NCBI RefSeq assembly: GCF_019320115.1
Contig: NC_089586.1
Location: 2,938,804-3,002,803, forward strand
Direction: 5' to 3'
DNA from: Miscanthus floridulus
Lineage: Eukaryota; Streptophyta; Magnoliopsida; Poales; Poaceae
DNA: 64,000 nucleotides
Positions 1 to 64,000 of the stretch are shown here, one piece after another; position 1 is the first letter of the stretch; each line of letters opens with the position of its first letter. A program made the position numbers and the translations under genes. The notes below the pieces were generated by a model, which had not been told where the DNA came from, did no database searches, and worked only from the letters and a program-made list of their open reading frames with translations.

Positions 1-618
1 TGTTCGTTGGGGTAGCTTCTCCCTCGTGGATTCTTTCGACGTGTCCCTCGGGGGTACCTACATGAAGCATTCATGAGAAGGGTGATGGTTCCCCCTGCTG
101 GAGTTAGAGTCAGAGGGTGACCCTGATTCTCCCACGAGTAGGTCGTTGAAAGATTCCATGACATATTCGGTCATCCCCACTAACTCGTCGTTCGCGGGGG
201 ATGGAGGCATGTGTTGCGCCGCAAGGTGGTCAATGGTCTCTGCGGCGTTGCGGAGACTGGATGGGAGCGCTATCGGGGCACTCCGGATGAGGTATTCTAA
301 GGAGAGCGGCTCTCCCCCGGCTAGCTACGTTATGATGTTGGTGAAGGAGAAAGTGAGGCTCCCCGGGTCCTCCCAGGATGGTTGGGGTCCTAGGTAGGCA
401 TCGAGCTGGCGCTCTAGCCTCTCATAATCGAAGCCGAGGGGCTGGTCGCTCCTGGGGGCATGGGCCTCCAGTGTGTACAGCCGTAGCTCCTTGAGTGCCT
501 CAGCGATCGCGTTGAGTCTGGCGGAGTGGAGAGGTTGGACGGCGACGGGAGCCTGCATCAACTCTCCCTCTATCGTGATGATGAAGTCCAGGTTCTCAAA
601 GTGCACGTGCACGCCCAT
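1..618 (-). pseudogene. Ty3/gypsy gag, N-terminal part, cut by window edge
   Basis: The minus-strand frame starting at 618 (MGVHVHFEN...) runs to the window edge in one phase. It has an in-frame stop at about 323-325 and at least one more near position 75. It lies directly inside an LTR (701-1786) with a leader of about 80 bases between, the usual place of gag. The composition (LERQLDAYLGPQPSWEDP, then a low-complexity acidic/serine part) resembles the start of gag polyproteins of grass gypsy elements; no zinc knuckle or pol domain is visible because the element continues off the left edge. The bases next to the LTR (on the minus strand GCGCGCAAGGTAGGG) resemble the leader next to the LTR of the Tat-type element at 43680-43698. 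Family assignment is inference. Confidence 0.6.
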
Positions 619-700
619 GACCTAGCTGATGCTGTGACTAGCCATCCAAGGCCTGGTGTGGACGTCGAGACGCGCAAAGGGCCCTACCTTGCGCGCTAAC

Positions 701-1786
701 TGTCGGTGTTTCGAGTTACCATCGACGAGTAAATTTCTAGTATTGTGTATCTGGCTCGGATGGTGTGCTTAGAGAACACGAGGTTTATACTGGTTCGGGC
801 AGAAAGTCCCTACGTCCATTTCATCGCTGCTGCTCGTATTACTAGCACCGAAAATTTGTAGTAGGGGTTATAAACGGGCGAGAGAGGGAAAGGATCCCAA
901 GTCTCTGGTGGAAAGAATGAATGTGGAGCTGGATCCGATCGGGTCTCGATGGGTGGATCCCGTTCATGGGGCGCCCTGCTTTCCCTTTTATAGGCCAAGG
1001 GAAAGCACGGGTTACAGTAGAGGAAAAGGAGAAGAACGAGAGAGAGAGAGAAGAAGAAGGCTGCTAGGACTGCCGGGTCCTTCTTTCCCTTCATGCGGGT
1101 CCCGCCGATCCTATAGACGTCAACAGAGATGGCTCCACGTCGTGGCCTTGTTTGTCACTGACGTCAGGCGTAGGCGTCATCTGCCGGTCATGGCGTCCCA
1201 TTCCGTCCTGGCGGGCATCGTGGTGAATAGCACTGGCACGCCCGATGTTGTTCTTGATGTGAATCCTCAGATATGGCCTGTCATGGCCACGTGTTACATA
1301 GGGACGTGTCGGTCTCTTCCTTGGTGTTAGACTTTTGACCCAGGCCCATACGCTTGGACCTGAAATGGTTGGCGGCTGTATGGGTCCCCGTCGGGCAAGA
1401 CGGATCCCGCACCCAAGGGGTCGGGCGAGGCGGAGCCCGCGGCCTTGGGGTTGGGTGAGGCGGAGCACAAAGCCAAGGGTCGGGCGAGACGGAGCCCGCG
1501 GCCTCAGGGTCGGGCGAGGCGGAGCCCGCCCCCAGAGGTCGGGTGAGGCGGAGATCGCGGCCTCGGGGTCGAGCGAGGTGGAGCCCACCCCCAGAGGTCG
1601 GGTGAGACGGAGATCGAGGCCTCGAGGTCGGGCGAGGCGGAGCCCACCCCCAGAGGTCAGGCGAGGTGGAACCCGTGCACCTGGGGGTCGGTTGGAGCTG
1701 TAGTCGCGCTCTGGACTGCTCGGATGAATCAATGTTGATGACCATTAACTCCTCCTCTTCGGGTACCCTAATATTGGTGCCCGACA
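701..1786 (-). mobile_element. 5' LTR of the truncated gypsy element at the left edge
   Basis: On the minus strand the unit starts TGTCGGGCACC at 1786 and ends CACCGACA at 701, with TG...CA termini and inner edge towards gag at 618. It contains a GC-rich tract of degenerate repeats (roughly 1395-1680, GTCGGGCGAGGCGGAGCCC and variants). The other LTR is outside the window, so the target duplication cannot be checked. Length is 1086 bases. The opening on the minus strand is like the widespread grass gypsy LTR type; this is from memory of such elements. Confidence 0.75.
985..993 (-). promoter_or_regulatory. TATA box of the edge LTR
   Basis: On the minus strand the LTR reads CTATAAAAG here, followed by a GC-rich stretch. 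This is the expected U3/R promoter position, about two thirds into the LTR in its own orientation. Transcription would run leftwards towards gag. Confidence 0.5.
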
Positions 1787-2256
1787 GTAGGGCTCCTAGC
1801 GCTTCTCTTCGGGCAACCCTTCGCCTAGCATAGGTCCTTCCATCTCTTCCATCATTCTTGCACCTCCATTGTAAGAACTTCAGAGCATTCAAGCGAGGAA
1901 CATGCACTCGATCATCTCTGAGACTGAACGTAGGGCTCCGGCCTGAACCAGTATAAATCCTCGTGTCTATTGGATGCTACCATCGTCTTCCTAGAGTAAT
2001 GCGGCAATCGTATAAGTTTACTAGTCTGGTTTACGAAACACTGACATATCCATAGTTCCCCTTGGATATTAGCGCCTAATTCTCTTGGGATCTTAGCGAT
2101 CATGTACAATCATGTAGACCAAAAGCGGTCCGTCCCAAAACAAATCAACTAATAGAATCACTAAGTAAAACTTTCTTGAGTTTAATCAACCTTTTAATGA
2201 AGAATCACAACATTTATAATATCAAATAAGTAGAATGGTGTATCTAGTAGTTAGGC
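1787..2256. repeat. Fragment of another LTR retroelement, no gene
   Basis: This flank of the edge LTR contains a stretch at about 1940-1965 (GAACCAGTATAAATCCTCGTG) of the kind seen in the R/U5 part of grass gypsy LTRs. No coding frame or clear termini are seen. The edge element probably inserted into an older LTR. The last 150 bases are AT-rich with nothing recognisable. Confidence 0.35.
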
Positions 2257-2259
2257 TTA

Positions 2260-2633
2260 GACCCTGTTTGGATCCACCCAACTAAAATTTAGCTAACTAA
2301 TTGCTAGAGCTAAAATTTAGCTAGCTAAAATTTAAAGGGCGGGTGTTTGGATCCTCTAGCCAATTGAAAACCTTGACCATGCTACCCTCATTAATTCCAT
2401 TGTTTAGCTACATAAACCTTAATTGGGGTGTTTGGATCCTCTAGCTAAACTTTAGCTGAGGTAGTTTGGTCATTGAGGTCTTTTAGCTGGTTTTAGCTAG
2501 GTTGAAATAGCTAAATGGTCCGTGTACATTTTAGCCTTCGGCTAAAGTTTAGCTAGATTTGGCTATGAACTGTTTGAATTCACCACTTTATTATTAGCCG
2601 GCTAAAGTTTAGTTGGTGAATCCAAATAAGACC
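2260..2633. mobile_element. Tourist-like MITE (PIF/Harbinger type)
   Basis: The ends are imperfect inverted repeats: the left end starts GACCCTGTTTGGATCCACC, and the right end read in reverse complement starts GGTCTTATTTGGATTCACC, both followed by AACTAAA..TTTAGC. The 3-bp target duplication TTA is at 2257-2259 and 2634-2636. Inside, the GTGTTTGGATCCTCTAGC motif is repeated at about 2343 and 2429. There is no coding capacity. Termini plus TTA duplication fit the Tourist/PIF-Harbinger group. Confidence 0.8.
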
Positions 2634-2636
2634 TTA

Positions 2637-3044
2637 GAATAACTTGGCTTGGAATAACTTCATATTATAAGCCAAAAGGTACTTTGCACTCGTGAACAAA
2701 AAAAGGTCACGTGCTCATTTGACGCAGGCAGGCGGCAGCGCGTTCAATAACGAACAAGTCCACCACAGGTAGCACGCGGCAGCAGTCCAGCAGATCTGAA
2801 CAACGGTGCCCGAGAGCAGTTTCCACAACGTTTCTTTCTTCGTTCCTCCACTGACTGAAGTACTGAACCCTTATTCTTCGACCGCCGGGACGTACTCTCT
2901 CACCGGCCGGCACTTTTTTTAGACCAAAGACCGAATGCCGCTTTACAGAAAGCAACACCGGCCGGCACTGCACAATTTCCCCCGAAACTCACATAGTCAC
3001 ATGCTGGCGTGAGTCCGTGACCGTGAGGCCCCGAAGTAGCCCGA
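2637..3044. other. Intergenic, nothing recognised
   Basis: Between the MITE and the start of similarity to the second small-gene copy. Short frames exist but none has a family feature or a paralogous match elsewhere in the window. Confidence 0.5.
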
Positions 3045-3312
3045 ACGAGACCCCAGCCGAATGAACCGTCAAAACAAAGTAGCCCGCCCAGCTCCCCCGT
3101 CTGCCCATCGCGATCGCGCGACTGGCGCCCGCGCACGGGATCCACTCGCGGGACACGCAAGAGGATCCTACCGCCATCCCGCTCACGTCCTGCTTGTTGC
3201 CGCTTCCGGTCCTCTGCGTCGCGGTCTCGCCCCGCGGGTGGAGATGGATGGGAGCGGGACCGACGACCTTGGCGTTGCACGGGAGACTTTTGGGCCCGGT
3301 GCCGGCCGGTGC

Positions 3313-3490
3313 GTCACGCGTGACATCGCGGAAATTCTGCTGGGTGGGGGTTCGGCTCGCAGCAGCAGCGCAGCTCGTTTTCAGCATGCGGATGAGGACG
3401 TTCGATAGCTTCCGCGCGGCCCAAGTAACCGAGATTCTCGGTCACTCTGGCAGTTTCCTAGCTCTCAGCTTGCGTGACAAGTCTATAAAA
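3313..3490 (+). promoter_or_regulatory. Promoter of small gene copy 1: palindrome and TATA box
   Basis: A perfect 12-bp palindrome GTCACGCGTGAC is at 3313-3324 and a TATA box (CTATAAAAG) at 3483-3490, about 105 bases before the ATG. The same palindrome and TATA recur at matching spacing in the other two copies (15667/15848 and 48531/48728), while much of the intervening sequence has drifted. The core ACGCGT is of the CGCG-box type bound by CAMTA calmodulin-binding factors in plants; that binding is a hypothesis here. Confidence 0.6.
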
Positions 3491-3594
3491 GCAGCGTGGC
3501 GCAGCTCAAGGCAGCTCGCAAGTCACGGAGAGCGCGCAGCAGAGCAGAGGTACTTCAGGCAGCTTACAAGTAGAAAGATACAGCTTGCTAAGAG

Positions 3595-3861
3595 ATGGCG
3601 ATGGCGTCCATGATGGGAGGAGACTTCGTGGAGGCGTACGTGCTCAAGAACGCGTACAAGGAGAAGCTCCGGCGCATGGAGGCCGCCGAGGGGGAGAAGA
3701 GGAGCAAGCAGGGCCCCGCGGAGAAGAAGGCCTCGGGCGGCGGCAGCAGCAGCAGGGGAGGAGGAGGAGGCCTGTTTGGGCTCCTGAAGAAGAAGGTGCA
3801 CCCAAAAGCGGCCGCGTCGCCCATGAAGATGACCAGCGCTGAAGAAGAATCCTCTTGTTGA
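3595..3861 (+). CDS. Small basic glycine/lysine-rich protein, copy 1 (unknown function)
   Basis: An 88-residue protein of a family I do not recognise. Residues 3-33 (MASMMGGDFVEAYVLKNAYK then a charged helix EKLRRMEAAEG) are almost identical to the copy at 15990. They are followed by a lysine-rich segment, a Ser/Gly linker (about 46-58), a conserved LFGLLKKKVHPKAAASPM block (59-76) and an acidic tail. There is no signal peptide or membrane segment. The start could be 3595 or 3601 (ATGGCGATGGCG); only the second is conserved in the other copies. Strong TATA box, short 5' leader, single exon and conservation of protein against a drifting linker between copies argue that it is a real gene. The duplicated block spans about 3045-4480. 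The basic middle could bind nucleic acid or membrane lipid, but no function can be inferred. Confidence 0.75.
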   Translation: MAMASMMGGDFVEAYVLKNAYKEKLRRMEAAEGEKRSKQGPAEKKASGGGSSSRGGGGGLFGLLKKKVHPKAAASPMKMTSAEEESSC

Positions 3862-4068
3862 TTCAGCTCTGTGTCTGTCCAACAAATTTGCTGTCGCCAT
3901 GACTGGACGATCGGTCGTCGTGGACAGCGCACGAGGCCTGCTTGCAATTGCGCAAGTAGAGGATTGTGTAGTCTTCATTCTTTCTTTCTTTGTTGACGAT
4001 CTGGCGTGTTACTACGACTCGCTTGGTGTCGATCATGTTGTTTCATTGGTTACTCAGTGTAAATTATA

Positions 4069-4277
4069 CTAAATCCGTTCTAAATTATAGTTCGTTTTAA
4101 CTTTTTTTATCCTAACTTTGACCACTCGTCTTATTCAAAGATTTGTGTACAATATCACTTCTTTTGTTGTGGCTTGCTTTATTAAAAATGTTCTTCAAGA
4201 ATGACTTAAATTTGACTATGTTTGCACAAATTTTTTAAATAAGACGAGTGGTCAAACTTAAGGTCAAAAAAAAAGTC
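4069..4277. mobile_element. Stowaway-like MITE remnant in the 3' region of copy 1
   Basis: It contains a 16-bp perfect inverted repeat, GACCACTCGTCTTATT at 4120-4135 and its complement at 4238-4253, and a left end (CTAAATCCGTTCTAAATTATAG) after TA that resembles the common grass Stowaway opening. The right terminal repeat seems lost. The second gene copy is an empty site: there TGTAAGTTAC is followed at once by GTGAAATGGC, while here TGTAAATTATA and GTGAAATAGC are separated by these 209 bases. Confidence 0.65.
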
Positions 4278-4480
4278 GTGAAATAGCAAAACGGCATTGG
4301 CCAAGCGCCCAAAGCCATAATATAATTAATTTCAGCTGTAATGCGATAATTAAATATTTCTCATACTAACGTTCAAGTTATGCAGACTTAAATTTCTTGG
4401 TGATTCAGCTTTCAATGGCTCCGAGCACACTGAAATGGCTCGGTGTGTCTTCAGTCTACTGATCATCACTGACTAGAGCA

Positions 4481-5061
4481 GCCAGGATGATGATATGGCT
4501 TGGCCGGCTTGGACGGGGCAAACATGGGAATGGGACAGCGGTTCCAGAACTCTCCCATTTTGAACTCTGCAAGCTTCCATACTTCCATTTCGATCCGTGC
4601 CGGCCGAGCGCAGCTTCAAAAAAAAAAAATCTTCCCCTTTCAGCAAACCAAAGCCGTCGCTCGCACCTTTTTTTTATTGCTGTAATTGAACTATATATTC
4701 TCACTCTCCTTAGAACGTGCACCGAGAACACATTCTCTCGAAAAAAAAGTACAAATTATATATTTTTCTTAACAAGAAAAACATGCTCCATGTTAGATGT
4801 GTAGATGTATATATGTATTTTCCCTCTATTTGGAGGGGTTCTTTGCATATATATGCACTTGTATATGGCTAATTCTATAGAAGGCCAAACGTCTCACTCC
4901 ACTCACTGCCACACGTGCCACTTGCCTTAAAAAACAAAATCAACTCCCACACGCCTCACTCCGATCCCACCCTTATCCCTTCCGCGCTCCTCATCCCCTA
5001 CCACAGCGCACCAACGCCCGGCGTCCTCCCCGACCGGGAGCCCCCAACGCCCACAGATCCG
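4481..5061. other. Intergenic, nothing recognised
   Basis: AT-rich with short A and T runs; ends of the duplicated block on the left, the solo LTR target site (GCAGC, 5062-5066) on the right. No supported gene. Confidence 0.5.
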
Positions 5062-5066
5062 GCAGC

Positions 5067-8000
5067 TGAAACATCCTCAATTTTCTGCGAAGGGAAAATC
5101 CACATAATGAATTATAATATGATGAAACCATTAGTCGATTCCATCATATTATCTTATATCAGTCGATATCACAGTCACACATCGTAAGGTTACAAGAATA
5201 CAAGATATTACATCACTGGGGAACACACCTATTACAGAGTTAATCTAGCGAAAGACTATTGAGTGAAGGCTCCTCCTTCACGGGCCTCATCAGAGTTGGC
5301 GTAGTGCAGCGTAGATTCCATCTTCGAACCAAACTTGAGCGTAGGCGCGAGACCTCCTAATCCTTTTAAAGTCAGCATCTCTGAGAAGCAGGAAATCTGC
5401 ACACCGCCAGATGTGTGCAGGCCATGGTCAGTACCGATGAGCTTTAGTGGAAAAGATAAACAAGGGATCTGGCGATCCTAATATTTAGCTGTGGTTTGCA
5501 TCCTTAGCGCATGAGAAGTAAATAATATTAGTAATAATAATATCCAATTTTTAACACATTCACCCCCACACCATCCATATCCATCCACCAACCATCTCCA
5601 CACCACCACACCATATCTCATCTCACATATTCAGGTCGACAGGCCGACTCCCTCTTGGCCTTGTCTCAACGGCCCGCAGCCCCCAAGGCTCACGACCGGA
5701 AAATACCCCAAACCCTGGAGGGAGAATAGAAGGACTCAGCTCCTATCTAGTTTAAGCGAAACCCAAAAAAGGTCCATAGCCGACAAGAAGGCATATGTAT
5801 CGATCGATCAACCATACACTCTGCAGAGGTTTTACATACCCACAAGATTAGCCATCCTCGGAGCCATGTATCTCGTAGGCAGAATTTCGGTCGCTTGCTA
5901 GCCTAGAACGATGCCACCCTACCTCTCAGCCCTAGAACATCCCAAGTCTAGTCTGGAATGGCTGATACTGTGAGTCGTAGACAGAGCCGGGGCCCACCAG
6001 ATGTCAAGAGCCGGTCCACAAGGTCTCCTAAAGTCTCAGAAGGGTGTGGGGGAAAACCGCGCACCCCATACCTCCTTGCACACATTCACCTAGCAGTAGT
6101 GGCATCGCTCTACCAAATAGTCTGACCGTCCCGCACCATATAGAGCGAGTGGGATGTAAAGGATTCCCGGTGAATCTGAGTACTAGTAAGTCTTTAGGGA
6201 TGACCAAGCCAGAATGTCTTCATCAGGGTTTCCATTTTACATGCCACCACAGCACCTCTACCCCGGGCTCCACCTCTCCGAGGTTCACACCCAAGGCCAC
6301 CTCCAATTACCATTTACCCGCCACAGGTATTCCATATCCCAGTGCCTAGGTAGCACCACATGGCAAGACTCACCCCAGGCTCGTCGTTATTCCAGCTCGG
6401 TCGACACAACCCTCACTCTCCACGCACCCAAGACACACGCAGCACGCTCACACACCACCAAGTCTGGCTCCCATAGCCAAACCATTCCCAGGGGTTCACC
6501 ACCAGCATCACATCCCCGACATAATGCGAAGTAGAGTTAATAATAAGTATAGTGATGTAATATGCAAGCAAACAAGCAAGTAAGCATATATAAGTGAGCG
6601 AATGCGCAAGGCAGGGTGACGTGGTAGAGTGGGTTGCATCAGGGTGATAATGGCTCAGGTAGTAGCATGCATCAATATACTAGCAAATGATTAAATATAA
6701 AGCGCTAGCAGTTCTAGATATTATGCAATGTCTAATAGGATTCTCTAAAAGAGGGTGCTGCCATGACACCTGCGATGTCGAGGTAGTAGTGGTACAAATC
6801 TTTGTTAATTGATGTAGTTGATCAGCAAGGTCTCTTCTTCGCAGGGTCCTGTCGTCGATCACGTTCTCCTACTCCATCGGGTTCCGATCCAACGTTGTCC
6901 TCGAGGCAATTACCTCCCAAAACACACTCAAGGCAAGAGAACAAATAATACTCCAAAAAGGCGACAAGACACAGAATGAACACAAAGAGGAAACGACTTG
7001 GCCCTCTCGGTGGATGTCCGATTTCCTCGGGCCAAAGAAACACGAGTGGTGGTTTGCTGAGCACAAGGTTAAGTTATGGCCAAGCCAATATGGCTTTACG
7101 ATAAACGGTTTAAGCCAGAGCTTATCCAGAGCAAACACCATGGCTCACGAGCTTTCGATCCGGTGTCATTGAATTGACGGGGATTGGAAGTCAGGCCCCA
7201 AGAAAGAAGAATGACGGGGTTCGGCTCTTATAGCCTTATCCCGCAAGTCACAATTGGACACGAGTAGCCAACAAGAACGAATAACACTATTGTGACTTGG
7301 CTCCAATGTACTTTGGCTCACCCACTATGGTAGGAAGCGGTAGCACAAAGAGGTTGGACAGCGATGGGTCCTCTCGATCCACACGACACATCAACGTCGG
7401 GAGCCGAGGAGATAGTCGTTCAACACGGCAAAAGCAGCGGGGTTAGCTAGGCATGTCCATGTTATGTTCCCAGACACATCTTCGGGGAAGATGGTTTTTA
7501 GACGGTCGATCGGGTCAACACGCACGGGTCCGAGGTACGACATAGACCATAGCTTTGCTAACAAAAGGGAATAGTCCGGTCTTTGATCCAATCGTTACGG
7601 GCAAGACGGGATCGAACAGAGCGGGCTATCGGGGCAACAAGAGCAAGAACAACCAAGAGCAAGGTCCACTTCTTCTAACGCACACGCTATGACAAAGACG
7701 GGGCATCGGAAAGAGCGACGCTCAAGAACACCAAGTGCATAAGCCACTCGTAGGGTACCCGACCTGGGTGCACTAGCACCGAGATATCTCTCGGATTCGA
7801 AGCGGTGCGGTTGTCACCGCGAGGATCGGAGAAACGTGATGGTCAAACGGGGTACAAGCATCCAAGGGCTTGAGCATGAAGAAGCAACTAAAAGCAAAAG
7901 AGAGGCGTAGCTCCATGGTCATGGCGAGGTGAACTTGCGGCCACAAGCTATGCCAACGAGTTGGCATCCATCGTTCCATGATTGTTTACTCCCAGGTTAT

Positions 8001-11000
8001 CTCCCACAGAACTTGGTCACGAAGGGCTCAAAATGTGCAGGTAATATCCACATCGATATCGCCATTGATATTGAATCCATCACGACCATGTTCTAGGGCC
8101 GAAGATAGGAGCTAACACTCGTGGTACTATGAAGTCAACTAAAAAGCGAGGGGTCGAGTTACACTCGGCATCACGGTCATGGCGAGACGGATCCCGCGAT
8201 CGTAACGTCCGAACGAGGTACGATCCCTCAGCCAGCTCGAAGGCTCGGCACATAGGCAACAACACCAACAACCAGCGATAAGAACCAAACATGACCGAAA
8301 GACACAACAACTCAACACGACTGCGGAGTAGCACATTCCATAGTTGGGTGGTAGGTGAATTCCTGTAAGACAGTCACGAACAGATAGGTTGTAAGAATAG
8401 GGCCCAACAAGGTAGATATGTGTATACGGAAAGATGCGAGATGGGGCTTCCCATGGTCTTGGTAAGACATACGACTAGGGTTCATGGTCCAGAGGTTACG
8501 GCTCGCAGTAGACGAGGTCATGGTGGTCTCAGCAAGCGAGGCCATGTGGTTTGGGCCAGCGAGGCCCTATGGTCTCGGCCAGCGAGGCCATGTGGTCTCG
8601 GCAACGGTGGTCTCAGCAACGGTGGTCTCGACAACGGTGGTCTTGGCAACGGTGGTCTCGACAACGGTGGTCTTAGAAATGGTGGTCTCGGCAACGGTGG
8701 TCTTGGCGACGGTGGTCTCGACAACGGTGGTCTTGGCGACGGTGGTCTCGACAACGGTGGTCTCGGCGACGGTGGTCTTGGCGACGGTGGTCTCGGCAAC
8801 GGTGGTCTTGGCGACGATGGTCTCGGCAACGGTGGTCTTGGCGACGGTGGTCTCGACAATGGTGGTCTCGGCAACGGTGGTCTTGGTGATGGTGGTCTCG
8901 GCCACGGTGGACGAGTCATGGCTTTAGAGAATGCTTCAATGGTAGTCGGCAACCACACCGGCGTTCAACTAGGATTCGACTCTACGGCAAAGATGAGGAT
9001 GGCCAAAGGCGGTTGTGACTTGTCCCAGAAGGCTGTGGCTGAATCTGGCCGGCTGCGGCCAGCTACAGCCTGCTGTGGCTAGCTGTGGCTCGCTGCAGCC
9101 CGCTGTTTGCTGGCCGGGGCTGGCTATGACTTGCTACGGCTTGCTGAGGCATTTGGCTCGCATTCTCGGTAGTCAGACAGAGGAAGGTGGTCAAGCGGCC
9201 GGTCTCCTGCACTCTCCGTTGGGCTAAGTGACGTGAGGAGGGCAGGGCAGCGGTGGTGGCCGCCAACGCGGTGCACGGCACAACCATAGCGGCCAGCGTC
9301 GATAGTGGGCTCCAGTTGGGGTACCTCTATTTCGGCGGTGGCAAGGCAGAGTCCAGTCCACTACCATGCGTGTGCGCCACAACAAGGATGGGGCCGGGCA
9401 CAGGGCTCGTGCAAGGCCATGCGGTGATGTGCATGCGCTTGCTGGCGTCTAGCCGCTTGGCGTGGCCATGGGCGACAAGGCACTACATGCTAGTGGTTGC
9501 GCGTGTGTGTTGCTACAAGTCGCACGACAGCAGGACGGGAAGGAGCGGTGACTAAGGCCGAAAGGTGTGGGCTTGACCAGTGCGTGCTCCTACAACGGCG
9601 ACGAGGTCACGAGGCAGCCGGGCGTGGCTATGGTGGTCAGCTGGCTACGTGCATGGCGCTACGCCACGAGGCTGTGTTCCATGGCAAGAAGAGCAAGGCC
9701 GTAGGACGCTCACCGATGCTCAGTGGAAGGCCCAAAAGGGCTTGGCTTGCGAGGGCAGAGGCGTTCGCCCGACGGTACCCGCGCGCGAGCTGTGTGTTCG
9801 TCCAGGCAGTGGCAACAAGGCAAGGTCCTAGGCCGGTGCTTGCGTGAGTCCATGCGGTGGTTGTGGTCACAAACATGACGGCAAGGTTGGAGATCACGGT
9901 GGTGAAGGGAACGGCTAAAAGGGCATGGCGACTAACATGTCACGACATCACGCCGTTGCTCATGGCGGCGTGTCCATGCCAGTCGTGCGCCCGTGGCGTT
10001 CTTGTGCCTGTGCGAGGCTTGGCACATAGGACGATGGCATGACGAGGCCGTGGGGGTTTGGTGACAAGGCAAGATGGGCTTGGTTGATGCTGGTTCGTGT
10101 GGGCGCGCGGGCACTTGGCCGCATCGGTGTTCCTGAGCACCAGTGGCTCGTCAAGGCCGCGCTTGGGCCGTGTGCATGCGTGCATGTGTTCGTTGGTCTA
10201 GGGCTGGCCTTGTGCTAACTCTACTGGTTCCAGGAGGTCAGAACAAGGCGGTGTCATGGGAACGCGGCGGCGCTCCGGCGGTGCACGGGCAGACACGGTC
10301 AGTGGCTCAAAGGCTGGTCAGGCAGGCATCAAGACATCAGACAAGAGGTGGGGATTAGGGAATCCAGTGCTCACTGTTGGTCAGGGTAGCGGCGCGGTGG
10401 TGGGTCAAGGCTGCGACGTCGAGGTGGTGGCGTTCCGGCTCGGAGCAGAGGATGACGACACAGAGGACGACGCCATCGTGGTCGGGGTGCAGGGCGAGGT
10501 CGAGGCCCAAGTTGGTGACGGTCCGATGCAAGGACATTCCGTGGCAGCCACGGTCTCCGAGGGCTCGGCGTCGCTGCAGGTTTCAGAACTCGGTGCAAAG
10601 GCCGGTCAGGCATGGTCACTGAAAGGCGTCGAAATGTGGGGTCTTGGGTTCAGGGAAGGCTCACCGTCCGCTTGTGAAGGCCGTGATGGAGATGAGGTGG
10701 ATGGCGGCTCGACGTGGTGTCGACGCCGGGGCTTGACGTGGATCCATGGCTGCGAGGTCTCCGTGCGACGTGGCTTGGCGAGGCCGTGGAGTTTCCGTGG
10801 TCGCGTGGCTCGATGACGCATCCGGCGTTGCAGGCGAGGTCGCGGACGGCGTCGAGGTTGGCGTTCGAGTGGCCATGGTGCTCGGCTGGGAGCGGCCACG
10901 CGGCGAGGCAGTGGAGGGCCACGGCCAGCGACGGCTGACCGGCGTGGCTTTGCAGCAGGGCAGGGCGGAGCAAGGAGGGAGGGAGAGGGATGGAGCGGCG

Positions 11001-11984
11001 GCGTCTACAGGGGGGAGCTCCAGAGCAGGCGGTGTCGGGGGTACTTATAGCGCGCCAGCTAGGGCTCCAGGCACTGTGGACGGCGATCCTCAGCTTCCGT
11101 GTGGAGAAGGGGCACGTGGCGCGCATCAAATGGTAGGTGAGGGCGCTGGTCCAGAGGCGGCTCCCGGTTTGCCTTTGTGGCGCGGCGGCGGCTGCTGGGA
11201 GCGGCTGCTCCTGCTAGGGCTTGGGGTTGGGGCAGCTTCGGCTACTGGCCAGGCTGGGCCAAGCAGACCATGGGCTGCTGCGCCGGTTGGGCCAAGGTGC
11301 TGGCGGGGTGGGCTGAAAGGAGGAGAGAGGCAGGCCGGGCGACGGTGCTAGCTGGGCCAGGCTGGGCTGCTGCGCTGCTGCTGTTGCTGTCCGCGTGGGC
11401 CAAAAGCAGGGGGGCCAAGTTGGGCTGGTTCGGTTGGTTGGACTGATCAGGCCAATATGGCCTTCACCTTTCTTTCCTATTTCCTTTACTCTTTTCTATT
11501 TCATATATTGCTTGATTAATTCCATAATCAAGTGTTTGTATGCTAAACTTAATTAGCTTAGGTGTGGGCCCACTTGGGTAATATCCAAGGGTCTCTAGGG
11601 TCTACTACGGGTCTCGGAATCCAATGCCAAGGGTTGGCTTCGATGGGCATTGATTTACAAGGAAGGTCGATTGACTTTATGCATTAGATCAAGGGATTCG
11701 AATGAGGTTCAAAAGCAAAAAGATGAATTGAGAAAGAGGAAAAAGGATTCATAAGATATTCTAGAAGGGATCGAAAGGATTTGCTACGGACTTGTGCTCT
11801 CCAACACAAAACACTAAACCAACAAAAGAACTCCGGCAAACTCCTACAAGTAATTCTATATGCATGCAACAATTTATTTATAAATTGTTCTTAGTTTGAC
11901 CTAGCATCTACATGCTTCACACATTGCAGGAAAAATTTTAAAAAGTTCGTATTTTTGGCTTCTCCAAAAACCCGGGTTGTTACA
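5067..11984 (-). mobile_element. Giant solo LTR (gypsy, probably chromovirus-type), 6.9 kb
   Basis: The unit starts TGAAACATCC and ends GGTTGTTACA, flanked by the same 5 bases GCAGC at 5062-5066 and 11985-11989. On the minus strand it starts TGTAACAACCCGG, close to TGTAACACCCCGG of the chromovirus LTR at 20683. The internal layout is also like that LTR: an AT-rich part, a long GC-rich part (about 9000-11450) and an AT-rich end. I see no gag or pol domain and no second copy of either terminus inside, so it looks like one LTR left after recombination. At 6.9 kb it would be very long; a nested insertion I failed to see or a non-autonomous element are alternatives. The many open frames in the GC-rich part look like composition artefacts. 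Confidence 0.55.
8590..8912. repeat. 15-bp minisatellite inside the giant LTR
   Basis: About 21 tandem copies of GGTGGTCTYGRCRAC. The unit length is a multiple of three, so several frames stay open on both strands (Gly-Leu-Gly-Asn type on plus, Pro/Arg/Ser type on minus); this explains the long but meaningless open frames here. A looser related series (GCGAGGCCATGTGGTCTCGG) lies just before, at 8535-8590. Confidence 0.85.
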
Positions 11985-11989
11985 GCAGC

Positions 11990-12300
11990 CCTCTCCCTAC
12001 CCCGGCGAAATCCATGGAGCAGGAGCAAGATCCACTCACCTCTGGCGAGATCCATGGAGGTGGTGCGACGGAGTTGCAGGGGAGTGGGCGACTCTTCTCC
12101 ATCGCGGCGCGGCACCCTCCCCACCCTAGCGGTGCCCTCTCTCACCCCGGCGACCGAGCACCCCCACCCCGGCGGCAATGGCGCTCCTCGCCCCCATCCC
12201 CCACCCTCGCTGTTGATCCAAGCCCGGTACTAGTGGCACTGGTGTTCGTGCGCCGCCGCTCGCTGCTGCTCCGACCCCGACGGCTTGAATCGGTCGGCCT
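11990..12300. other. GC-rich intergenic segment, nothing recognised
   Basis: Proline/serine-rich open frames occur here but have no domain, no start context of note and no paralogue in the window. It may belong to the same older repeat as the following array. Confidence 0.4.
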
Positions 12301-12317
12301 AGGCTTTCCCTCCCCTA

Positions 12318-12720
12318 TGTTGCAAATGTATGTTTCATGTGTTTCAGTCATTTCAAAGGTACGTTGTAGTTGTTTCTTATGGATATTGCAAAAGTAGATT
12401 GGGGGATGTTGCACAGGTTGCATATGTTGCAAGTGTTTCAGAAGCATGTTGCAAGCGTTTGTTCAAAATATTTCATCTTGTTTCCAGACGTATATTGCAA
12501 TAGTTTTGTATCTGGATGTTGCATATGTTTTCATACATATGTTGCAATAGCATGTTCCAAATATTTCAACTGTTTGCCTTATGTTGCAGTAAGTGTTTTT
12601 TATGTTGCAATTGTTTTATCTGGATCTTGCATACGTTTCACACAAATGTTGCAAGCGTATGTCCCAAATGTTTAATCTATTTCAAATGTACATTGTATTC
12701 GAGTGTTTCATATTGCAAGT
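12318..12720. repeat. Degenerate array of ATGTTGCA...TGTTTCA units
   Basis: About fifteen loosely spaced copies of ATGTTGCAA alternate with TGTTTCA/ATTTCA at 20-30 base intervals. I have the impression that this array is widespread in grass genomes next to a GC-rich segment like 12722-13100, but I cannot name the transposon class. No gene is supported. Confidence 0.5.
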
Positions 12721-12721
12721 G

Positions 12722-13150
12722 TAGACCGCCGACATTGGTGTCTATGAGGGCGGGCAGGGCCAAGCCACGGCCACCGACGTGTAGAGGGGGCATAGGCCGC
12801 CGGTGGTGGTGTTGGGAGGAGGCATAGGCCGCATGGTGTTGTTGTGGAAGAGACGGGGACGAGTCTTCTGGCGGCCTCGAAGAGACGAATGCCACGCCGA
12901 TGTGGAAGAGGCAGGGGCAAGTCTCCGAGCAACATGGGCAGCGGATCTAAAGCGGGCGGTTTGGATGCGAGCATGGAAAATGGAGCTAGTATGGGCAGCG
13001 CACGAATCCGAGCAGATGGGGCAGAGCAACCGTGGGTGTCTGAACGAACATAGGAGTCTGGACGTCCTGACGCTAGTGCTGCCGCTTGTATTTTTGCCCT
13101 TATGGGTCTTGGAATAGAATCGGTAGGCCACTCCAACATGGTATTAAGCT
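12722..13150 (+). mobile_element. Possible remnant of a copia LTR end with primer-binding site
   Basis: At 13139-13150 the sequence TGGTATTAAGCT is one base away from the initiator-Met-type primer-binding site TGGTATCAAGC. It follows a CA (13137-13138) that could end an LTR, and a copia gag follows about 540 bases later in the same direction. The LTR start was not found; 12722-13100 is GC-rich and may belong to the older repeat instead. Confidence 0.35.
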
Positions 13151-13682
13151 AGGGTTTTGGTTCTCACCTTCTTCTGCTAAGCCGTTGGTGTCCTGTCAAC
13201 AACGTCGGCCTCACCGAGCCATACACCGGTGTGCCCCTACCCGAGCGCACGTCGGATAACCGCAGCCTCGAGCCCACGACACCCCAAGCCGCCCACGCCG
13301 CCTCGACCTGAACATCGACATGGCCCGCACTCGTGTGGCTCCCATCCGCGTGCACCGGACGCCCACGCCGCCCTAGGACACCTGTTCACTTAGTCGCGGA
13401 CGCCCACCCACCCGCCGCGGTCTCTACCGCTTGCACGACCCGCGGCCCTTGTGCTCTTGTGCGCTTGAGTTAGTGGTTTCTGGTTTCTCCTCTCTATCTT
13501 TTATTTCAAAAAAGACATAAAGAAAGAAAAAAACCTAGTTGTGTCCTTCTAGTGTGTCCTTTGGGTGCCTCGGTGCTATTCTTGTTCTGTGGTGCCCCGT
13601 TATTTTCAATGGCAGAAAATGAGGAGAGTTTGTGTTTCATATGGAGATCCACATGGATGGCCAGTAGCTATGGGGCTACCTC

Positions 13683-14620
13683 ATGGGGGAGCGGATTTGT
13701 ACTTCACGTCCTGTTCTCCCGATGCCCCCCACATACCCACCTGATGCTGCTGCTGATGCTAAGAGTGCGTTACTTGAGGCATTTGTGGTTGAGATGGAAA
13801 GCTACCAGTCTGATCTCGGTGTCTTTGAGACTTGGCCGCGTGAAGAAAAATGTGCTAAGGCCATCTTACTTGCGAGCATGGAGGTCGATCTCTCACTGTC
13901 CCTTAGAGACCTTGCCACCTCACACCTTATGTGGGACCATATTCATCGCAGTCACGAGATCCATAATGAACCGATGTACCTTGGTTTTGTTGAGGAGGGC
14001 CAGGCGCTTCATCAGCTTGATTCTACAATTGAGGACTTCCACCGTGAGATGACAGTTGTCACGCATTGCTTGGATGGGTTGGGTGCTGAGTTCTACGGTG
14101 GTGGTACTTAGAGAGAGACGCTTCGCCTTCACAAGTTTGTCTCTCGGCTTTTCCCTGAGTTCGAGACTGTTCAAGTTCAGTAGCTAACTCGTCGTCCGCA
14201 CCCATCGCTCTCAGAGGCGATGCCTGAGCTGTGAGCCAAGGATACACGTCTTCGAGCTAGTGATGTGAGTCGTGGTTCCACCGCAACCCTTTGTCCTGAC
14301 AGCCACACCTCCCCAGCTCCTCGCCTCCATCTCAGTCCTCTCCAGTGGTGACGGGGGCACCTTCCGGTGTCCAGTGTGGCTATTGCAAGCTCTATGCTCA
14401 TGAGGAGAAGGATTGTCGCTAGAAGCAGCTTCATCAGTAGGGGCGTCATGGCAGGCGCTCCTCTCACGGCTCCTCTCATAGACCTGGTGTTTCTTCTCCT
14501 CGGCAGGGTACTCGGTTCCGTGTCTGCAACGGAGCAAGAGGTTCTCATCCTGTTCCTTCGCCTTACTACAGTAGCCCAAGCCTCAGTTCCCTGAACTACT
14601 GCTTAGGCATCTGGTTTCGC
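13683..14620 (+). pseudogene. Ty1/copia gag remnant
   Basis: The frame from 13683 has the helical gag pattern of copia elements: around residues 75-110 (LMWDHIHRSHEIHNEPMYL) and 115-130 (QLDSTIEDFHREMTVV). It has a stop at 14109, and the same phase continues with further stops. A zinc knuckle CGYCKLYAHEEKDC (C-x2-C-x4-H-x4-C) lies at about 14378-14420. Nothing of protease, integrase or reverse transcriptase follows, so the element is truncated after gag. Decayed and non-functional. Confidence 0.65.
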
Positions 14621-15387
14621 TCCTTCTCCTTCGTCAGCCATAGTTTCTTGATGAAAGGATCAAGATGCCAAATTTTGCATCTGTGAAGCTGTGGCTGCTT
14701 GTATTTGTGAAGTTGTGAGCCTATGACTGCAGAGCTACTCGAGAGCCTGTGATTTGTCATATGTTGGTTCTTTTTCAGTTAGTTCAGCGACCTACTCTTT
14801 CATTCAGAGTTTCAGCCTACTGCAGCTCGATCAGAGCATTTCAGTTTAACACTTTGTTGCTGCCAAGTGCTAACCGAATAAACCAAACGTGCATAGTTGG
14901 TCTACAAGTCTACAACTTTGTCTTGGCATATTTGATCATCACAACACAATATAATAATTAAATGCTGCATCTAACCTTTGAAACGGTGAAATAAAACTCT
15001 CCGTTCAGAGAGTCTGTTTCATTTACAGTTACCAATGCCCTCACGTCTTGAAAACAGTGGAGCGAAACTTTTCATGGAGTCGGACTAACAGCGGCTTGGA
15101 CAAGCCGCGTTTCAAGCAGAGGGGAATGTCATGTTCTGGACCGCTGGATGGGCTTCCAATCTGGGCCGTGTGATGGGCTTTCTAGCTGCCTTAGCCGTGA
15201 CAGAAGAGTAATAAAAGACCAGAGCGGCCACCAGGCATCGAACAGACGTCGACGAAGTCATCTTCCTCCTGGAGTCCTCTGTTCCGAACCTGTCCATGTA
15301 GCTGTTCTTGCTTTCCTGCCTCTGATCCCTGCTTTCCCCAAACTATCAAGACTGCTGTAATTGTGATTTGGTTGAGGAGGTCCATAA
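14621..15387. other. Intergenic, nothing recognised
   Basis: Between the copia remnant and the duplicated block of the second small-gene copy. No domain-bearing frame, no terminal repeat seen. Confidence 0.5.
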
Positions 15388-15666
15388 CAAAACCCCAGCC
15401 GCCGTGAACCGTGAAAACAAACTAACCCGCCCAGCTCCCCCGTGGGCCCCGTCTCCCCGTCGCGATCGCACGACTGACGCCCCCGCGCACGGGATCCACG
15501 ACTCGCGGTGCACGCAAGATCCTACCGCCTTTCCTGCTGCCGCCTCCGGTCCTCTGCATCGCGCGTCGCGGTCTCGCCCCGCGGGCGGTGATGGATGGGA
15601 GCGGGGCCGACGACCTTGGCATTGGCCATTGCACGGGAGACTTTTGGGCCCGGTGCTGGCTGGTGC

Positions 15667-15856
15667 GTCACGCGTGACATCGCGGAAATTCGGTTTGGGG
15701 TTTTGGCAGCGCAGCTCGTTTTCAGCATGCGGGGACCGAGATTCTCCGGGCTCTGGCAGTTTCCTTGCTTTCAGCTTGCGTGCCAAGTCTACGGCTCTAC
15801 GGCCCCTGCTCCGGTCACCGGTCACCGGTCACCGCCCTAGCCTAGCGGCTATAAAA
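15667..15856 (+). promoter_or_regulatory. Promoter of small gene copy 2: palindrome and TATA box
   Basis: The palindrome GTCACGCGTGAC is at 15667-15678 and the TATA box (GCTATAAAAGCAGC) at 15848-15856, about 135 bases before the ATG. The upstream 300 bases match copy 1 closely, including GGAGACTTTTGGGCCCGGTG. A short CCGGTCACCGGTCACCGGTCACC direct repeat just before the TATA box (about 15813-15833) is absent from copy 1. Confidence 0.6.
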
Positions 15857-15989
15857 GCAGCGGGGCGCAGCTCAAGCCAGCTCGCAAGTCACGGAGAGCA
15901 ATCAACGCAAGCAGCTGAACTACTTCAGGCAGCTTTATTTGAGCAGAGGAGAGGATCCGAGGAGAAAGACAGCTTGCTAAGAGATCGCG

Positions 15990-16238
15990 ATGGCGTCCAT
16001 GATGGGAGGAGACTTCGTGGAGGCGTACGTGCTCAAGAACGCGTACAAGGAGAAGCTCCGGCGCATGGAGGCGGCCGAGGAGAAGAAGAGCAAGCAGGGC
16101 CCCGCGGAGAAGAAGGCCTCGGTCGGCGGCGGCGGCAGGGGAGGAGGCGGCCTGTTTGGGCTCCTGAAGAAGAAGGTGCACCCGAAAGCAGCCGCGTCGC
16201 CCATGGAGACCAGCAGCACTGAAGAAGCCTCTTCTTGA
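15990..16238 (+). CDS. Small basic glycine/lysine-rich protein, copy 2 (unknown function)
   Basis: An 82-residue protein, colinear with the copy at 3595: an identical N-terminal block through the EKLRR helix, a shorter lysine-rich/glycine linker, an identical LFGLLKKKVHPKAAASPM block and a Ser/Glu tail. Differences from copy 1 are in-frame small indels in the linker and substitutions in the tail, the pattern of a coding gene under constraint at its two ends. The start at 15990 is the only ATG and fixes the likely start of the family. Single exon; 3' flank similar to copy 1 to about 16705, without the MITE present there. Family not recognised. Confidence 0.75.
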   Translation: MASMMGGDFVEAYVLKNAYKEKLRRMEAAEEKKSKQGPAEKKASVGGGGRGGGGLFGLLKKKVHPKAAASPMETSSTEEASS

Positions 16239-16705
16239 TTCAGCTCTCTCTAAATTTGGTGGCATCAATGCCGGACGATCGGTCGTCGACTCGTCGTAGA
16301 CGAAGTACGAATTGTTAGGAGGCCAGCTTGCAATTACGCAAGCCCGCAGTGCTTTTCTAGGATTTTGGAGTCTTCCTTCGTTCTTTCTTTCTTTGTTGAC
16401 GATCCAGCGTGTTACTCGCTTCAGATCGATCATGTCGTTTCATTGGTTACTCAGTCTCAGTGTAAGTTACGTGAAATGGCAAAAAAAAAAAAAAGGATGT
16501 AAAAATATGTAATTAAATATTTTTCATATTAACGTCCAAGTTATACAGACTTAAATTCTAGGCAAGTTTTCCTCAATTTTTATAAATAGAAATTGGCACT
16601 GTCTCTCGTGCGTTTCATTCAAATTTTCATTTGAGTGATTCAGCTTTTGTTGGCTCCGAGCACACGCTGAAATGGCTCGAGCTGTCTTTCAGTCTACTGA
16701 TCAGT

Positions 16706-17375
16706 AGTACTGAGGGAGAGGAGACAACAAACAAGGATAATGATACGGTATTCCCAGCGCCTGGACATTTGGATGCGGGCGTCCGTCCAAACACAAGTCA
16801 CGCGCGCCAGACGAACACAGATCCCTTCACCCTGCCCATCCTGCTTTAGAGGTAACGCCCGTCCATCTCGGAGGCTCGGAGCTCCCACGCCTGCGCCCCG
16901 ACGGACACAGTTCCCTCGCCAGCGTCCCATCTAGCTCCCCATCCCACCTGATACGCCATGTCCGTCTTGCTCCCCATCCCGGCCGATCCGCCGCGGCTCG
17001 CCGCTCCTGTGTTCCTAGCCTTCATCTTACTCTTTACGTGAGGGTTCATATCAATGACATGTGGGCCAGCAGTTCAACCAGGAGTCACAAGTATATACGA
17101 TTGTTTATTATAAACAACTTCTTCTCGTTTATTATTTTTCTTTCTTCTAGAAGCCAAACGGAAGTTGAATATCCAACCCCATTTTACTTCTTTTCAAAAA
17201 ATGAGCCCAACAATATCAAAAGGTGTGGGGCCCACGGGTCATAGGCTCAACCACGATAAAATAAATATTATTGACATATTACGTGCCAAATAAATATATC
17301 TTCGTATTGATTTTGCCACACGTGATAATTTTTATTATAAAATAATTATCAAACAAATGCCACCCACGTAGAATT
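16706..17375. other. Intergenic, nothing recognised
   Basis: Spacer between the duplicated block and the start of the nested gypsy complex. Contains AT-rich low-complexity parts (17080-17370) and no supported gene. Confidence 0.5.
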
Positions 17376-17692
17376 TGTTAGGATATACCGAACGTAACAT
17401 TCCATGTATATCTTATTTGTTACCCGAGTAGTTGTAGACCTGATCGGCACGTAACTCTACCTCAGGCTATATAAGGCGGGTAGGGGACATCCTCAAAACA
17501 CGCGCAATCATATACGATAGCTAATACAAACCGACATGACACAGGATTATGGTATTACGTCAAGCTGACGGCCTAAACCTGTCTAAATCTTGTGTCTTGT
17601 CACCATCTCGCTCGTGATCTCGCTCACCTTTGCGATAAATCTACCATCGCGGGTATACTCCTTGGTGGACTGTCGAGCACGTTTAGTCGACA
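17376..17692 (+). repeat. 5' LTR of the outer gypsy element
   Basis: Starts TGTTAGGATATACC, ends GTCGACA. TATA-like CTATATAAGG at 17467-17476. It aligns along its length with 47839-48129 with many transitions, more than separate the LTR pairs of the two inner elements, which suits the outer element being oldest. Confidence 0.8.
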
Positions 17693-17726
17693 GTTACACA
17701 CTAGGTAGGGGTGTGCGCTTGATCCC

Positions 17727-17914
17727 ATGACGGGCCAGACGGTACGTTTTCCAAGCTCTCCGTTCGCTCCCAGGGCCGGCCAAATCTTCACGGTCGGTTC
17801 CGTCACCTGGGTCGTCAACGCCAACGGCGACGGGGAGGTCAATCACCTAGTGCAGGACAGCCCTGCATCGGCAGCTCCGACATCTGCGCCAGCTAAGGAA
17901 GCCTGTCTAACAGG
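17727..17914 (+). pseudogene. Outer element gag, N-terminal fragment before the first insertion
   Basis: Frame MTGQTVRFPSSPFAPR..., 35 bases after the LTR. It is cut by the chromovirus at 17920 (target duplication ACGAC, 17915-17919). Gag continues beyond the insertion at 30108, but the reading phase does not carry straight across, so an indel lies nearby as well. Confidence 0.6.
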
Positions 17915-17919
17915 ACGAC

Positions 17920-20683
17920 TGTAACAGAACCGACCAATTATACGAAATTAAGTAAGAAAATCATCCACCAGAGCAGACGATTTAGCAAACTTAAGCCCGT
18001 ATAACCCGGTAGTCCGTGAAATCACGAAGGATTTCAAACCAACTCACATCCCAGCCAAGATCGTAATAAGTTTAGCGGTCACCATCACATATTACATAAA
18101 AGTTCGCATCTCAGATACATCAGAGTTTAAGCATAGTTATTACAAAACGAGTTCGAATAAAAGTAGCGGAAGCCATTTGTTCAAAACCACACACACTCAC
18201 ACGGAGTTCAAATACAGTGCCAGCTAATGATCATCTCCAACAAAAGCATCAGACGAGACATAAGGAATGACCATGCCCATGGTCCTAAGCATCACCCATC
18301 GCAGGATAAAGGCAGTTGATACAGTAGCCATAATACATCTGCCCATCTGCAACAAGTGGGAATAAAACCCTGAGTACAAAAAGGTACTCAGCTAGACTTA
18401 CCCGACATAACTGAAAATAAGTGACACCAAGGACTATGAAGGCTTTATAGTAGGGTAGCTGACTCATTTGCAAAATGAAGCATTTTTAGCATTTTAAGAA
18501 CCTTTATAAAAGCATTATTGCCAAATTAACTATTTATAACCTGTCGACTAGATTTGCACCTACACTAGAGCAAACATGTGATTAAGCCAATAATGATAAC
18601 CAATGACCATTAAACAACTTTCATAATGTCATATTCATTATAACTGTCCAAGTGTTCCATCAACATTACTATAATGAAGTCACTCAAGTCAAGTGCTCAC
18701 TATCCAGGAGCGATGGCGATTCGAATCGATTCCTAACCAGCTGGTGATTTATTCCTTACACAAAAATAACAAGCTATGGTATGATTATGAACATGAAAAT
18801 ACTTTGTACTGTGAAAAGTGTCAAACAACAGAGGAAATATTTTTCCTATGTTCTACCCAGCAAATAATCATGGTACAAAAATTATCACATGCATGTTTTA
18901 TACAAATTTTGCTCTCTAGCAAAAATAACAAAAATCAGCCATTAAAGGCACTTGAACTACACCTCATACTTTTTCTACAGCACATGCATGACATATATTT
19001 TTCCTAGGAAGTACATTACATAAGAAGATTAACAAACTTGGAAATCATATTTTTCTGAAGCTTATAGGTTTTTCTACATATTTTTCAAGTTATCAGCAAT
19101 ATCAAGGATTAAATAAAGCTCTACAGAAAAGTATCTCAACAATAACATGCAATAATTTTCTCATGTAGATCTGGTGACAAGCAACCTAGAAAATTTTATT
19201 TCAATAGATTTGGAGCAAATTTGAGTATACAAACATTTTCCAAATCATTTCTCTTTTCAAATAATAAAAGACAAACTGAAACGTAATTTTCCTATTACTA
19301 CTGGGCTGGCCCGTGGAAACCAGCTGGCCCATGGCCACTTTCGGCCTGTGCAGTCCGAGCGAAGGGGAAGGGCGGCCTGGCTCAGGGCTTCGGCCCACGG
19401 CCACTTGGCCTAGCTCGGCCGAGGCGAAGGGGTCACGCCCCGCCGGCGCTCCGGACGACACGGTGGCGCGGCATGCTCGCGTGCGGGCACCTCCCGGCCA
19501 CAGCAAGGCACGGGGGGGGGCGCACAAGATGCGCAAGGGCAAGGCGGGCACGGTGCGCGCGGAAGGAGGAAGATAGGAAGGTAGAGCCGGGCTGTCCGCG
19601 CGGGCACGAGCTCCGGCGAGCTCGGCCAGCTCGGCCACGGCGGTGCGGAGACGAAAACTAACCACAACCGCCTCTCACCTCGATGACGGCAGCCGAACGC
19701 AGGCGCAAATGATGGAGCTTGACGAGGCGGAGCTGTGGACTAGAAGTAGGCGGTGGAGGTGCGGTGGAGCTCGCGCGAGGTGGCGGCGGAGGGGGTGCGG
19801 TGCTCAGCGGCGCTGTGCTTTGCCGCGGCGAGAGGAGGGGCGAGCACGGGAGAGCGAAAGAGCGGGCGGGAGTGAGTGGAGAGGAGCGCAGCGCGGCTCG
19901 ACAGATGTAGGTGTGCGCGTGGAGGCGGAGTCAGGCCGTGGCTGCCACGCGGCGGGCGTCACCGGCGCATGGTCGCCACGCGGCGATCGTGTTCTGACGC
20001 GGTGGGACGCAGCACGGGCGAACGGCGCGGCGCAGCGCGAAGGCAGGCCAGACGCGCGCGAGTCTGGGCTGGGCCGAGGCGAGGTGGGCTGGCGTGGGCA
20101 CGGGAGGTTCGCTGGGCCAGCTTCAGCCGTGGGCCGAGAAACGGGGCGACGACCCACGAAAGGAGAAAACATTTTCCTAAATTTCTATTTTTAATAAATT
20201 TTCAAATATCAGTTTTTTAAATATCATTTTGAGCAAGAAAATGACATCTTTTGAAAATGGCCCAAAAATAAAAGTTGCTTAGAATTTAATCCTCTACAAC
20301 TTTGCTTTTATGTCCAAAGTCCAATTCTTGCTAGATTTTGAATTATAAATTTAAAGTCAATTTTAACTCAAAACCCTAATTTTGGACAATAATTTGGCAA
20401 TAATTTAAATACAAACTTTGCTCCAAAAATTGTGCTAAATAATTCTAGATGATTTACAATCATTGCCAAATAAGTTCTACTAACCTAGCAAGCATAATTA
20501 GGGCAAAAACAACTCTAAACAAGTGTATGCAACATTTACGTTTCACGAGCATGTTTTGTATGTTATGAAGCAGGGTTTCAGTTATTATTTACATGATTAG
20601 ACATGTATGATTAGGATGCTTGATGATGCATGATATGCATGATTTGCAGTGCCTAAATGCTGGCATAACACCGGGGTGTTACA
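17920..20683 (-). repeat. 3' LTR of the chromovirus
   Basis: 2764 bases, ends TG...CA. Long AT-rich halves surround a GC-rich core (19300-20160) that is open in several frames; these frames recur in the other LTR and have no domains, so I do not call genes. It differs from 27343-30102 by scattered transitions, a missing run of about 20 bases near 20390 and an extra GATATGCATGATTT-like stretch near 20630. Confidence 0.9.
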
Positions 20684-20700
20684 GCCCTCCCCCCTTATAA
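20684..20700 (-). promoter_or_regulatory. Polypurine tract of the chromovirus
   Basis: On the minus strand TTATAAGGGGGGAGGGC abuts the 3' LTR. This is the plus-strand DNA primer site used in reverse transcription of LTR elements. Confidence 0.8.
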
Positions 20701-20729
20701 AAATCTTGTCCCGAGATTTGGGTTACGAA

Positions 20730-22820
20730 CTATTTGTTATAAAAATCTTCATAAGTTTTTTGTAGATATTCTCCCGTTTCTCAAGTTGCATCTCCCTCAT
20801 CGTGATGATCCCACTGTATCTTGTATGTTTTCACCACACTATTCCAAGTAGCACGTTCTTTAGTGTCTAACACACGGACCGGTTGTTCACGGTACACCAA
20901 ATCTGATTTGAGTTGGATGCCTTGAGGTTCTATTCTTTCCTCCGGAACACGCAAACACTTCTTGAGATGTGATACATGGAAAACTAGGAAGACACTACTC
21001 ATTGTCTCAGGTAACTCTAACTTATAAGCTACTGGACCTCTTTTTTCCAAGATCTTGTATGGTCCTACGAATCTCACGGCAAGCTTTCTTCGGACTCCAA
21101 ACCTTTTCTTCTTCATTGGCGTGACCTTCAGATAAACATAGTCACCAACTTCAAACACAAGGGGTCTCCTTCTTCTGTCTGCATAACTTTTCTGACGTGA
21201 TTGGGCCGCCTTCATATTTTGCTGAATAATATGAACTTTCTTCTCGGCTTCTTCTACAAAGTCAATGCCATAATACCTTCTATCTCCAGGCTCGACCCAA
21301 TTCAATGGTGTTCTACATTTTCTGTCATACAAAGCTTCAAATGGAGCCATCTTGATGCTTTCTTGATAACTATTATTATAAGAAAACTCAGCTAATGGTA
21401 ACCATGACTCCCATGATCCCTTAGAAGACAATACACAGGCTCTTAACATATCCTCCAAAACAGCATTCACTCGTTCAGTCTGACCATCTATCTGAGGATG
21501 ATAAGCGGTACTATGAATCAAACTAGTTCCTAAGCCTTTGTGTAAATGTTCCCAAAAGTGAGCCATGAACTATGACCCTCTATCAGATACTATAGTCCTT
21601 GGTATACCATGCAACCTTACAATTTCTGCGATATACTTCTTGGCTTATTGAGGTGGTCGATAAGTTGTCTTGACATGTAGGAAATGAGCGGTCTTAGTAA
21701 GACGATCCACAATCACCCAAATCGAATCATGTCCCTTTTGAGTAGTGGGCAAACCCGAAATAAAATCCATACTTATATCATCCCACTTCCAACTAGGGAC
21801 TGACAAGGGTTGCAACATACCGGTAGGTTTCATATGAATGGCTTTCACTCTACAACATGTGTCACATCTGGCAACATATGCTGTAATTTCTTTCTTCATC
21901 TTGGTCCACCAATAACAAGGTCTTAGTTCTTGATACATCTTACTACTTCCCGGATGGATAGATAGCTTAGAAAGGTGAGCTTCATTCATGAGTTTATTCC
22001 TAAGCTCTCGATCCTTGGGAACCACAAGACGGTCGTCAAACCACAACACGCCCTATTCATCCACTTTAAAGTGCTGAGATGGCTTTTCTTTTATTTTCTC
22101 TTTGATGTGGAATATTCCCTTGTTGGTTTTCTGGTCTTCTATTATCTTACTCTCCAAAGAGCAACTAATCTGAATACTATGTAACACAGTAGGATGCATC
22201 AGATCGAACCCATCTTCAAGTAATAGCTGCACATTCAAGTAATGTGACTTTCTGCTCAAAGCATCTGCCACTACATTGGCTTTTCCAGGATGATATTGCA
22301 CATTCAAGTTGTAATCTTTGATCAATTTCAACCATCTGCGCTGTCTCATGTTCAGCTCTGGTTGGGTAAAGATGTACTTAAGACTCTTGTGATCTGTGAA
22401 AATATTGCACACATTACCAAGTAGATAATGTCTCCAAATTTTTAGGGCATGCACAACTGTAGCAAGTTCAAGATCATGTGTTGGATAGTTGACCTCGTGC
22501 TTTCTCAATTGACGTGAGGCATAAGCAATGACTCTCCTTTCTTGCATAAGAACACAGCCCAATCCAGTTTTTGATGCATCGCAAAACACATCAAATGGTT
22601 TCTCGATATCTGGTTGTGCTAGAACAGGAGCAGTGGTCAACAGTTTCCGCAAAGTGTGGAAAGCTGCTTCACACTCCTCTGTCCACACAAACTTGTGATC
22701 CTTCTGTAGCAGACTTGTCATCGGTTTGGCAATCTTCGAGAAGTCTGGTATAAAGTGACGGTAATAACCGGCTAGTCCTAAGAAACTTCTAATCTCAGGA
22801 CTGTGGTCGGTGCCTTCCAA
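20730..22820 (-). pseudogene. Chromovirus pol: RNase H and integrase part
   Basis: From 22820 downwards the frame first completes the reverse transcriptase connection ([20 protein letters not shown]). RNase H follows ([16 protein letters not shown], later [11 protein letters not shown] and ADALSRKSH). Next come the integrase HHCC zinc finger (HPGSSKMYQEL, ARCDTCCRVKA), the integrase core (MDFISGLP, an aspartate block at IVSDRGS, DGQTERVN with the glutamate) and a C-terminal domain with GPYKILEKRGPVAYKLELP and a possible short chromodomain-like end to 20730. In-frame stops occur at 22050-22052, near 21642, before 21566 and at 20778 (a TGA where TGG is expected). The start of this block is one phase off the reverse transcriptase block upstream. 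Confidence 0.85.
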
Positions 22821-23863
22821 TCCATAACCTCTTGCACCTTACTTGGATCGACTGAAACTCCATTTTCTGATAGAATGTGACCAAGGAAAGGAACTTTCTT
22901 CAACCAGAATTCGCATTTGCTAAACTTAGCATACAGCTTATGATCTCTAAGTCTGGTCAAGACAATTCTCAGATGCTCTTCATGATCCTTCTCGTTCTCG
23001 GAGTACACCAGAATGTCATCGATGAACACCACCACGAACTTATCTAATTCTGGCATGAAAACTGTATTCATCAAAAACATAAAGTATGCAGGAGCATTTG
23101 TCAAGCCAAAGGACATGACAAGATACTCATACAACCCGTATCTAGTGAAAAATGCAGTTTTCGGTATATCTTGTGGCCTAATCTTGATCTGATGATAACC
23201 GAATCTCAAATCTATTTTTGAGAACACCTTAGCCTTGGCTAACTGGTCAAACAGAACATCAATATGAGGCAAGGGATACTTATTCTTGATGGTTACAACG
23301 TTAAGTGGCCTATAATCTACGCACATTCTCAACGTGCCCTCTTTCTTCTTCTTCACAAACAAGGCGGGACATCCCCATTCAGATTTGCTTGGCTGGATAA
23401 ACCCCTTTTTCGATAACTCTTCTAGTTGCTTCTTCAGCTCAACTAATTCATCTGGAGGCATCCGATAGGGTCGCCTTGAAATCGGAGCTGTTCTAGGGAT
23501 TAACTCAATTCCAAACTCAATATCCCTATCTGGCGGAAGACCAGGTAGCTCATCAGGGAATACATTCAGAAACTCACACACTACCAGAATCTGCTGAATA
23601 GGAATAACTTCAGTAGCACATGTAACACTTACAAGGTCTGTTCTCCGAGGCAATGGTACTTGGAAAGTACCCTCACCCAGGGGATCCTTAAGGGTAAGTA
23701 CTCGACTTCTGGTATCTATGACTGCTCCCCAATCCTTCATCCAATTCATCCCTATAATGACATCCAAAACTAGTCCAGGCATAACTATCAAGTTCACTCA
23801 GAACTTCCTGCTACCTAATTCAAGGGTTGCCCCTCAAACCATCCGATTGGTCAAAACATCAGC
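22778..23863 (-). pseudogene. Chromovirus pol: end of protease and reverse transcriptase
   Basis: Frame 23797-22778 begins in the protease C-terminal part ([11 protein letters not shown]). It then has the gypsy reverse transcriptase with [20 protein letters not shown], the [15 protein letters not shown] finger motif, [12 protein letters not shown] and the catalytic FIDDILVYS with both aspartates kept. It ends by frameshift at 22778-22820. The reverse transcriptase itself has no visible active-site loss. A few stops separate it from the upstream gag/protease frame. Confidence 0.88.
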
Positions 23864-25204
23864 TCATGCTGAACTTATACAGTAACCATAACCCAATTCT
23901 GTGCATAGTTGTTCATGTTTCTGTGCAAATGCTTGACTCATAAAAGAATGCGATGATCTAGAATCAAAGAGAACAACTACAGGGTTTTGGTTGATAGGAA
24001 ACTTACCAGCGGTTACGGGCTCTCCCTCAGGAATCTCATCCATAGTCGTACTATGTACCAGAGCATTATAGGTCTGCTTCTTCTTGGGCGGATAAGGACA
24101 AAACCTTGAGAAGTGGACGGGTTGGTCACAATTGTAGCAGGGTCCCCTCACTGTCCCAGCAGATCCCACAGCCCCCTTGGAACTGCCTTGTACCGCAGTT
24201 GCGGCTGCCTTGTTGGGTTGTACTGCCATCTTGTAAGGCTTCTGGGGTCCACGGAAATTCTGACTTCTCTGCTGAGGTGGCCTGAACCTAGCGCCAGGTG
24301 CCGATGGGCGATAGGGAGGACGACCTCCCACAGGTGCTCTTGCTTAGGATGGACCACCTTCAAGGGCTCTCTTGCGAGTCTTGGCTGCGGTGCTGGCGTT
24401 GTTGTTCTTTACCTACTTTAGACAATCGCTGATGAAGTCATTGAATCTAACGCGGTTGTTGGTACCCACATGCTTCATCATTTTTGGATTGAGTCCCCTC
24501 TTGAAACTGGCTATTCTCTTAGCATCGGTGTCAACCATGTCGGGAGCATAACGACACAAGTTGTTGAAGGCATGCAAATATTGCGTCACGGTCTTGGTGC
24601 CCTGATTCAATGCCAAGAACTCTCCCAACTTCATCTCGGTCAGCCCGGGTGGAATATAAACTCCACAGAAGGCCTCAGTGAACTCTCTCTACGAAATCTG
24701 AGCATTTGGAGGGAAGGTGGTGCGATGATGCTTCCACCACATTCCCGCTAGTCCTTGCAACTAATGTGCAGCATACTCCATTTTCAATACCTCAGTCATC
24801 CTCAACACATGGAATTTATCTTCCATAGTGTTGATCCATTCCTCAGCATCGAGTGGCTCTGTTGCTTCCTTGAATATTGGCGGCCTGGTGTCCATAAAAT
24901 CTTTGAAGCTGCTATATTGGTTCACTCCAATGCCACCACCCTGATTGTTACCGCGCTGAACGTTGTTGGCGATGGTGCGTAGAAAATCCTCCATGTTCTT
25001 CTGGGATTGTTCCGCGTTACGTTGACTCCCGAGCAACTGTGCGAGGAACATCTCTGGGGTAAACGGGGGAGGAGGTGGCAAATGCGGTTCATGGGGAGGC
25101 TCATTGTTGTTGTCGTGGTTTCCACCACCACCATCGGTCCCCGCACCGTTAGCACCGGTCTCAGCGGCCTCATACGTGGTACGGCGAGTGTTTGTCATCT
25201 GCAT
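23864..25204 (-). pseudogene. Chromovirus gag and start of protease
   Basis: Gag starts at 25204 (MQMTNTRRTTYEAAE). An acidic/proline-rich N-terminus is followed by the retrotransposon gag domain (IFKEATEPLDAEEWINTMEDKF, then LNQGTKTVTQYLHAFNNLCRYAPD). A basic linker and a zinc knuckle CYNCDQPVHFSRFC (C-x2-C-x4-H-x4-C) come next, then the protease region where the catalytic DSG reads DSR (VVVLFDSRSSHSF, about 23960). The recognisable blocks are all in one phase, broken by stops at about 24758, 24695, 24410 and 24342. The DSG change would inactivate the aspartic protease. Confidence 0.85.
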
Positions 25205-25562
25205 ATTTCAGCAACAAGTAATGATTGAGTGAAGCTGTAATAATTGCGAGTGAAGGAAAAATTATGCCGTACTGAATTTACTGGAGAGAATAAATTCATA
25301 CAATAAAACAGAGGCACAACAATCACATCCCAATTAAAACAACATCACTTAATCAAATTACTTCAACAGCAAACATCGCGTCCATACAACCAAATTGCCA
25401 GCATACATACACTAGACTTTTATGCGTTCAGATATCGCATTCTTAATCAAGTTCCAACCACATGCCAAGTCTCATAAGTTCGAAGCAAAATACGTTAGGT
25501 TACATGCCAACAAAAGAAATGTCATCGCGACAGGACCTAGATACTAGCGCAAGGCAACTAGC
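25205..25562. other. Spacer between chromovirus ORF0 and gag
   Basis: 358 bases, AT-rich, no frame of note on either strand. ORF0 and gag are in different phases, so gag would need internal initiation, a separate transcript or splicing. Confidence 0.5.
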
Positions 25563-26552
25563 CTACTCCTCGGGGCCATCGTCGGGATCAGAGATGTCAC
25601 CATCGCCCCCAGGTGAAACTATAGGCTCGTCCTCATTGTCGTCGTCGATGTCCATGCTAGCGGCGTCTGGAGGAGCATATGGGCCAACCCCATTGTAGAG
25701 CGCATGAAACTCCTCGTGCAGGTTGACGTTGTACTCCTCTAGCTCATCGACCCTCTGTAGCAGAAGGTCCCTCTCGTCCTAGGCTTTATTCCTTTCCTAA
25801 ACCAACTGTCCAATCATGCGGTCTACATTGTTGTTGGCTTGAGTCAACGTATGCACCCGCTGCATAGCTCTATCACCTCTCTCAACCGCCTGGTTCCGCT
25901 GTAAGTTCATATCCGCTAACTGCTCCTGCAAACTAGCTATAGCACGTGCCTATCTCTTCTTCTACTTTCTCCCCTTGAGCTTATCCTGACCACATAAGCC
26001 AGTCAAAGTCCAGTAGGTACTCTCAAGACCCTCATACGCTCTGATGGCAGCGAACATAGCACTCATAGCCTGATCGTCGCTAGCCTGTCCCTCAGCTGGA
26101 CCTCTGACCAAGGCACTTCCCTGAGGCTAAACCTAAATAGCATCACGAGGATCATCCCTAGGAAAAGTGCCAGCTAGAGCTGCTACAAGCTCACTGGGAA
26201 ATATGCTCATGATATCCCTGATGACACGAAAGGCTGCTCCCTCCGCACCCTCAGCAGGAGTGCGACCCTCAAACTCCAAGTGCCAACCATCCCAATCTGG
26301 AGCATCACCAAGAGCAGGAACCGTGATCTCTACCACTGCAAGTCCATCCTCTGCTAACTGGCTCTCATTCCAAGAGTACACCAGCTCTTGACCCTCTGGG
26401 TACCCCACATCATGGAGCACTCTCCAAAGCAAGGTCGGCATGCCAAACTCGCTCAAGAAGGTGTCCGTGGTGCGGTGCTCCCTCAAGGCCAACGGACATC
26501 AAGGTGCTCTTCCTCCAGTGGACTTACGGGCGGTCTGCTTCGTGCGAGCCAT
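25563..26552 (-). pseudogene. Chromovirus ORF0 with histone H3-tail N-terminus
   Basis: This minus-strand frame of 329 codons lies between the primer-binding site and gag. It starts with ATG at 26552, reads MARTKQTARKSTGGRAP and ends with TAG at 25565-25563. Residues 2-17 equal histone H3 positions 1-16 except Lys14 to Arg; K4, K9 and S10 are kept. Similarity stops after Pro16. Residues 20-139 are a unique, possibly globular part (LLWRVLHDVGYP, WDGWHLEFEGRTPAEGAEGAA). Residues about 195-285 look coiled-coil (ASLQEQLADMNLQRN, LLLQRVDELEEYN), and the last 30 are highly acidic (DIDDDNEDE). Internal stops are at codons 18 (TGA), 140, 142, 197, 201, 252 and 258 (all TAG); no frameshift. Codon 18 TGA falls where H3 has Arg17. 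Extra ORFs before gag are known in some rice gypsy elements; I know no function for this one. This copy is dead, but the shape suggests a chromatin-reader decoy or targeting protein. Confidence 0.85.
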
Positions 26553-27325
26553 TTGTAGCAAAAGTTCTTTTATTACCCCGTGGAAATATATTTTAGGTAA
26601 TACAACTTTTATCAAAATGAGATAATCAATTTATAAGGGAAGGAATGCATGACATGAATGAAATGCACAAGTAATATGATGTATGTACGTGCCGTACGTT
26701 CTCACAAACTTATGAAATACATAATTTCTAGTGACGAATTCGGTGGCATACAAACGATCTCTCAATTACGTAGCTAATACGTTCTACACGATAGCATTGT
26801 TATGTACCTGCAGAAGATTCATTTCAGCCCAATTCCCAATAAATGCATAAAAGCAGTAAATTTTATCTACACGCTCTACATGAATCCATAGATACGTGTA
26901 CAACAGTAGTAACTACCCGAACCATCGCCCTATTGACGGCATCGCCTCAACAGACGGAAGACCCACACATGACGTACCTTTGTAAAACATGCGTAGAACA
27001 TGTAATTACTCCAGCATCATATAAACATTCACCCTAGATCGACGGTGTATCCGATCATGCTCTCACAACTCACACTTACCGAGGCGTAGAGGCAATTGAT
27101 CCATACATTACCACTCAAACAAGTGGCACTCATACAATAGCATGCCGTATGAGCGACGAAAGAGAAATATGATGCAAGAACCCCAAGTCAGTACTTAATT
27201 AAGCCACCTAAAGTCCTTAGCTGGGCATAAAGGATATGACCACTGGCATACTTTTTAGTTTGGAAATCACATTTTTCAAATGCCTTTTTGTTTTAAATAC
27301 ACTTGTGAACAGTAACACGCTAAAT
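26553..27325. other. 5' leader of the chromovirus
   Basis: About 770 bases between ORF0 and the primer-binding site, AT-rich, no coding signal seen. Such untranslated leaders usually carry packaging signals, which I cannot identify. Confidence 0.5.
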
Positions 27326-27340
27326 CATGCTCTGATGCCA
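27326..27340 (-). promoter_or_regulatory. Primer-binding site of the chromovirus (initiator Met tRNA type)
   Basis: On the minus strand TGGCATCAGAGCATG starts two bases inside the 5' LTR. It differs at one base from TGGTATCAGAGC, the complement of the plant initiator tRNA-Met 3' end. Confidence 0.8.
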
Positions 27341-27342
27341 GC

Positions 27343-30102
27343 TGTAACAGAACCAACCAATTATACAAAATTAAGTAAGAAAATCATCCACCAGAGCAGA
27401 CGATTTAACAAACTTAAGCCTGTATAACCCGGTAGTCCGTGAAATCATGAAGGATTTCAAACCAACTCACATCCCAGTCAAGATCGTAATAAGTTTAGCG
27501 GTCACCATCACATATTACATAAAAGTTCGCATCTCAGATACATCAGAGTTTAAGCATAGTTATTACAAAACGAGTTCAAATAAAAGTAGCGGAAGCCATT
27601 TGTTCAAAACCACACACACTCACACAGAGTTCAAATACAGTGCCAGCTAATGATCATCTCCAACAAAAGCATCAGACGAGACATAAGGAATGACCATGCC
27701 CATGGTCCTAAGCATCACCCATCGCAGGATAAAGGTAGTTGATACAGTAGCCATAATACATCTGCCCATCTGCAACAAGTGGGAATAAAACCCTGAGTAC
27801 AAAAAGGTACTCAGCTAGACTTACCCGACATAACTGAAAATAAGTGACACCAAGGATTATGAAGGCTTTATAGTAGGGTAGCTGACTCATTTGCAAAATG
27901 AAGCATTTTTAGCATTTCAAGAACCTTTCTAAAAGCATTATTGCCAAATTAACTATTTATAACCTGTCGACTAGATTTGCACCTACACTAGAGCAAACAT
28001 GTGATTAAGCCAATAATGATAACCAATGACCATTAAACAACTTTCATAATGTCATATTCATTATAACTGTCCAAGTGTTCCATCAACATTACTACGATGA
28101 AGTCACTCAAGTCAAGTGCTCACTATCCAGGAGCGATGGCGATTCGAATCGATTCCTAACCAGCTGGTGATTTATTCCTTACACAAAAATAACAAGCTAT
28201 GGCATGATTATGAACATGAAAATACTTTATACTGTGAAAAGTGTCAAACAACAGAGGAAATATTTTTCCTATGTTCTACCCAGCAAATAATCACTGTACA
28301 AAAATTATCACATGCATATTTTATACAAATTTTGCTCTCTAGCAAAAATAACAAAAATTAGCCATTAAAGGCACTTGAACTACACCTCATACTTTTTCTA
28401 CAGCACATGCATGACACATATTTTTCCTAGGAAGTACATTACATAAGAAGATTAACAAACTTGGAAATCATATTTTTCTGAAGCTTATAGGTTTTTCTAC
28501 ACATTTTTCAATTTATCAGCAATATCAAGGATTAAATAAAGCTCTACAGAAAAGTATCTCAAAAATAACATGCAATAATTTTCTCATGTAGATCTAGTGA
28601 CAAGGAACCTAGAAAAATTTATTTCAAAAGATTTGGAGCAAATTTAAGTATACAAACATTTTCCAAATCATTTCTCTTTTCAAATAATAAAAGAAAAACT
28701 GAAAACGTAATTTTCCTATTACTACTGGGCTGGCCCGTGGAAACCAGCTGGCCCATGGCCACTTTCGGCCTATGCAGTCCGAGTGAAGGGGAAGGGCGGC
28801 CTGGCTCGGGGCTTTGGCCCACGGCCACTTGGCCCAGCTCGGCCGAGGCGAAGGGGTCACGCCCCGTCGGCGCTCCGGACGACACGGTGGCGCGGCATGC
28901 TCGCGTGCGGGCACCTCCCGGTCACAGCAAGGGACGGGGGGCGCGCACAAGATGCGCAAGGGCAAGGCGGGCACGGTGCACGCGGAAGGAGGAAGATAGG
29001 AAGGTAGAGCCGGGCTGTCCACGCGGGCACGAGCTCCGGCGAGCTCGGCCACGGCGGTGCGGAGACGAAAACTGACCACAACCGCCTCTCATCTCGACGA
29101 CGGTAGCCGAACGTAGGCGCAAATGATGGAGCTTAACGAGGCGGAGTTGTGGACTAGAAGTAGGCGGTGGAGGTGAGGTGGAGCTCGTGCGAGGCGGCGG
29201 CGGAGGGGGTGCGGTGCTCAGCGGCGCTGTGCTCTACCGCGGTGAGAGGAGGGGCAAGCACGGGAGAGCGAGAGAGCGGGCAGGAGTGAGTGGAGAGGAG
29301 CGCAGCGCGGCTCGGCAAGTGTAGGCGCACGAGTGGAGGTGGAGTCAGGCCGTGGCTGCCGTGCGGCGGGCGTCGCCGGTGCATGGTCGCCACGCGGCGA
29401 TCGCGTTCTGACGCGGTCGGGACGCGGCGCGGGCGAACGGCGCGGCACAGCGCGGAGGCAGGCCAGACGCGCGTGGGGCTGGGCTGGGCCGAGGCGAGGT
29501 GGGCTGGCGCGGGCGCGGGAGGTTCGCTGGGCCGGCTTCGGCCGTGGGCCGAGAAACGGGGCGACGACCCGCGAAAGGAGAACACATTTTTCTAAATTTC
29601 TATTTTTAATAAATTTTCAAATATCAGTTTTTAAATATCATTTTGAGCAAGAAAATGACATCTTTTGAAAATGGCCCAAAAATAAAAGTTGCTTAGAATT
29701 TAATCCTCTACAACTTTGCTTTTATGTCCAAAGTCCAATTCTTGCTAGATTTTGAATTATAAATTTAAAGTCAATTTTAACTCAAAACCCTAATTTTGGA
29801 GAATTATTTTTAAAGCAAAATTTGGCAATAATTTAAATACAAACTTTGCTCCAAAAATTGTGCTAAATAATTCTAGATGATTTACAATCATTGCCAAACA
29901 AGTTCTACTAACCTAGCATGCATAATTAGGGCAAAAACAACTCTAAACAAGTGTATGCAACATTTACGTTTCACGAGCATGTTTCGTATGTTTTGAAGCA
30001 GGGTTTCAGTTATTATTTACATGATTAGGCATGTATGATTAAGATGCTTGATGATGCATGGTTTGCAGTGCCTAAATGCTGGCATAACACCGGGGTGTTA
30101 CA
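27343..30102 (-). repeat. 5' LTR of the chromovirus
   Basis: 2760 bases, TG...CA. In the first 260 bases it differs from the partner LTR at about eight places, all transitions in which this copy has T for C or A for G (for example CGACC to CAACC, TACGAAAT to TACAAAAT). That bias suggests decay of methylated cytosines mainly in this copy. Confidence 0.9.
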
Positions 30103-30107
30103 ACGAC

Positions 30108-31079
30108 CTGATCTCATCTATAGATCGGGTTGACAAGAAGCTCGCCGAGTGTTTGTCGCTCATAGAGTCGGTCCTAGATTGGTCCACTCACGACAATGAG
30201 TGTCCTCTGTTGCAGGTGGTTCACCCTAAGCGCTCCGCTCGATCACGCCGTCCGAGGTGGCAAGATGCAGATCTGACCATCACAACTCCACAAGGGCGCA
30301 CAGTGCAGCTCTGACCGCTCTCCAGATCTGACCAGCCCAGGGTTGGTCGGCAACGTCCAATGCAGGATCCCGTGATGGCTCACCCCTACAGGCTGGCCAA
30401 CGCGTTCGCTTTATATCAAGGGCCCCTGCATGATCTCTACGCCGACCAGATCGGCAACATTCACTCGCTCGCCGAGCTCGTTTTGTCGAGCGCCGATCAG
30501 TTTGCACCAGCCACAAACATGGTGCAAATTTGTCAACTCGATGACGACTCTTTGCTCTCGATCTTGGAGGCAGATCTAGGGGCAGAATCGAAAGGCCCCA
30601 CCAAAACTGTCACCGAGACTATCACTGACCTCATCACCAGCTCTCCATCCCTGCCTAGATGCTTTCCTAGGGATATCTTCATGATCAGCACCGACAGTGC
30701 TACTCGCGATGGGGAGACTAACGCTCAATGCGCCGCACGAGAAGGAAGAAATGCCAATCGTGCTTGGCGCCACGGAGAAGCAGACACCGTTGTAGCCGCA
30801 GCGAACGCTAATCTTGGCATGGTCGATGGTGGTGGCGCTGCCCATAACCTAGGGGCACCGTGTAGTCCACAACCTCAATGAGGAATTCATCCAAGTTGAT
30901 GGGCATGAGGTCCTACCGACACCGAGCACCAACCTCGTTGTCGCCATGAACAGAGCTGGGCAGGCTCGCGCCGTCACCAGAGTCGCCAAAGCCACCGCCA
31001 TGCTCAAAGCAACTGCGATTTAGGTCAACGAAAATCACCAAAATCAGGCGCCATCCCACTCCACCTCTTCAAACCGATC
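30108..31079 (+). pseudogene. Outer element gag, middle fragment between the two insertions
   Basis: The segment continues gag of the outer element: DLISSIDRVDKKLAECLSLIE at its start parallels LDPIDRVGIKLAETLALV in the Tat-type gag at about 43300, so both share the N-terminal gag region. A frame from 30360 to 30881 (MQDPVMAHPYRLANAFALYQ...) follows in a different phase. The segment ends at the next target duplication, CACTG at 31080-31084. Several stops and frameshifts. Confidence 0.6.
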
Positions 31080-31084
31080 CACTG

Positions 31085-31557
31085 TGTCGACGAAATATAG
31101 TCGGCAGTCTACCTAGGGGTATGCCCAAGATAGTAGATTGTCGGCAGACAGATGCGCAAGCCACAAACAAGACGGTGACGCAAGACAGACATGAGGTTTT
31201 ATCCAGGTTCGGCCGCCAAGAAGGCGTAATACCTACATCCCGCGTCTGATTTGTATTGATGTATGTCAATGAGAGATGTTTTTTAGAGGGGTCCCCTGCC
31301 CACCTTATATAGTCCGGGGGGCAGGGTTACAGATCTGGAAACTAATCCTAGTCAGTTACAATTGCCATATGTGGCCGGATAAAGATTCCTATTCTAACCG
31401 ACCAGGATCCTGCTTGATCGCCAAATCTGCCTTGACTCCTTGTGCGGGACTCCGACCAGGTTGGCTGGGCCGCACGTCATCTTTTAGGTGGACTAGACCC
31501 ATCGATCCGGGCCGGCTCAAGCTTAGCCGTAAGGGTATAGGGGTTAATACCCCCACA
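31085..31557 (-). repeat. 3' LTR of the Tat-type element
   Basis: 473 bases; carries minus-strand TATA (GGACTATATAAGGTGG, about 31294-31310). Nearly identical to the LTR at 43699-44172, with scattered single-base changes. The minus-strand bases outside it (GGTGCTCGGGGACTAGC, 31558-31574) form the polypurine tract. Confidence 0.9.
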
Positions 31558-32640
31558 GCTAGTCCCCGAGCACCATGTATTATGCTGTGACACGCCATTT
31601 CAACCTTCTCCGACAAGTAAGGCTCGAGTCCTTGACATCTCTGACCACCGTCGTCACCGGAGAAATAGGTTGTCCGAAGAATGTATGGTGCTCTTAAGAA
31701 AAAAGAAAAAGATTTCCGTCCTAGGAAGTGTGCCACTTGTATTTCTGAAGAGAAATGTAAGTGGTCTTGAAGCGTAGCGTCCTTGAACATCAGAGGCGTA
31801 GGGGTCGAAAAACAAACACATTCACCGCAAGGTGAAGTGTGCCCACTTAGTCCCCGAGCCTAGTAGTAGGTGACGTAGGCACGTGGTGCCAGGGTCTAGA
31901 AAGAATTCCTAGTTAAGTTGAGAACCCAATTGCCGTACAGGCAATACGAGATGCACCGGCAGGTGCATCGTACCGATGTAGTCCCCGAGCTTGCTGGAAG
32001 GCAAAGTATGAGCCTTGTAGCATGGTCTAAATAAATGTCTCTCCACTATATGTGAGTACAAATCACACGTCGCCAAGGAGAACAATTCTCTGAGCAGTGA
32101 TCGGGACAGTCCCCGAGCACATTGATAATCCTTACAATCATTCAAAGCACAGAGGTCGAGTAAAACACATTCACCGCAAGGTGAAGTGTGCCCACTTAGT
32201 TCCCGAGCCTGGTAGTAGGTGACATATGTTCATGGTGCCAGGGTCTAAAAAAGAATTCCCAGTTAAGTTGAGAACCCAATTGCCGTACAGGCAATACGAG
32301 ATGCACCGGCAGGTGCATCGTACCGACGTAGTCCCCGAGCTTGCTAGAAGGCGAAGTATGAGCCTTGTAGCAAGGTCTAAATAAGTGTCTCTCAACTGTA
32401 TGTGAGTACAAATCACATGTAGCTGAGGAGAACCATTCTTCAAGCAATGGTCAGGACAGTCCCCGAGCACATCAGTTGTTGGAGCAGTCTCCGAGCACGG
32501 TTTGGTCGGTGCAGTCCCCGAGCACGGCAGTGGTCGGAGCAATCCCCGAGCACGGTAGTGGTCTTGGCAGTCCACGAGCACGACAGTGGTCTAAGTAGTC
32601 CCCGAGCACGACAATGGTCTGGGCAGTCCCCGAGCATTGT
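31558..32640 (-). repeat. 3' region of the Tat-type element: repeated PPT-like motif
   Basis: The motif AGTCCCCGAGC (GCTCGGGGACT on the element's sense strand) abuts the LTR as the polypurine tract and recurs in exact or one-base-changed form at about 31849, 31980, 32108, 32198, 32330, 32458, 32486, 32513, 32541, 32569, 32598 and 32624. Two arrangements are seen. A block of about 350 bases is duplicated in tandem (31817-32166 and 32166-32467). A 27-29-base minisatellite (CAGTCCCCGAGCACGnnAGTGGTC) fills 32456-32640. Each large unit has short hairpins: TTCACC-GCAA-GGTGAA and GATGCACC-GGCA-GGTGCATC. Confidence 0.8.
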
Positions 32641-33158
32641 AGTTGTCTGATCCATCCTTTTGCACAAGACAAGCATCGAAAATACGAACGCCATTCGTAT
32701 ATTATTTGGTGTATTTATTTATCTCCTTTCTCTACCAAGTCCAGTCTGACACGTCTGGTCAAAGAAACAGACGGGTATAGTATGTCACTCTGTCTTCTTG
32801 CTCTTTTCTGGCAAACAATCGCTTGACACCTGTATGGAGGTGTGTCAGTGTGGGCCCTCTTACGCTATCAACGAAGAGGCGCGTACACTGGTAACGATGG
32901 AGCGCGTTTATTGGCGTAGATCTTGAGGTTGTGTGAACAACCGTTTACGGCGCGTGCGCACATCACCCAAGAATCTTAGGTGGACGAAACGATAGAGCCC
33001 TTTGTTATTTATAATATAGATCTGGTAAGTTACTTTTACCGATCCTCATTGTCATTCACCGCCGCAACCTTCTTCTTCCTCTTGCCAAACCCTATTCCAC
33101 CAAAAATCATCACCAATCCCCTCGCCGCCGCATCCACCCCCTTAGCAAAGGCAGATTA
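32641..33158 (+). promoter_or_regulatory. Probable promoter and leader of the antisense ORF
   Basis: A TATA-like ATTTATAATATAG lies at about 33007-33019 on the plus strand, roughly 140 bases before the antisense ORF's ATG. It is followed by a C-rich, CT-rich leader (TTCTTCTTCCTCTTGCC, CCGCCGCATCC) typical of plant 5' UTRs. No other gene. Confidence 0.45.
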
Positions 33159-36100
33159 ATGGCGAAGAGAGACGCCCAGAAGAAAGGCGGAGTCATGGCA
33201 AAGGAGTGGTGGAAGTCAAGGAGCAATGAGCAGACCATTGAAGACCTCGTCGCCATGGGAGTGCTCCACAACAAGGCGCTCGCGGGATGGCGTGCGCCGA
33301 AAGGAGAAAGCTTCCCCGACCCACAACCAGGTGAGATTGTGGTGTTCGAGGATTTCTTCAAACGGGGTTTTGGGGTTCTAGTGCACCCTTTCCTTCAGGG
33401 TCTCTGCTTGTATTACCAGATTGGGATCTGCAATCTGCATCCCAACTCGATTCTTCTTATCTCCACCTTTATCCATCTCTGCGAGGCTTATGGTGGCTTC
33501 CAGCCCCATTTCGACCTCTTTCGCCACCTATTCTGTCTTCAGAAGAAAGGGAGCGGTGGCTCGAAGATAGCCGGAGGCGTCTACCTGAATCTGCGCGACA
33601 GTATGAAAGCCCAATACTTGCACTGCCCCTGGAATACCTCACTGGACGAGTGGTACAAGAAGTGGTTCTACATCCGTGAAGAGCTGAACACCATCACCAT
33701 GTGCGACGTGGGGCTGATCCCGGAGAAGAAGAACAGCTGGTCGGAGAAGCCCAAGAACTTGGAGCAGATCGCCGAACTGCTCGGGATGATCCCATGGGGA
33801 AGGCTAGATGGCCCAAGTGTGGTCGGGAACTTCATCAGCCGAAGGATCCAGCCCTGCCAGAAGAGGGTACATCCTGGCTTCGAGTACCAGAGGAGCGCAG
33901 ATCCAACAAGGACTAGGAAAGAGGCGCTCGATAAGATAGAAATCAAGGCCAGGATTGGAGAGCTATTCAACCTGGCTGATCCCAATTATGTCAGGTTGAA
34001 CGACATCGAGCACGCCTTCAAGCTGGCCCGACCTCCCCCAAAGGTAAATGGTGCTTCCTTTTAACTATAGAATCATGTTGTAATAAGAAACTGACTGTTG
34101 TTTCCGTTATGTGCCTCAGAGTAATGGTCGTGACCGGGCAGCAGTGTTCGTGTCTCCGCCCCCCAGTGTGGATTGGCCGCAAGTTGCCCGCCCAGCTGCC
34201 TAGACCAGCGCCAGGACCGATGACGTCCATTGGGCGGCACTCGAGGCTATGGAGGATGCATCGACCAGAGCCTCTGGCAAGCGTCCGGCTGCCAACAAAC
34301 GACACCAAGCCATCTTCCCCCTTTCGGATGATGAAGCAGAGGATGCGGACATCTTTCGGCTCGTCCCTCGAAAGAGGAGGAGACAAATGGGGTCGACGGA
34401 GCAGGGTGGCTCCTCTGTGCCAGCAGTGATCGCATCATCGACCACTGCAACACAGAGGACAAGCGAGGGAAATGTCGAGCATCAAACCCCGACGCCTGTA
34501 CCGATGGTGGAAAGAGTTCTGGTGGAGCCTACTGAGCACGCGGAGCAGGGGCAATCGAGAAGATGCTCCTTTGCCACATCATTCCGCGCTTCAAAGCTGT
34601 AAGTATCTATTACTTTGATGTAAGCTTGTAATTTGTATTGAATACTATTATCTTCTGAACTTTTCTCTGATATATTAGGTCGGCGTCCACCGAGAACCCC
34701 GACTGGCTAGCCAGGTGTGGCACAACTTCGCCAGTAATGGTGGGAAAAACTGCCCAGCAACCAGCCATGGAGGAGCCTGTAGAAGGAACTCCGCTGGGAC
34801 CTCAGTAGGCGGACGACCAGACATCAGTCCCCGAGCGGCTGGTCGAGAAGACAGCCAAGCAGAGTACAAGTGCTCCGAGCACAAACCCTGCTCAGGCGGA
34901 TACCTTGGCGCCAAGGGAACCAGATCAAGCCGAGGAGCAGCAGCCGAAAGTGGCATAGAGCACTCATGCTGATGCAACGGCTCGCGGGAAAGCCATGGTG
35001 GTCGCTGAGACTACAGACTCCAGACCAGCGCCGCCCCCTAAATAGGAGGCTGAAGAGGACGAAGTTGAAGAGGTCCTAGGCCATCTCCAAGATAAGTGAC
35101 AACATGTATATGTGTCGCGCTGGCGGAATGACGAGTGGGTGATGCACGAAGAAATCCCAGAGGTCGAAGAGACCCTAAAAGTTGAACGAGCGACAAAGTG
35201 TCTGGTGACAGAAGTCCAGGTATGACTAGTTTGACCACTTGACCCTGTTATGTAGTCGAACTGTCTTATTAATCTTGTCTATATGCAGGACTTGATGAAG
35301 ACCGCAAAGTACCGAAAGAGGTGCTTCGACCAGATTGAGGGGATTACGGCAAACAATAAAGAACTAACGGCCGAGGTGGAACGCTTGCGCCGCCAAGTTG
35401 AAGCCGTCGACCAGAAGAGGGCAGAGCTAGAGGCACAGAACCAGAACCTAGTCGGCCAGCTTAATAACAAAGAGCGGGAGAAAACAATTAAGTTTTCATC
35501 TTATCATAGCAAGTGCAGGACTTGTGTTGTTGCATTGTTGGCAGTAACAGCTGTAATGCAGGTTTAGAAGCTGAAGTGACCCGCCTCCAAGGAGAGAATA
35601 GCCGCGTGACCGCAGAGTGTGGTCGCCTAAGGGAGGACAACGAGAAGCTGGCGCTCGACCAGTCTGAACTCTGGGACCGCACAACCAAGATGAAGGAGGA
35701 TCTGAAAAGTAAGTATTTCAGACCACCTTTCTCATTCTATTGCCCGCTTTGTCTTGTCGTACCATTACATTTGATGTCTTGTACTGTGTTTAGTTTTAAA
35801 AGTCAATGCTAAGAGGCATTTAGAGGCCGTGATCAAAGAGCATGATGGCTAGAAAGCACGATGCCTCGAGGCCACCGAGGAGCGGGACACATGGAAGAAC
35901 CGGTGCCAAGCAGTGGCAACTGGCATTGTGCCCGTCCTCGACCTTATCGACCCGGCGCTCACAGAGGAAGAGCCAAGGATGCCCCAGCTCAGACTGGCCG
36001 AGAGATGCAGACAAGCGTGGGGATGGTTCCAAGAGTTCGTGAAGGAGGCGGGTGAGTACATGGGTGCCCATGTACTAAGCATGGTGCATGCCCACTACCC

Positions 36101-36386
36101 CCTGATCGATCTCAAGCGCCTAGAGACTGGGTACCTGAAGGAGGTAGACCCAGACAAGGCAGAGGAGCTTCGGACGGCCCAGCTAGACTTGTCATCAAAG
36201 ATAATTGGCGACATTAACCTGTGTGGAGGTAGGATAGCACCTATACAGGGTACGCCATCGACCAGTCAGCTAGAAACGCCATCAGTTGCAAGCCAACTGA
36301 CGAAGCCTGCGGTCTTGACTAGCCAGGCACCGGCGGGGCCATCCCCTTCAGCTCGACTAGCACAAGAGTCCCCGAGACTCGAGTAG
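33159..36386 (+). pseudogene. Antisense multi-exon ORF of the Tat-type element
   Basis: Exon 1 (33159-34043, 295 codons, intact) encodes the type of protein labelled putative gypsy-type transposon (Transposase_28) in grass genomes: KEWWKSRSNEQTIEDLVAMG, GFGVLVHPFLQGLCLYYQI and HPNSILLISTFIHLCEAYGG. Probable introns are 34044-34119 (GTAAAT...CTCAG), 34599-34678 (GTAAGT...TTAG) and 35220-35288 (GTATGA...GCAG); more follow at about 35488-35562 and 35710-35792. After splicing the phase is kept. Later exons give an acidic/basic Ser-rich part (about 34249-34598), heptad-like coiled coil (35289-35480 and 35570-35705) and a C-terminal block (35913-36386, LRLAERCRQAWGWFQEFVKEAGEYMG). In-frame stops break exons 2 and 3 (TAG 34201; then CAG TAG, GCA TAG, AAA TAG and AAG TGA in 34800-35100), so this copy is not functional. 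Role in the element is unknown. Confidence 0.75.
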
Positions 36387-36966
36387 GGTGTCGGAAGCGG
36401 TGAGTAGTAAGTGCCACGTGCCCCGGCCAGCCAATGTAATAGGCTTAGAGTTGTAGAAGGAGGACATAGGTGTGTTATTGTAAACTTGAGCCTCTTCAGG
36501 CAAGCTTGTAATAATGTAACTGTATATAATTATAAGCTTGTTTGCTTTGTACAAAGCGTATTTAAGCCTGAAACTTTATGTTGGTGTAACTAAGTGAGAA
36601 CGTGTTAACGTTCTGTTTAATTGTACCGTTTTGCTCGACACATCATCCCGAAGAGTTTGTGCGGCCCTAGTTTGGCATGTGGTCGGAGTGTGAGGTATGG
36701 TGACCTGTGCACACATAGACATGGACAAGTCAAACCAAGGGGGACCTGCCGATCACCCGTAACGTAGAGAGTGGATCTCATGCACGTGTTGGGAGGAACT
36801 GAAGACAGGGCCTGCTCCAAAAACCGTAGAAGGAGTGGTGGTCGGCTTTTACTGGCTAAGTTAGAATAACCATAAAATTCGAAGTGACACATTAGAGTGG
36901 TAAGAGAAATCATAATTGCTTTATTGAAGTAAATCGAAAGTACAAGTAGAGTACATATCTCAGTAG
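36387..36966. other. Overlap zone between the 3' ends of antisense ORF and pol
   Basis: Convergent ends: the plus-strand ORF stops at 36384-36386 and the minus-strand pol at 36967. The AT-rich stretch 36480-36600 could hold polyadenylation signals for the antisense transcript. No gene. Confidence 0.45.
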
Positions 36967-39900
36967 TTAAGCATAGAAATGTCTAAGCTTGTCGATGTGC
37001 CATGAGTTTGGTACGTCCGTGCCGTCCAGGTGAGCTAACCTGTAAGATGTTGGACGTGTGACTTCCTTGATCATGAAGGGTCCCTCCCATGGGGTTGCAA
37101 GTTTGTGGACACCAGCCTAGTTCGTCTTCCACTTCAGGACTAAGTCCCTGACCACGAAGAACCGCTCTTTAATGTTCTTGTTGTAGTACCTACGTAAAAC
37201 AGCAAGGTATTTGGCCATGCGTACACAAGAATCGAGCCTTTTCTCTTCTGCGATGTTCACTTCTAGCTCCCATACTTCATTGACCTTGCCTTCATCGAAG
37301 TTCTCTACTCGTGCTGATCGGAAACCTATATCTGGTGGGAGGACTACCTCAGCGCCGTAAACCATAAAGTATGGTGAGACGTCGGTGTTACGACTAGGCT
37401 GCGTTCTGAGGCCCCAAACTACAGCTGGTAACTCTTTGAGCCATCTTCTAGGAGCTGTGTCATTTTCTCTATACATCCTCTTCTTCAATGCGTCCAAGAT
37501 CATGCCATTTGCCCGCTCGACTTGTCCATTAGCTCTAGGGTGCGCCACCGAAACGTATTTTACTACTATGCTCCTTTCATCGCAGAAGTCCCAAAAGGCG
37601 TTCCCGGTGAACTGAGTACCCAGATCAGTGATGATGCTGTTGGGTACGCCGAAACGGTGGATGACCTGGTCAAGGAACGTGATAGCCTTCTCTGAGGATG
37701 CCTGTACCAGAGGCATGTATTCTATCCATTTAGAAAATTTGTCAATCAGCACGAAGACGCATGTAAATTTCCCAGGAGCTGGTTTGAAAGGCCCGATCAT
37801 ATCCAGTCCCTAGCATGCGAAGGGCCAAGAGGATGGAATCGTCTGGATCTCATGTGCTGGTACGTGGATTCTCTTGGCGAAGAACTGACAACCCTCATAG
37901 TGGCGGACTAGCTTCTCTGCGTCGACTATTGCTGACGTCCAGTAGAACCCTGCTCGGAAAGCCTTACCGACCAGTGTTCTTGAGGCCGCGTGGTTGCCAC
38001 AGGAGCCAGAGTGGATTTGGTCCAGGAGATGTTCGCCTTCTTCCTGGGTTATACACTTCATCAAGATTTCCTCCTTTGTGTTTTTGCGCCATAACTTGCC
38101 ATCGACGAGCAGATACTGCTTACTGTGACGCATCAGGCGCTCATTTTCTGTCCGATCAGTATAACCACTGCCATCTATTAAGTACTTGATGAAAGGTGTT
38201 CTCCAGTCTGGCTCATGAGTCATCAGAGGCGGCTCGGTTGTGCTCGGCGCCAGAACCGTAGCCACCAATTGCTGGTCTGGAGCTTTGTCGACCGTGGGAT
38301 CTTCCTCTTCGATGGAAGGCGTGAGCAGGTCTTGGACAAATACGCCATGTGGGATTTTGGCTTGGGATGATCCTAACTTTGACAGCGCATCCGCTGCTTG
38401 GTTCTTGTCCCAGACCACGTGTATGTACTCGATGCCATAGAACCTGCCTTCTAGCTTTCTTATCGATTTGCAGTATGCGTCCATCTTTTCGCTGGTCGTG
38501 TCCCAGTCCTTGTTGAGTTGGTTGATGACCAGAGCCGAGCCTCTGTAGACATAGAGACGTTTAACACCAAGCTCAACCGCAATGCGTAAACCATGGAGGC
38601 ATGCTTCATATTCAGCGGCGTTATTAGATGCCGGGAAATAAATCCTGAGGACATACCAGAGCTGCTCCTTGGATGGTGACATGAAAAGAACTCCTGCTCC
38701 CGCACCGTCAATGTTGAGAGAGCCATCGAAGTACATCGTCCAATATTCGTCGGATCTCGGAGAGGCAGGCGTGCTTAAGTCTGTCCACTCGACGATGAAA
38801 TCGACGAGTGCTTGAGACTTGATTGTAGTACGGCTTGCAAGTTCCAAGGAGAAGGGGCATAGCTCCATTGCCCATTTGACAATGCACCCGTTCGCATCCT
38901 TATTGCGAATGATGTCCCCCAAAGGGTACTTGGTCATGACCACCACATGATATCCGTCGAAGTAATGTCTCAACTTTCGGGATGTTATCAGTATGGAGTA
39001 GAGCAGTTTCTGAATCTGTGGGTACCTAGTCTTGGATTTGTTGAGGACCTCACTGATGAAATAAATTGGCCGCTGTACCTTATAGGCATGGCCCGGCTCA
39101 TCGCGCTCGACCACCATGGCAGTGGAGACCACCCGATTGGTTGCCGCAATGTAAAGGAGGAGAGTTTCGTCTTCTCTGGGAGCAGTGAGGACCGGAGGTG
39201 ATGTAAGGTATTGCTTTAGCTGCATGAAGGCAGCATCTGCTTCCTCCGACCACTCAAACTTCTTGGATGCTTTGAGCAATTTGAAAAACGGTAGTCCTTT
39301 TTCTCCTAATCTTGATATGAAATGGCTTAGAGCAGCCATGCATCCGGTAAGCTTCTGGACATCCTTCACCTTTTTTGGGGGCTTCATGTCTAAGATAGCT
39401 TTGACTTTCTCCGGGTTAGGGCGTATGTCGTCGTAACTGACGACGTTGCCGAGTAGTATGCCAGAAGGAACACCAAAGATGCACTTCTTTGGGTTTAACT
39501 TCCATTGGAACATATTGAGGGCTGCAAAGGTGCGTTCTAGGTTGTCAACAAGGGTATGTGCTTCCTTGGTTTTGACAACTACATCGTTGACATAAGCCTC
39601 AATGAGGCCGTCTTTTATCTCGTTGTTGAGGCAGGCCTATATAGCGTGTTGGTAGGTAGCCCCGGTGTTCTTGAGCCTGAACGACATAGTCATGTAGCAG
39701 TAGGCGCCGAAAGGCGTGATGAAAGATGTCTTGATCTGATCATCCTTTTTAAGAGCGATCTGGTGATAACCAGAGTAGCAATCAAGAAAAGAAAGCAGCT
39801 CGCAACTGGTGGTTGAATCTATGACCTCGTCTATGCGAGGTAAGCCGAAGGGGTCCTTAGGGTAGTGTTTGTTGAGATCAGTGTAATCAACATACATTCT

Positions 39901-41000
39901 CCATTCATTATTCTTTTTGCGTACAAGAACCGGGTTGGCTAACCACTCCAGGTGATACACTTCTTTAATAAATCCGGCTGCCAAAAGCCGTGTAACTTCT
40001 ACCCTAATCGCCTCCTTTTTGTCGTGAGCGAACCGTCGTAGCTTCTGCTTGATTGGTTTGGCCTTGCTGTTGACATTTAAGGAGTGCTCGATCAAGTTCC
40101 AAGGCACACCGAGCATGTCGGCAGGTTTCCATGCGAACACACCCACGTTGTTCCTCAAGAACCCGACGAGCGCATCTTCCTATTTGGGATCTAGGTTGGC
40201 CCCGATAAGGGCCATTTTGCTGGAATCGCCGTCGACCAGCTGGATCACCTTGTGCTCCGTTGACTTGATGTTCTTGCGTGGAGCCTCAAGCTCTGGGATC
40301 TCTAGGTGGTCGACTGAGGTCTTCTAAGCGTCGAGCATGGTCTCGGCCATGCGAATAGAGAGGTCGTGGGCCTCTGCTATTTTGAAGCTGTCGTCCTCGC
40401 AGGTATAAGCTGCGTATACGTTGCCTCTGAGGGTTAGAACTTCTTTCTTGGTAGGCATCTTGAGCACCAGATACCTGTAATGAGGTATGGCCATGAACTT
40501 GGTGAGCGATGGTCGACCAAGAATAGCATGGTAGGTGTCGTCGAAGTCAGCGACCACGAAGTTGACGTAGTCGGTGCGGAAGTGGTCCGGAGTCCCAAAT
40601 TGCACAGGTAACGTGATCTGCCCGAGAGGTGTAGAGCTCTATCCGGGGAGAACGCCCCAGAACTGCGCCTCATATGGCTTGAGGTCCACTTGGGCTATTT
40701 TCAGGGTAGGCAGACTGTTCTTGAACAGTATATCGAAGGAGCTGCCGCCGTCGATCAGTACTCTGTCGAACTGAACCTTATTGATACAAGGATCGAGGAC
40801 CAGGGGAAAACGTCCTGGTTCAGGTATGGCGGCCCATTGGTCCTTCTTGCTGAAGTAGATTTCACGGTGAGACCACGGGGGGAGCCACGGATCGGTGAGA
40901 AGGTTGTCGGTGTTTGCCACGTTCAAGCAAGCGCGGGCGAGCATCTTGCGTTCTCGTTTGGTCTCAATGGACACCTTTCCGCCGATGATGGTGTGCACGC
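36967..41000 (-). pseudogene. Tat-type element pol: protease, RT, RNase H, integrase
   Basis: In one phase from the gag side: a protease with LIDGGSSFDILF (about 40745) and later YHAILGRPSLTKFMAIPHY; and a reverse transcriptase with NEWRMYVDYTDLN, FLDCYSGYHQIAL and a catalytic box AYVNDVVVK at about 39580, where YxDD has become YVND. RNase H follows, with a second RNase H-like segment ([17 protein letters not shown], 38700; [19 protein letters not shown]) as in Tat elements, then an integrase zinc finger (38000) and core (IITDLGTQFTGNAFWDFC, NGQVERANG) ending at a TAA at 36967. In-frame stops include 40636-40638, 40324, near 40180, 39637, 37807-37809 and 37117. Most fit CAG to TAG. Confidence 0.88.
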
Positions 41001-43650
41001 GATTAGTTGGCTTGACGTATTTATGACGAGGGTCTGCATCGTCGTCGTCGTTATCATCGTTGCGCTATTCCCCTGTGTCGTTAGGCTTGTCGGACGTATC
41101 CGGAGCCTGTTGACGCGTGTAGATAGTCTTGAGGACGCGGCAATTCTCCATGGTATGGTTTGACTTAGGATGGAGCTGGCAGGGTCCCTTCAATGCTTTA
41201 GCGTAGTCATCCTCGTAGTTACGACATCAGCCACCCTTTTTAGCGATATTGACTTCACCATCGTCTTCCCGAGCACATTTGCTCCTGTAATCGTCACGGC
41301 GGTTACGCCGCTGATTACGTTGGTCACGGTGGTCGCGGGAATCATTGCGCTGGTTGCGGCGGTCAAAATTGTCATTCCGACCACGATTGCCGCGGTAATC
41401 GTCGTGGTGTGGGGGATGGTCGGAACGTGGGACCCTTGCTGCTTCTTCAACAATTATCTTTTTAGCGTCGTCGGCATCTGCATATTTCTTAGCGGTGGCC
41501 AAGAGCACTGTGACTGATTTAGGTCTCTTGGGGAGGAGCTTGTCCCTTAGGGCGTCGTGAAAGCGGAGGCCAGTGATGAAAGCCTCAATTGCCTCGTTGT
41601 CGGAGATTGATGGGACCTTGATGCACATCTCCGAGAAGCGCCGGACGTACTCACGCAGTGGCTCATCCTTTCGATCTCGAATCCATTACAGATCGTATTT
41701 GTTGCCTGGCTGTTCACAAGTAGCAATGAAGTTGTCGATGAAGGCTTGCTTGAGCTCCTGCCAAGAATCAAAGTAGTTCGCCGGCAAGCTAACCAACCAT
41801 TGGTGACCTGCATGGCCAACAGCGACTGGGAAATAGTTAGACATGATGTGCTCATCAGCCATGGCTGATCTGCACGCAGTTTCGTAGAGCATGACCCATA
41901 ATTCGGGGTTTTCCTTGCCGTCATACTTCTGAAGTTTTTCGAGCTTGAAATTTTTGGGCCATATGACTTGGCGAAGGTGTGGAGTAAACTACTTCAAACC
42001 TAGCGGGCCGTGGGCAGTGTCATATTCCATACGGCGATAGCTTTCATGGGATGCACGATCGTTGGCTCTCTGGTTGATGCGAACGCATAGATCACGTCCA
42101 CCGAGGTAATGGCGGAGATCGTTATTGCCATCACGGCGATCTCGATTGCCATCTGGATTAGCCCTACGACCGTGGTTATCACGGCGATTGTCGCGGTTAT
42201 CTCGGCGGTTGACATCTCGAACATCGTGGCGGTTATCCTCCCGGCGGCGGTTGTCGTCCTGACCACCATCATGACCATCGTTTCCGCCTTGACGGTTGTC
42301 CAATGGGTCGTCGTTGCGCGAGCCACGTTGGTTGAGTGGCTATGAGCGACTTGAGTATTGGCGGCTGTGGCTTGATTCGACTGAAACGGATGGAGCCCGG
42401 GCTTGATTCACCATCTCTGCGGTCTGAGCCATAGCAACCGTCAGATAAGCTTGTATGTCATCGCGAACTGCCTGGGTCTCGGGAGTGTTGGGTAGCCGCT
42501 GCATTGTCGCCATGGTGATGGCTACGTTGGCGCTTGGAGTCTTGAAGACTTGCTTGTCCCCCACCCTGTCGAAAGCATTGTTGAGGTCACGTGGCAGGAC
42601 CCTTATGCGTCGTGCCTCCTGGTCTACTTCAGCTTCGATTTATCGGCGATTAAACCGGTCAATATTGCATGCTTCGCGTGTAGTCTTTTCTTGTTCTGTT
42701 TCGCCAACTACTGACGGCTCGTCATTGCTGACAACATGGATCAAATCCCCTCGTCTTGGCGGGAAAGACGAAAATTGGGGGAAACCCGAGGCGTGGTCTG
42801 GGAGATCCAGATCGTATTTGACGCCTTCATCTTCGTGATGCTAAAGCTCGGTGTGGACAGATGCATTAGATGCGATGCTAGACGAGGAGCTAGAGTCACC
42901 CTCTTGGACTGTGTGGACGGATCCTTCTTGATAATCTTCAATCCGGACCATGTTGACGAAGTTGCATGGCTTCGGCCGAGGTCGGTGTATAGGACATAGA
43001 TCCGAGCGGCGTTGTAGGTTGTACGTGTAGCTAGAGGTAGCGTTTCGTAGGCCGTAGGGCTAGACCTGGTGGTTCTCCATCGAGGCTTCGTACTCGGAGA
43101 GTCGGAGACCCATTGCGAAGGCTGGCTGGCGACGAGCGAAGCGCCCCTCAGGAGTAGATACGACCACGAGATCTGTTCTAAGTCATGCAGGACAACTGGT
43201 CCGAGCTGGTCGGGTATATCTGTTGTGGGGAGCGGTTACCTGCTCATTAGGTTGACTTTGAATTGTACTTACCAGAGCTAGGGTTTCAGCGAGTTTGATG
43301 CCGACCCGATCGATGGGGTCGAGCAGGTTGGTGTTGTCGATCTGCTTCCCTCTGTAGCGGGGAAGCGGATGATGGGTTATCGGCGTGGCTGTAGGCGTGG
43401 TCGAAGCCAGATGTATCATGGTCAGAGCCAGATCCATCGTGGTTAGAGCCGTATCCGTCGTGGTCGGAGCCGTGTCCACCGTGGTCGGAGCCGTAGCCAA
43501 TGCAGGTGAAGTAGTGGTCGGCGCAGGTTGAATCCATGCCTCCTCCGTGGTCATGGCGATGGAGTCATTTGAGCTGGTGGTCCAGGTGATCTAGTCAACG
43601 GTGAACTTGAGGCTGTTCGGCGTAGCCATGGAGCCGGAGATGATGACCAT
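41001..43650 (-). pseudogene. Tat-type element gag
   Basis: The frame opens with ATG at 43650 (MVIISGSMATPNSLKFTVD, then TAG), 49 bases inside the 5' LTR. A Thr/Pro-rich N-terminal part is followed by LDPIDRVGIKLAETLALV, a central linker, an extremely Arg/Asp/Asn-rich tract (42000-42300), and the gag domain (MLYETACRSAMADEHIMSNY, FDSWQELKQAFIDNF, MCIKVPSISDNEAIEAFITGL). A second Arg/Asp/Asn-rich tract and a C-x2-H-x4-H-x4-C knuckle (CQLHPKSNHTMENC, about 41150) end it. Blocks are all in the same phase as pol, with at least seven stops. Confidence 0.8.
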
Positions 43651-43679
43651 CTTGTTTGCTTGGAGAGTAGTACGCACAC

Positions 43680-43698
43680 CCCCTACCTGGCGTGCCAC
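43680..43698 (-). promoter_or_regulatory. Leader / primer-binding region of the Tat-type element
   Basis: Directly inside the 5' LTR the minus strand reads GTGGCACGCCAGGTAGGGG. The position is that of the primer-binding site, but I cannot match it confidently to a tRNA. A related string (CGCGCAAGGTAGGG) sits inside the edge LTR at 683-697. Confidence 0.4.
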
Positions 43699-44172
43699 TG
43701 TCGACGAAATATAGTCGGTAGTCTACCTAGGGGTATGCCCAAGGTAGTAGATTGTCGGCAGATAGATGCGCAAGCCACAAACAAGATGGTGACGTAAGAT
43801 AGACACGAGGTCTTATCCAGGTTCGGCCGCTAAGAAGGCGTAATACCTACGTCATGCGTCTGATTTGTATTGCTGTATGTCAATGAGAGATGTTTTTTTA
43901 GAGGGATCCCCTGCCCGCCTTATATAGTCTGAGGGGCAGGATTATAGATCTGGAAACTAATCCTAGTCAGTTACAATTGCCATATGTGGCCGGATAAGGA
44001 TTCCTATTCTAACCGACCAGGATCCTGCTTGATCGCCAAATCCGCCTTGACTCCTTGTGTGGGACTCCGACCAGGTTGGCTAGGCCGCACGTCGTCTTTC
44101 GGGTGGACCGGACCCATCGATCCGGGCCGGCCCAAGCTTAGCCGTAAGGGTATAGGGGTTAATACCCCCACA
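43699..44172 (-). repeat. 5' LTR of the Tat-type element
   Basis: 474 bases, same ends as 31085-31557. Minus-strand TATA (GACTATATAAGGCGGG) at about 43914-43930. Confidence 0.9.
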
Positions 44173-44177
44173 CACTG

Positions 44178-45348
44178 GGCCATGCAGGGCCCAATCCCAG
44201 CGACCTGGTGGAAGTCGCCTCTAGGCATGCGGCCCTTATCTCCAAGGGGGATCGAGAGGTAATTACATTATAAATCCCAAGGAACGAATGCAGTATGCCA
44301 ATCCCAACGCCAGCCAGGAGGTTGAACCAGGGGCGAAGCTATGTTCATCTTAGGGGGTACCAAATGCACCCCCAAACTTTTAAAAATAGTAGATTTGATT
44401 AAAAATTCACGATATATGCACCCCTACAACACATGTATATGCACCCACAAGGCAAGTGCATCCCCCTCAGATATGCTCTAGCTTCGCCACTGGGTTGAAC
44501 AACCTACTGGTGACTTGCGTCAGCATCTTAATAATCATCATGACATTTGTCGCCGTATCGATAATCGGCGCAACTCGCGCCACGCGGAGGAGATTCTTTG
44601 TTGCCAGCAATACGAAGAAGCATGGGGCAACCCCGACGTGGCGTTTGAGCCGATCTAGCAGGCTCACTCCACCAACGTCACCCAGGTCGCCGCTGGTAAC
44701 GCTGCCCGACCAGCTACCGGTGCTGCTGTTCCACCAGCCGCTGGTGACGTTGCCGTCGCCGGTAATGTTGATGGTCTGCGAGCATTCACCACAAAGCTAT
44801 GGGCTATACAGTGGCCCCCTAACTTCAAGATCTTCGGTGTCGAGCAGTACGACGGTCATGCCAACCCGAAGCAATGGCTCATGAGCTACGGCATCGCCGT
44901 ACGAGCCGGCAGCGGCAACACCGATGTCATGGCAAACTACTTGCATGTCATGCTTAAGCCTGCCACGATGAATTGGCTCACAAACCTCCAATCGGACATC
45001 ATCGACTCATGGGATGACCTCAAGAGGTTGTTCATTGAGAATTATAAGGCTACATGTGAGAAGCCAGGGACGAAGCATGACCTGGCCAAAGTGTATCAGA
45101 AGCCTAGCGAGCTCCTTCAGAGTTACATCAAGCATTTCTTCGAGGTCAGGAATCGTATCTTGAACATCCTAGAGTCCGAGGTCATCGCTGCCTTTATCCA
45201 AGGACTTTACCATCATGATGAGCTCCGCAGAAAATTCAATAGGAAGCCACCAGCATCGATCAGCGAGATGTTCACAACCGCCAAACAATATGCTGACGCT
45301 GAGGAGGCTGACCTGCGTCACCGTGAAGATATCACCCGGGTTCCCTAG
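44178..45348 (+). pseudogene. Outer element gag, main domain
   Basis: Gag resumes after the second insertion. Once the MITE at 44328-44492 is set aside the frame reads through QEVEQ PTGDLRQHLNNHH, then the gag domain NFKIFGVEQYDGHANPKQWL, IIDSWDDLKRLFIENYKATC, LLQSYIKHFFEVRNRI and FIQGLYHHDELRRKF, ending with a stop at 45346. There is a TAG at about 44656. Same family of gag as the Tat-type element inside it. A following stretch to 45660 contains the remains of the knuckle region with several stops. Confidence 0.75.
44328..44492. mobile_element. hAT-type MITE inside outer gag
   Basis: 165 bases with 14-bp terminal inverted repeats, CAGGGGCGAAGCTA at the left and TAGCTTCGCCACTG at the right, and the 8-bp target duplication GGTTGAAC at 44320-44327 and 44493-44500. 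Termini starting CAG.G and an 8-bp duplication are diagnostic of hAT transposons; no coding capacity. Confidence 0.9.
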
Positions 45349-45660
45349 CCTGATCATCCACCATGTCGCAATGACGAACGTCGCGATGAATGGCGCAGTG
45401 ATGATCGAGACCACCGCTACGCCAAATGCGAGCGTTGCTTCGACAGCTGTGACCATTGTGACGGGTAGGAGAACTTGAGGGCAGGGCAGCTCCGACACCG
45501 CTGACTAGAGAACTTCATCACTTCCGTCAAGCAGCCTCATGCGAAGCATAACTACATCGCACAGTCCGACAAGCTCCTCGACGGCCCATGCCCCATTCAT
45601 AAAGGCGCAAAGCATACCATGAGGGAGTGCATGGGTCTAGCAAATATCTTCCAAGAATAG

Positions 45661-46270
45661 GTGGATAAGAAATGTGCAGAAGACAACAACGGTGGCAAGG
45701 ATCACAAACCCCCTAATGTGGATGGCGCCTTTCAAGATCCTAGCGACAAGAAGCTCACCTCCCGACGAGTCTTATTCGTCAGGGGCATCAACACCATCGC
45801 CGACCCTAGATACCTCCCCTGGTCAGAGCAGCCCATCACCTTTAGTAGGGCCGACCAGTGGGCGGAGATCCCATACATAGGATGTTTCCCCCTCGTGTTG
45901 GACACCATCATCTGCATGGTGCGTTTCACAAAGGTCCTCATCGATGGTGGCAGTGCCCTCAATATCCTCTTCGCTAGCGCCTTGTCTGAACTAGGCCTCT
46001 CTAGGGAAGATCTCACCCTCGTCAATTCTCCTTTCTAGGGGGGTCATCTCGGGAAAGGCTTGCCAGCCCTTGGGCGAGATCACTCTACCGGTGCAGTATG
46101 GCACCATCGAGATGTTCCACATCGAGTACATCAGCTTCTTGGTGGCTGATTTCAACACCGCCTACCACGCCATCCTTGGCCGCCCGGTGTTGACCAAGTT
46201 CATGGCCATACCGCACTATCCTTACATGGTGCTCAAGATGCCGGCCCCCGGAAGAGTCCTTACCTTGTAG
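45661..46270 (+). pseudogene. Outer element protease region
   Basis: DKKLTSRRVLFVRGINTIAD, LVLDTIICMVRFTKVLIDGGSALNILF (aspartic protease active site in the IDGGS form of this family) up to a TAG at 46036. Then, shifted, ITLPVQYGTIEMFHIEYISF and YHAILGRPVLTKFMAIPHYP (46070-46270). The same motifs occur in the Tat-type pol, so they are related lineages. Broken by stops and a frameshift. Confidence 0.75.
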
Positions 46271-47226
46271 GCTAACCTCGCCGTTGCCTACACCTACGAG
46301 AAGGAGAGTCTTGCTCTCGTTGAGGCAGTCGACCTCTCCCTTCGCATGGACGCCTACCTCACCGAGTCAAAGAAGGTGCCCCTAGAAGAACAGGAGACCC
46401 CGACGATGGCGGCGCCTCGTGAAGCTACCAAGGCTAAGGAAACCAAGGAGGTGAGCCTTGGCCTCACCGACCCATCCAAGACCGTGAAGATCGGGGCCCA
46501 TCTGGACACCAAATAGGAAGGCGCGCTCGTCAGCTTTCTACGTACTAATGCAGACGTGTTTACATGGAAACCTACAGACATGCCTGGGGTACCAAGGGAG
46601 CTGATCAAGCACTCCTTACATGTCTCGTCGACCGCCAAGCCGATCAAGCAAAAACTCTAACTATTCACGCAAGACAAGAAGGAGGCTATTAGGGTAGAAT
46701 TAAACTGGCTTTTAGCAGCCGTATTTATTATCTCGATTAGCTGGCTAACCTAGTGCTCATTCAAAAAAAGAATAAAGAATGGAGAATGTGCATTGATTAC
46801 ACCGATCTCAACAAACACTGCCCTAAAGACCTCTTCGGTCTCCCTCGCATCGACGAGGTCGTTGATTCTACCGCTGGTTGTGAATTACTTTGTTTTTTAG
46901 ACTGCTATTCCGGTTATCACCGGATCTCTCTCAAAGAGGAGGACCAGATCAAAACGTCCTTCATTACACCATTCGACGCCTACTGTTACACCACCATGTC
47001 CTTCGGGCTCAAAAATACTGGTGCGACATATCAGAGGGCCATTCAGTGTTGCCTTAAAGATCATATAGGGCACAACGTTGAGGCCTACATCGACAACGTA
47101 GTTGTTAAGTCCCAGACCGTCGATAAGCTCATCGCCGACCTCAAGCAAACATTTAAGGCCCTCAAGAAGTACCGGTGGAAGTTGAATCCTACCAAGTGCA
47201 TATTCGGCGTTCCATCCAGCATCACT
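46271..47226 (+). pseudogene. Outer element reverse transcriptase, truncated
   Basis: A linker (about 46400-46540) is followed by the reverse transcriptase: NKEWRMCIDYTDLNKHCPKD, FLDCYSGYHRISLK, FGLKNTGATYQRAIQ and the catalytic box EAYIDNVVVK at about 47080-47110, where the second aspartate of YxDD is asparagine. Recognisable homology ends at KCIFGVPS near 47220. A TAG follows LDTK at about 46516, at the place where the Tat-type pol also has TAG. RNase H and integrase are absent. Confidence 0.8.
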
Positions 47227-47838
47227 CGATTCTTCGGCAACGTCGGGGACTGGTTGCTTTCTTGGCCAAGCTGGGGACTATATGTTTTTTCTTTGACCCT
47301 GCTACAAGATCCATTCCTCATCTTCCAGCAGGCTCGAGGACTACATTATGTACAATGCACCTCGCGGTGCACGTACTGTTTTTTCTTCACGGTATTTTGA
47401 CTTCGTCGATCCTATCTCTTAGTGCCTCCGCTTCAGTTCTGATGATCACATTGTCAGAGCCTTCGCAATTGGCACTTAAGTGTGTACGCTTCACCGACCA
47501 AGATTTCTCAAAATTTTCTGTTGAGCTCCTTACATCCTATTGGCGAGCCTCACTTGGCTAAGTTCGAGATCCACTATCATTTTCACTGCTCGGATCATTA
47601 ATCAATCTGATCGGTTTTATGTCAAACTGCTCGGACTTGATCAAGACGGCGTCACCAAGCTGATACAAGGCGCTCGTGGACTAACTATGGGGGGTCTGAC
47701 CCTAGGTACCCATGGCAGACTACATGGCCCGCACCGCAAGGGGTGGTCCAGCCCACAAGATGATGGCTTGCGGCTTACGGCACAACTCGGCGCACACCGC
47801 AAGACACCTCGACGACATCCTGAAGATCGCGTAGAATC
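47227..47838 (+). other. Outer element 3' region, no pol homology
   Basis: Between truncated reverse transcriptase and 3' LTR. No RNase H or integrase motif and no clear polypurine tract next to the LTR (CGCGTAGAATC). Looks like a deletion scar followed by untranslated sequence. Confidence 0.5.
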
Positions 47839-48129
47839 TGTTAGGATATGCCGAATGTAATATTTCATGTATATCTTATTTGTTACCCGATTAGTTGTAG
47901 ACCTGATTGGTATGTAATCCTACCCCTGGGCTATATAAGTCGGATAGGGGACCCCTCAAAACACACACAATCATATATGATAGCCAATACAAACTAACGG
48001 GACGTAGGATTAGGGTATTACGTCGAACTGACGGTCTGAACCTGTCTAAATCTTGTGTCTTAGTCACCATCCCGCTCCTGATCTCGCTCACCTCTACGAC
48101 AAATCTACCACCGCAGCGTTTAGTCGACA
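47839..48129 (+). repeat. 3' LTR of the outer gypsy element
   Basis: Starts TGTTAGGATATGCC, ends TTTAGTCGACA, TATA at about 47931-47940 (GGGCTATATAAG). Lacks about 26 bases present in the 5' LTR near its end. Confidence 0.8.
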
Positions 48130-48530
48130 AAAGTCGTAAGCCGTGGGATCAATCCGATGGCTGTGAATTAAGTCCTAATCATCATTATAGCTAAAATACG
48201 TAGTAATCAAATCTGCACGTGTGAATACATTAGCCGTAGGCCATTTTTATGCACCTGTGCCCAAGGACCGAGAACGTGAAGCGCCTTCCACCGCGTTTCT
48301 CTTGCACCGCAACAAACGACCCAACGGCAACGGGACGGAACGGACTCGGTGAGGCAGCGCGGGGTCCATGATCCACCGACCACCATCCACCCACTCTGCT
48401 GGCCGCTGCCGCCTTTTCCGTTTCCGCGCGTCCCGGTCGCGCGGGTGGAGACGGAGCTCTACAGAGTACACACAGGGGACGGCGTTGCTTGCACGGGAGG
48501 CTTCTGCGCGAGCGCGGCCTCGCCCGGTGC

Positions 48531-48735
48531 GTCACGCGTGACATGCGCAGCCCTCTTCGCGTTCCTCGCGGCAAAGGCGGCTACCGCGCGACACGTTTTC
48601 AGTGTGCCCGTCTATGCCTTCCGGCTTCCGCGCGGCCCAAGCAACCAAGATTCTTCGCCCCCTTGTCAGTTTCCTCTCGCTTCTGCTTGCGTGCCAAGTC
48701 TACGCCCGGCTCTTCTCAACTGGAGCCTATAAAAG
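48531..48735 (+). promoter_or_regulatory. Promoter of small gene copy 3: palindrome and TATA box
   Basis: GTCACGCGTGAC at 48531-48542 and CCTATAAAAGAGC at 48726-48738. Spacing (186 bases) is close to copies 1 and 2. The flanking promoter is recognisably related from about 48395. The 48130-48394 stretch before it holds nothing recognised. Confidence 0.55.
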
Positions 48736-48775
48736 AGCGGGCACGCGCCTCAACTCCTTTCCCGCAAACTCCGAT

Positions 48776-49077
48776 CACATCGGATGTTTACTAATTTAGA
48801 GTATTTAATATAGATTAATTATAAAACTAACTACGTAGATTAAGATTAATTTGCGAGATGAATCTATTAAGTCTAATTAGTTCATGATTTGACCATGTGA
48901 TGCTACAGTAAATATGTGTTAACGATGACTTAATTAGGTTTAATAGATTCATCTCGTAAATTAGTCTCCATATATGTAATTAGTTTTATAATTAACTCAT
49001 ATTTAGTCCTCTTAATTAACATCTGAACGTTCGACGTGACAGAGACTAAACTTTAGTCTCTGGAATCAAACGACCCC
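48776..49077. mobile_element. Tourist-like MITE in the leader of copy 3
   Basis: A large internal inverted repeat: TTTGCGAGATGAATCTATTAAG (about 48850) against TTTAATAGATTCATCTCGTAAA (about 48938). The right terminus GACTAAACTTTAGTCTCTGGAATC...CCCC is followed by TTA. The left terminus is missing; the element seems to start at ATCACATCGGATGTTT. It sits between TATA box and ATG of the pseudogene. Family form is a common grass Tourist type. Confidence 0.7.
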
Positions 49078-49177
49078 TTACACAGGAGCGCGCAGCTGAG
49101 CTACTTCTGTCAGCTTAATCGACCCAGTTCAGTTGCGAAGAGGAAATTTCAATTAGGAGAGGAGCAGGTCATTTGCA

Positions 49178-49589
49178 ATGGCGTCCATGATGGGAGGAGA
49201 CTTCATGGAGGCGTACGTGCTCAAGAACGCGTACAAGAAGCTCCGGCGCTTGGAGGCCGCCGAGGAGAAGAAGAGCAACTGAGCAAGCAGCAGGGCTCCG
49301 CCGAGAAGGAGGCCGCGAGCGGCGGCGGAAGCAGCAGCAGCAGGGGAGGAGGAGGGCTGTTCAGGCTCATAGGCCTCGTTCGGCTTATCCAGAAACTGGT
49401 TTGTTCGGCTTATTTTTTCAGTTGGAACAGTATTTTTCTCTTACAATAATTCAGCCAGAACAACGTTTTTCAGTCAATTTCAGCCAAGATTCAGCAAGCC
49501 GAATGGGACCGGTCATGGACAAGCAGGCGCATCCCAAAACCGCCGCTTCATCAGCGGCCATGGAGACCGGTCATGGAGCCTCTTCTTGA
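49178..49589 (+). pseudogene. Small basic protein, copy 3 (pseudogene)
   Basis: The first 34 codons match copies 1 and 2 (MASMMGGDFMEAYVLKNAYK, then KLRRLEAAEEKKSN). They differ by V10M, loss of the codon before KLRR and M to L. A TGA at 49280-49282 follows, produced by an insertion of about 8 bases (around CTGAGCAAGCAGCAG). The linker is still recognisable to GGGLF at about 49365. A 139-base MITE then interrupts the LFGLLKKKVHPK block, after which the tail (QAHPKTAASSAAMETGHGASS) resumes and ends at 49589. A MITE also lies in the leader. Not functional as this protein; a 34-residue peptide could still be made. Confidence 0.8.
49372..49510. mobile_element. Small MITE in copy 3 coding region
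   Basis: Ends are GGCCTCGTTCGGCTT and, reverse complemented at the right, GGTCCCATTCGGCTT. The interior (GGAACAGTATTTTTCTC, AGCCAGAACAACGTTTTTCAG) is of the abundant grass family that reads GTTCGGCTT...AAGCCGAAC. The target duplication is unclear. Confidence 0.7.
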
Positions 49590-50470
49590 ATGTTCCCCTC
49601 TATGATCGCCCGGCAGTCAGTGGTTTTGAGACGGCGCGGCGGACGAAATGCTGTTTATTTTTGCACGTCGGGGACGATTCTCTTAAAAATGTTTTAGTTG
49701 TATAGATAGAATAGATAGAGATAGAGATTGCCTATCTGTATATTACATACTCTTTATACTCGTCATTATCATGACTCTTTATTGTTCTAATTACTGAATA
49801 TAAACACCTAATCTTCTCAAGTTGAAATACAGAAATGAAACATCGTCTAGTCGTCAACCTATCTATTTAGTTTAGGCTGGCTTGAGATCAACAGGACACG
49901 GCCAGCTTCCGGAAACGCGCAGTTTGACCTCTACAAAAGCTTCCAATTTTATGCCGACCAATGGGAGCATGAAACCTATGTTTTTCTATTAAATAGAATT
50001 GATTCATGTAAAATTTCTACACGGTTCCCATGGTCGAAGCATGCCCAAGTGAACAGATCAATAGAAGACCATCCCTCTCACGCATTGCGGCACATACACC
50101 TAGAGGCATCGCTCCAATCGTCACGCATGACATTCGACCGGCGGCGTTTGAAGCGAGTAACAAAAGTTGTGGACGCCATCGAGACGTGTGGTCGCCCCAT
50201 AACGCCGGCAACCGAGCGCAATTCGCCCCCCATTTCTGCTGACGCGGCGTGCGCTTGGACTTCCATTGCACCAACCAGAGTGAACAAACGACAAGTGCCG
50301 TCCGTCCGTCCGTTGCATTTGGCACGCAGGTTGAGGCAGCTGACGCGGCTTGCTTGTTGAGAGAATGAAAGAAAAAGGGCACTCGCCAAAGTCGCCATGC
50401 TTGCTGGCAGATCCGGATCTGCACACCATGCCCTCTCATGCCTGCCGGACAACGGGTCGGCAGATCCAGT
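49590..50470. other. Intergenic, nothing recognised
   Basis: 3' flank of copy 3, then an AT-rich part and a segment (50040-50450) open in several frames on both strands but without any domain. Confidence 0.5.
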
Positions 50471-50578
50471 GGCCCTGTTCGCTTATGCTGAAATTTGGCT
50501 TATGCTGATGCTTATGTTGAAATATTGTGAGAGGAAAACACTGTTCCATGGCTTACGCTGATGTTTATGTTGAAATAG
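50471..50578. mobile_element. Degenerate MITE of the same type as 49372-49510
   Basis: Starts GGCCCTGTTCGCTTATGCTG and contains GAGAGGAAAACACTGTTCC, as in the grass GGCCTTGTTCGGCTT family. The right terminus is poorly kept; end approximate. Confidence 0.45.
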
Positions 50579-51158
50579 GTGGTAGTTGTAAGCTGGAAGT
50601 CACAGGGTGATTCTGCTGCCACATGTTGGCATGGATGCTTGGATAGGATATGTAATGCAATATAAGGCGCAGAAACGGATACTAAAGTCATCATATTTTT
50701 TTTTTCTCGAACCCACAGGACTCCTGCGCACTGAGAAGGTCACTGGGAGTACAAGATAGTTGCAGCCTTGCAAGTGCCCACTGAGAAAATGAAGAAACTT
50801 AGTATCATCAACCATATAAGACACGGCTTGGAATGGAATGAAGGATCATCAACCGCCTTGGAACGGATTGATGGATCTCCCAGAAGTTCATCAGGATCAG
50901 AAACATGTTAAAAGGAAACTAAAATTGATCACTGTACATTAACATGTCGATCGTATCTCTGTACACAGTGTCCCAGCAACTGAGTTAACTTATACAGTTA
51001 CACATATCTGCAATTGATCTCTCTCCACGTCAAATTAAACGCTTGTTCCACACACACACACACAAAAGACAAAAACAAAAACTATATATTTTGTTGGTTA
51101 AAACGATGGTCTATGATATTACTATATGCGCTACAAAGTGTAACTTGTGACCCACATT
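50579..51158 (-). other. 3' flank of the F-box/kelch gene
   Basis: Untranslated/intergenic. The part adjacent to the stop codon (51000-51158) is AT-rich and includes an ACACAC run at 51050-51063 and likely the 3' UTR. No other gene seen. Confidence 0.45.
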
Positions 51159-52538
51159 TTAAACATCTAGAACCTGGCTGCTGACGAGCTCAGCCGTCCC
51201 AAAGTTCTTAGAAGCCACAGTGGTCCATACCACATTTTCTTCAGATACTGCGTTATCTGAGTTATTCTGCACTACAGCCTGCATAACTTGAAGAGTGTTG
51301 TTCGCGGCCTTTGTTATAACATGGAGCCTTCCACGGAGACCGGCGAGTAAATAAGGGGCCTCTGCGTCAGTGAAATCATTAACTGGAACTTGTGGCGAGA
51401 TAGTTACCCACGTGTCCTCTTCGGAGTTGTATCTTTTTATCTGACCACTGTCCAAAGAGCTGGAAGGCTCCAGGGTGTAAAGTTTGTCATTGATCACAAT
51501 ACCCAATTTTGTGCCTGCCTGTCTTGCTGGCCATCCGTCGCCGAGACCATCAGGCATTGTTGACCAAGCATTAAGATCTGGGTCATAGATCTCACCTCCG
51601 ATGTCAAAAAAGAAGGGCCATGAGTACAAGCTCTGAGGAACATACAACTTTCCCTTGTAGGGTGCCATTCCTGTGGCGATAGGCTTAAGCACATCGATCA
51701 AGAAAGCTGTGGGGAGTACCTGTGCTTTTGCGAAAGGCATTTCTGGTAGCTCACTCCACAGTCTAGTTTTGGGATCAAACGCCTCAGCTGAACGCAGAGG
51801 AAGCAAGCCATTCCGACCCCTACTGACTCCACCAACTACATATAACTTGCCATTCAAAAATGTTGCCTTGCAGAAAGCCCGTCCTGTGATCATTGGGCTC
51901 ACTTCCTGCCACAAATTGAGAAAAGGGTCGTATCTCCAAACGCAGTTCAGGGCAACAGCTTTGGAAAACCCCCCAATGACATACAAGTAACCATCAGCAA
52001 CACCAACTGAACAACCACAAAAGGGCATCTGATCCAAACTGTTCCTGCGCCAAAACAAGCTCCTCACGAAATCAGCAATCCTAATGCTTGATCCCATGAC
52101 ATTCCACATCCGGAACCCAGAAGATGCCGTCCTATTGGATTCCTCCTCATTGACGAAAGAAGGCATCGGTGCCAACCTCTGCCATTTTTGAAACACTGGA
52201 TCGAGGGCATACCAATGGAGCTTGTTTGCCTCAACCTTGGTCAGTACATACAACCATTCTTCACTTACGCCAAGCTCTTTCCTCAGCTGGGAAAGTTCAG
52301 AACCTATGATTGCTGCCTTCCAAGCTCGGCAAACCATCTTCAAGTTAAGGTAATGGATCCGCGGTAACCTTGCCAGAATCTGGAGTGAGAGCTCATCAGG
52401 AAGAGTTGGAATTATCCTTGGGTTGGACCCATACTCATAAGTAGATACCTTCACCCTCTTATTAGGATATGTCCCAGATGTCTCATGCTGATCCATAGAC
52501 TTAGCCGTAGTACTTGGCGCACTTAGAATGGAGCCCAT
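51159..52538 (-). CDS. F-box/kelch-repeat protein
   Basis: A 459-residue protein in one exon. An N-terminal extension with a basic NKRVKV at 26-31 precedes the F-box at about 43-79 (IPTLPDELSLQILARLPR, LKMVCRAWKAA). Then come a connecting segment and kelch repeats: YLYVIGGFSKAVALNCVWRY at 185-204 with DPFLNLWQEV, KLYVVGGVSRGRNG at 231-244 with FDPKTRLWSELP, KLYVPQSL with YDPDLNAWSTMP at 318-329, and KLYTLEPSS. F-box proteins of this type are substrate adaptors of SCF (SKP1-Cullin1) E3 ubiquitin ligases; kelch repeats form the propeller that binds the target. It resembles the plant group around Arabidopsis At1g22040 (from memory). The start at 52538 is directly after a splice-acceptor-like TTCAG. 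The frame is unbroken, unlike everything else of this size nearby. Target unknown. Confidence 0.92.
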   Translation of the reverse strand: MGSILSAPSTTAKSMDQHETSGTYPNKRVKVSTYEYGSNPRIIPTLPDELSLQILARLPRIHYLNLKMVCRAWKAAIIGSELSQLRKELGVSEEWLYVLTKVEANKLHWYALDPVFQKWQRLAPMPSFVNEEESNRTASSGFRMWNVMGSSIRIADFVRSLFWRRNSLDQMPFCGCSVGVADGYLYVIGGFSKAVALNCVWRYDPFLNLWQEVSPMITGRAFCKATFLNGKLYVVGGVSRGRNGLLPLRSAEAFDPKTRLWSELPEMPFAKAQVLPTAFLIDVLKPIATGMAPYKGKLYVPQSLYSWPFFFDIGGEIYDPDLNAWSTMPDGLGDGWPARQAGTKLGIVINDKLYTLEPSSSLDSGQIKRYNSEEDTWVTISPQVPVNDFTDAEAPYLLAGLRGRLHVITKAANNTLQVMQAVVQNNSDNAVSEENVVWTTVASKNFGTAELVSSQVLDV

Positions 52539-53334
52539 CTGAACTTGTTTTCTTCAAACCAAATAGTTGAAGCAGTCTTACATCTTTAATCCATCAATAG
52601 TTGCTGAAACAGGGTTTGAAAATAGGAGCTCTATGAGCTTCAATATAAGTCTGAGATAAATATAGTAGCAAAGCTCAAGTCTAAAATGTGATTAATATGC
52701 CACAAACATTTAAAAAGCATCATAAAAAGGATTTCCAACAAAGCGAGCAAATACTTGAAAATGAACACATCCTGCAAATCCAAGTTTTTGAGAAAGTCAA
52801 CATCACTGCCACACAATGTGTGTTCACAGGTTTGCCAGTCGCATCATGGCATGTGGCCCTAGGCTCCAACTCCACAGGTCATTACTGAGACAATGAGGGG
52901 CAAATCCCCACATACACCAATAAACAAGAAAGAGATTGTAACCATATGGAATGTTGGCTTGGGCAACATTGAAATAAGAAAAAATATCAATAGCATATAT
53001 ATTTCATTTTATCGACTATTTCTACCCCTATGTAGGGACTCAAACCCAAAAAAAAAAAATCTCAAGCAGGAGCATGAATTTAACTTCAAAATCTCCATCT
53101 CCCCCAAAGAAAAAAAAACGCCCACGGTCCTAAAATTCATGACCCATCTAAATATCTAATAATAGCAAAAGGCTCGAATTTGACAGAGCACGGTACGTGT
53201 TCTGCCAAACCTAAACAAGGCGGCTAATTCATCGATCCCTGAAGAAATTAGAAATTAAAGATGATCTGCGCGGGACCCAGAATGGTTTTCCATGAATCAG
53301 ACGAGAATTGGAGGTTGACCGTGGCCGGGCTTAC
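52539..53334 (-). other. Probable 5'-UTR intron of the F-box/kelch gene
   Basis: On the minus strand a donor GTAAGC lies at 53334-53329 after a GC-rich leader. The acceptor AAGTTCAG ends at 52539, immediately before the ATG. The interval is AT-rich and non-coding. An alternative acceptor further upstream cannot be excluded. Confidence 0.55.
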
Positions 53335-53700
53335 CGCGGGAGGAAACGGCAGGGCGGATCTCCGATGGTGCTGAAGGAGCAGAGGAGAGGGCGAGCAGAC
53401 AGCAGCAGATGATCCCAGGTAGGGGTAGAGGCGTAGAGCCCGTGGCGTCGAGCGAGCACGACCCGCGCCGCCGTGTCAGCAGGCAGTAGAGGCAGGCACG
53501 CAAGGTAGAGAGGGCGAATGCTGAGGACGGCACAGAGAGGGGCGGGCCGGCGCGGCGGGGTGGGTGGACACGGGTTGGTGGAATCCGGGAGGGGAGGAGG
53601 GATCAGAGCCAGAGGCGGAGGCGGACTTCGCGTGCGAACGGCGCCTCGCCGTACTCGTGTACGCTACTCGGAGTGGAACCATGTGGACTTCCTGGACCGG
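53335..53700 (-). promoter_or_regulatory. Leader exon and promoter area of the F-box/kelch gene
   Basis: A GC-rich island ending at the donor at 53334. It probably holds the transcription start on the minus strand. No clear TATA box, as usual for housekeeping-type plant promoters. Frames here are composition artefacts. Confidence 0.4.
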
Positions 53701-55286
53701 ACGGTTCGGGGTCGGTGGCCTGGCCCGCTGTGGCGCTATCGGCGGCCCAGTTTGGCGTCTGGACTTGGCTTCCGCTCCGTGAGGGAGTTCACAACGCTGC
53801 TGGTCTCTCTACCGGCACCATTTGTTACCTTGCTGATTCTCAAAACAACACCAACAAAAAAAATGTTTCCTTGCTAACATGTCACTACTTTAATGACTCC
53901 GTCCAACATGATGTAATAACCATGTAATCCTTTGCTGGACTAACAGGACCAGTTCCGAATATATCCAGGTGGGGACACCCTCCCCTAAGTTGCTTATATT
54001 AAAAATATGTATTTTAACACGGAAGGAAAGCATATCAATTTCAATATCTATCTAATATTTAAAGAAGAAAATCTTCTCACCCACATTTTTATTTTGATAA
54101 ATACACTCAAACGAGTGTCACGTCAAATATATTGCAAGGAAAACAAGGGCTAGTATAAAAGATGGACAATAAGACAGAAAAACGACCTATAAAAAATAAG
54201 AGTACATCAGATAGCAAATCGGTCGTCTTCCTCCTTCGGACCTCCACTGCCTGCCGGAGTTTGAAGATCGCACTGTGAAGACAGCAAAAAAAAGGGACGT
54301 ATGCAAACACCCTCGTCAAACAAGGCTTTAAAGACCGAAAAAGTCACTCACCGCTGACGACGAGGTCTAGTATACACTAAAAGAACATCGGTGGGAGAAA
54401 ACTTCCAAAGGACGCAGGCTTACAATCCTTCACCCTCGTAACAGCTTGTTGAAGATGTGGGACCTTGCGGTAGAACGGACCAAAAGAAAAAGTTCGAGAT
54501 CGCATCAATGAAAGCCAACCAACTTATTCCTTTGATACTCTCCCACATTTATGGTCTGCCAGTCTATTCCACCATACCTTACTCTTCTCCGTTCACATCT
54601 CTCTTGTTTTCCACATTTTTCAAATCCATACCTAACATGAGGTCACGTTTTCGATTCAAAACCAGCGCAATCCAATTCAACACAAGATCACGTTCAGTAC
54701 GATGAGTGTCTAGTCACAATACAAAGTTTGATTTTAAAATGTATTAGAATAATTAACACGATCATTGTACACATCGATCTCCAAACTACAAGACTACAAG
54801 TTGTATAGGTGACTGCGCAACAAGATATGGCATATGTTTGCTCCTAAAAACCAAAGTGTACTTGTGAACAACCAATGTCCCAACGGTGTTCCAGAGGTTC
54901 CCCTTTTAGCACCGAGACCGTCCTGATTGCGTTTGGTCCGCCGGCTTGGTGGAGACGTGGAGTACTGGAGGTCTGGAGTGGATAGCAATTAGGGGCCAAA
55001 AACGGTTCACGGTGAAAAGCCTGTCTGTCTGAATGCACCAGAACCTCCAGAGCCGGAGACCGGGGCGGGGCATCGGCCAGCGCCAACACGATTGTCTCGC
55101 CACGGGCCGTTAGCTTCGCGCAATCGCTCGTCCATGGCGCCACTCGGTGGCCGTGGCCGTCACATCCCTGCCAGCTGCCGGCATCAGCAACAGGAGATAG
55201 CTCTTCAGCAATCAGCAGAACGCATGAAACGCTTCAGTGCTCAGCTTCTCCGATTGTCCAACACGGGGGCAGGGCACCATCATCAC
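53701..55286. other. Intergenic, nothing recognised
   Basis: AT-rich spacer between the F-box gene and the PPR pseudogene; part of 54840-55286 is the 3' flank of the latter. No domain-bearing frame or terminal repeats. Confidence 0.5.
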
Positions 55287-56081
55287 TTATCTGAAACCAA
55301 CCGCGCTACATCCGGCGTCTTTCTTCTTTGCCGCGCCGTCCTCGAGCATCCGCCAAGCCTCGGCAACACCATCCCACCTCCCGCCCGACGCGTACAGGTG
55401 CGACAGCAGCACGTACGGCGAGCTTGTCGCCGGACCAAGCGCCAGCAATCTCTCGGCAACCCTCCCGCCGACGTCCGTGTCTCCATGGACCCTGCAGGCG
55501 GAGAGCAGGCTGCCCAGGACTACGGGGTCGTCGCGGAACGCCGATGCCTGGACATGTCCCTCCCTCAGCTCTCGGTGAGACGCCGTGTGTTTGGCCCATG
55601 GAGTAGAAATACTCCATGCCTGGGCTGACCAGTCCGGCATGGTTGCACAGCTAGAAGGCCAGTGAATGTGATCGAGTCCGGAGCCATCCCAGTTTCCTTC
55701 ATCCGATCAAAGGCGTTGATGGCTTCCGTGGCATGGCCTTGTTTGTTGAACCCAGAGATCAGTGTGTTCCAAGAAAGCAAGTTGTGATCTGGCGATCGAT
55801 CAAACACGCGAGCCGCAAACACCATCTGACCACACCTTGCGTACATGCTCATGATCGCATTGCTCGCAGCGACATCAACATCATCCCTGCTTCTGATGAG
55901 GTGGCCATGAACTTCACTGCCATGCCGGAACAGAGAGAGCTCCCCACGAGCAGCTAGCGCGCTGGCGAACGTGAAGTTGTCAGGGCAAACGCTTGCATCC
56001 ACCATGTCCTTGAAAAGCTTGAGCTTCCGTGTGGGCACCACGCTGGGAGTGTGCAGCGATGTAGGTGTTCCAAGTGACAGC

Positions 56082-56541
56082 TGTCAATTGGGTCTTGATC
56101 CGCGCCCTGATCAGGGCGCCCAATCCTAACTATGGTTGATGACCACCTCCACATTGCACAGCGTCATAAAAAGAAAGGTGGAGGCCGGGGCACAAGGCAC
56201 GAGGTTCACCTGAGCCACCAGACACCCCATCTACATCCTAAACCCTAACCGATCTAGAGAGGGGGCACTACGAGTGACGGGAAGCACCGCCACCGGCTTC
56301 ACCCTGCCTCTGCACCGCCGCCCTGCGACTGCGCCTTCACCGAGTCACCACCGCACCTCCACCGTGCACCAGCGATGGCCAACTCGTCTTCGTCGAAGGC
56401 GACCGATGGTTTGCGTCTCCGCACCCCTCTCTATCTCTCTCTGTTTTCCCATTACTAGTATATGTTCTATGGTTCACTATTTATCCCAAATGTCTGTTAG
56501 ACCCGGCTGATCTACACCTAGCCGATCCTATGTATCTATCA
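56082..56541 (+). repeat. 5' LTR of the copia element
   Basis: 460 bases. Starts TGTCAATTGGG, while the 3' LTR starts TGTTAGATTGATCCC and reaches CCAATTGGG about 35 bases later, so an internal deletion follows TGT. Ends TATGTATCTATCA before the primer-binding site. Confidence 0.8.
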
Positions 56542-57839
56542 ATGGTATCAAAGCCTGGTCTAGATATAGATCTAGTCTTTGTGGTAGAAATCACGAAGAA
56601 AACATAAGGAGGAGACTCGATTCGAATCGGATTGAAACCCCATCTAAAACCCTAACCCTAACTCTAACCCTAACCCTAGATGGATGGACGGAGAAGGGGG
56701 AAGACCTACCCGGTTTCGCGCCGCCGTCGCCACCGCCGTGCGCGGGAAGATGCGCCTGCCGCGGCCTCGCCGACACGCGGGGGGAAGCCGAGCCGCGCTC
56801 GTCGCCGTGCGCGCGAGCCTCGGCTGAGGACACCGTCACAGGACCGCTCGACGGTGGCGCGCTCACCCACTGGGGAGCGCACGCTCCGGCGAGGGGACCC
56901 GCGGCGGCGCCGGAGGGATCTAGGGTTTAAGGCAACTCCATCGCAGCGCGTGTGGGGGCGCAAAGAGCAAGCGACGGGAAGCACCGCCACCGGCTTCACC
57001 CCCGCCTCTGCACCGCCGCCCTGCGACTGCGCCTTCACCGAGTAACCACCGCCCTCCACCGTGCACCAGTGATGGCCAGCTCGTCTTCGTCGAAGGCGGA
57101 CGATGGTTTGCGTCTCCGCACCCCTCTCTCTATCTCTCTCTGTTTTCCCATTACTAGTATATGTTCTATGATTCACTATTTATCCCAAATATCAGTTAAA
57201 CCCGGCTAATCTACACCTAGCCGATCCTATGTATCTATCAATGGTATCAAAGCCTGGTCTACATGTAGATCTAGTCTTTGTGGTAGACACCACGAAGAAA
57301 ACAGAAGGAGGGGACTCGATTCGAATCAGATTGAAACCCCACCCGAAACCCTAACCCTAACCCTAACCCTAGATGGATGGACAGAGAAGGGGGAAGACCT
57401 ACCCGGTTTCTCGCCGCTGTCGCCACCACCGTGCGCGGGAAGATGCGCCCACGCGCTGCCTCACCAACACGCGGGGAGAAGCCGAGCCACGATCATCGCC
57501 GTGCGCGCAAGCCCTGACCGAGGACACCATCACAGGACCGCTCGATGGCGGCGCGCTCACCCACTAGGGAGCGCGCGCTCCGACGAGGGGACCCAAGGCG
57601 ACGCCGGAGGGATCTAGGGTTTAGGGCAACTCCACCGCAGCGCGTGTGGGGGCGCAAAGAGCAAGCGACGGGAAGCACCGCCACCGGCTTCACCCCGCCT
57701 CTGCACCGCCACCCTGCGACTGCACCTTCACTGAGTCACCACCGCACCTCCACTGTGCACTAGCGATGGCCAGCTCGTCTTCGTCGAAGGCGGCCGATGG
57801 TTTGCGTCTCCGCACCCCTCTCTCTATCTCTCTCTGTTT
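56276..57839 (+). repeat. Tandem triplication of LTR end plus leader in the copia element
   Basis: A unit of about 695 bases (second half of the LTR, primer-binding site and leader) starts at 56276, again at 56973 and again at 57667, where it is cut off at 57839 after CTCTCTGTTT. Each start reads GACGGGAAGCACCGCCACCGG. The first two units each carry a primer-binding site (56543, about 57240) and a run of CCCTAA repeats before ATGGATGGAC (56650-56680 and 57349-57372). Basic Arg-rich frames inside are probably not genes. Confidence 0.85.
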
Positions 57840-58092
57840 GAAGAGCACTTAAATTTTATTTAGTAAATTATGATATTATTATTTTTCTGACCAACGTTGA
57901 TAATAACAATATTATAATGTTTATTCATAAGTTTTCCATACATTAATTCTATTTCTGTCCAACGGTGATGTAAAATTAGTGTATAAGAATGTTGTATGTT
58001 TTAATTTTGACCAACGTTAAATTAAACCATGCAATTATTATGTCATATTTTCTCACTATCTCTGACGGTGTTTTTCAGGACTCAACACAATG

Positions 58093-58960
58093 ACATTTAT
58101 CTCGTACATACCACCTCTTAAAGGGGGCAACTATAGGGTATGACGAGAGAAGTATGAACTAGCACTTACGCTTTCTGAAAATGACCTAGCGCTTACCTCC
58201 CCATGTCTTACTGAGCTAGTGCACCCGGTAAGGGAAGAAAATGAGACTGATGCTGATTTCACTGCTCAGCAGCGAAATCATGCAGAAGTGTAGATGAAAT
58301 ATGATCTCGAACATAAGAAATGGGACATTTCAAACCGCAAGTGCTTGATGGTGGCTAAGTCCACAATTTCATATGTTATAAGGGGATCTATCCTAGATTA
58401 TGATGCTGCCACAGAGTATCTTAAGAAAGTGGAGAGTCAATTCACTTGCTCTTTAAAGGCTTATGCTAGTACTTTGATCAAGAAATTATTCAATGAGAAA
58501 TACACTGGTGGCGATATCAGAAAGCACATATTGAAGATGAGCAACACGGCTTCGAAGCTAAAGTCAATGGATTTGGGGCTCAAGGATGAGTTCCTGATTC
58601 ATTTAGTTTTTGCTTCCTTGCCCAAAGAATATAAAATTTTTGTTGTGAATTACGACATGCAGCCCGATAAATGGGATATAGAGAAGCTCATTGCAATGTG
58701 TGTTCAAGAAGAGGAGAGGCTGAAAAGCTCACAGGGTGACTCTGCTAACCTTGTGAAGGACAACAAGAAGAAGAATTTCAATAAGAATACCAAACCTCAT
58801 GGGAAACCCCTCAGACTGAGCACCATTAGAAGAACAACAATACCCAATTTTAAAAGGATCAATGCAAATGGTGCAAGAAACATGGACATTACTAAAGGGA
58901 CTGTCCAGACTTTCTGAAGAGCCTTCTAAAGAGAGGTGAGGATATCATTACATTCATAGA
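58093..58960 (+). pseudogene. Copia gag
   Basis: Starts at about 58093 (MTFISYIPPLKGGNY). Two early stops, then a frame 58294-58917 with the copia gag (UBN2-type) helices: KCLMVAKSTISYVIRGSI, DAATEYLKKVESQF, HILKMSNTASKLKSMDLGL, EFLIHLVFASLPKEYKIFV. A zinc knuckle CKWCKKHGHY..DC occurs in the next phase at about 58865-58910, so a frameshift separates it from the rest. Confidence 0.75.
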
Positions 58961-59330
58961 TGAATCCTTGTTTTTAAGTTATGCAAAATCTACTTGGTGG
59001 ATTAATTCAAGAGCAATTGTTCATATTGTAAATTCATTACAAGGATTCCGTATGAGGAGGACCCTGCAAAGAGGAGAAAGAAGAATTAAAGTTACAATTG
59101 GAGTTGAAGCTAAAGTTGAAGCCATTGGAGATCTTTCTCTAGAATTAGATGATGGTTTTAGACTTCAGCTTTCAGATATTTTTTATCTACCCTCTTTACA
59201 TAGAAAATTGATAAGTGTTTCAAGATTAGATGATGATGAATATGATTGCCATTTTGGTAATGGCAAATGTCGGATTGTGATTGATAATAAGTGTGTTGGT
59301 CTTGCCTTCCGATAAGATAAGCTTTATTTA
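58961..59330 (+). pseudogene. Copia protease
   Basis: Frame 58968-59315 contains STWWINSRAIVHIVNSLQGF, where the copia protease normally has an aspartate and DSG. Here it reads NSR: the catalytic aspartate and the glycine are both replaced. LPSLHRKLISVSRLDDDEYD follows, as expected. Confidence 0.7.
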
Positions 59331-60520
59331 TTATCACTTTTTTGAGAATGTGAATGATGCGAGCACTGAGAGTGAGAATGCTTCCTCGTCTATGAATACA
59401 ACAAGTAAGCAGAAGAGAGTGTATGATGTATCTTCGAAATTATGGCACCGTCGTTTAGGCCATATTTTGAGGGAGAAAATAGAGCGATTGATTAAGAAAT
59501 CAATTCTTTCGCCTTTAGAATTTTTAGATTTAGAACAATACATTGATTGCATAAAAGAAAAATACATTAAGAAAATAAAGAAAGATGCCAAACGAATTGC
59601 AGAAATTTTAGATATAATTCACACAGACATCTATGATCCTTTTCCTATGAAGAGTGTGGATGGTTATGATTCATTTATAATATCCACAGATGATTATTCT
59701 CGTTTTGACTATATTTATCCAATTAAGAAAAGATCGGAACCATTGGATAAATTTAAGATATTTAATGCTGAAGTAGAAAATCAGCACAACTTAAAGATTA
59801 AGGTGGTAAGGTCCGACCGTGGAGGAGAATACTACGGTCGACACGCCTCATATGACTAAGTTCCTAGACCCTTTGTAAGGTTCTTACAGGAAAATGGCAT
59901 AGTTGCCCAATATTCTACATCGGACGAGCCTCAATAGAATGGAGTAGCTGAAAGGCGCAACCATACCTTAATGGATATGGTAAGAAACATGGTAAGTTAC
60001 TCTACCCTACCGATAAGTTTATGGATGGAGGCGTTAAAAACAGTCATTCATATTCTTAATCGAGTGTCAAGCAAGTCGGTGCCCAAAACACCGTATGAGT
60101 TGTGGACAGGAAAGGAACTCTCACTTAACTATTTACATGTGTGGGGTTGTTCAGCTAAGGCAAAAGTCTTTAACCCAAACATAGAAAAGTTAGACTCCAA
60201 GATAGTCAGTTGCCATTTCATTGACTATCTAGAAAAGTCAAAAGGTTACCGCTTCTATTGTCCTAACAAACAAACGAAGTTTGTAGAAACAAGACATGAT
60301 GTGTTCTTGGAGGATGATATGATCAGAGGGAGCATGGTAGCCCGAGAAATTAGTTTTGAAGAGAAGTGGGTATACATGCCCACTCCGATGGTTCAGGAAC
60401 CATTATTCACGCTACCTGTTGTTGCTGTACCAATAGTGCAAGACACTATAGTAACAACACATGTTATTAGTTCTCCTGTTACAATAATAAATGAACATGA
60501 GGAACCTGTCGTTTAGGATC
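59331..60520 (+). pseudogene. Copia integrase
   Basis: HHCC-type start (LWHRRLGHILREKIERLIKK, with the second CxxC pair partly lost). The core has IIHTDIYDPF, VVRSDRGGEYYG and, after a stop, [18 protein letters not shown] with its glutamate, then the copia C-terminal part ([18 protein letters not shown]). Stops at about 59857 and 59936. Confidence 0.8.
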
Positions 60521-62240
60521 CCATAGAACCCGTTGTCACACATGAGGAAGAGCAACAACCTCATATAGAACAAGCATCATCTAACGAGGCCCCTAGAAGG
60601 TCTCAAAGAGTTAGGAGATCAGCCATTCCTGAAGATTATAAAGTTTATGAATGTGAGGGATTTCAAATGGAGGGTGGTCCCACCTCATTTGAAGAAGCCA
60701 TGAGAAGCGCTCACTCATCAAAGTGGCTTGAAGCCATGGAAGATGAAATGAAATCAATGAAAACCAACGGTGTTCGAGACTTAGAAACAATTCCTAAAGG
60801 AGCCAAGACAGTAGGCTGTAAATGTGTCTACAAAACCAAACATGACTCCAAAGGGAATATAGAAAGATTCAAAGCGCGATTTATGGTGAAAGGCTTCACG
60901 CAAAGAGAAGGTATAGATTATAATGAGATATTTTCTCCAGTCTCATGTAAGGATTCTTTTAGAATCATAATGGTGCTTGTAGCACATTATGATTTAGAAT
61001 TACATCAAATAGATGTAAAGACGACGTTCCTAAACAGGGATCTAGAGAAAAATATTTACATGGCACAATCGAAAGGTTTTGTTATGAAAGAAAAAGAACG
61101 TATGGGATGCCACCTGAAGAAATCCATTTACGGATTAAAACAAGCTTCAAGACAGTGGTATTTGAAGTTTGATAGTACAATAAGAAAGTTTGGGTTTTAA
61201 GAAAATGTAGGGGACAATTGTGTTTATGCAAAGTTCAAGAATGGGAAATATATTTTCCTAGTCTTGTATGTGGATGACATCTTGCTCGCTAGCAGTGATG
61301 TTAATCTACTACTAGAAACAAAGAAGTTCTTGTCCGCGAAGTTTGATATGAAAGATCTCGGTGAAGCTTCGTTCGTCCTAGGAATAGAGATTCACTGAGA
61401 TAGAGAAAATGGGTTTTATGATTATCACAAAAGGCATACTTACAAAAAGTTCTAAAGAAATACAGTATGCAAAATTGTAAGTCTTCGCCTGCTCCCATAG
61501 TCAAGGGCGATAGATATGGGGAATTTCAATATCCTAGGAACCAATATGAGATCGATCATATGAAAGCGGTTTCATATAGTTCAGCTGTCGGAAGTTTACA
61601 GTATGCTCAAGTGTGTACTTGCCCTGGCATAGCATTTGTTACCGAGTTACTTGGCAGATATCAGAGTAATCCAGGAATAAAACATTGGAAATTAGTAAAG
61701 AAAGTTTTGCGTTACCTGTAAGGTACGAAGGGTCTCATGCTAACGTACAGAAGATTTGATTCCCTGCACATAGAGGGGTATACAGATTCTGATTATGCGA
61801 GAGATGATAGAAAGTTCACGTCAGGATACATATTCACTCTCGTAGGAGGAGCTATATCATGAAAAAGCTCAAAGCAAACCATCACTACATCGTCCACAAT
61901 GTATGTCGAGTTTGTAGCCTATTATGAGGCCACAATACAGGTGAATTGACTGAAGAAATTTATGCCCGGGTTGAAAGTGGTAGACGACATACATAAACCA
62001 CTCACGTTATACTGTGATAATAATCCAGCAGTATGTTATGGTCACAACAATAAATCAAGTGGTGCTGCCAAACATATTGACATAAAATATTATGTTATGA
62101 AAGATAAAGTCCGAGGTCATATAATTAGTCTTGAGCATATAAGAACAGAAAAGATGCTCGTGGATCCGCTTACAAAAGGCTTACCACCCAGCGTGTTCAG
62201 AGAACACTTAGCCGGCATGGATTTAAGGAAACACCTATGA
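60521..62240 (+). pseudogene. Copia reverse transcriptase and RNase H
   Basis: Frame 60667-61197 gives the reverse transcriptase start (SSKWLEAMEDEMKSMKTNGV, AHYDLELHQIDVKTTFLNRD, SIYGLKQASRQWYLKF). A stop at 61198 follows, then LVLYVDDILLAS with intact YVDD at about 61262. After more stops and frameshifts come the RNase H end (LYCDNNPAVCYGHNNKSSGA, AKHIDIKYYVMKD, KMLVDPLTKGLP), ending at 62240. Confidence 0.8.
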
Positions 62241-62422
62241 TTCCTAGACAATGAGGGCCTAGTTGAGAATCTATTTCAAAACAGAGAGGTGCATTATAAC
62301 TGTTTAATCTAATAGCAACAGACCATGACGATGAGGCACGCTCTATGCTCTGATCTATGATGGAATGAGAACAAGATAAAGTAATTTAAGTTTAAATCAT
62401 AAGGTGAGATCGAGAGGGAGAA

Positions 62423-62921
62423 TGTTAGATTGATCCCACCAGTTTGACCTAATGGCCAATTGGGCCTTGATCCGCGTCCTGCTCGGGGGTACCCAACCCT
62501 AACTATGGTTGATGGGCCCCCGTCACACAGCACCATAAAAAAAGAGGTGGGGGCCGAGGCACAAGGCACGAGGTTCACCTGAGCCGTCAGACACCCCACC
62601 TACATCCTAAACCCTAACCGATCTAGAGAGGGGGCGCTGCCAGCGATGGGAAGCACCGTCACCGGCTTCACCTCGCCTCTGCACCGTCGCCATGCGACTG
62701 CGCCTCCACCACGTCACAGTCGCGCCTTCACCGAGTCACCACCGCACCTACGATGGCCAACTCGTCTTCGTCAAAGGCGGCCGATGGTTTGCATCTCCGC
62801 ATCCCTCTCTCTATCTCTCTCTGTTTTTCCATTACCAGTATATGTTATAGAATTTACTATTTATCCTAAATATTAGTTAGACCCGGTTGACCTACACCTA
62901 GCCGATCCTATGTAACTAGCA
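62423..62921 (+). repeat. 3' LTR of the copia element
   Basis: 499 bases, TGTTAGATTG...AACTAGCA, preceded by a polypurine tract. Contains CCATAAAAAAAGAGG (about 62532), a TATA-like element, matching CATAAAAAGAAAGG in the left LTR. Confidence 0.85.
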
Positions 62922-63153
62922 ACAACATCCTTCTCTTCCGCAGACAAGAACACCTGCTCTGCCTCGGCGATCGTACCATGTTTGGAGTACATGCCCAAGA
63001 TGACAATGCCCACAAAAGCTGTCACGTCCAGCCCAATCTTGACAGTGTCACAATGCAAGGCTGCTGCAATGCCAGAATTCTCCAAATTGCTGCGGATCAC
63101 AAGAGCGGCAGCGTACGAGAACCTATCAGGATGCAGCCCACGCAGCTTCATAA

Positions 63154-63393
63154 GGTCCAGTTTAGTTCCTTTTCAAAATGCTAAATTTTTCGAGATTCTC
63201 CATCACATCAAATCTTTAGACACATGCATAAAGCATTAAATATAAATAAAAAACAAAACTAATTACACAGTTTAGACGAAATTCACGAGACGAATCTTTT
63301 AAGTCTAATTAGACTATAATTGGACACTAATTATCAAATAAAAAAAACGCTACAGTGTCATTTTGCAAAATTTTTCACCATCTAAACAGGCCC
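63154..63393. mobile_element. Tourist-like MITE inside the PPR gene
   Basis: 240 bases with ends GGTCCAGTTTAG and CTAAACAGGCCC and the target duplication TAA at 63151-63153 and 63394-63396. The interior (GACACATGCATAAAGCATTAAATA, ACGAGACGAATCTTTTAAG, CGCTACAGTG) is the well-known abundant grass Tourist type. Excision in silico joins the PPR frame exactly. Confidence 0.92.
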
Positions 63394-64000
63394 TAAGCCT
63401 GAGCACATCCAAACCCATCTCCGGTTGGGAGCTCGCTGCCAGACCTGAGATCAGGGCGTTGTGCGATACGAGATTGAGCTCGAAGAGCGTCCTGAAGACG
63501 TTGTACCCTGCCTCGTAGCAGCCGCACTTCATGTACATGGACACGACCGAGTTGGCCACGAAGGACGCGCCTAGGGACCCGCTCTTGACGGCGTGCGCGT
63601 GCACCTGCGCGCCCGCCGCGAGCGCCTGCAGGGCGGCGCAGGAGCGCGCCACGCTGGCGTATACGTGCTCGTTCGGCCGCACGTCTCCCATCCGCGCGAA
63701 GAGCTCCAGCGCCAGATCCGGCCTCCCTGCCTGAGCGCAACCGGAGATGAGCGCTGACCAGGAGACGAGGTTCCGGCGCGGCATTTCACCGAACACCCTC
63801 CGCGCGGCCTCGAGGAGGCCGGACCTCGCGTACGTGACGGTGAGGTGGTTCGAGAGGAAGACATCCGCCGCGTGGCCGGCTTTGGTGGCGGCCGCGTGCG
63901 CCGCTATGGTGGCATGGGCGCGTGAGCTGGTGGTGGCGCCGTGGAGGATGAGAGACACTACCCATCGCAGGATCATGTAGGTACTACAGCGTTGAGACTG

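Follow-up and report, generated by a model that had tools for sequence, protein, structure and literature searches.

An ORF upstream of gag in a grass Ty3/gypsy retrotransposon that begins with a histone H3-like tail, probably derived from a captured H3.3 exon

Chromoviruses of one plant family, the Poaceae, reportedly carry extra ORFs in their 5' regions, part of which are said to resemble the histone H3 gene (Steinbauerova and colleagues, 2011, Genetica 139:1543). The ORF analysed here, ORF0, agrees with that extra ORF in lying upstream of gag-pol, in a Ty3/gypsy element, in grasses, and in its likeness to H3; the two most probably belong to the same family, and the H3 likeness of such ORFs is probably already known. 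We know of no treatment in the 2011 study of H3.3 exon limits, the lysine pattern, a dsRBD-like domain, the splice layout or a mimic role. A search of the literature turned up no report on an exon origin of the tail, on the pattern of its residues, on a dsRBD-like domain or on a role in mimicry. One survey finds likeness to known domains in 21.4% of the proteins of extra ORFs (PMC6317226).

Two other kinds of system are comparable. Among histone mimics are a viral host-antagonist protein with an H3-tail-like end and the H3K9 methyltransferases with their ARKS motifs. Like these, ORF0 has an H3 K9-type motif and H3-tail sequence in a non-histone protein; whereas the known mimics are short motifs, ORF0 has about 21 residues from position 1, apparently a captured exon, and belongs to a transposable element. 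Histone mimicry is the topic of PMC10611923 and PMC12937675. Orchid Ty3/gypsy elements carry a captured m6A RNA demethylase (PMC9289625); they are likewise plant LTR retrotransposons in which a captured domain may act on host control, but what they captured is an enzyme and not a substrate-like tail. The account we favour, in which a captured H3.3 exon forms the N-terminus of ORF0 and acts as an H3K9 decoy or tether against silencing, is a tentative one that we rate a little short of even.

The element and its ORF0 in the window

The window, a 64,000-nucleotide stretch of the Miscanthus floridulus genome, contains a full-length Ty3/gypsy LTR element on the minus strand, with two LTRs, a target-site duplication (ACGAC on both sides) and a primer binding site (PBS)-like sequence (Table 1). 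The latter, TGGCATCAGAGC, presumably pairs with the initiator tRNA-Met. If a rate of 1.3e-8 is assumed, the LTR divergence (K2P 0.0345) gives an age of about 1.3 My. Consecutive pol pieces match, in order, the Pfam families RVP_2, RVT_1, RT_RNaseH, Integrase_H2C2 and SH3_Tf2-1; no Pfam match to an integrase core was found in the pol pieces of this element, and none to a chromodomain in the 39-residue piece at the end of pol, itself shortened by a stop. The end of pol may resemble group II chromodomains, as would be expected of a chromovirus of the Tekay/Del clade. Outside the element, an open frame of 301 aa (33159-34064, plus strand) presumably resembles a retroelement-associated transposase-like protein. 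The window also contains two direct repeats of 223 bases each (31900-32122 and 32250-32472), 91% alike and 350 bases apart.

Table 1. Positions in the window of the element, ORF0 and associated features
Feature	Position	Strand	Basis or remark
5' LTR	27343..30102	minus	2760 bases
PBS-like sequence TGGCATCAGAGC	27329..27340	minus	sequence
Predicted leader intron	26553..27079	minus	from GGTAAG (GT at 27079) up to the last base ahead of the ORF0 ATG; window copy without terminal AG; splicing predicted
ORF0, 329 codons, seven premature stops in the window copy	25566..26552	minus	translation and relatives
H3-like tail, M + 16 residues	26502..26552	minus	ATG at 26552; stop is codon 26499-26501
24 codons, counterpart of coding exon 1 in host H3.3 genes (M + residues 1-23)	26481..26552	minus	host exon limits; likeness in relatives to residue 21-23
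dsRBD-like domain, predicted fold, ORF0 residues 36-123	26184..26447	minus	limits from relative P0015, gap-free alignment here
Long helix, coiled-coil-like, ORF0 residues about 196-285	25698..25967	minus	weak Pfam coiled-coil matches; helix 159-296 in P0015 model
Acceptor-like sequence ending CAG, directly before gag ATG (ATG starts 25198)	25198..25213	minus	sequence
gag + pol, pieces broken by stops	20781..25204	minus	protease, reverse transcriptase, RNase H, integrase zinc-binding and C-terminal domains
3' LTR	17920..20683	minus	2764 bases

ORF0 follows the leader and precedes gag, as a separate forward ORF with H3 likeness. Read from its ATG, bases 26552-26502 encode MARTKQTARKSTGGRAP, which is identical to H3 residues 1-16 at 15 of 16 positions, with R in place of K14; translation thus reproduces the start, strand and match given by the sequence-only reading. 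When all six frames of the window were scanned against the H3 start, Met included, this site scored 16/17 and the runner-up 7/17, so that the window holds no second H3-start-like site. The match is not due to chance. The codon for P16 is followed directly by TGA (first base 26501), closing the frame at codon 18, and further premature stops fall at codons 140, 142, 197, 201, 252 and 258, ahead of the end stop at codon 330. The window ORF0 is a dead copy, which with its seven premature stops cannot perform the role of ORF0. The earlier description of the tail as fused to a non-histone protein therefore applies to the relatives and not to the window copy.

Behind the H3 tail come a dsRBD-like domain and a long helix, and ORF0 finishes with an acidic end. 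Two predicted structure models give the domain an alpha-beta-beta-beta-alpha dsRBD-like fold, and its best structural matches are the non-canonical, protein-binding dsRBDs TRBP dsRBD3, DRB7.2, Staufen dsRBD5 and Loquacious dsRBD3. It differs from these in sequence: the Pfam dsRBD family matched none of the 45 and 8 proteins searched, and no KKxAK-type lysines were seen by eye at helix 2 in the alignment rows inspected (half of the 45). Foldseek with the ORF0 domain returned no match at E <= 0.001. Given the lack of a dsRBD profile match, the domain is classed as a dsRBD-like fold only.

ORF0 could instead serve targeting, being held by chromatin-bound H3 readers, or by the integrase end of the element, and thereby directing integration complexes to particular chromatin. 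Related chromoviruses are reported to be directed to chromatin by an integrase chromodomain (PMC12786077, PMC6317226). Against such a tether stand the absence of a chromodomain match in the stop-shortened piece mentioned above and the lack of any detectable integrase-binding motif in ORF0, and we consider it improbable beside an H3K9 decoy or tether directed against silencing.

Conservation and residue pattern of the tail

Relatives were collected with the ORF0 query carrying X at stops (16 proteins), with P0015 as query (4 proteins) and with a profile built from five N-terminal parts, which gave 201 proteins, the best 120 of which were taken. Of the 121 proteins examined, 19 extend 25 residues or more upstream of the domain's LLW motif, and every one of these begins with the tail. 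The remaining proteins start further in, where a stop-broken tail would not show, so the 19/19 describes the far-reaching proteins and not the whole family. A tree built from the part behind the tail resolves four clades, each well supported, and leaves two rows single. Absence of the tail from related elements, which would have counted against the sequence-only reading, is not what was found: the tail is common to several well separated clades.

Most tail positions retain the H3 residue (counts out of 19: A1 18, R2 17, T3 16, K4 14, Q5 9, T6 17, A7 18, R8 16, K9 19, S10 18, T11 17, G12 16, G13 17, K14 1, A15 14, P16 19, R17 17, K18 0, Q19 16, L20 19, A21 16, T22 1, K23 0). The likeness runs to residue 21-23, and past 23 only R26 is common (12). 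The match had been thought to end at P16, which is not the case in the relatives, where R17, Q19, L20 and A21 are kept at the frequencies just given. Two features of the pattern stand out. K9 is present in all 19 proteins and in every clade of the tail-free tree, whereas K4 is replaced by R or W in 5/19, being lost in 2/3 rows of one clade and 3/3 of another, and Q5 is likewise poorly conserved; of the proposal that K4 and K9 are both kept, the K9 half stands. That K4 is dispensable argues against a common target among H3K4 readers or LSD1-type enzymes. Further, the acetylatable lysines are nearly always replaced, K14 by R in 17/19 and K23 by R in 15/19. A tail that is better kept than the rest of the protein, in clades whose domain identity has fallen to about half, with constant K9 and almost without these lysines, is as expected of a substrate-like H3K9 mimic. 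P0044, a metagenome protein, is the sole one of the 19 that keeps K14 and T22 (TGGKVPRQQLATR), yet it has A at 10 and D at 1; its second half perhaps lies closest to the captured exon.

The most serious rival concerns nuclear entry. The basic H3 tail is an importin cargo signal, and the tail of ORF0 could be a nuclear import signal, reused by the element so that ORF0 itself or particles attached to it enter the nucleus, with chromatin readers irrelevant. The survival of basic charge through the K14 and K23 changes is consistent with this, as is retention of the STGGxxPRxQL part of the tail. A plain import signal, however, would not need to keep K9 invariant with R8 and S10 alongside (19, 16 and 18 of 19), or to begin precisely at residue 1, and we regard this rival as unlikely, though less so than the targeting tether.

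Copies of the element were compared at the DNA level. In one grass genome an H3-like start was found at 1187 sites, some of them host H3 genes, the search for further copies having covered 2.68 Gb in 2420 contigs. Forty-eight genomic loci were fetched, comprising 7 host H3 genes (L001-L005, L021, L022) and 41 element copies, which with the window make 42 copies. For dN/dS, the window was compared with 20 copies of another family, L024 being excluded because of a frameshift. Over codons 11-22, pS is 0.57, pN 0.15 and dN/dS 0.15; in the second half of the domain the values are pS 0.59, pN 0.37 and dN/dS 0.43, while its first 40 codons show saturation (pS 0.81). Codons 2-10 give pS 0.74 and pN 0, the zero arising by construction because copies were selected for encoding those residues. 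Between a closer pair of families (6 by 14 copies) the outcome differs: pN/pS is 0.89 over codons 11-22, above that of their domain (0.16 and 0.46). Over these codons, the comparison of tail and remainder proposed with the sequence-only reading is favourable between the more distant families and unfavourable between the closer ones. In 29/42 copies (L006-L008, L011 and others of the same family in the genome) R17 has become S, a family-wide change within an otherwise kept tail. Conservation between clades covers most of the tail, as judged from these alignments, yet is non-uniform.

Changes of this kind would suit a passive relic, in which the captured exon merely provides a start codon and a splice acceptor and the peptide is functionless; the 0.89 ratio and the R17 change speak for it. 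Against such a relic, the mean pairwise identity of residues 1-22 (78%) exceeds that of residues 23-30 (30%) and of the first 55 positions of the domain (52%; 18 proteins). The synonymous sites of the tail, meanwhile, differ widely between the window and the other family (pS 0.74 and 0.57). A functionless tail is the least probable of the alternatives, slightly behind the targeting tether, and an H3K9 mimic remains the reading that we favour.

Exon origin and expression layout

In 7/7 host H3.3-type genes, the first coding exon comprises M and residues 1-23 and is followed by GT. The next exon opens with AARKSAPTTGG, that is at residue 24, and includes T31 in the four genes where the translation shows it (L001, L004, L021, L022); T31 is a mark of H3.3. 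AG directly precedes the ATG in 5/7 host H3 genes. Since the start and the end of the element tail coincide with the H3.3 exon limits and the acceptor, exon capture is taken as its origin. The tail had previously been held not to be a histone gene fragment; it resembles instead a captured first coding exon of H3.3. Third positions agree between the window and host H3.3 in 6-8 of 17 codons, in a comparison with H3.3-type genes only. For 20 copies, retrieved through an H3-like pattern in the first place, the figure is 8-14 of 16-19. DNA-level support for the exon origin is weak. Taken with the protein comparisons, the anatomy of ORF0 and the origin of its tail from a captured H3.3 first exon are nonetheless very probable.

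The acceptor appears to have been kept. AG stands right before the ORF0 ATG in 41/42 element copies (40 CAG, 1 TAG), the window being the exception, and GGTAAG or GGTAAA lies 350-700 nt (about 500) upstream of the ATG in 41/42, with none in L035. Leaders were aligned for 14 of 22 element sequences, those with a recognisable PBS, and 14/14 have the GGTAA site within otherwise diverged sequence. GGTAA[GA] also occurs in the same interval at 2/7 host loci, so such a site by itself is weak evidence; together, the AG and the upstream GGTAA suggest expression of ORF0 by splicing. The window leader contains 8 ATGs from the PBS to the GGTAAG site and 18 more from the site to ORF0, which would make translation of ORF0 from unspliced RNA difficult. 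The gag acceptor motif (<=3 substitutions) is present in the window and in 8/41 fetched copies, with AG before the gag ATG in 9/9; it was not found in the other 33 copies within the stretch of sequence examined. From these motifs we infer one leader donor serving two acceptors, those of ORF0 and gag. A TATA-like sequence, CCTTATAA, lies about 80-90 bases before the ORF0 ATG (26631-26640, minus strand) and recurs in 13/14 aligned leaders, L027 being one base off; an internal promoter driving ORF0 is a possible reading.

Proposed role and significance

We propose that a grass Ty3/gypsy element captured the H3.3 first coding exon (M and residues 1-23) long ago, and that this exon serves as the N-terminus of ORF0, a protein separate from and encoded upstream of gag. 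Splicing of the leader donor to the AG before the ORF0 ATG would produce an mRNA starting there, and removal of Met from its product would expose a free ARTKQTARKS end, which the long helix may multimerise. Host proteins that recognise H3 around K9, such as SUVH-type H3K9 methyltransferases and H3K9 readers, could then bind or methylate the tail. As a decoy or tether, it would weaken silencing of the element.

Judged from the residue pattern, a role as an H3-tail mimic toward H3K9 writers or readers is possible, and we hold it with slightly more reserve than the account as a whole. As a lead only, the dsRBD-like domain hints that ORF0 may have a further binding partner, possibly in the DRB and DCL machinery. 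A broader counter-silencing ORF0, in which a free tail with K9 but almost none of the acetylatable lysines, multimerised by the helix, combines with a protein-docking dsRBD-like domain to engage both the H3K9 and the small-RNA arms, is rather unlikely, if less so than import.

Retention of K9 with replacement of K14, K18 and K23 makes a sharp and cheap prediction for peptide assays. The tail would also be a clean example of exon capture by a retroelement, with the host exon limits preserved. If H3K9 writers or readers do recognise it, the transposon would be turning a piece of histone against the very system that marks transposons.
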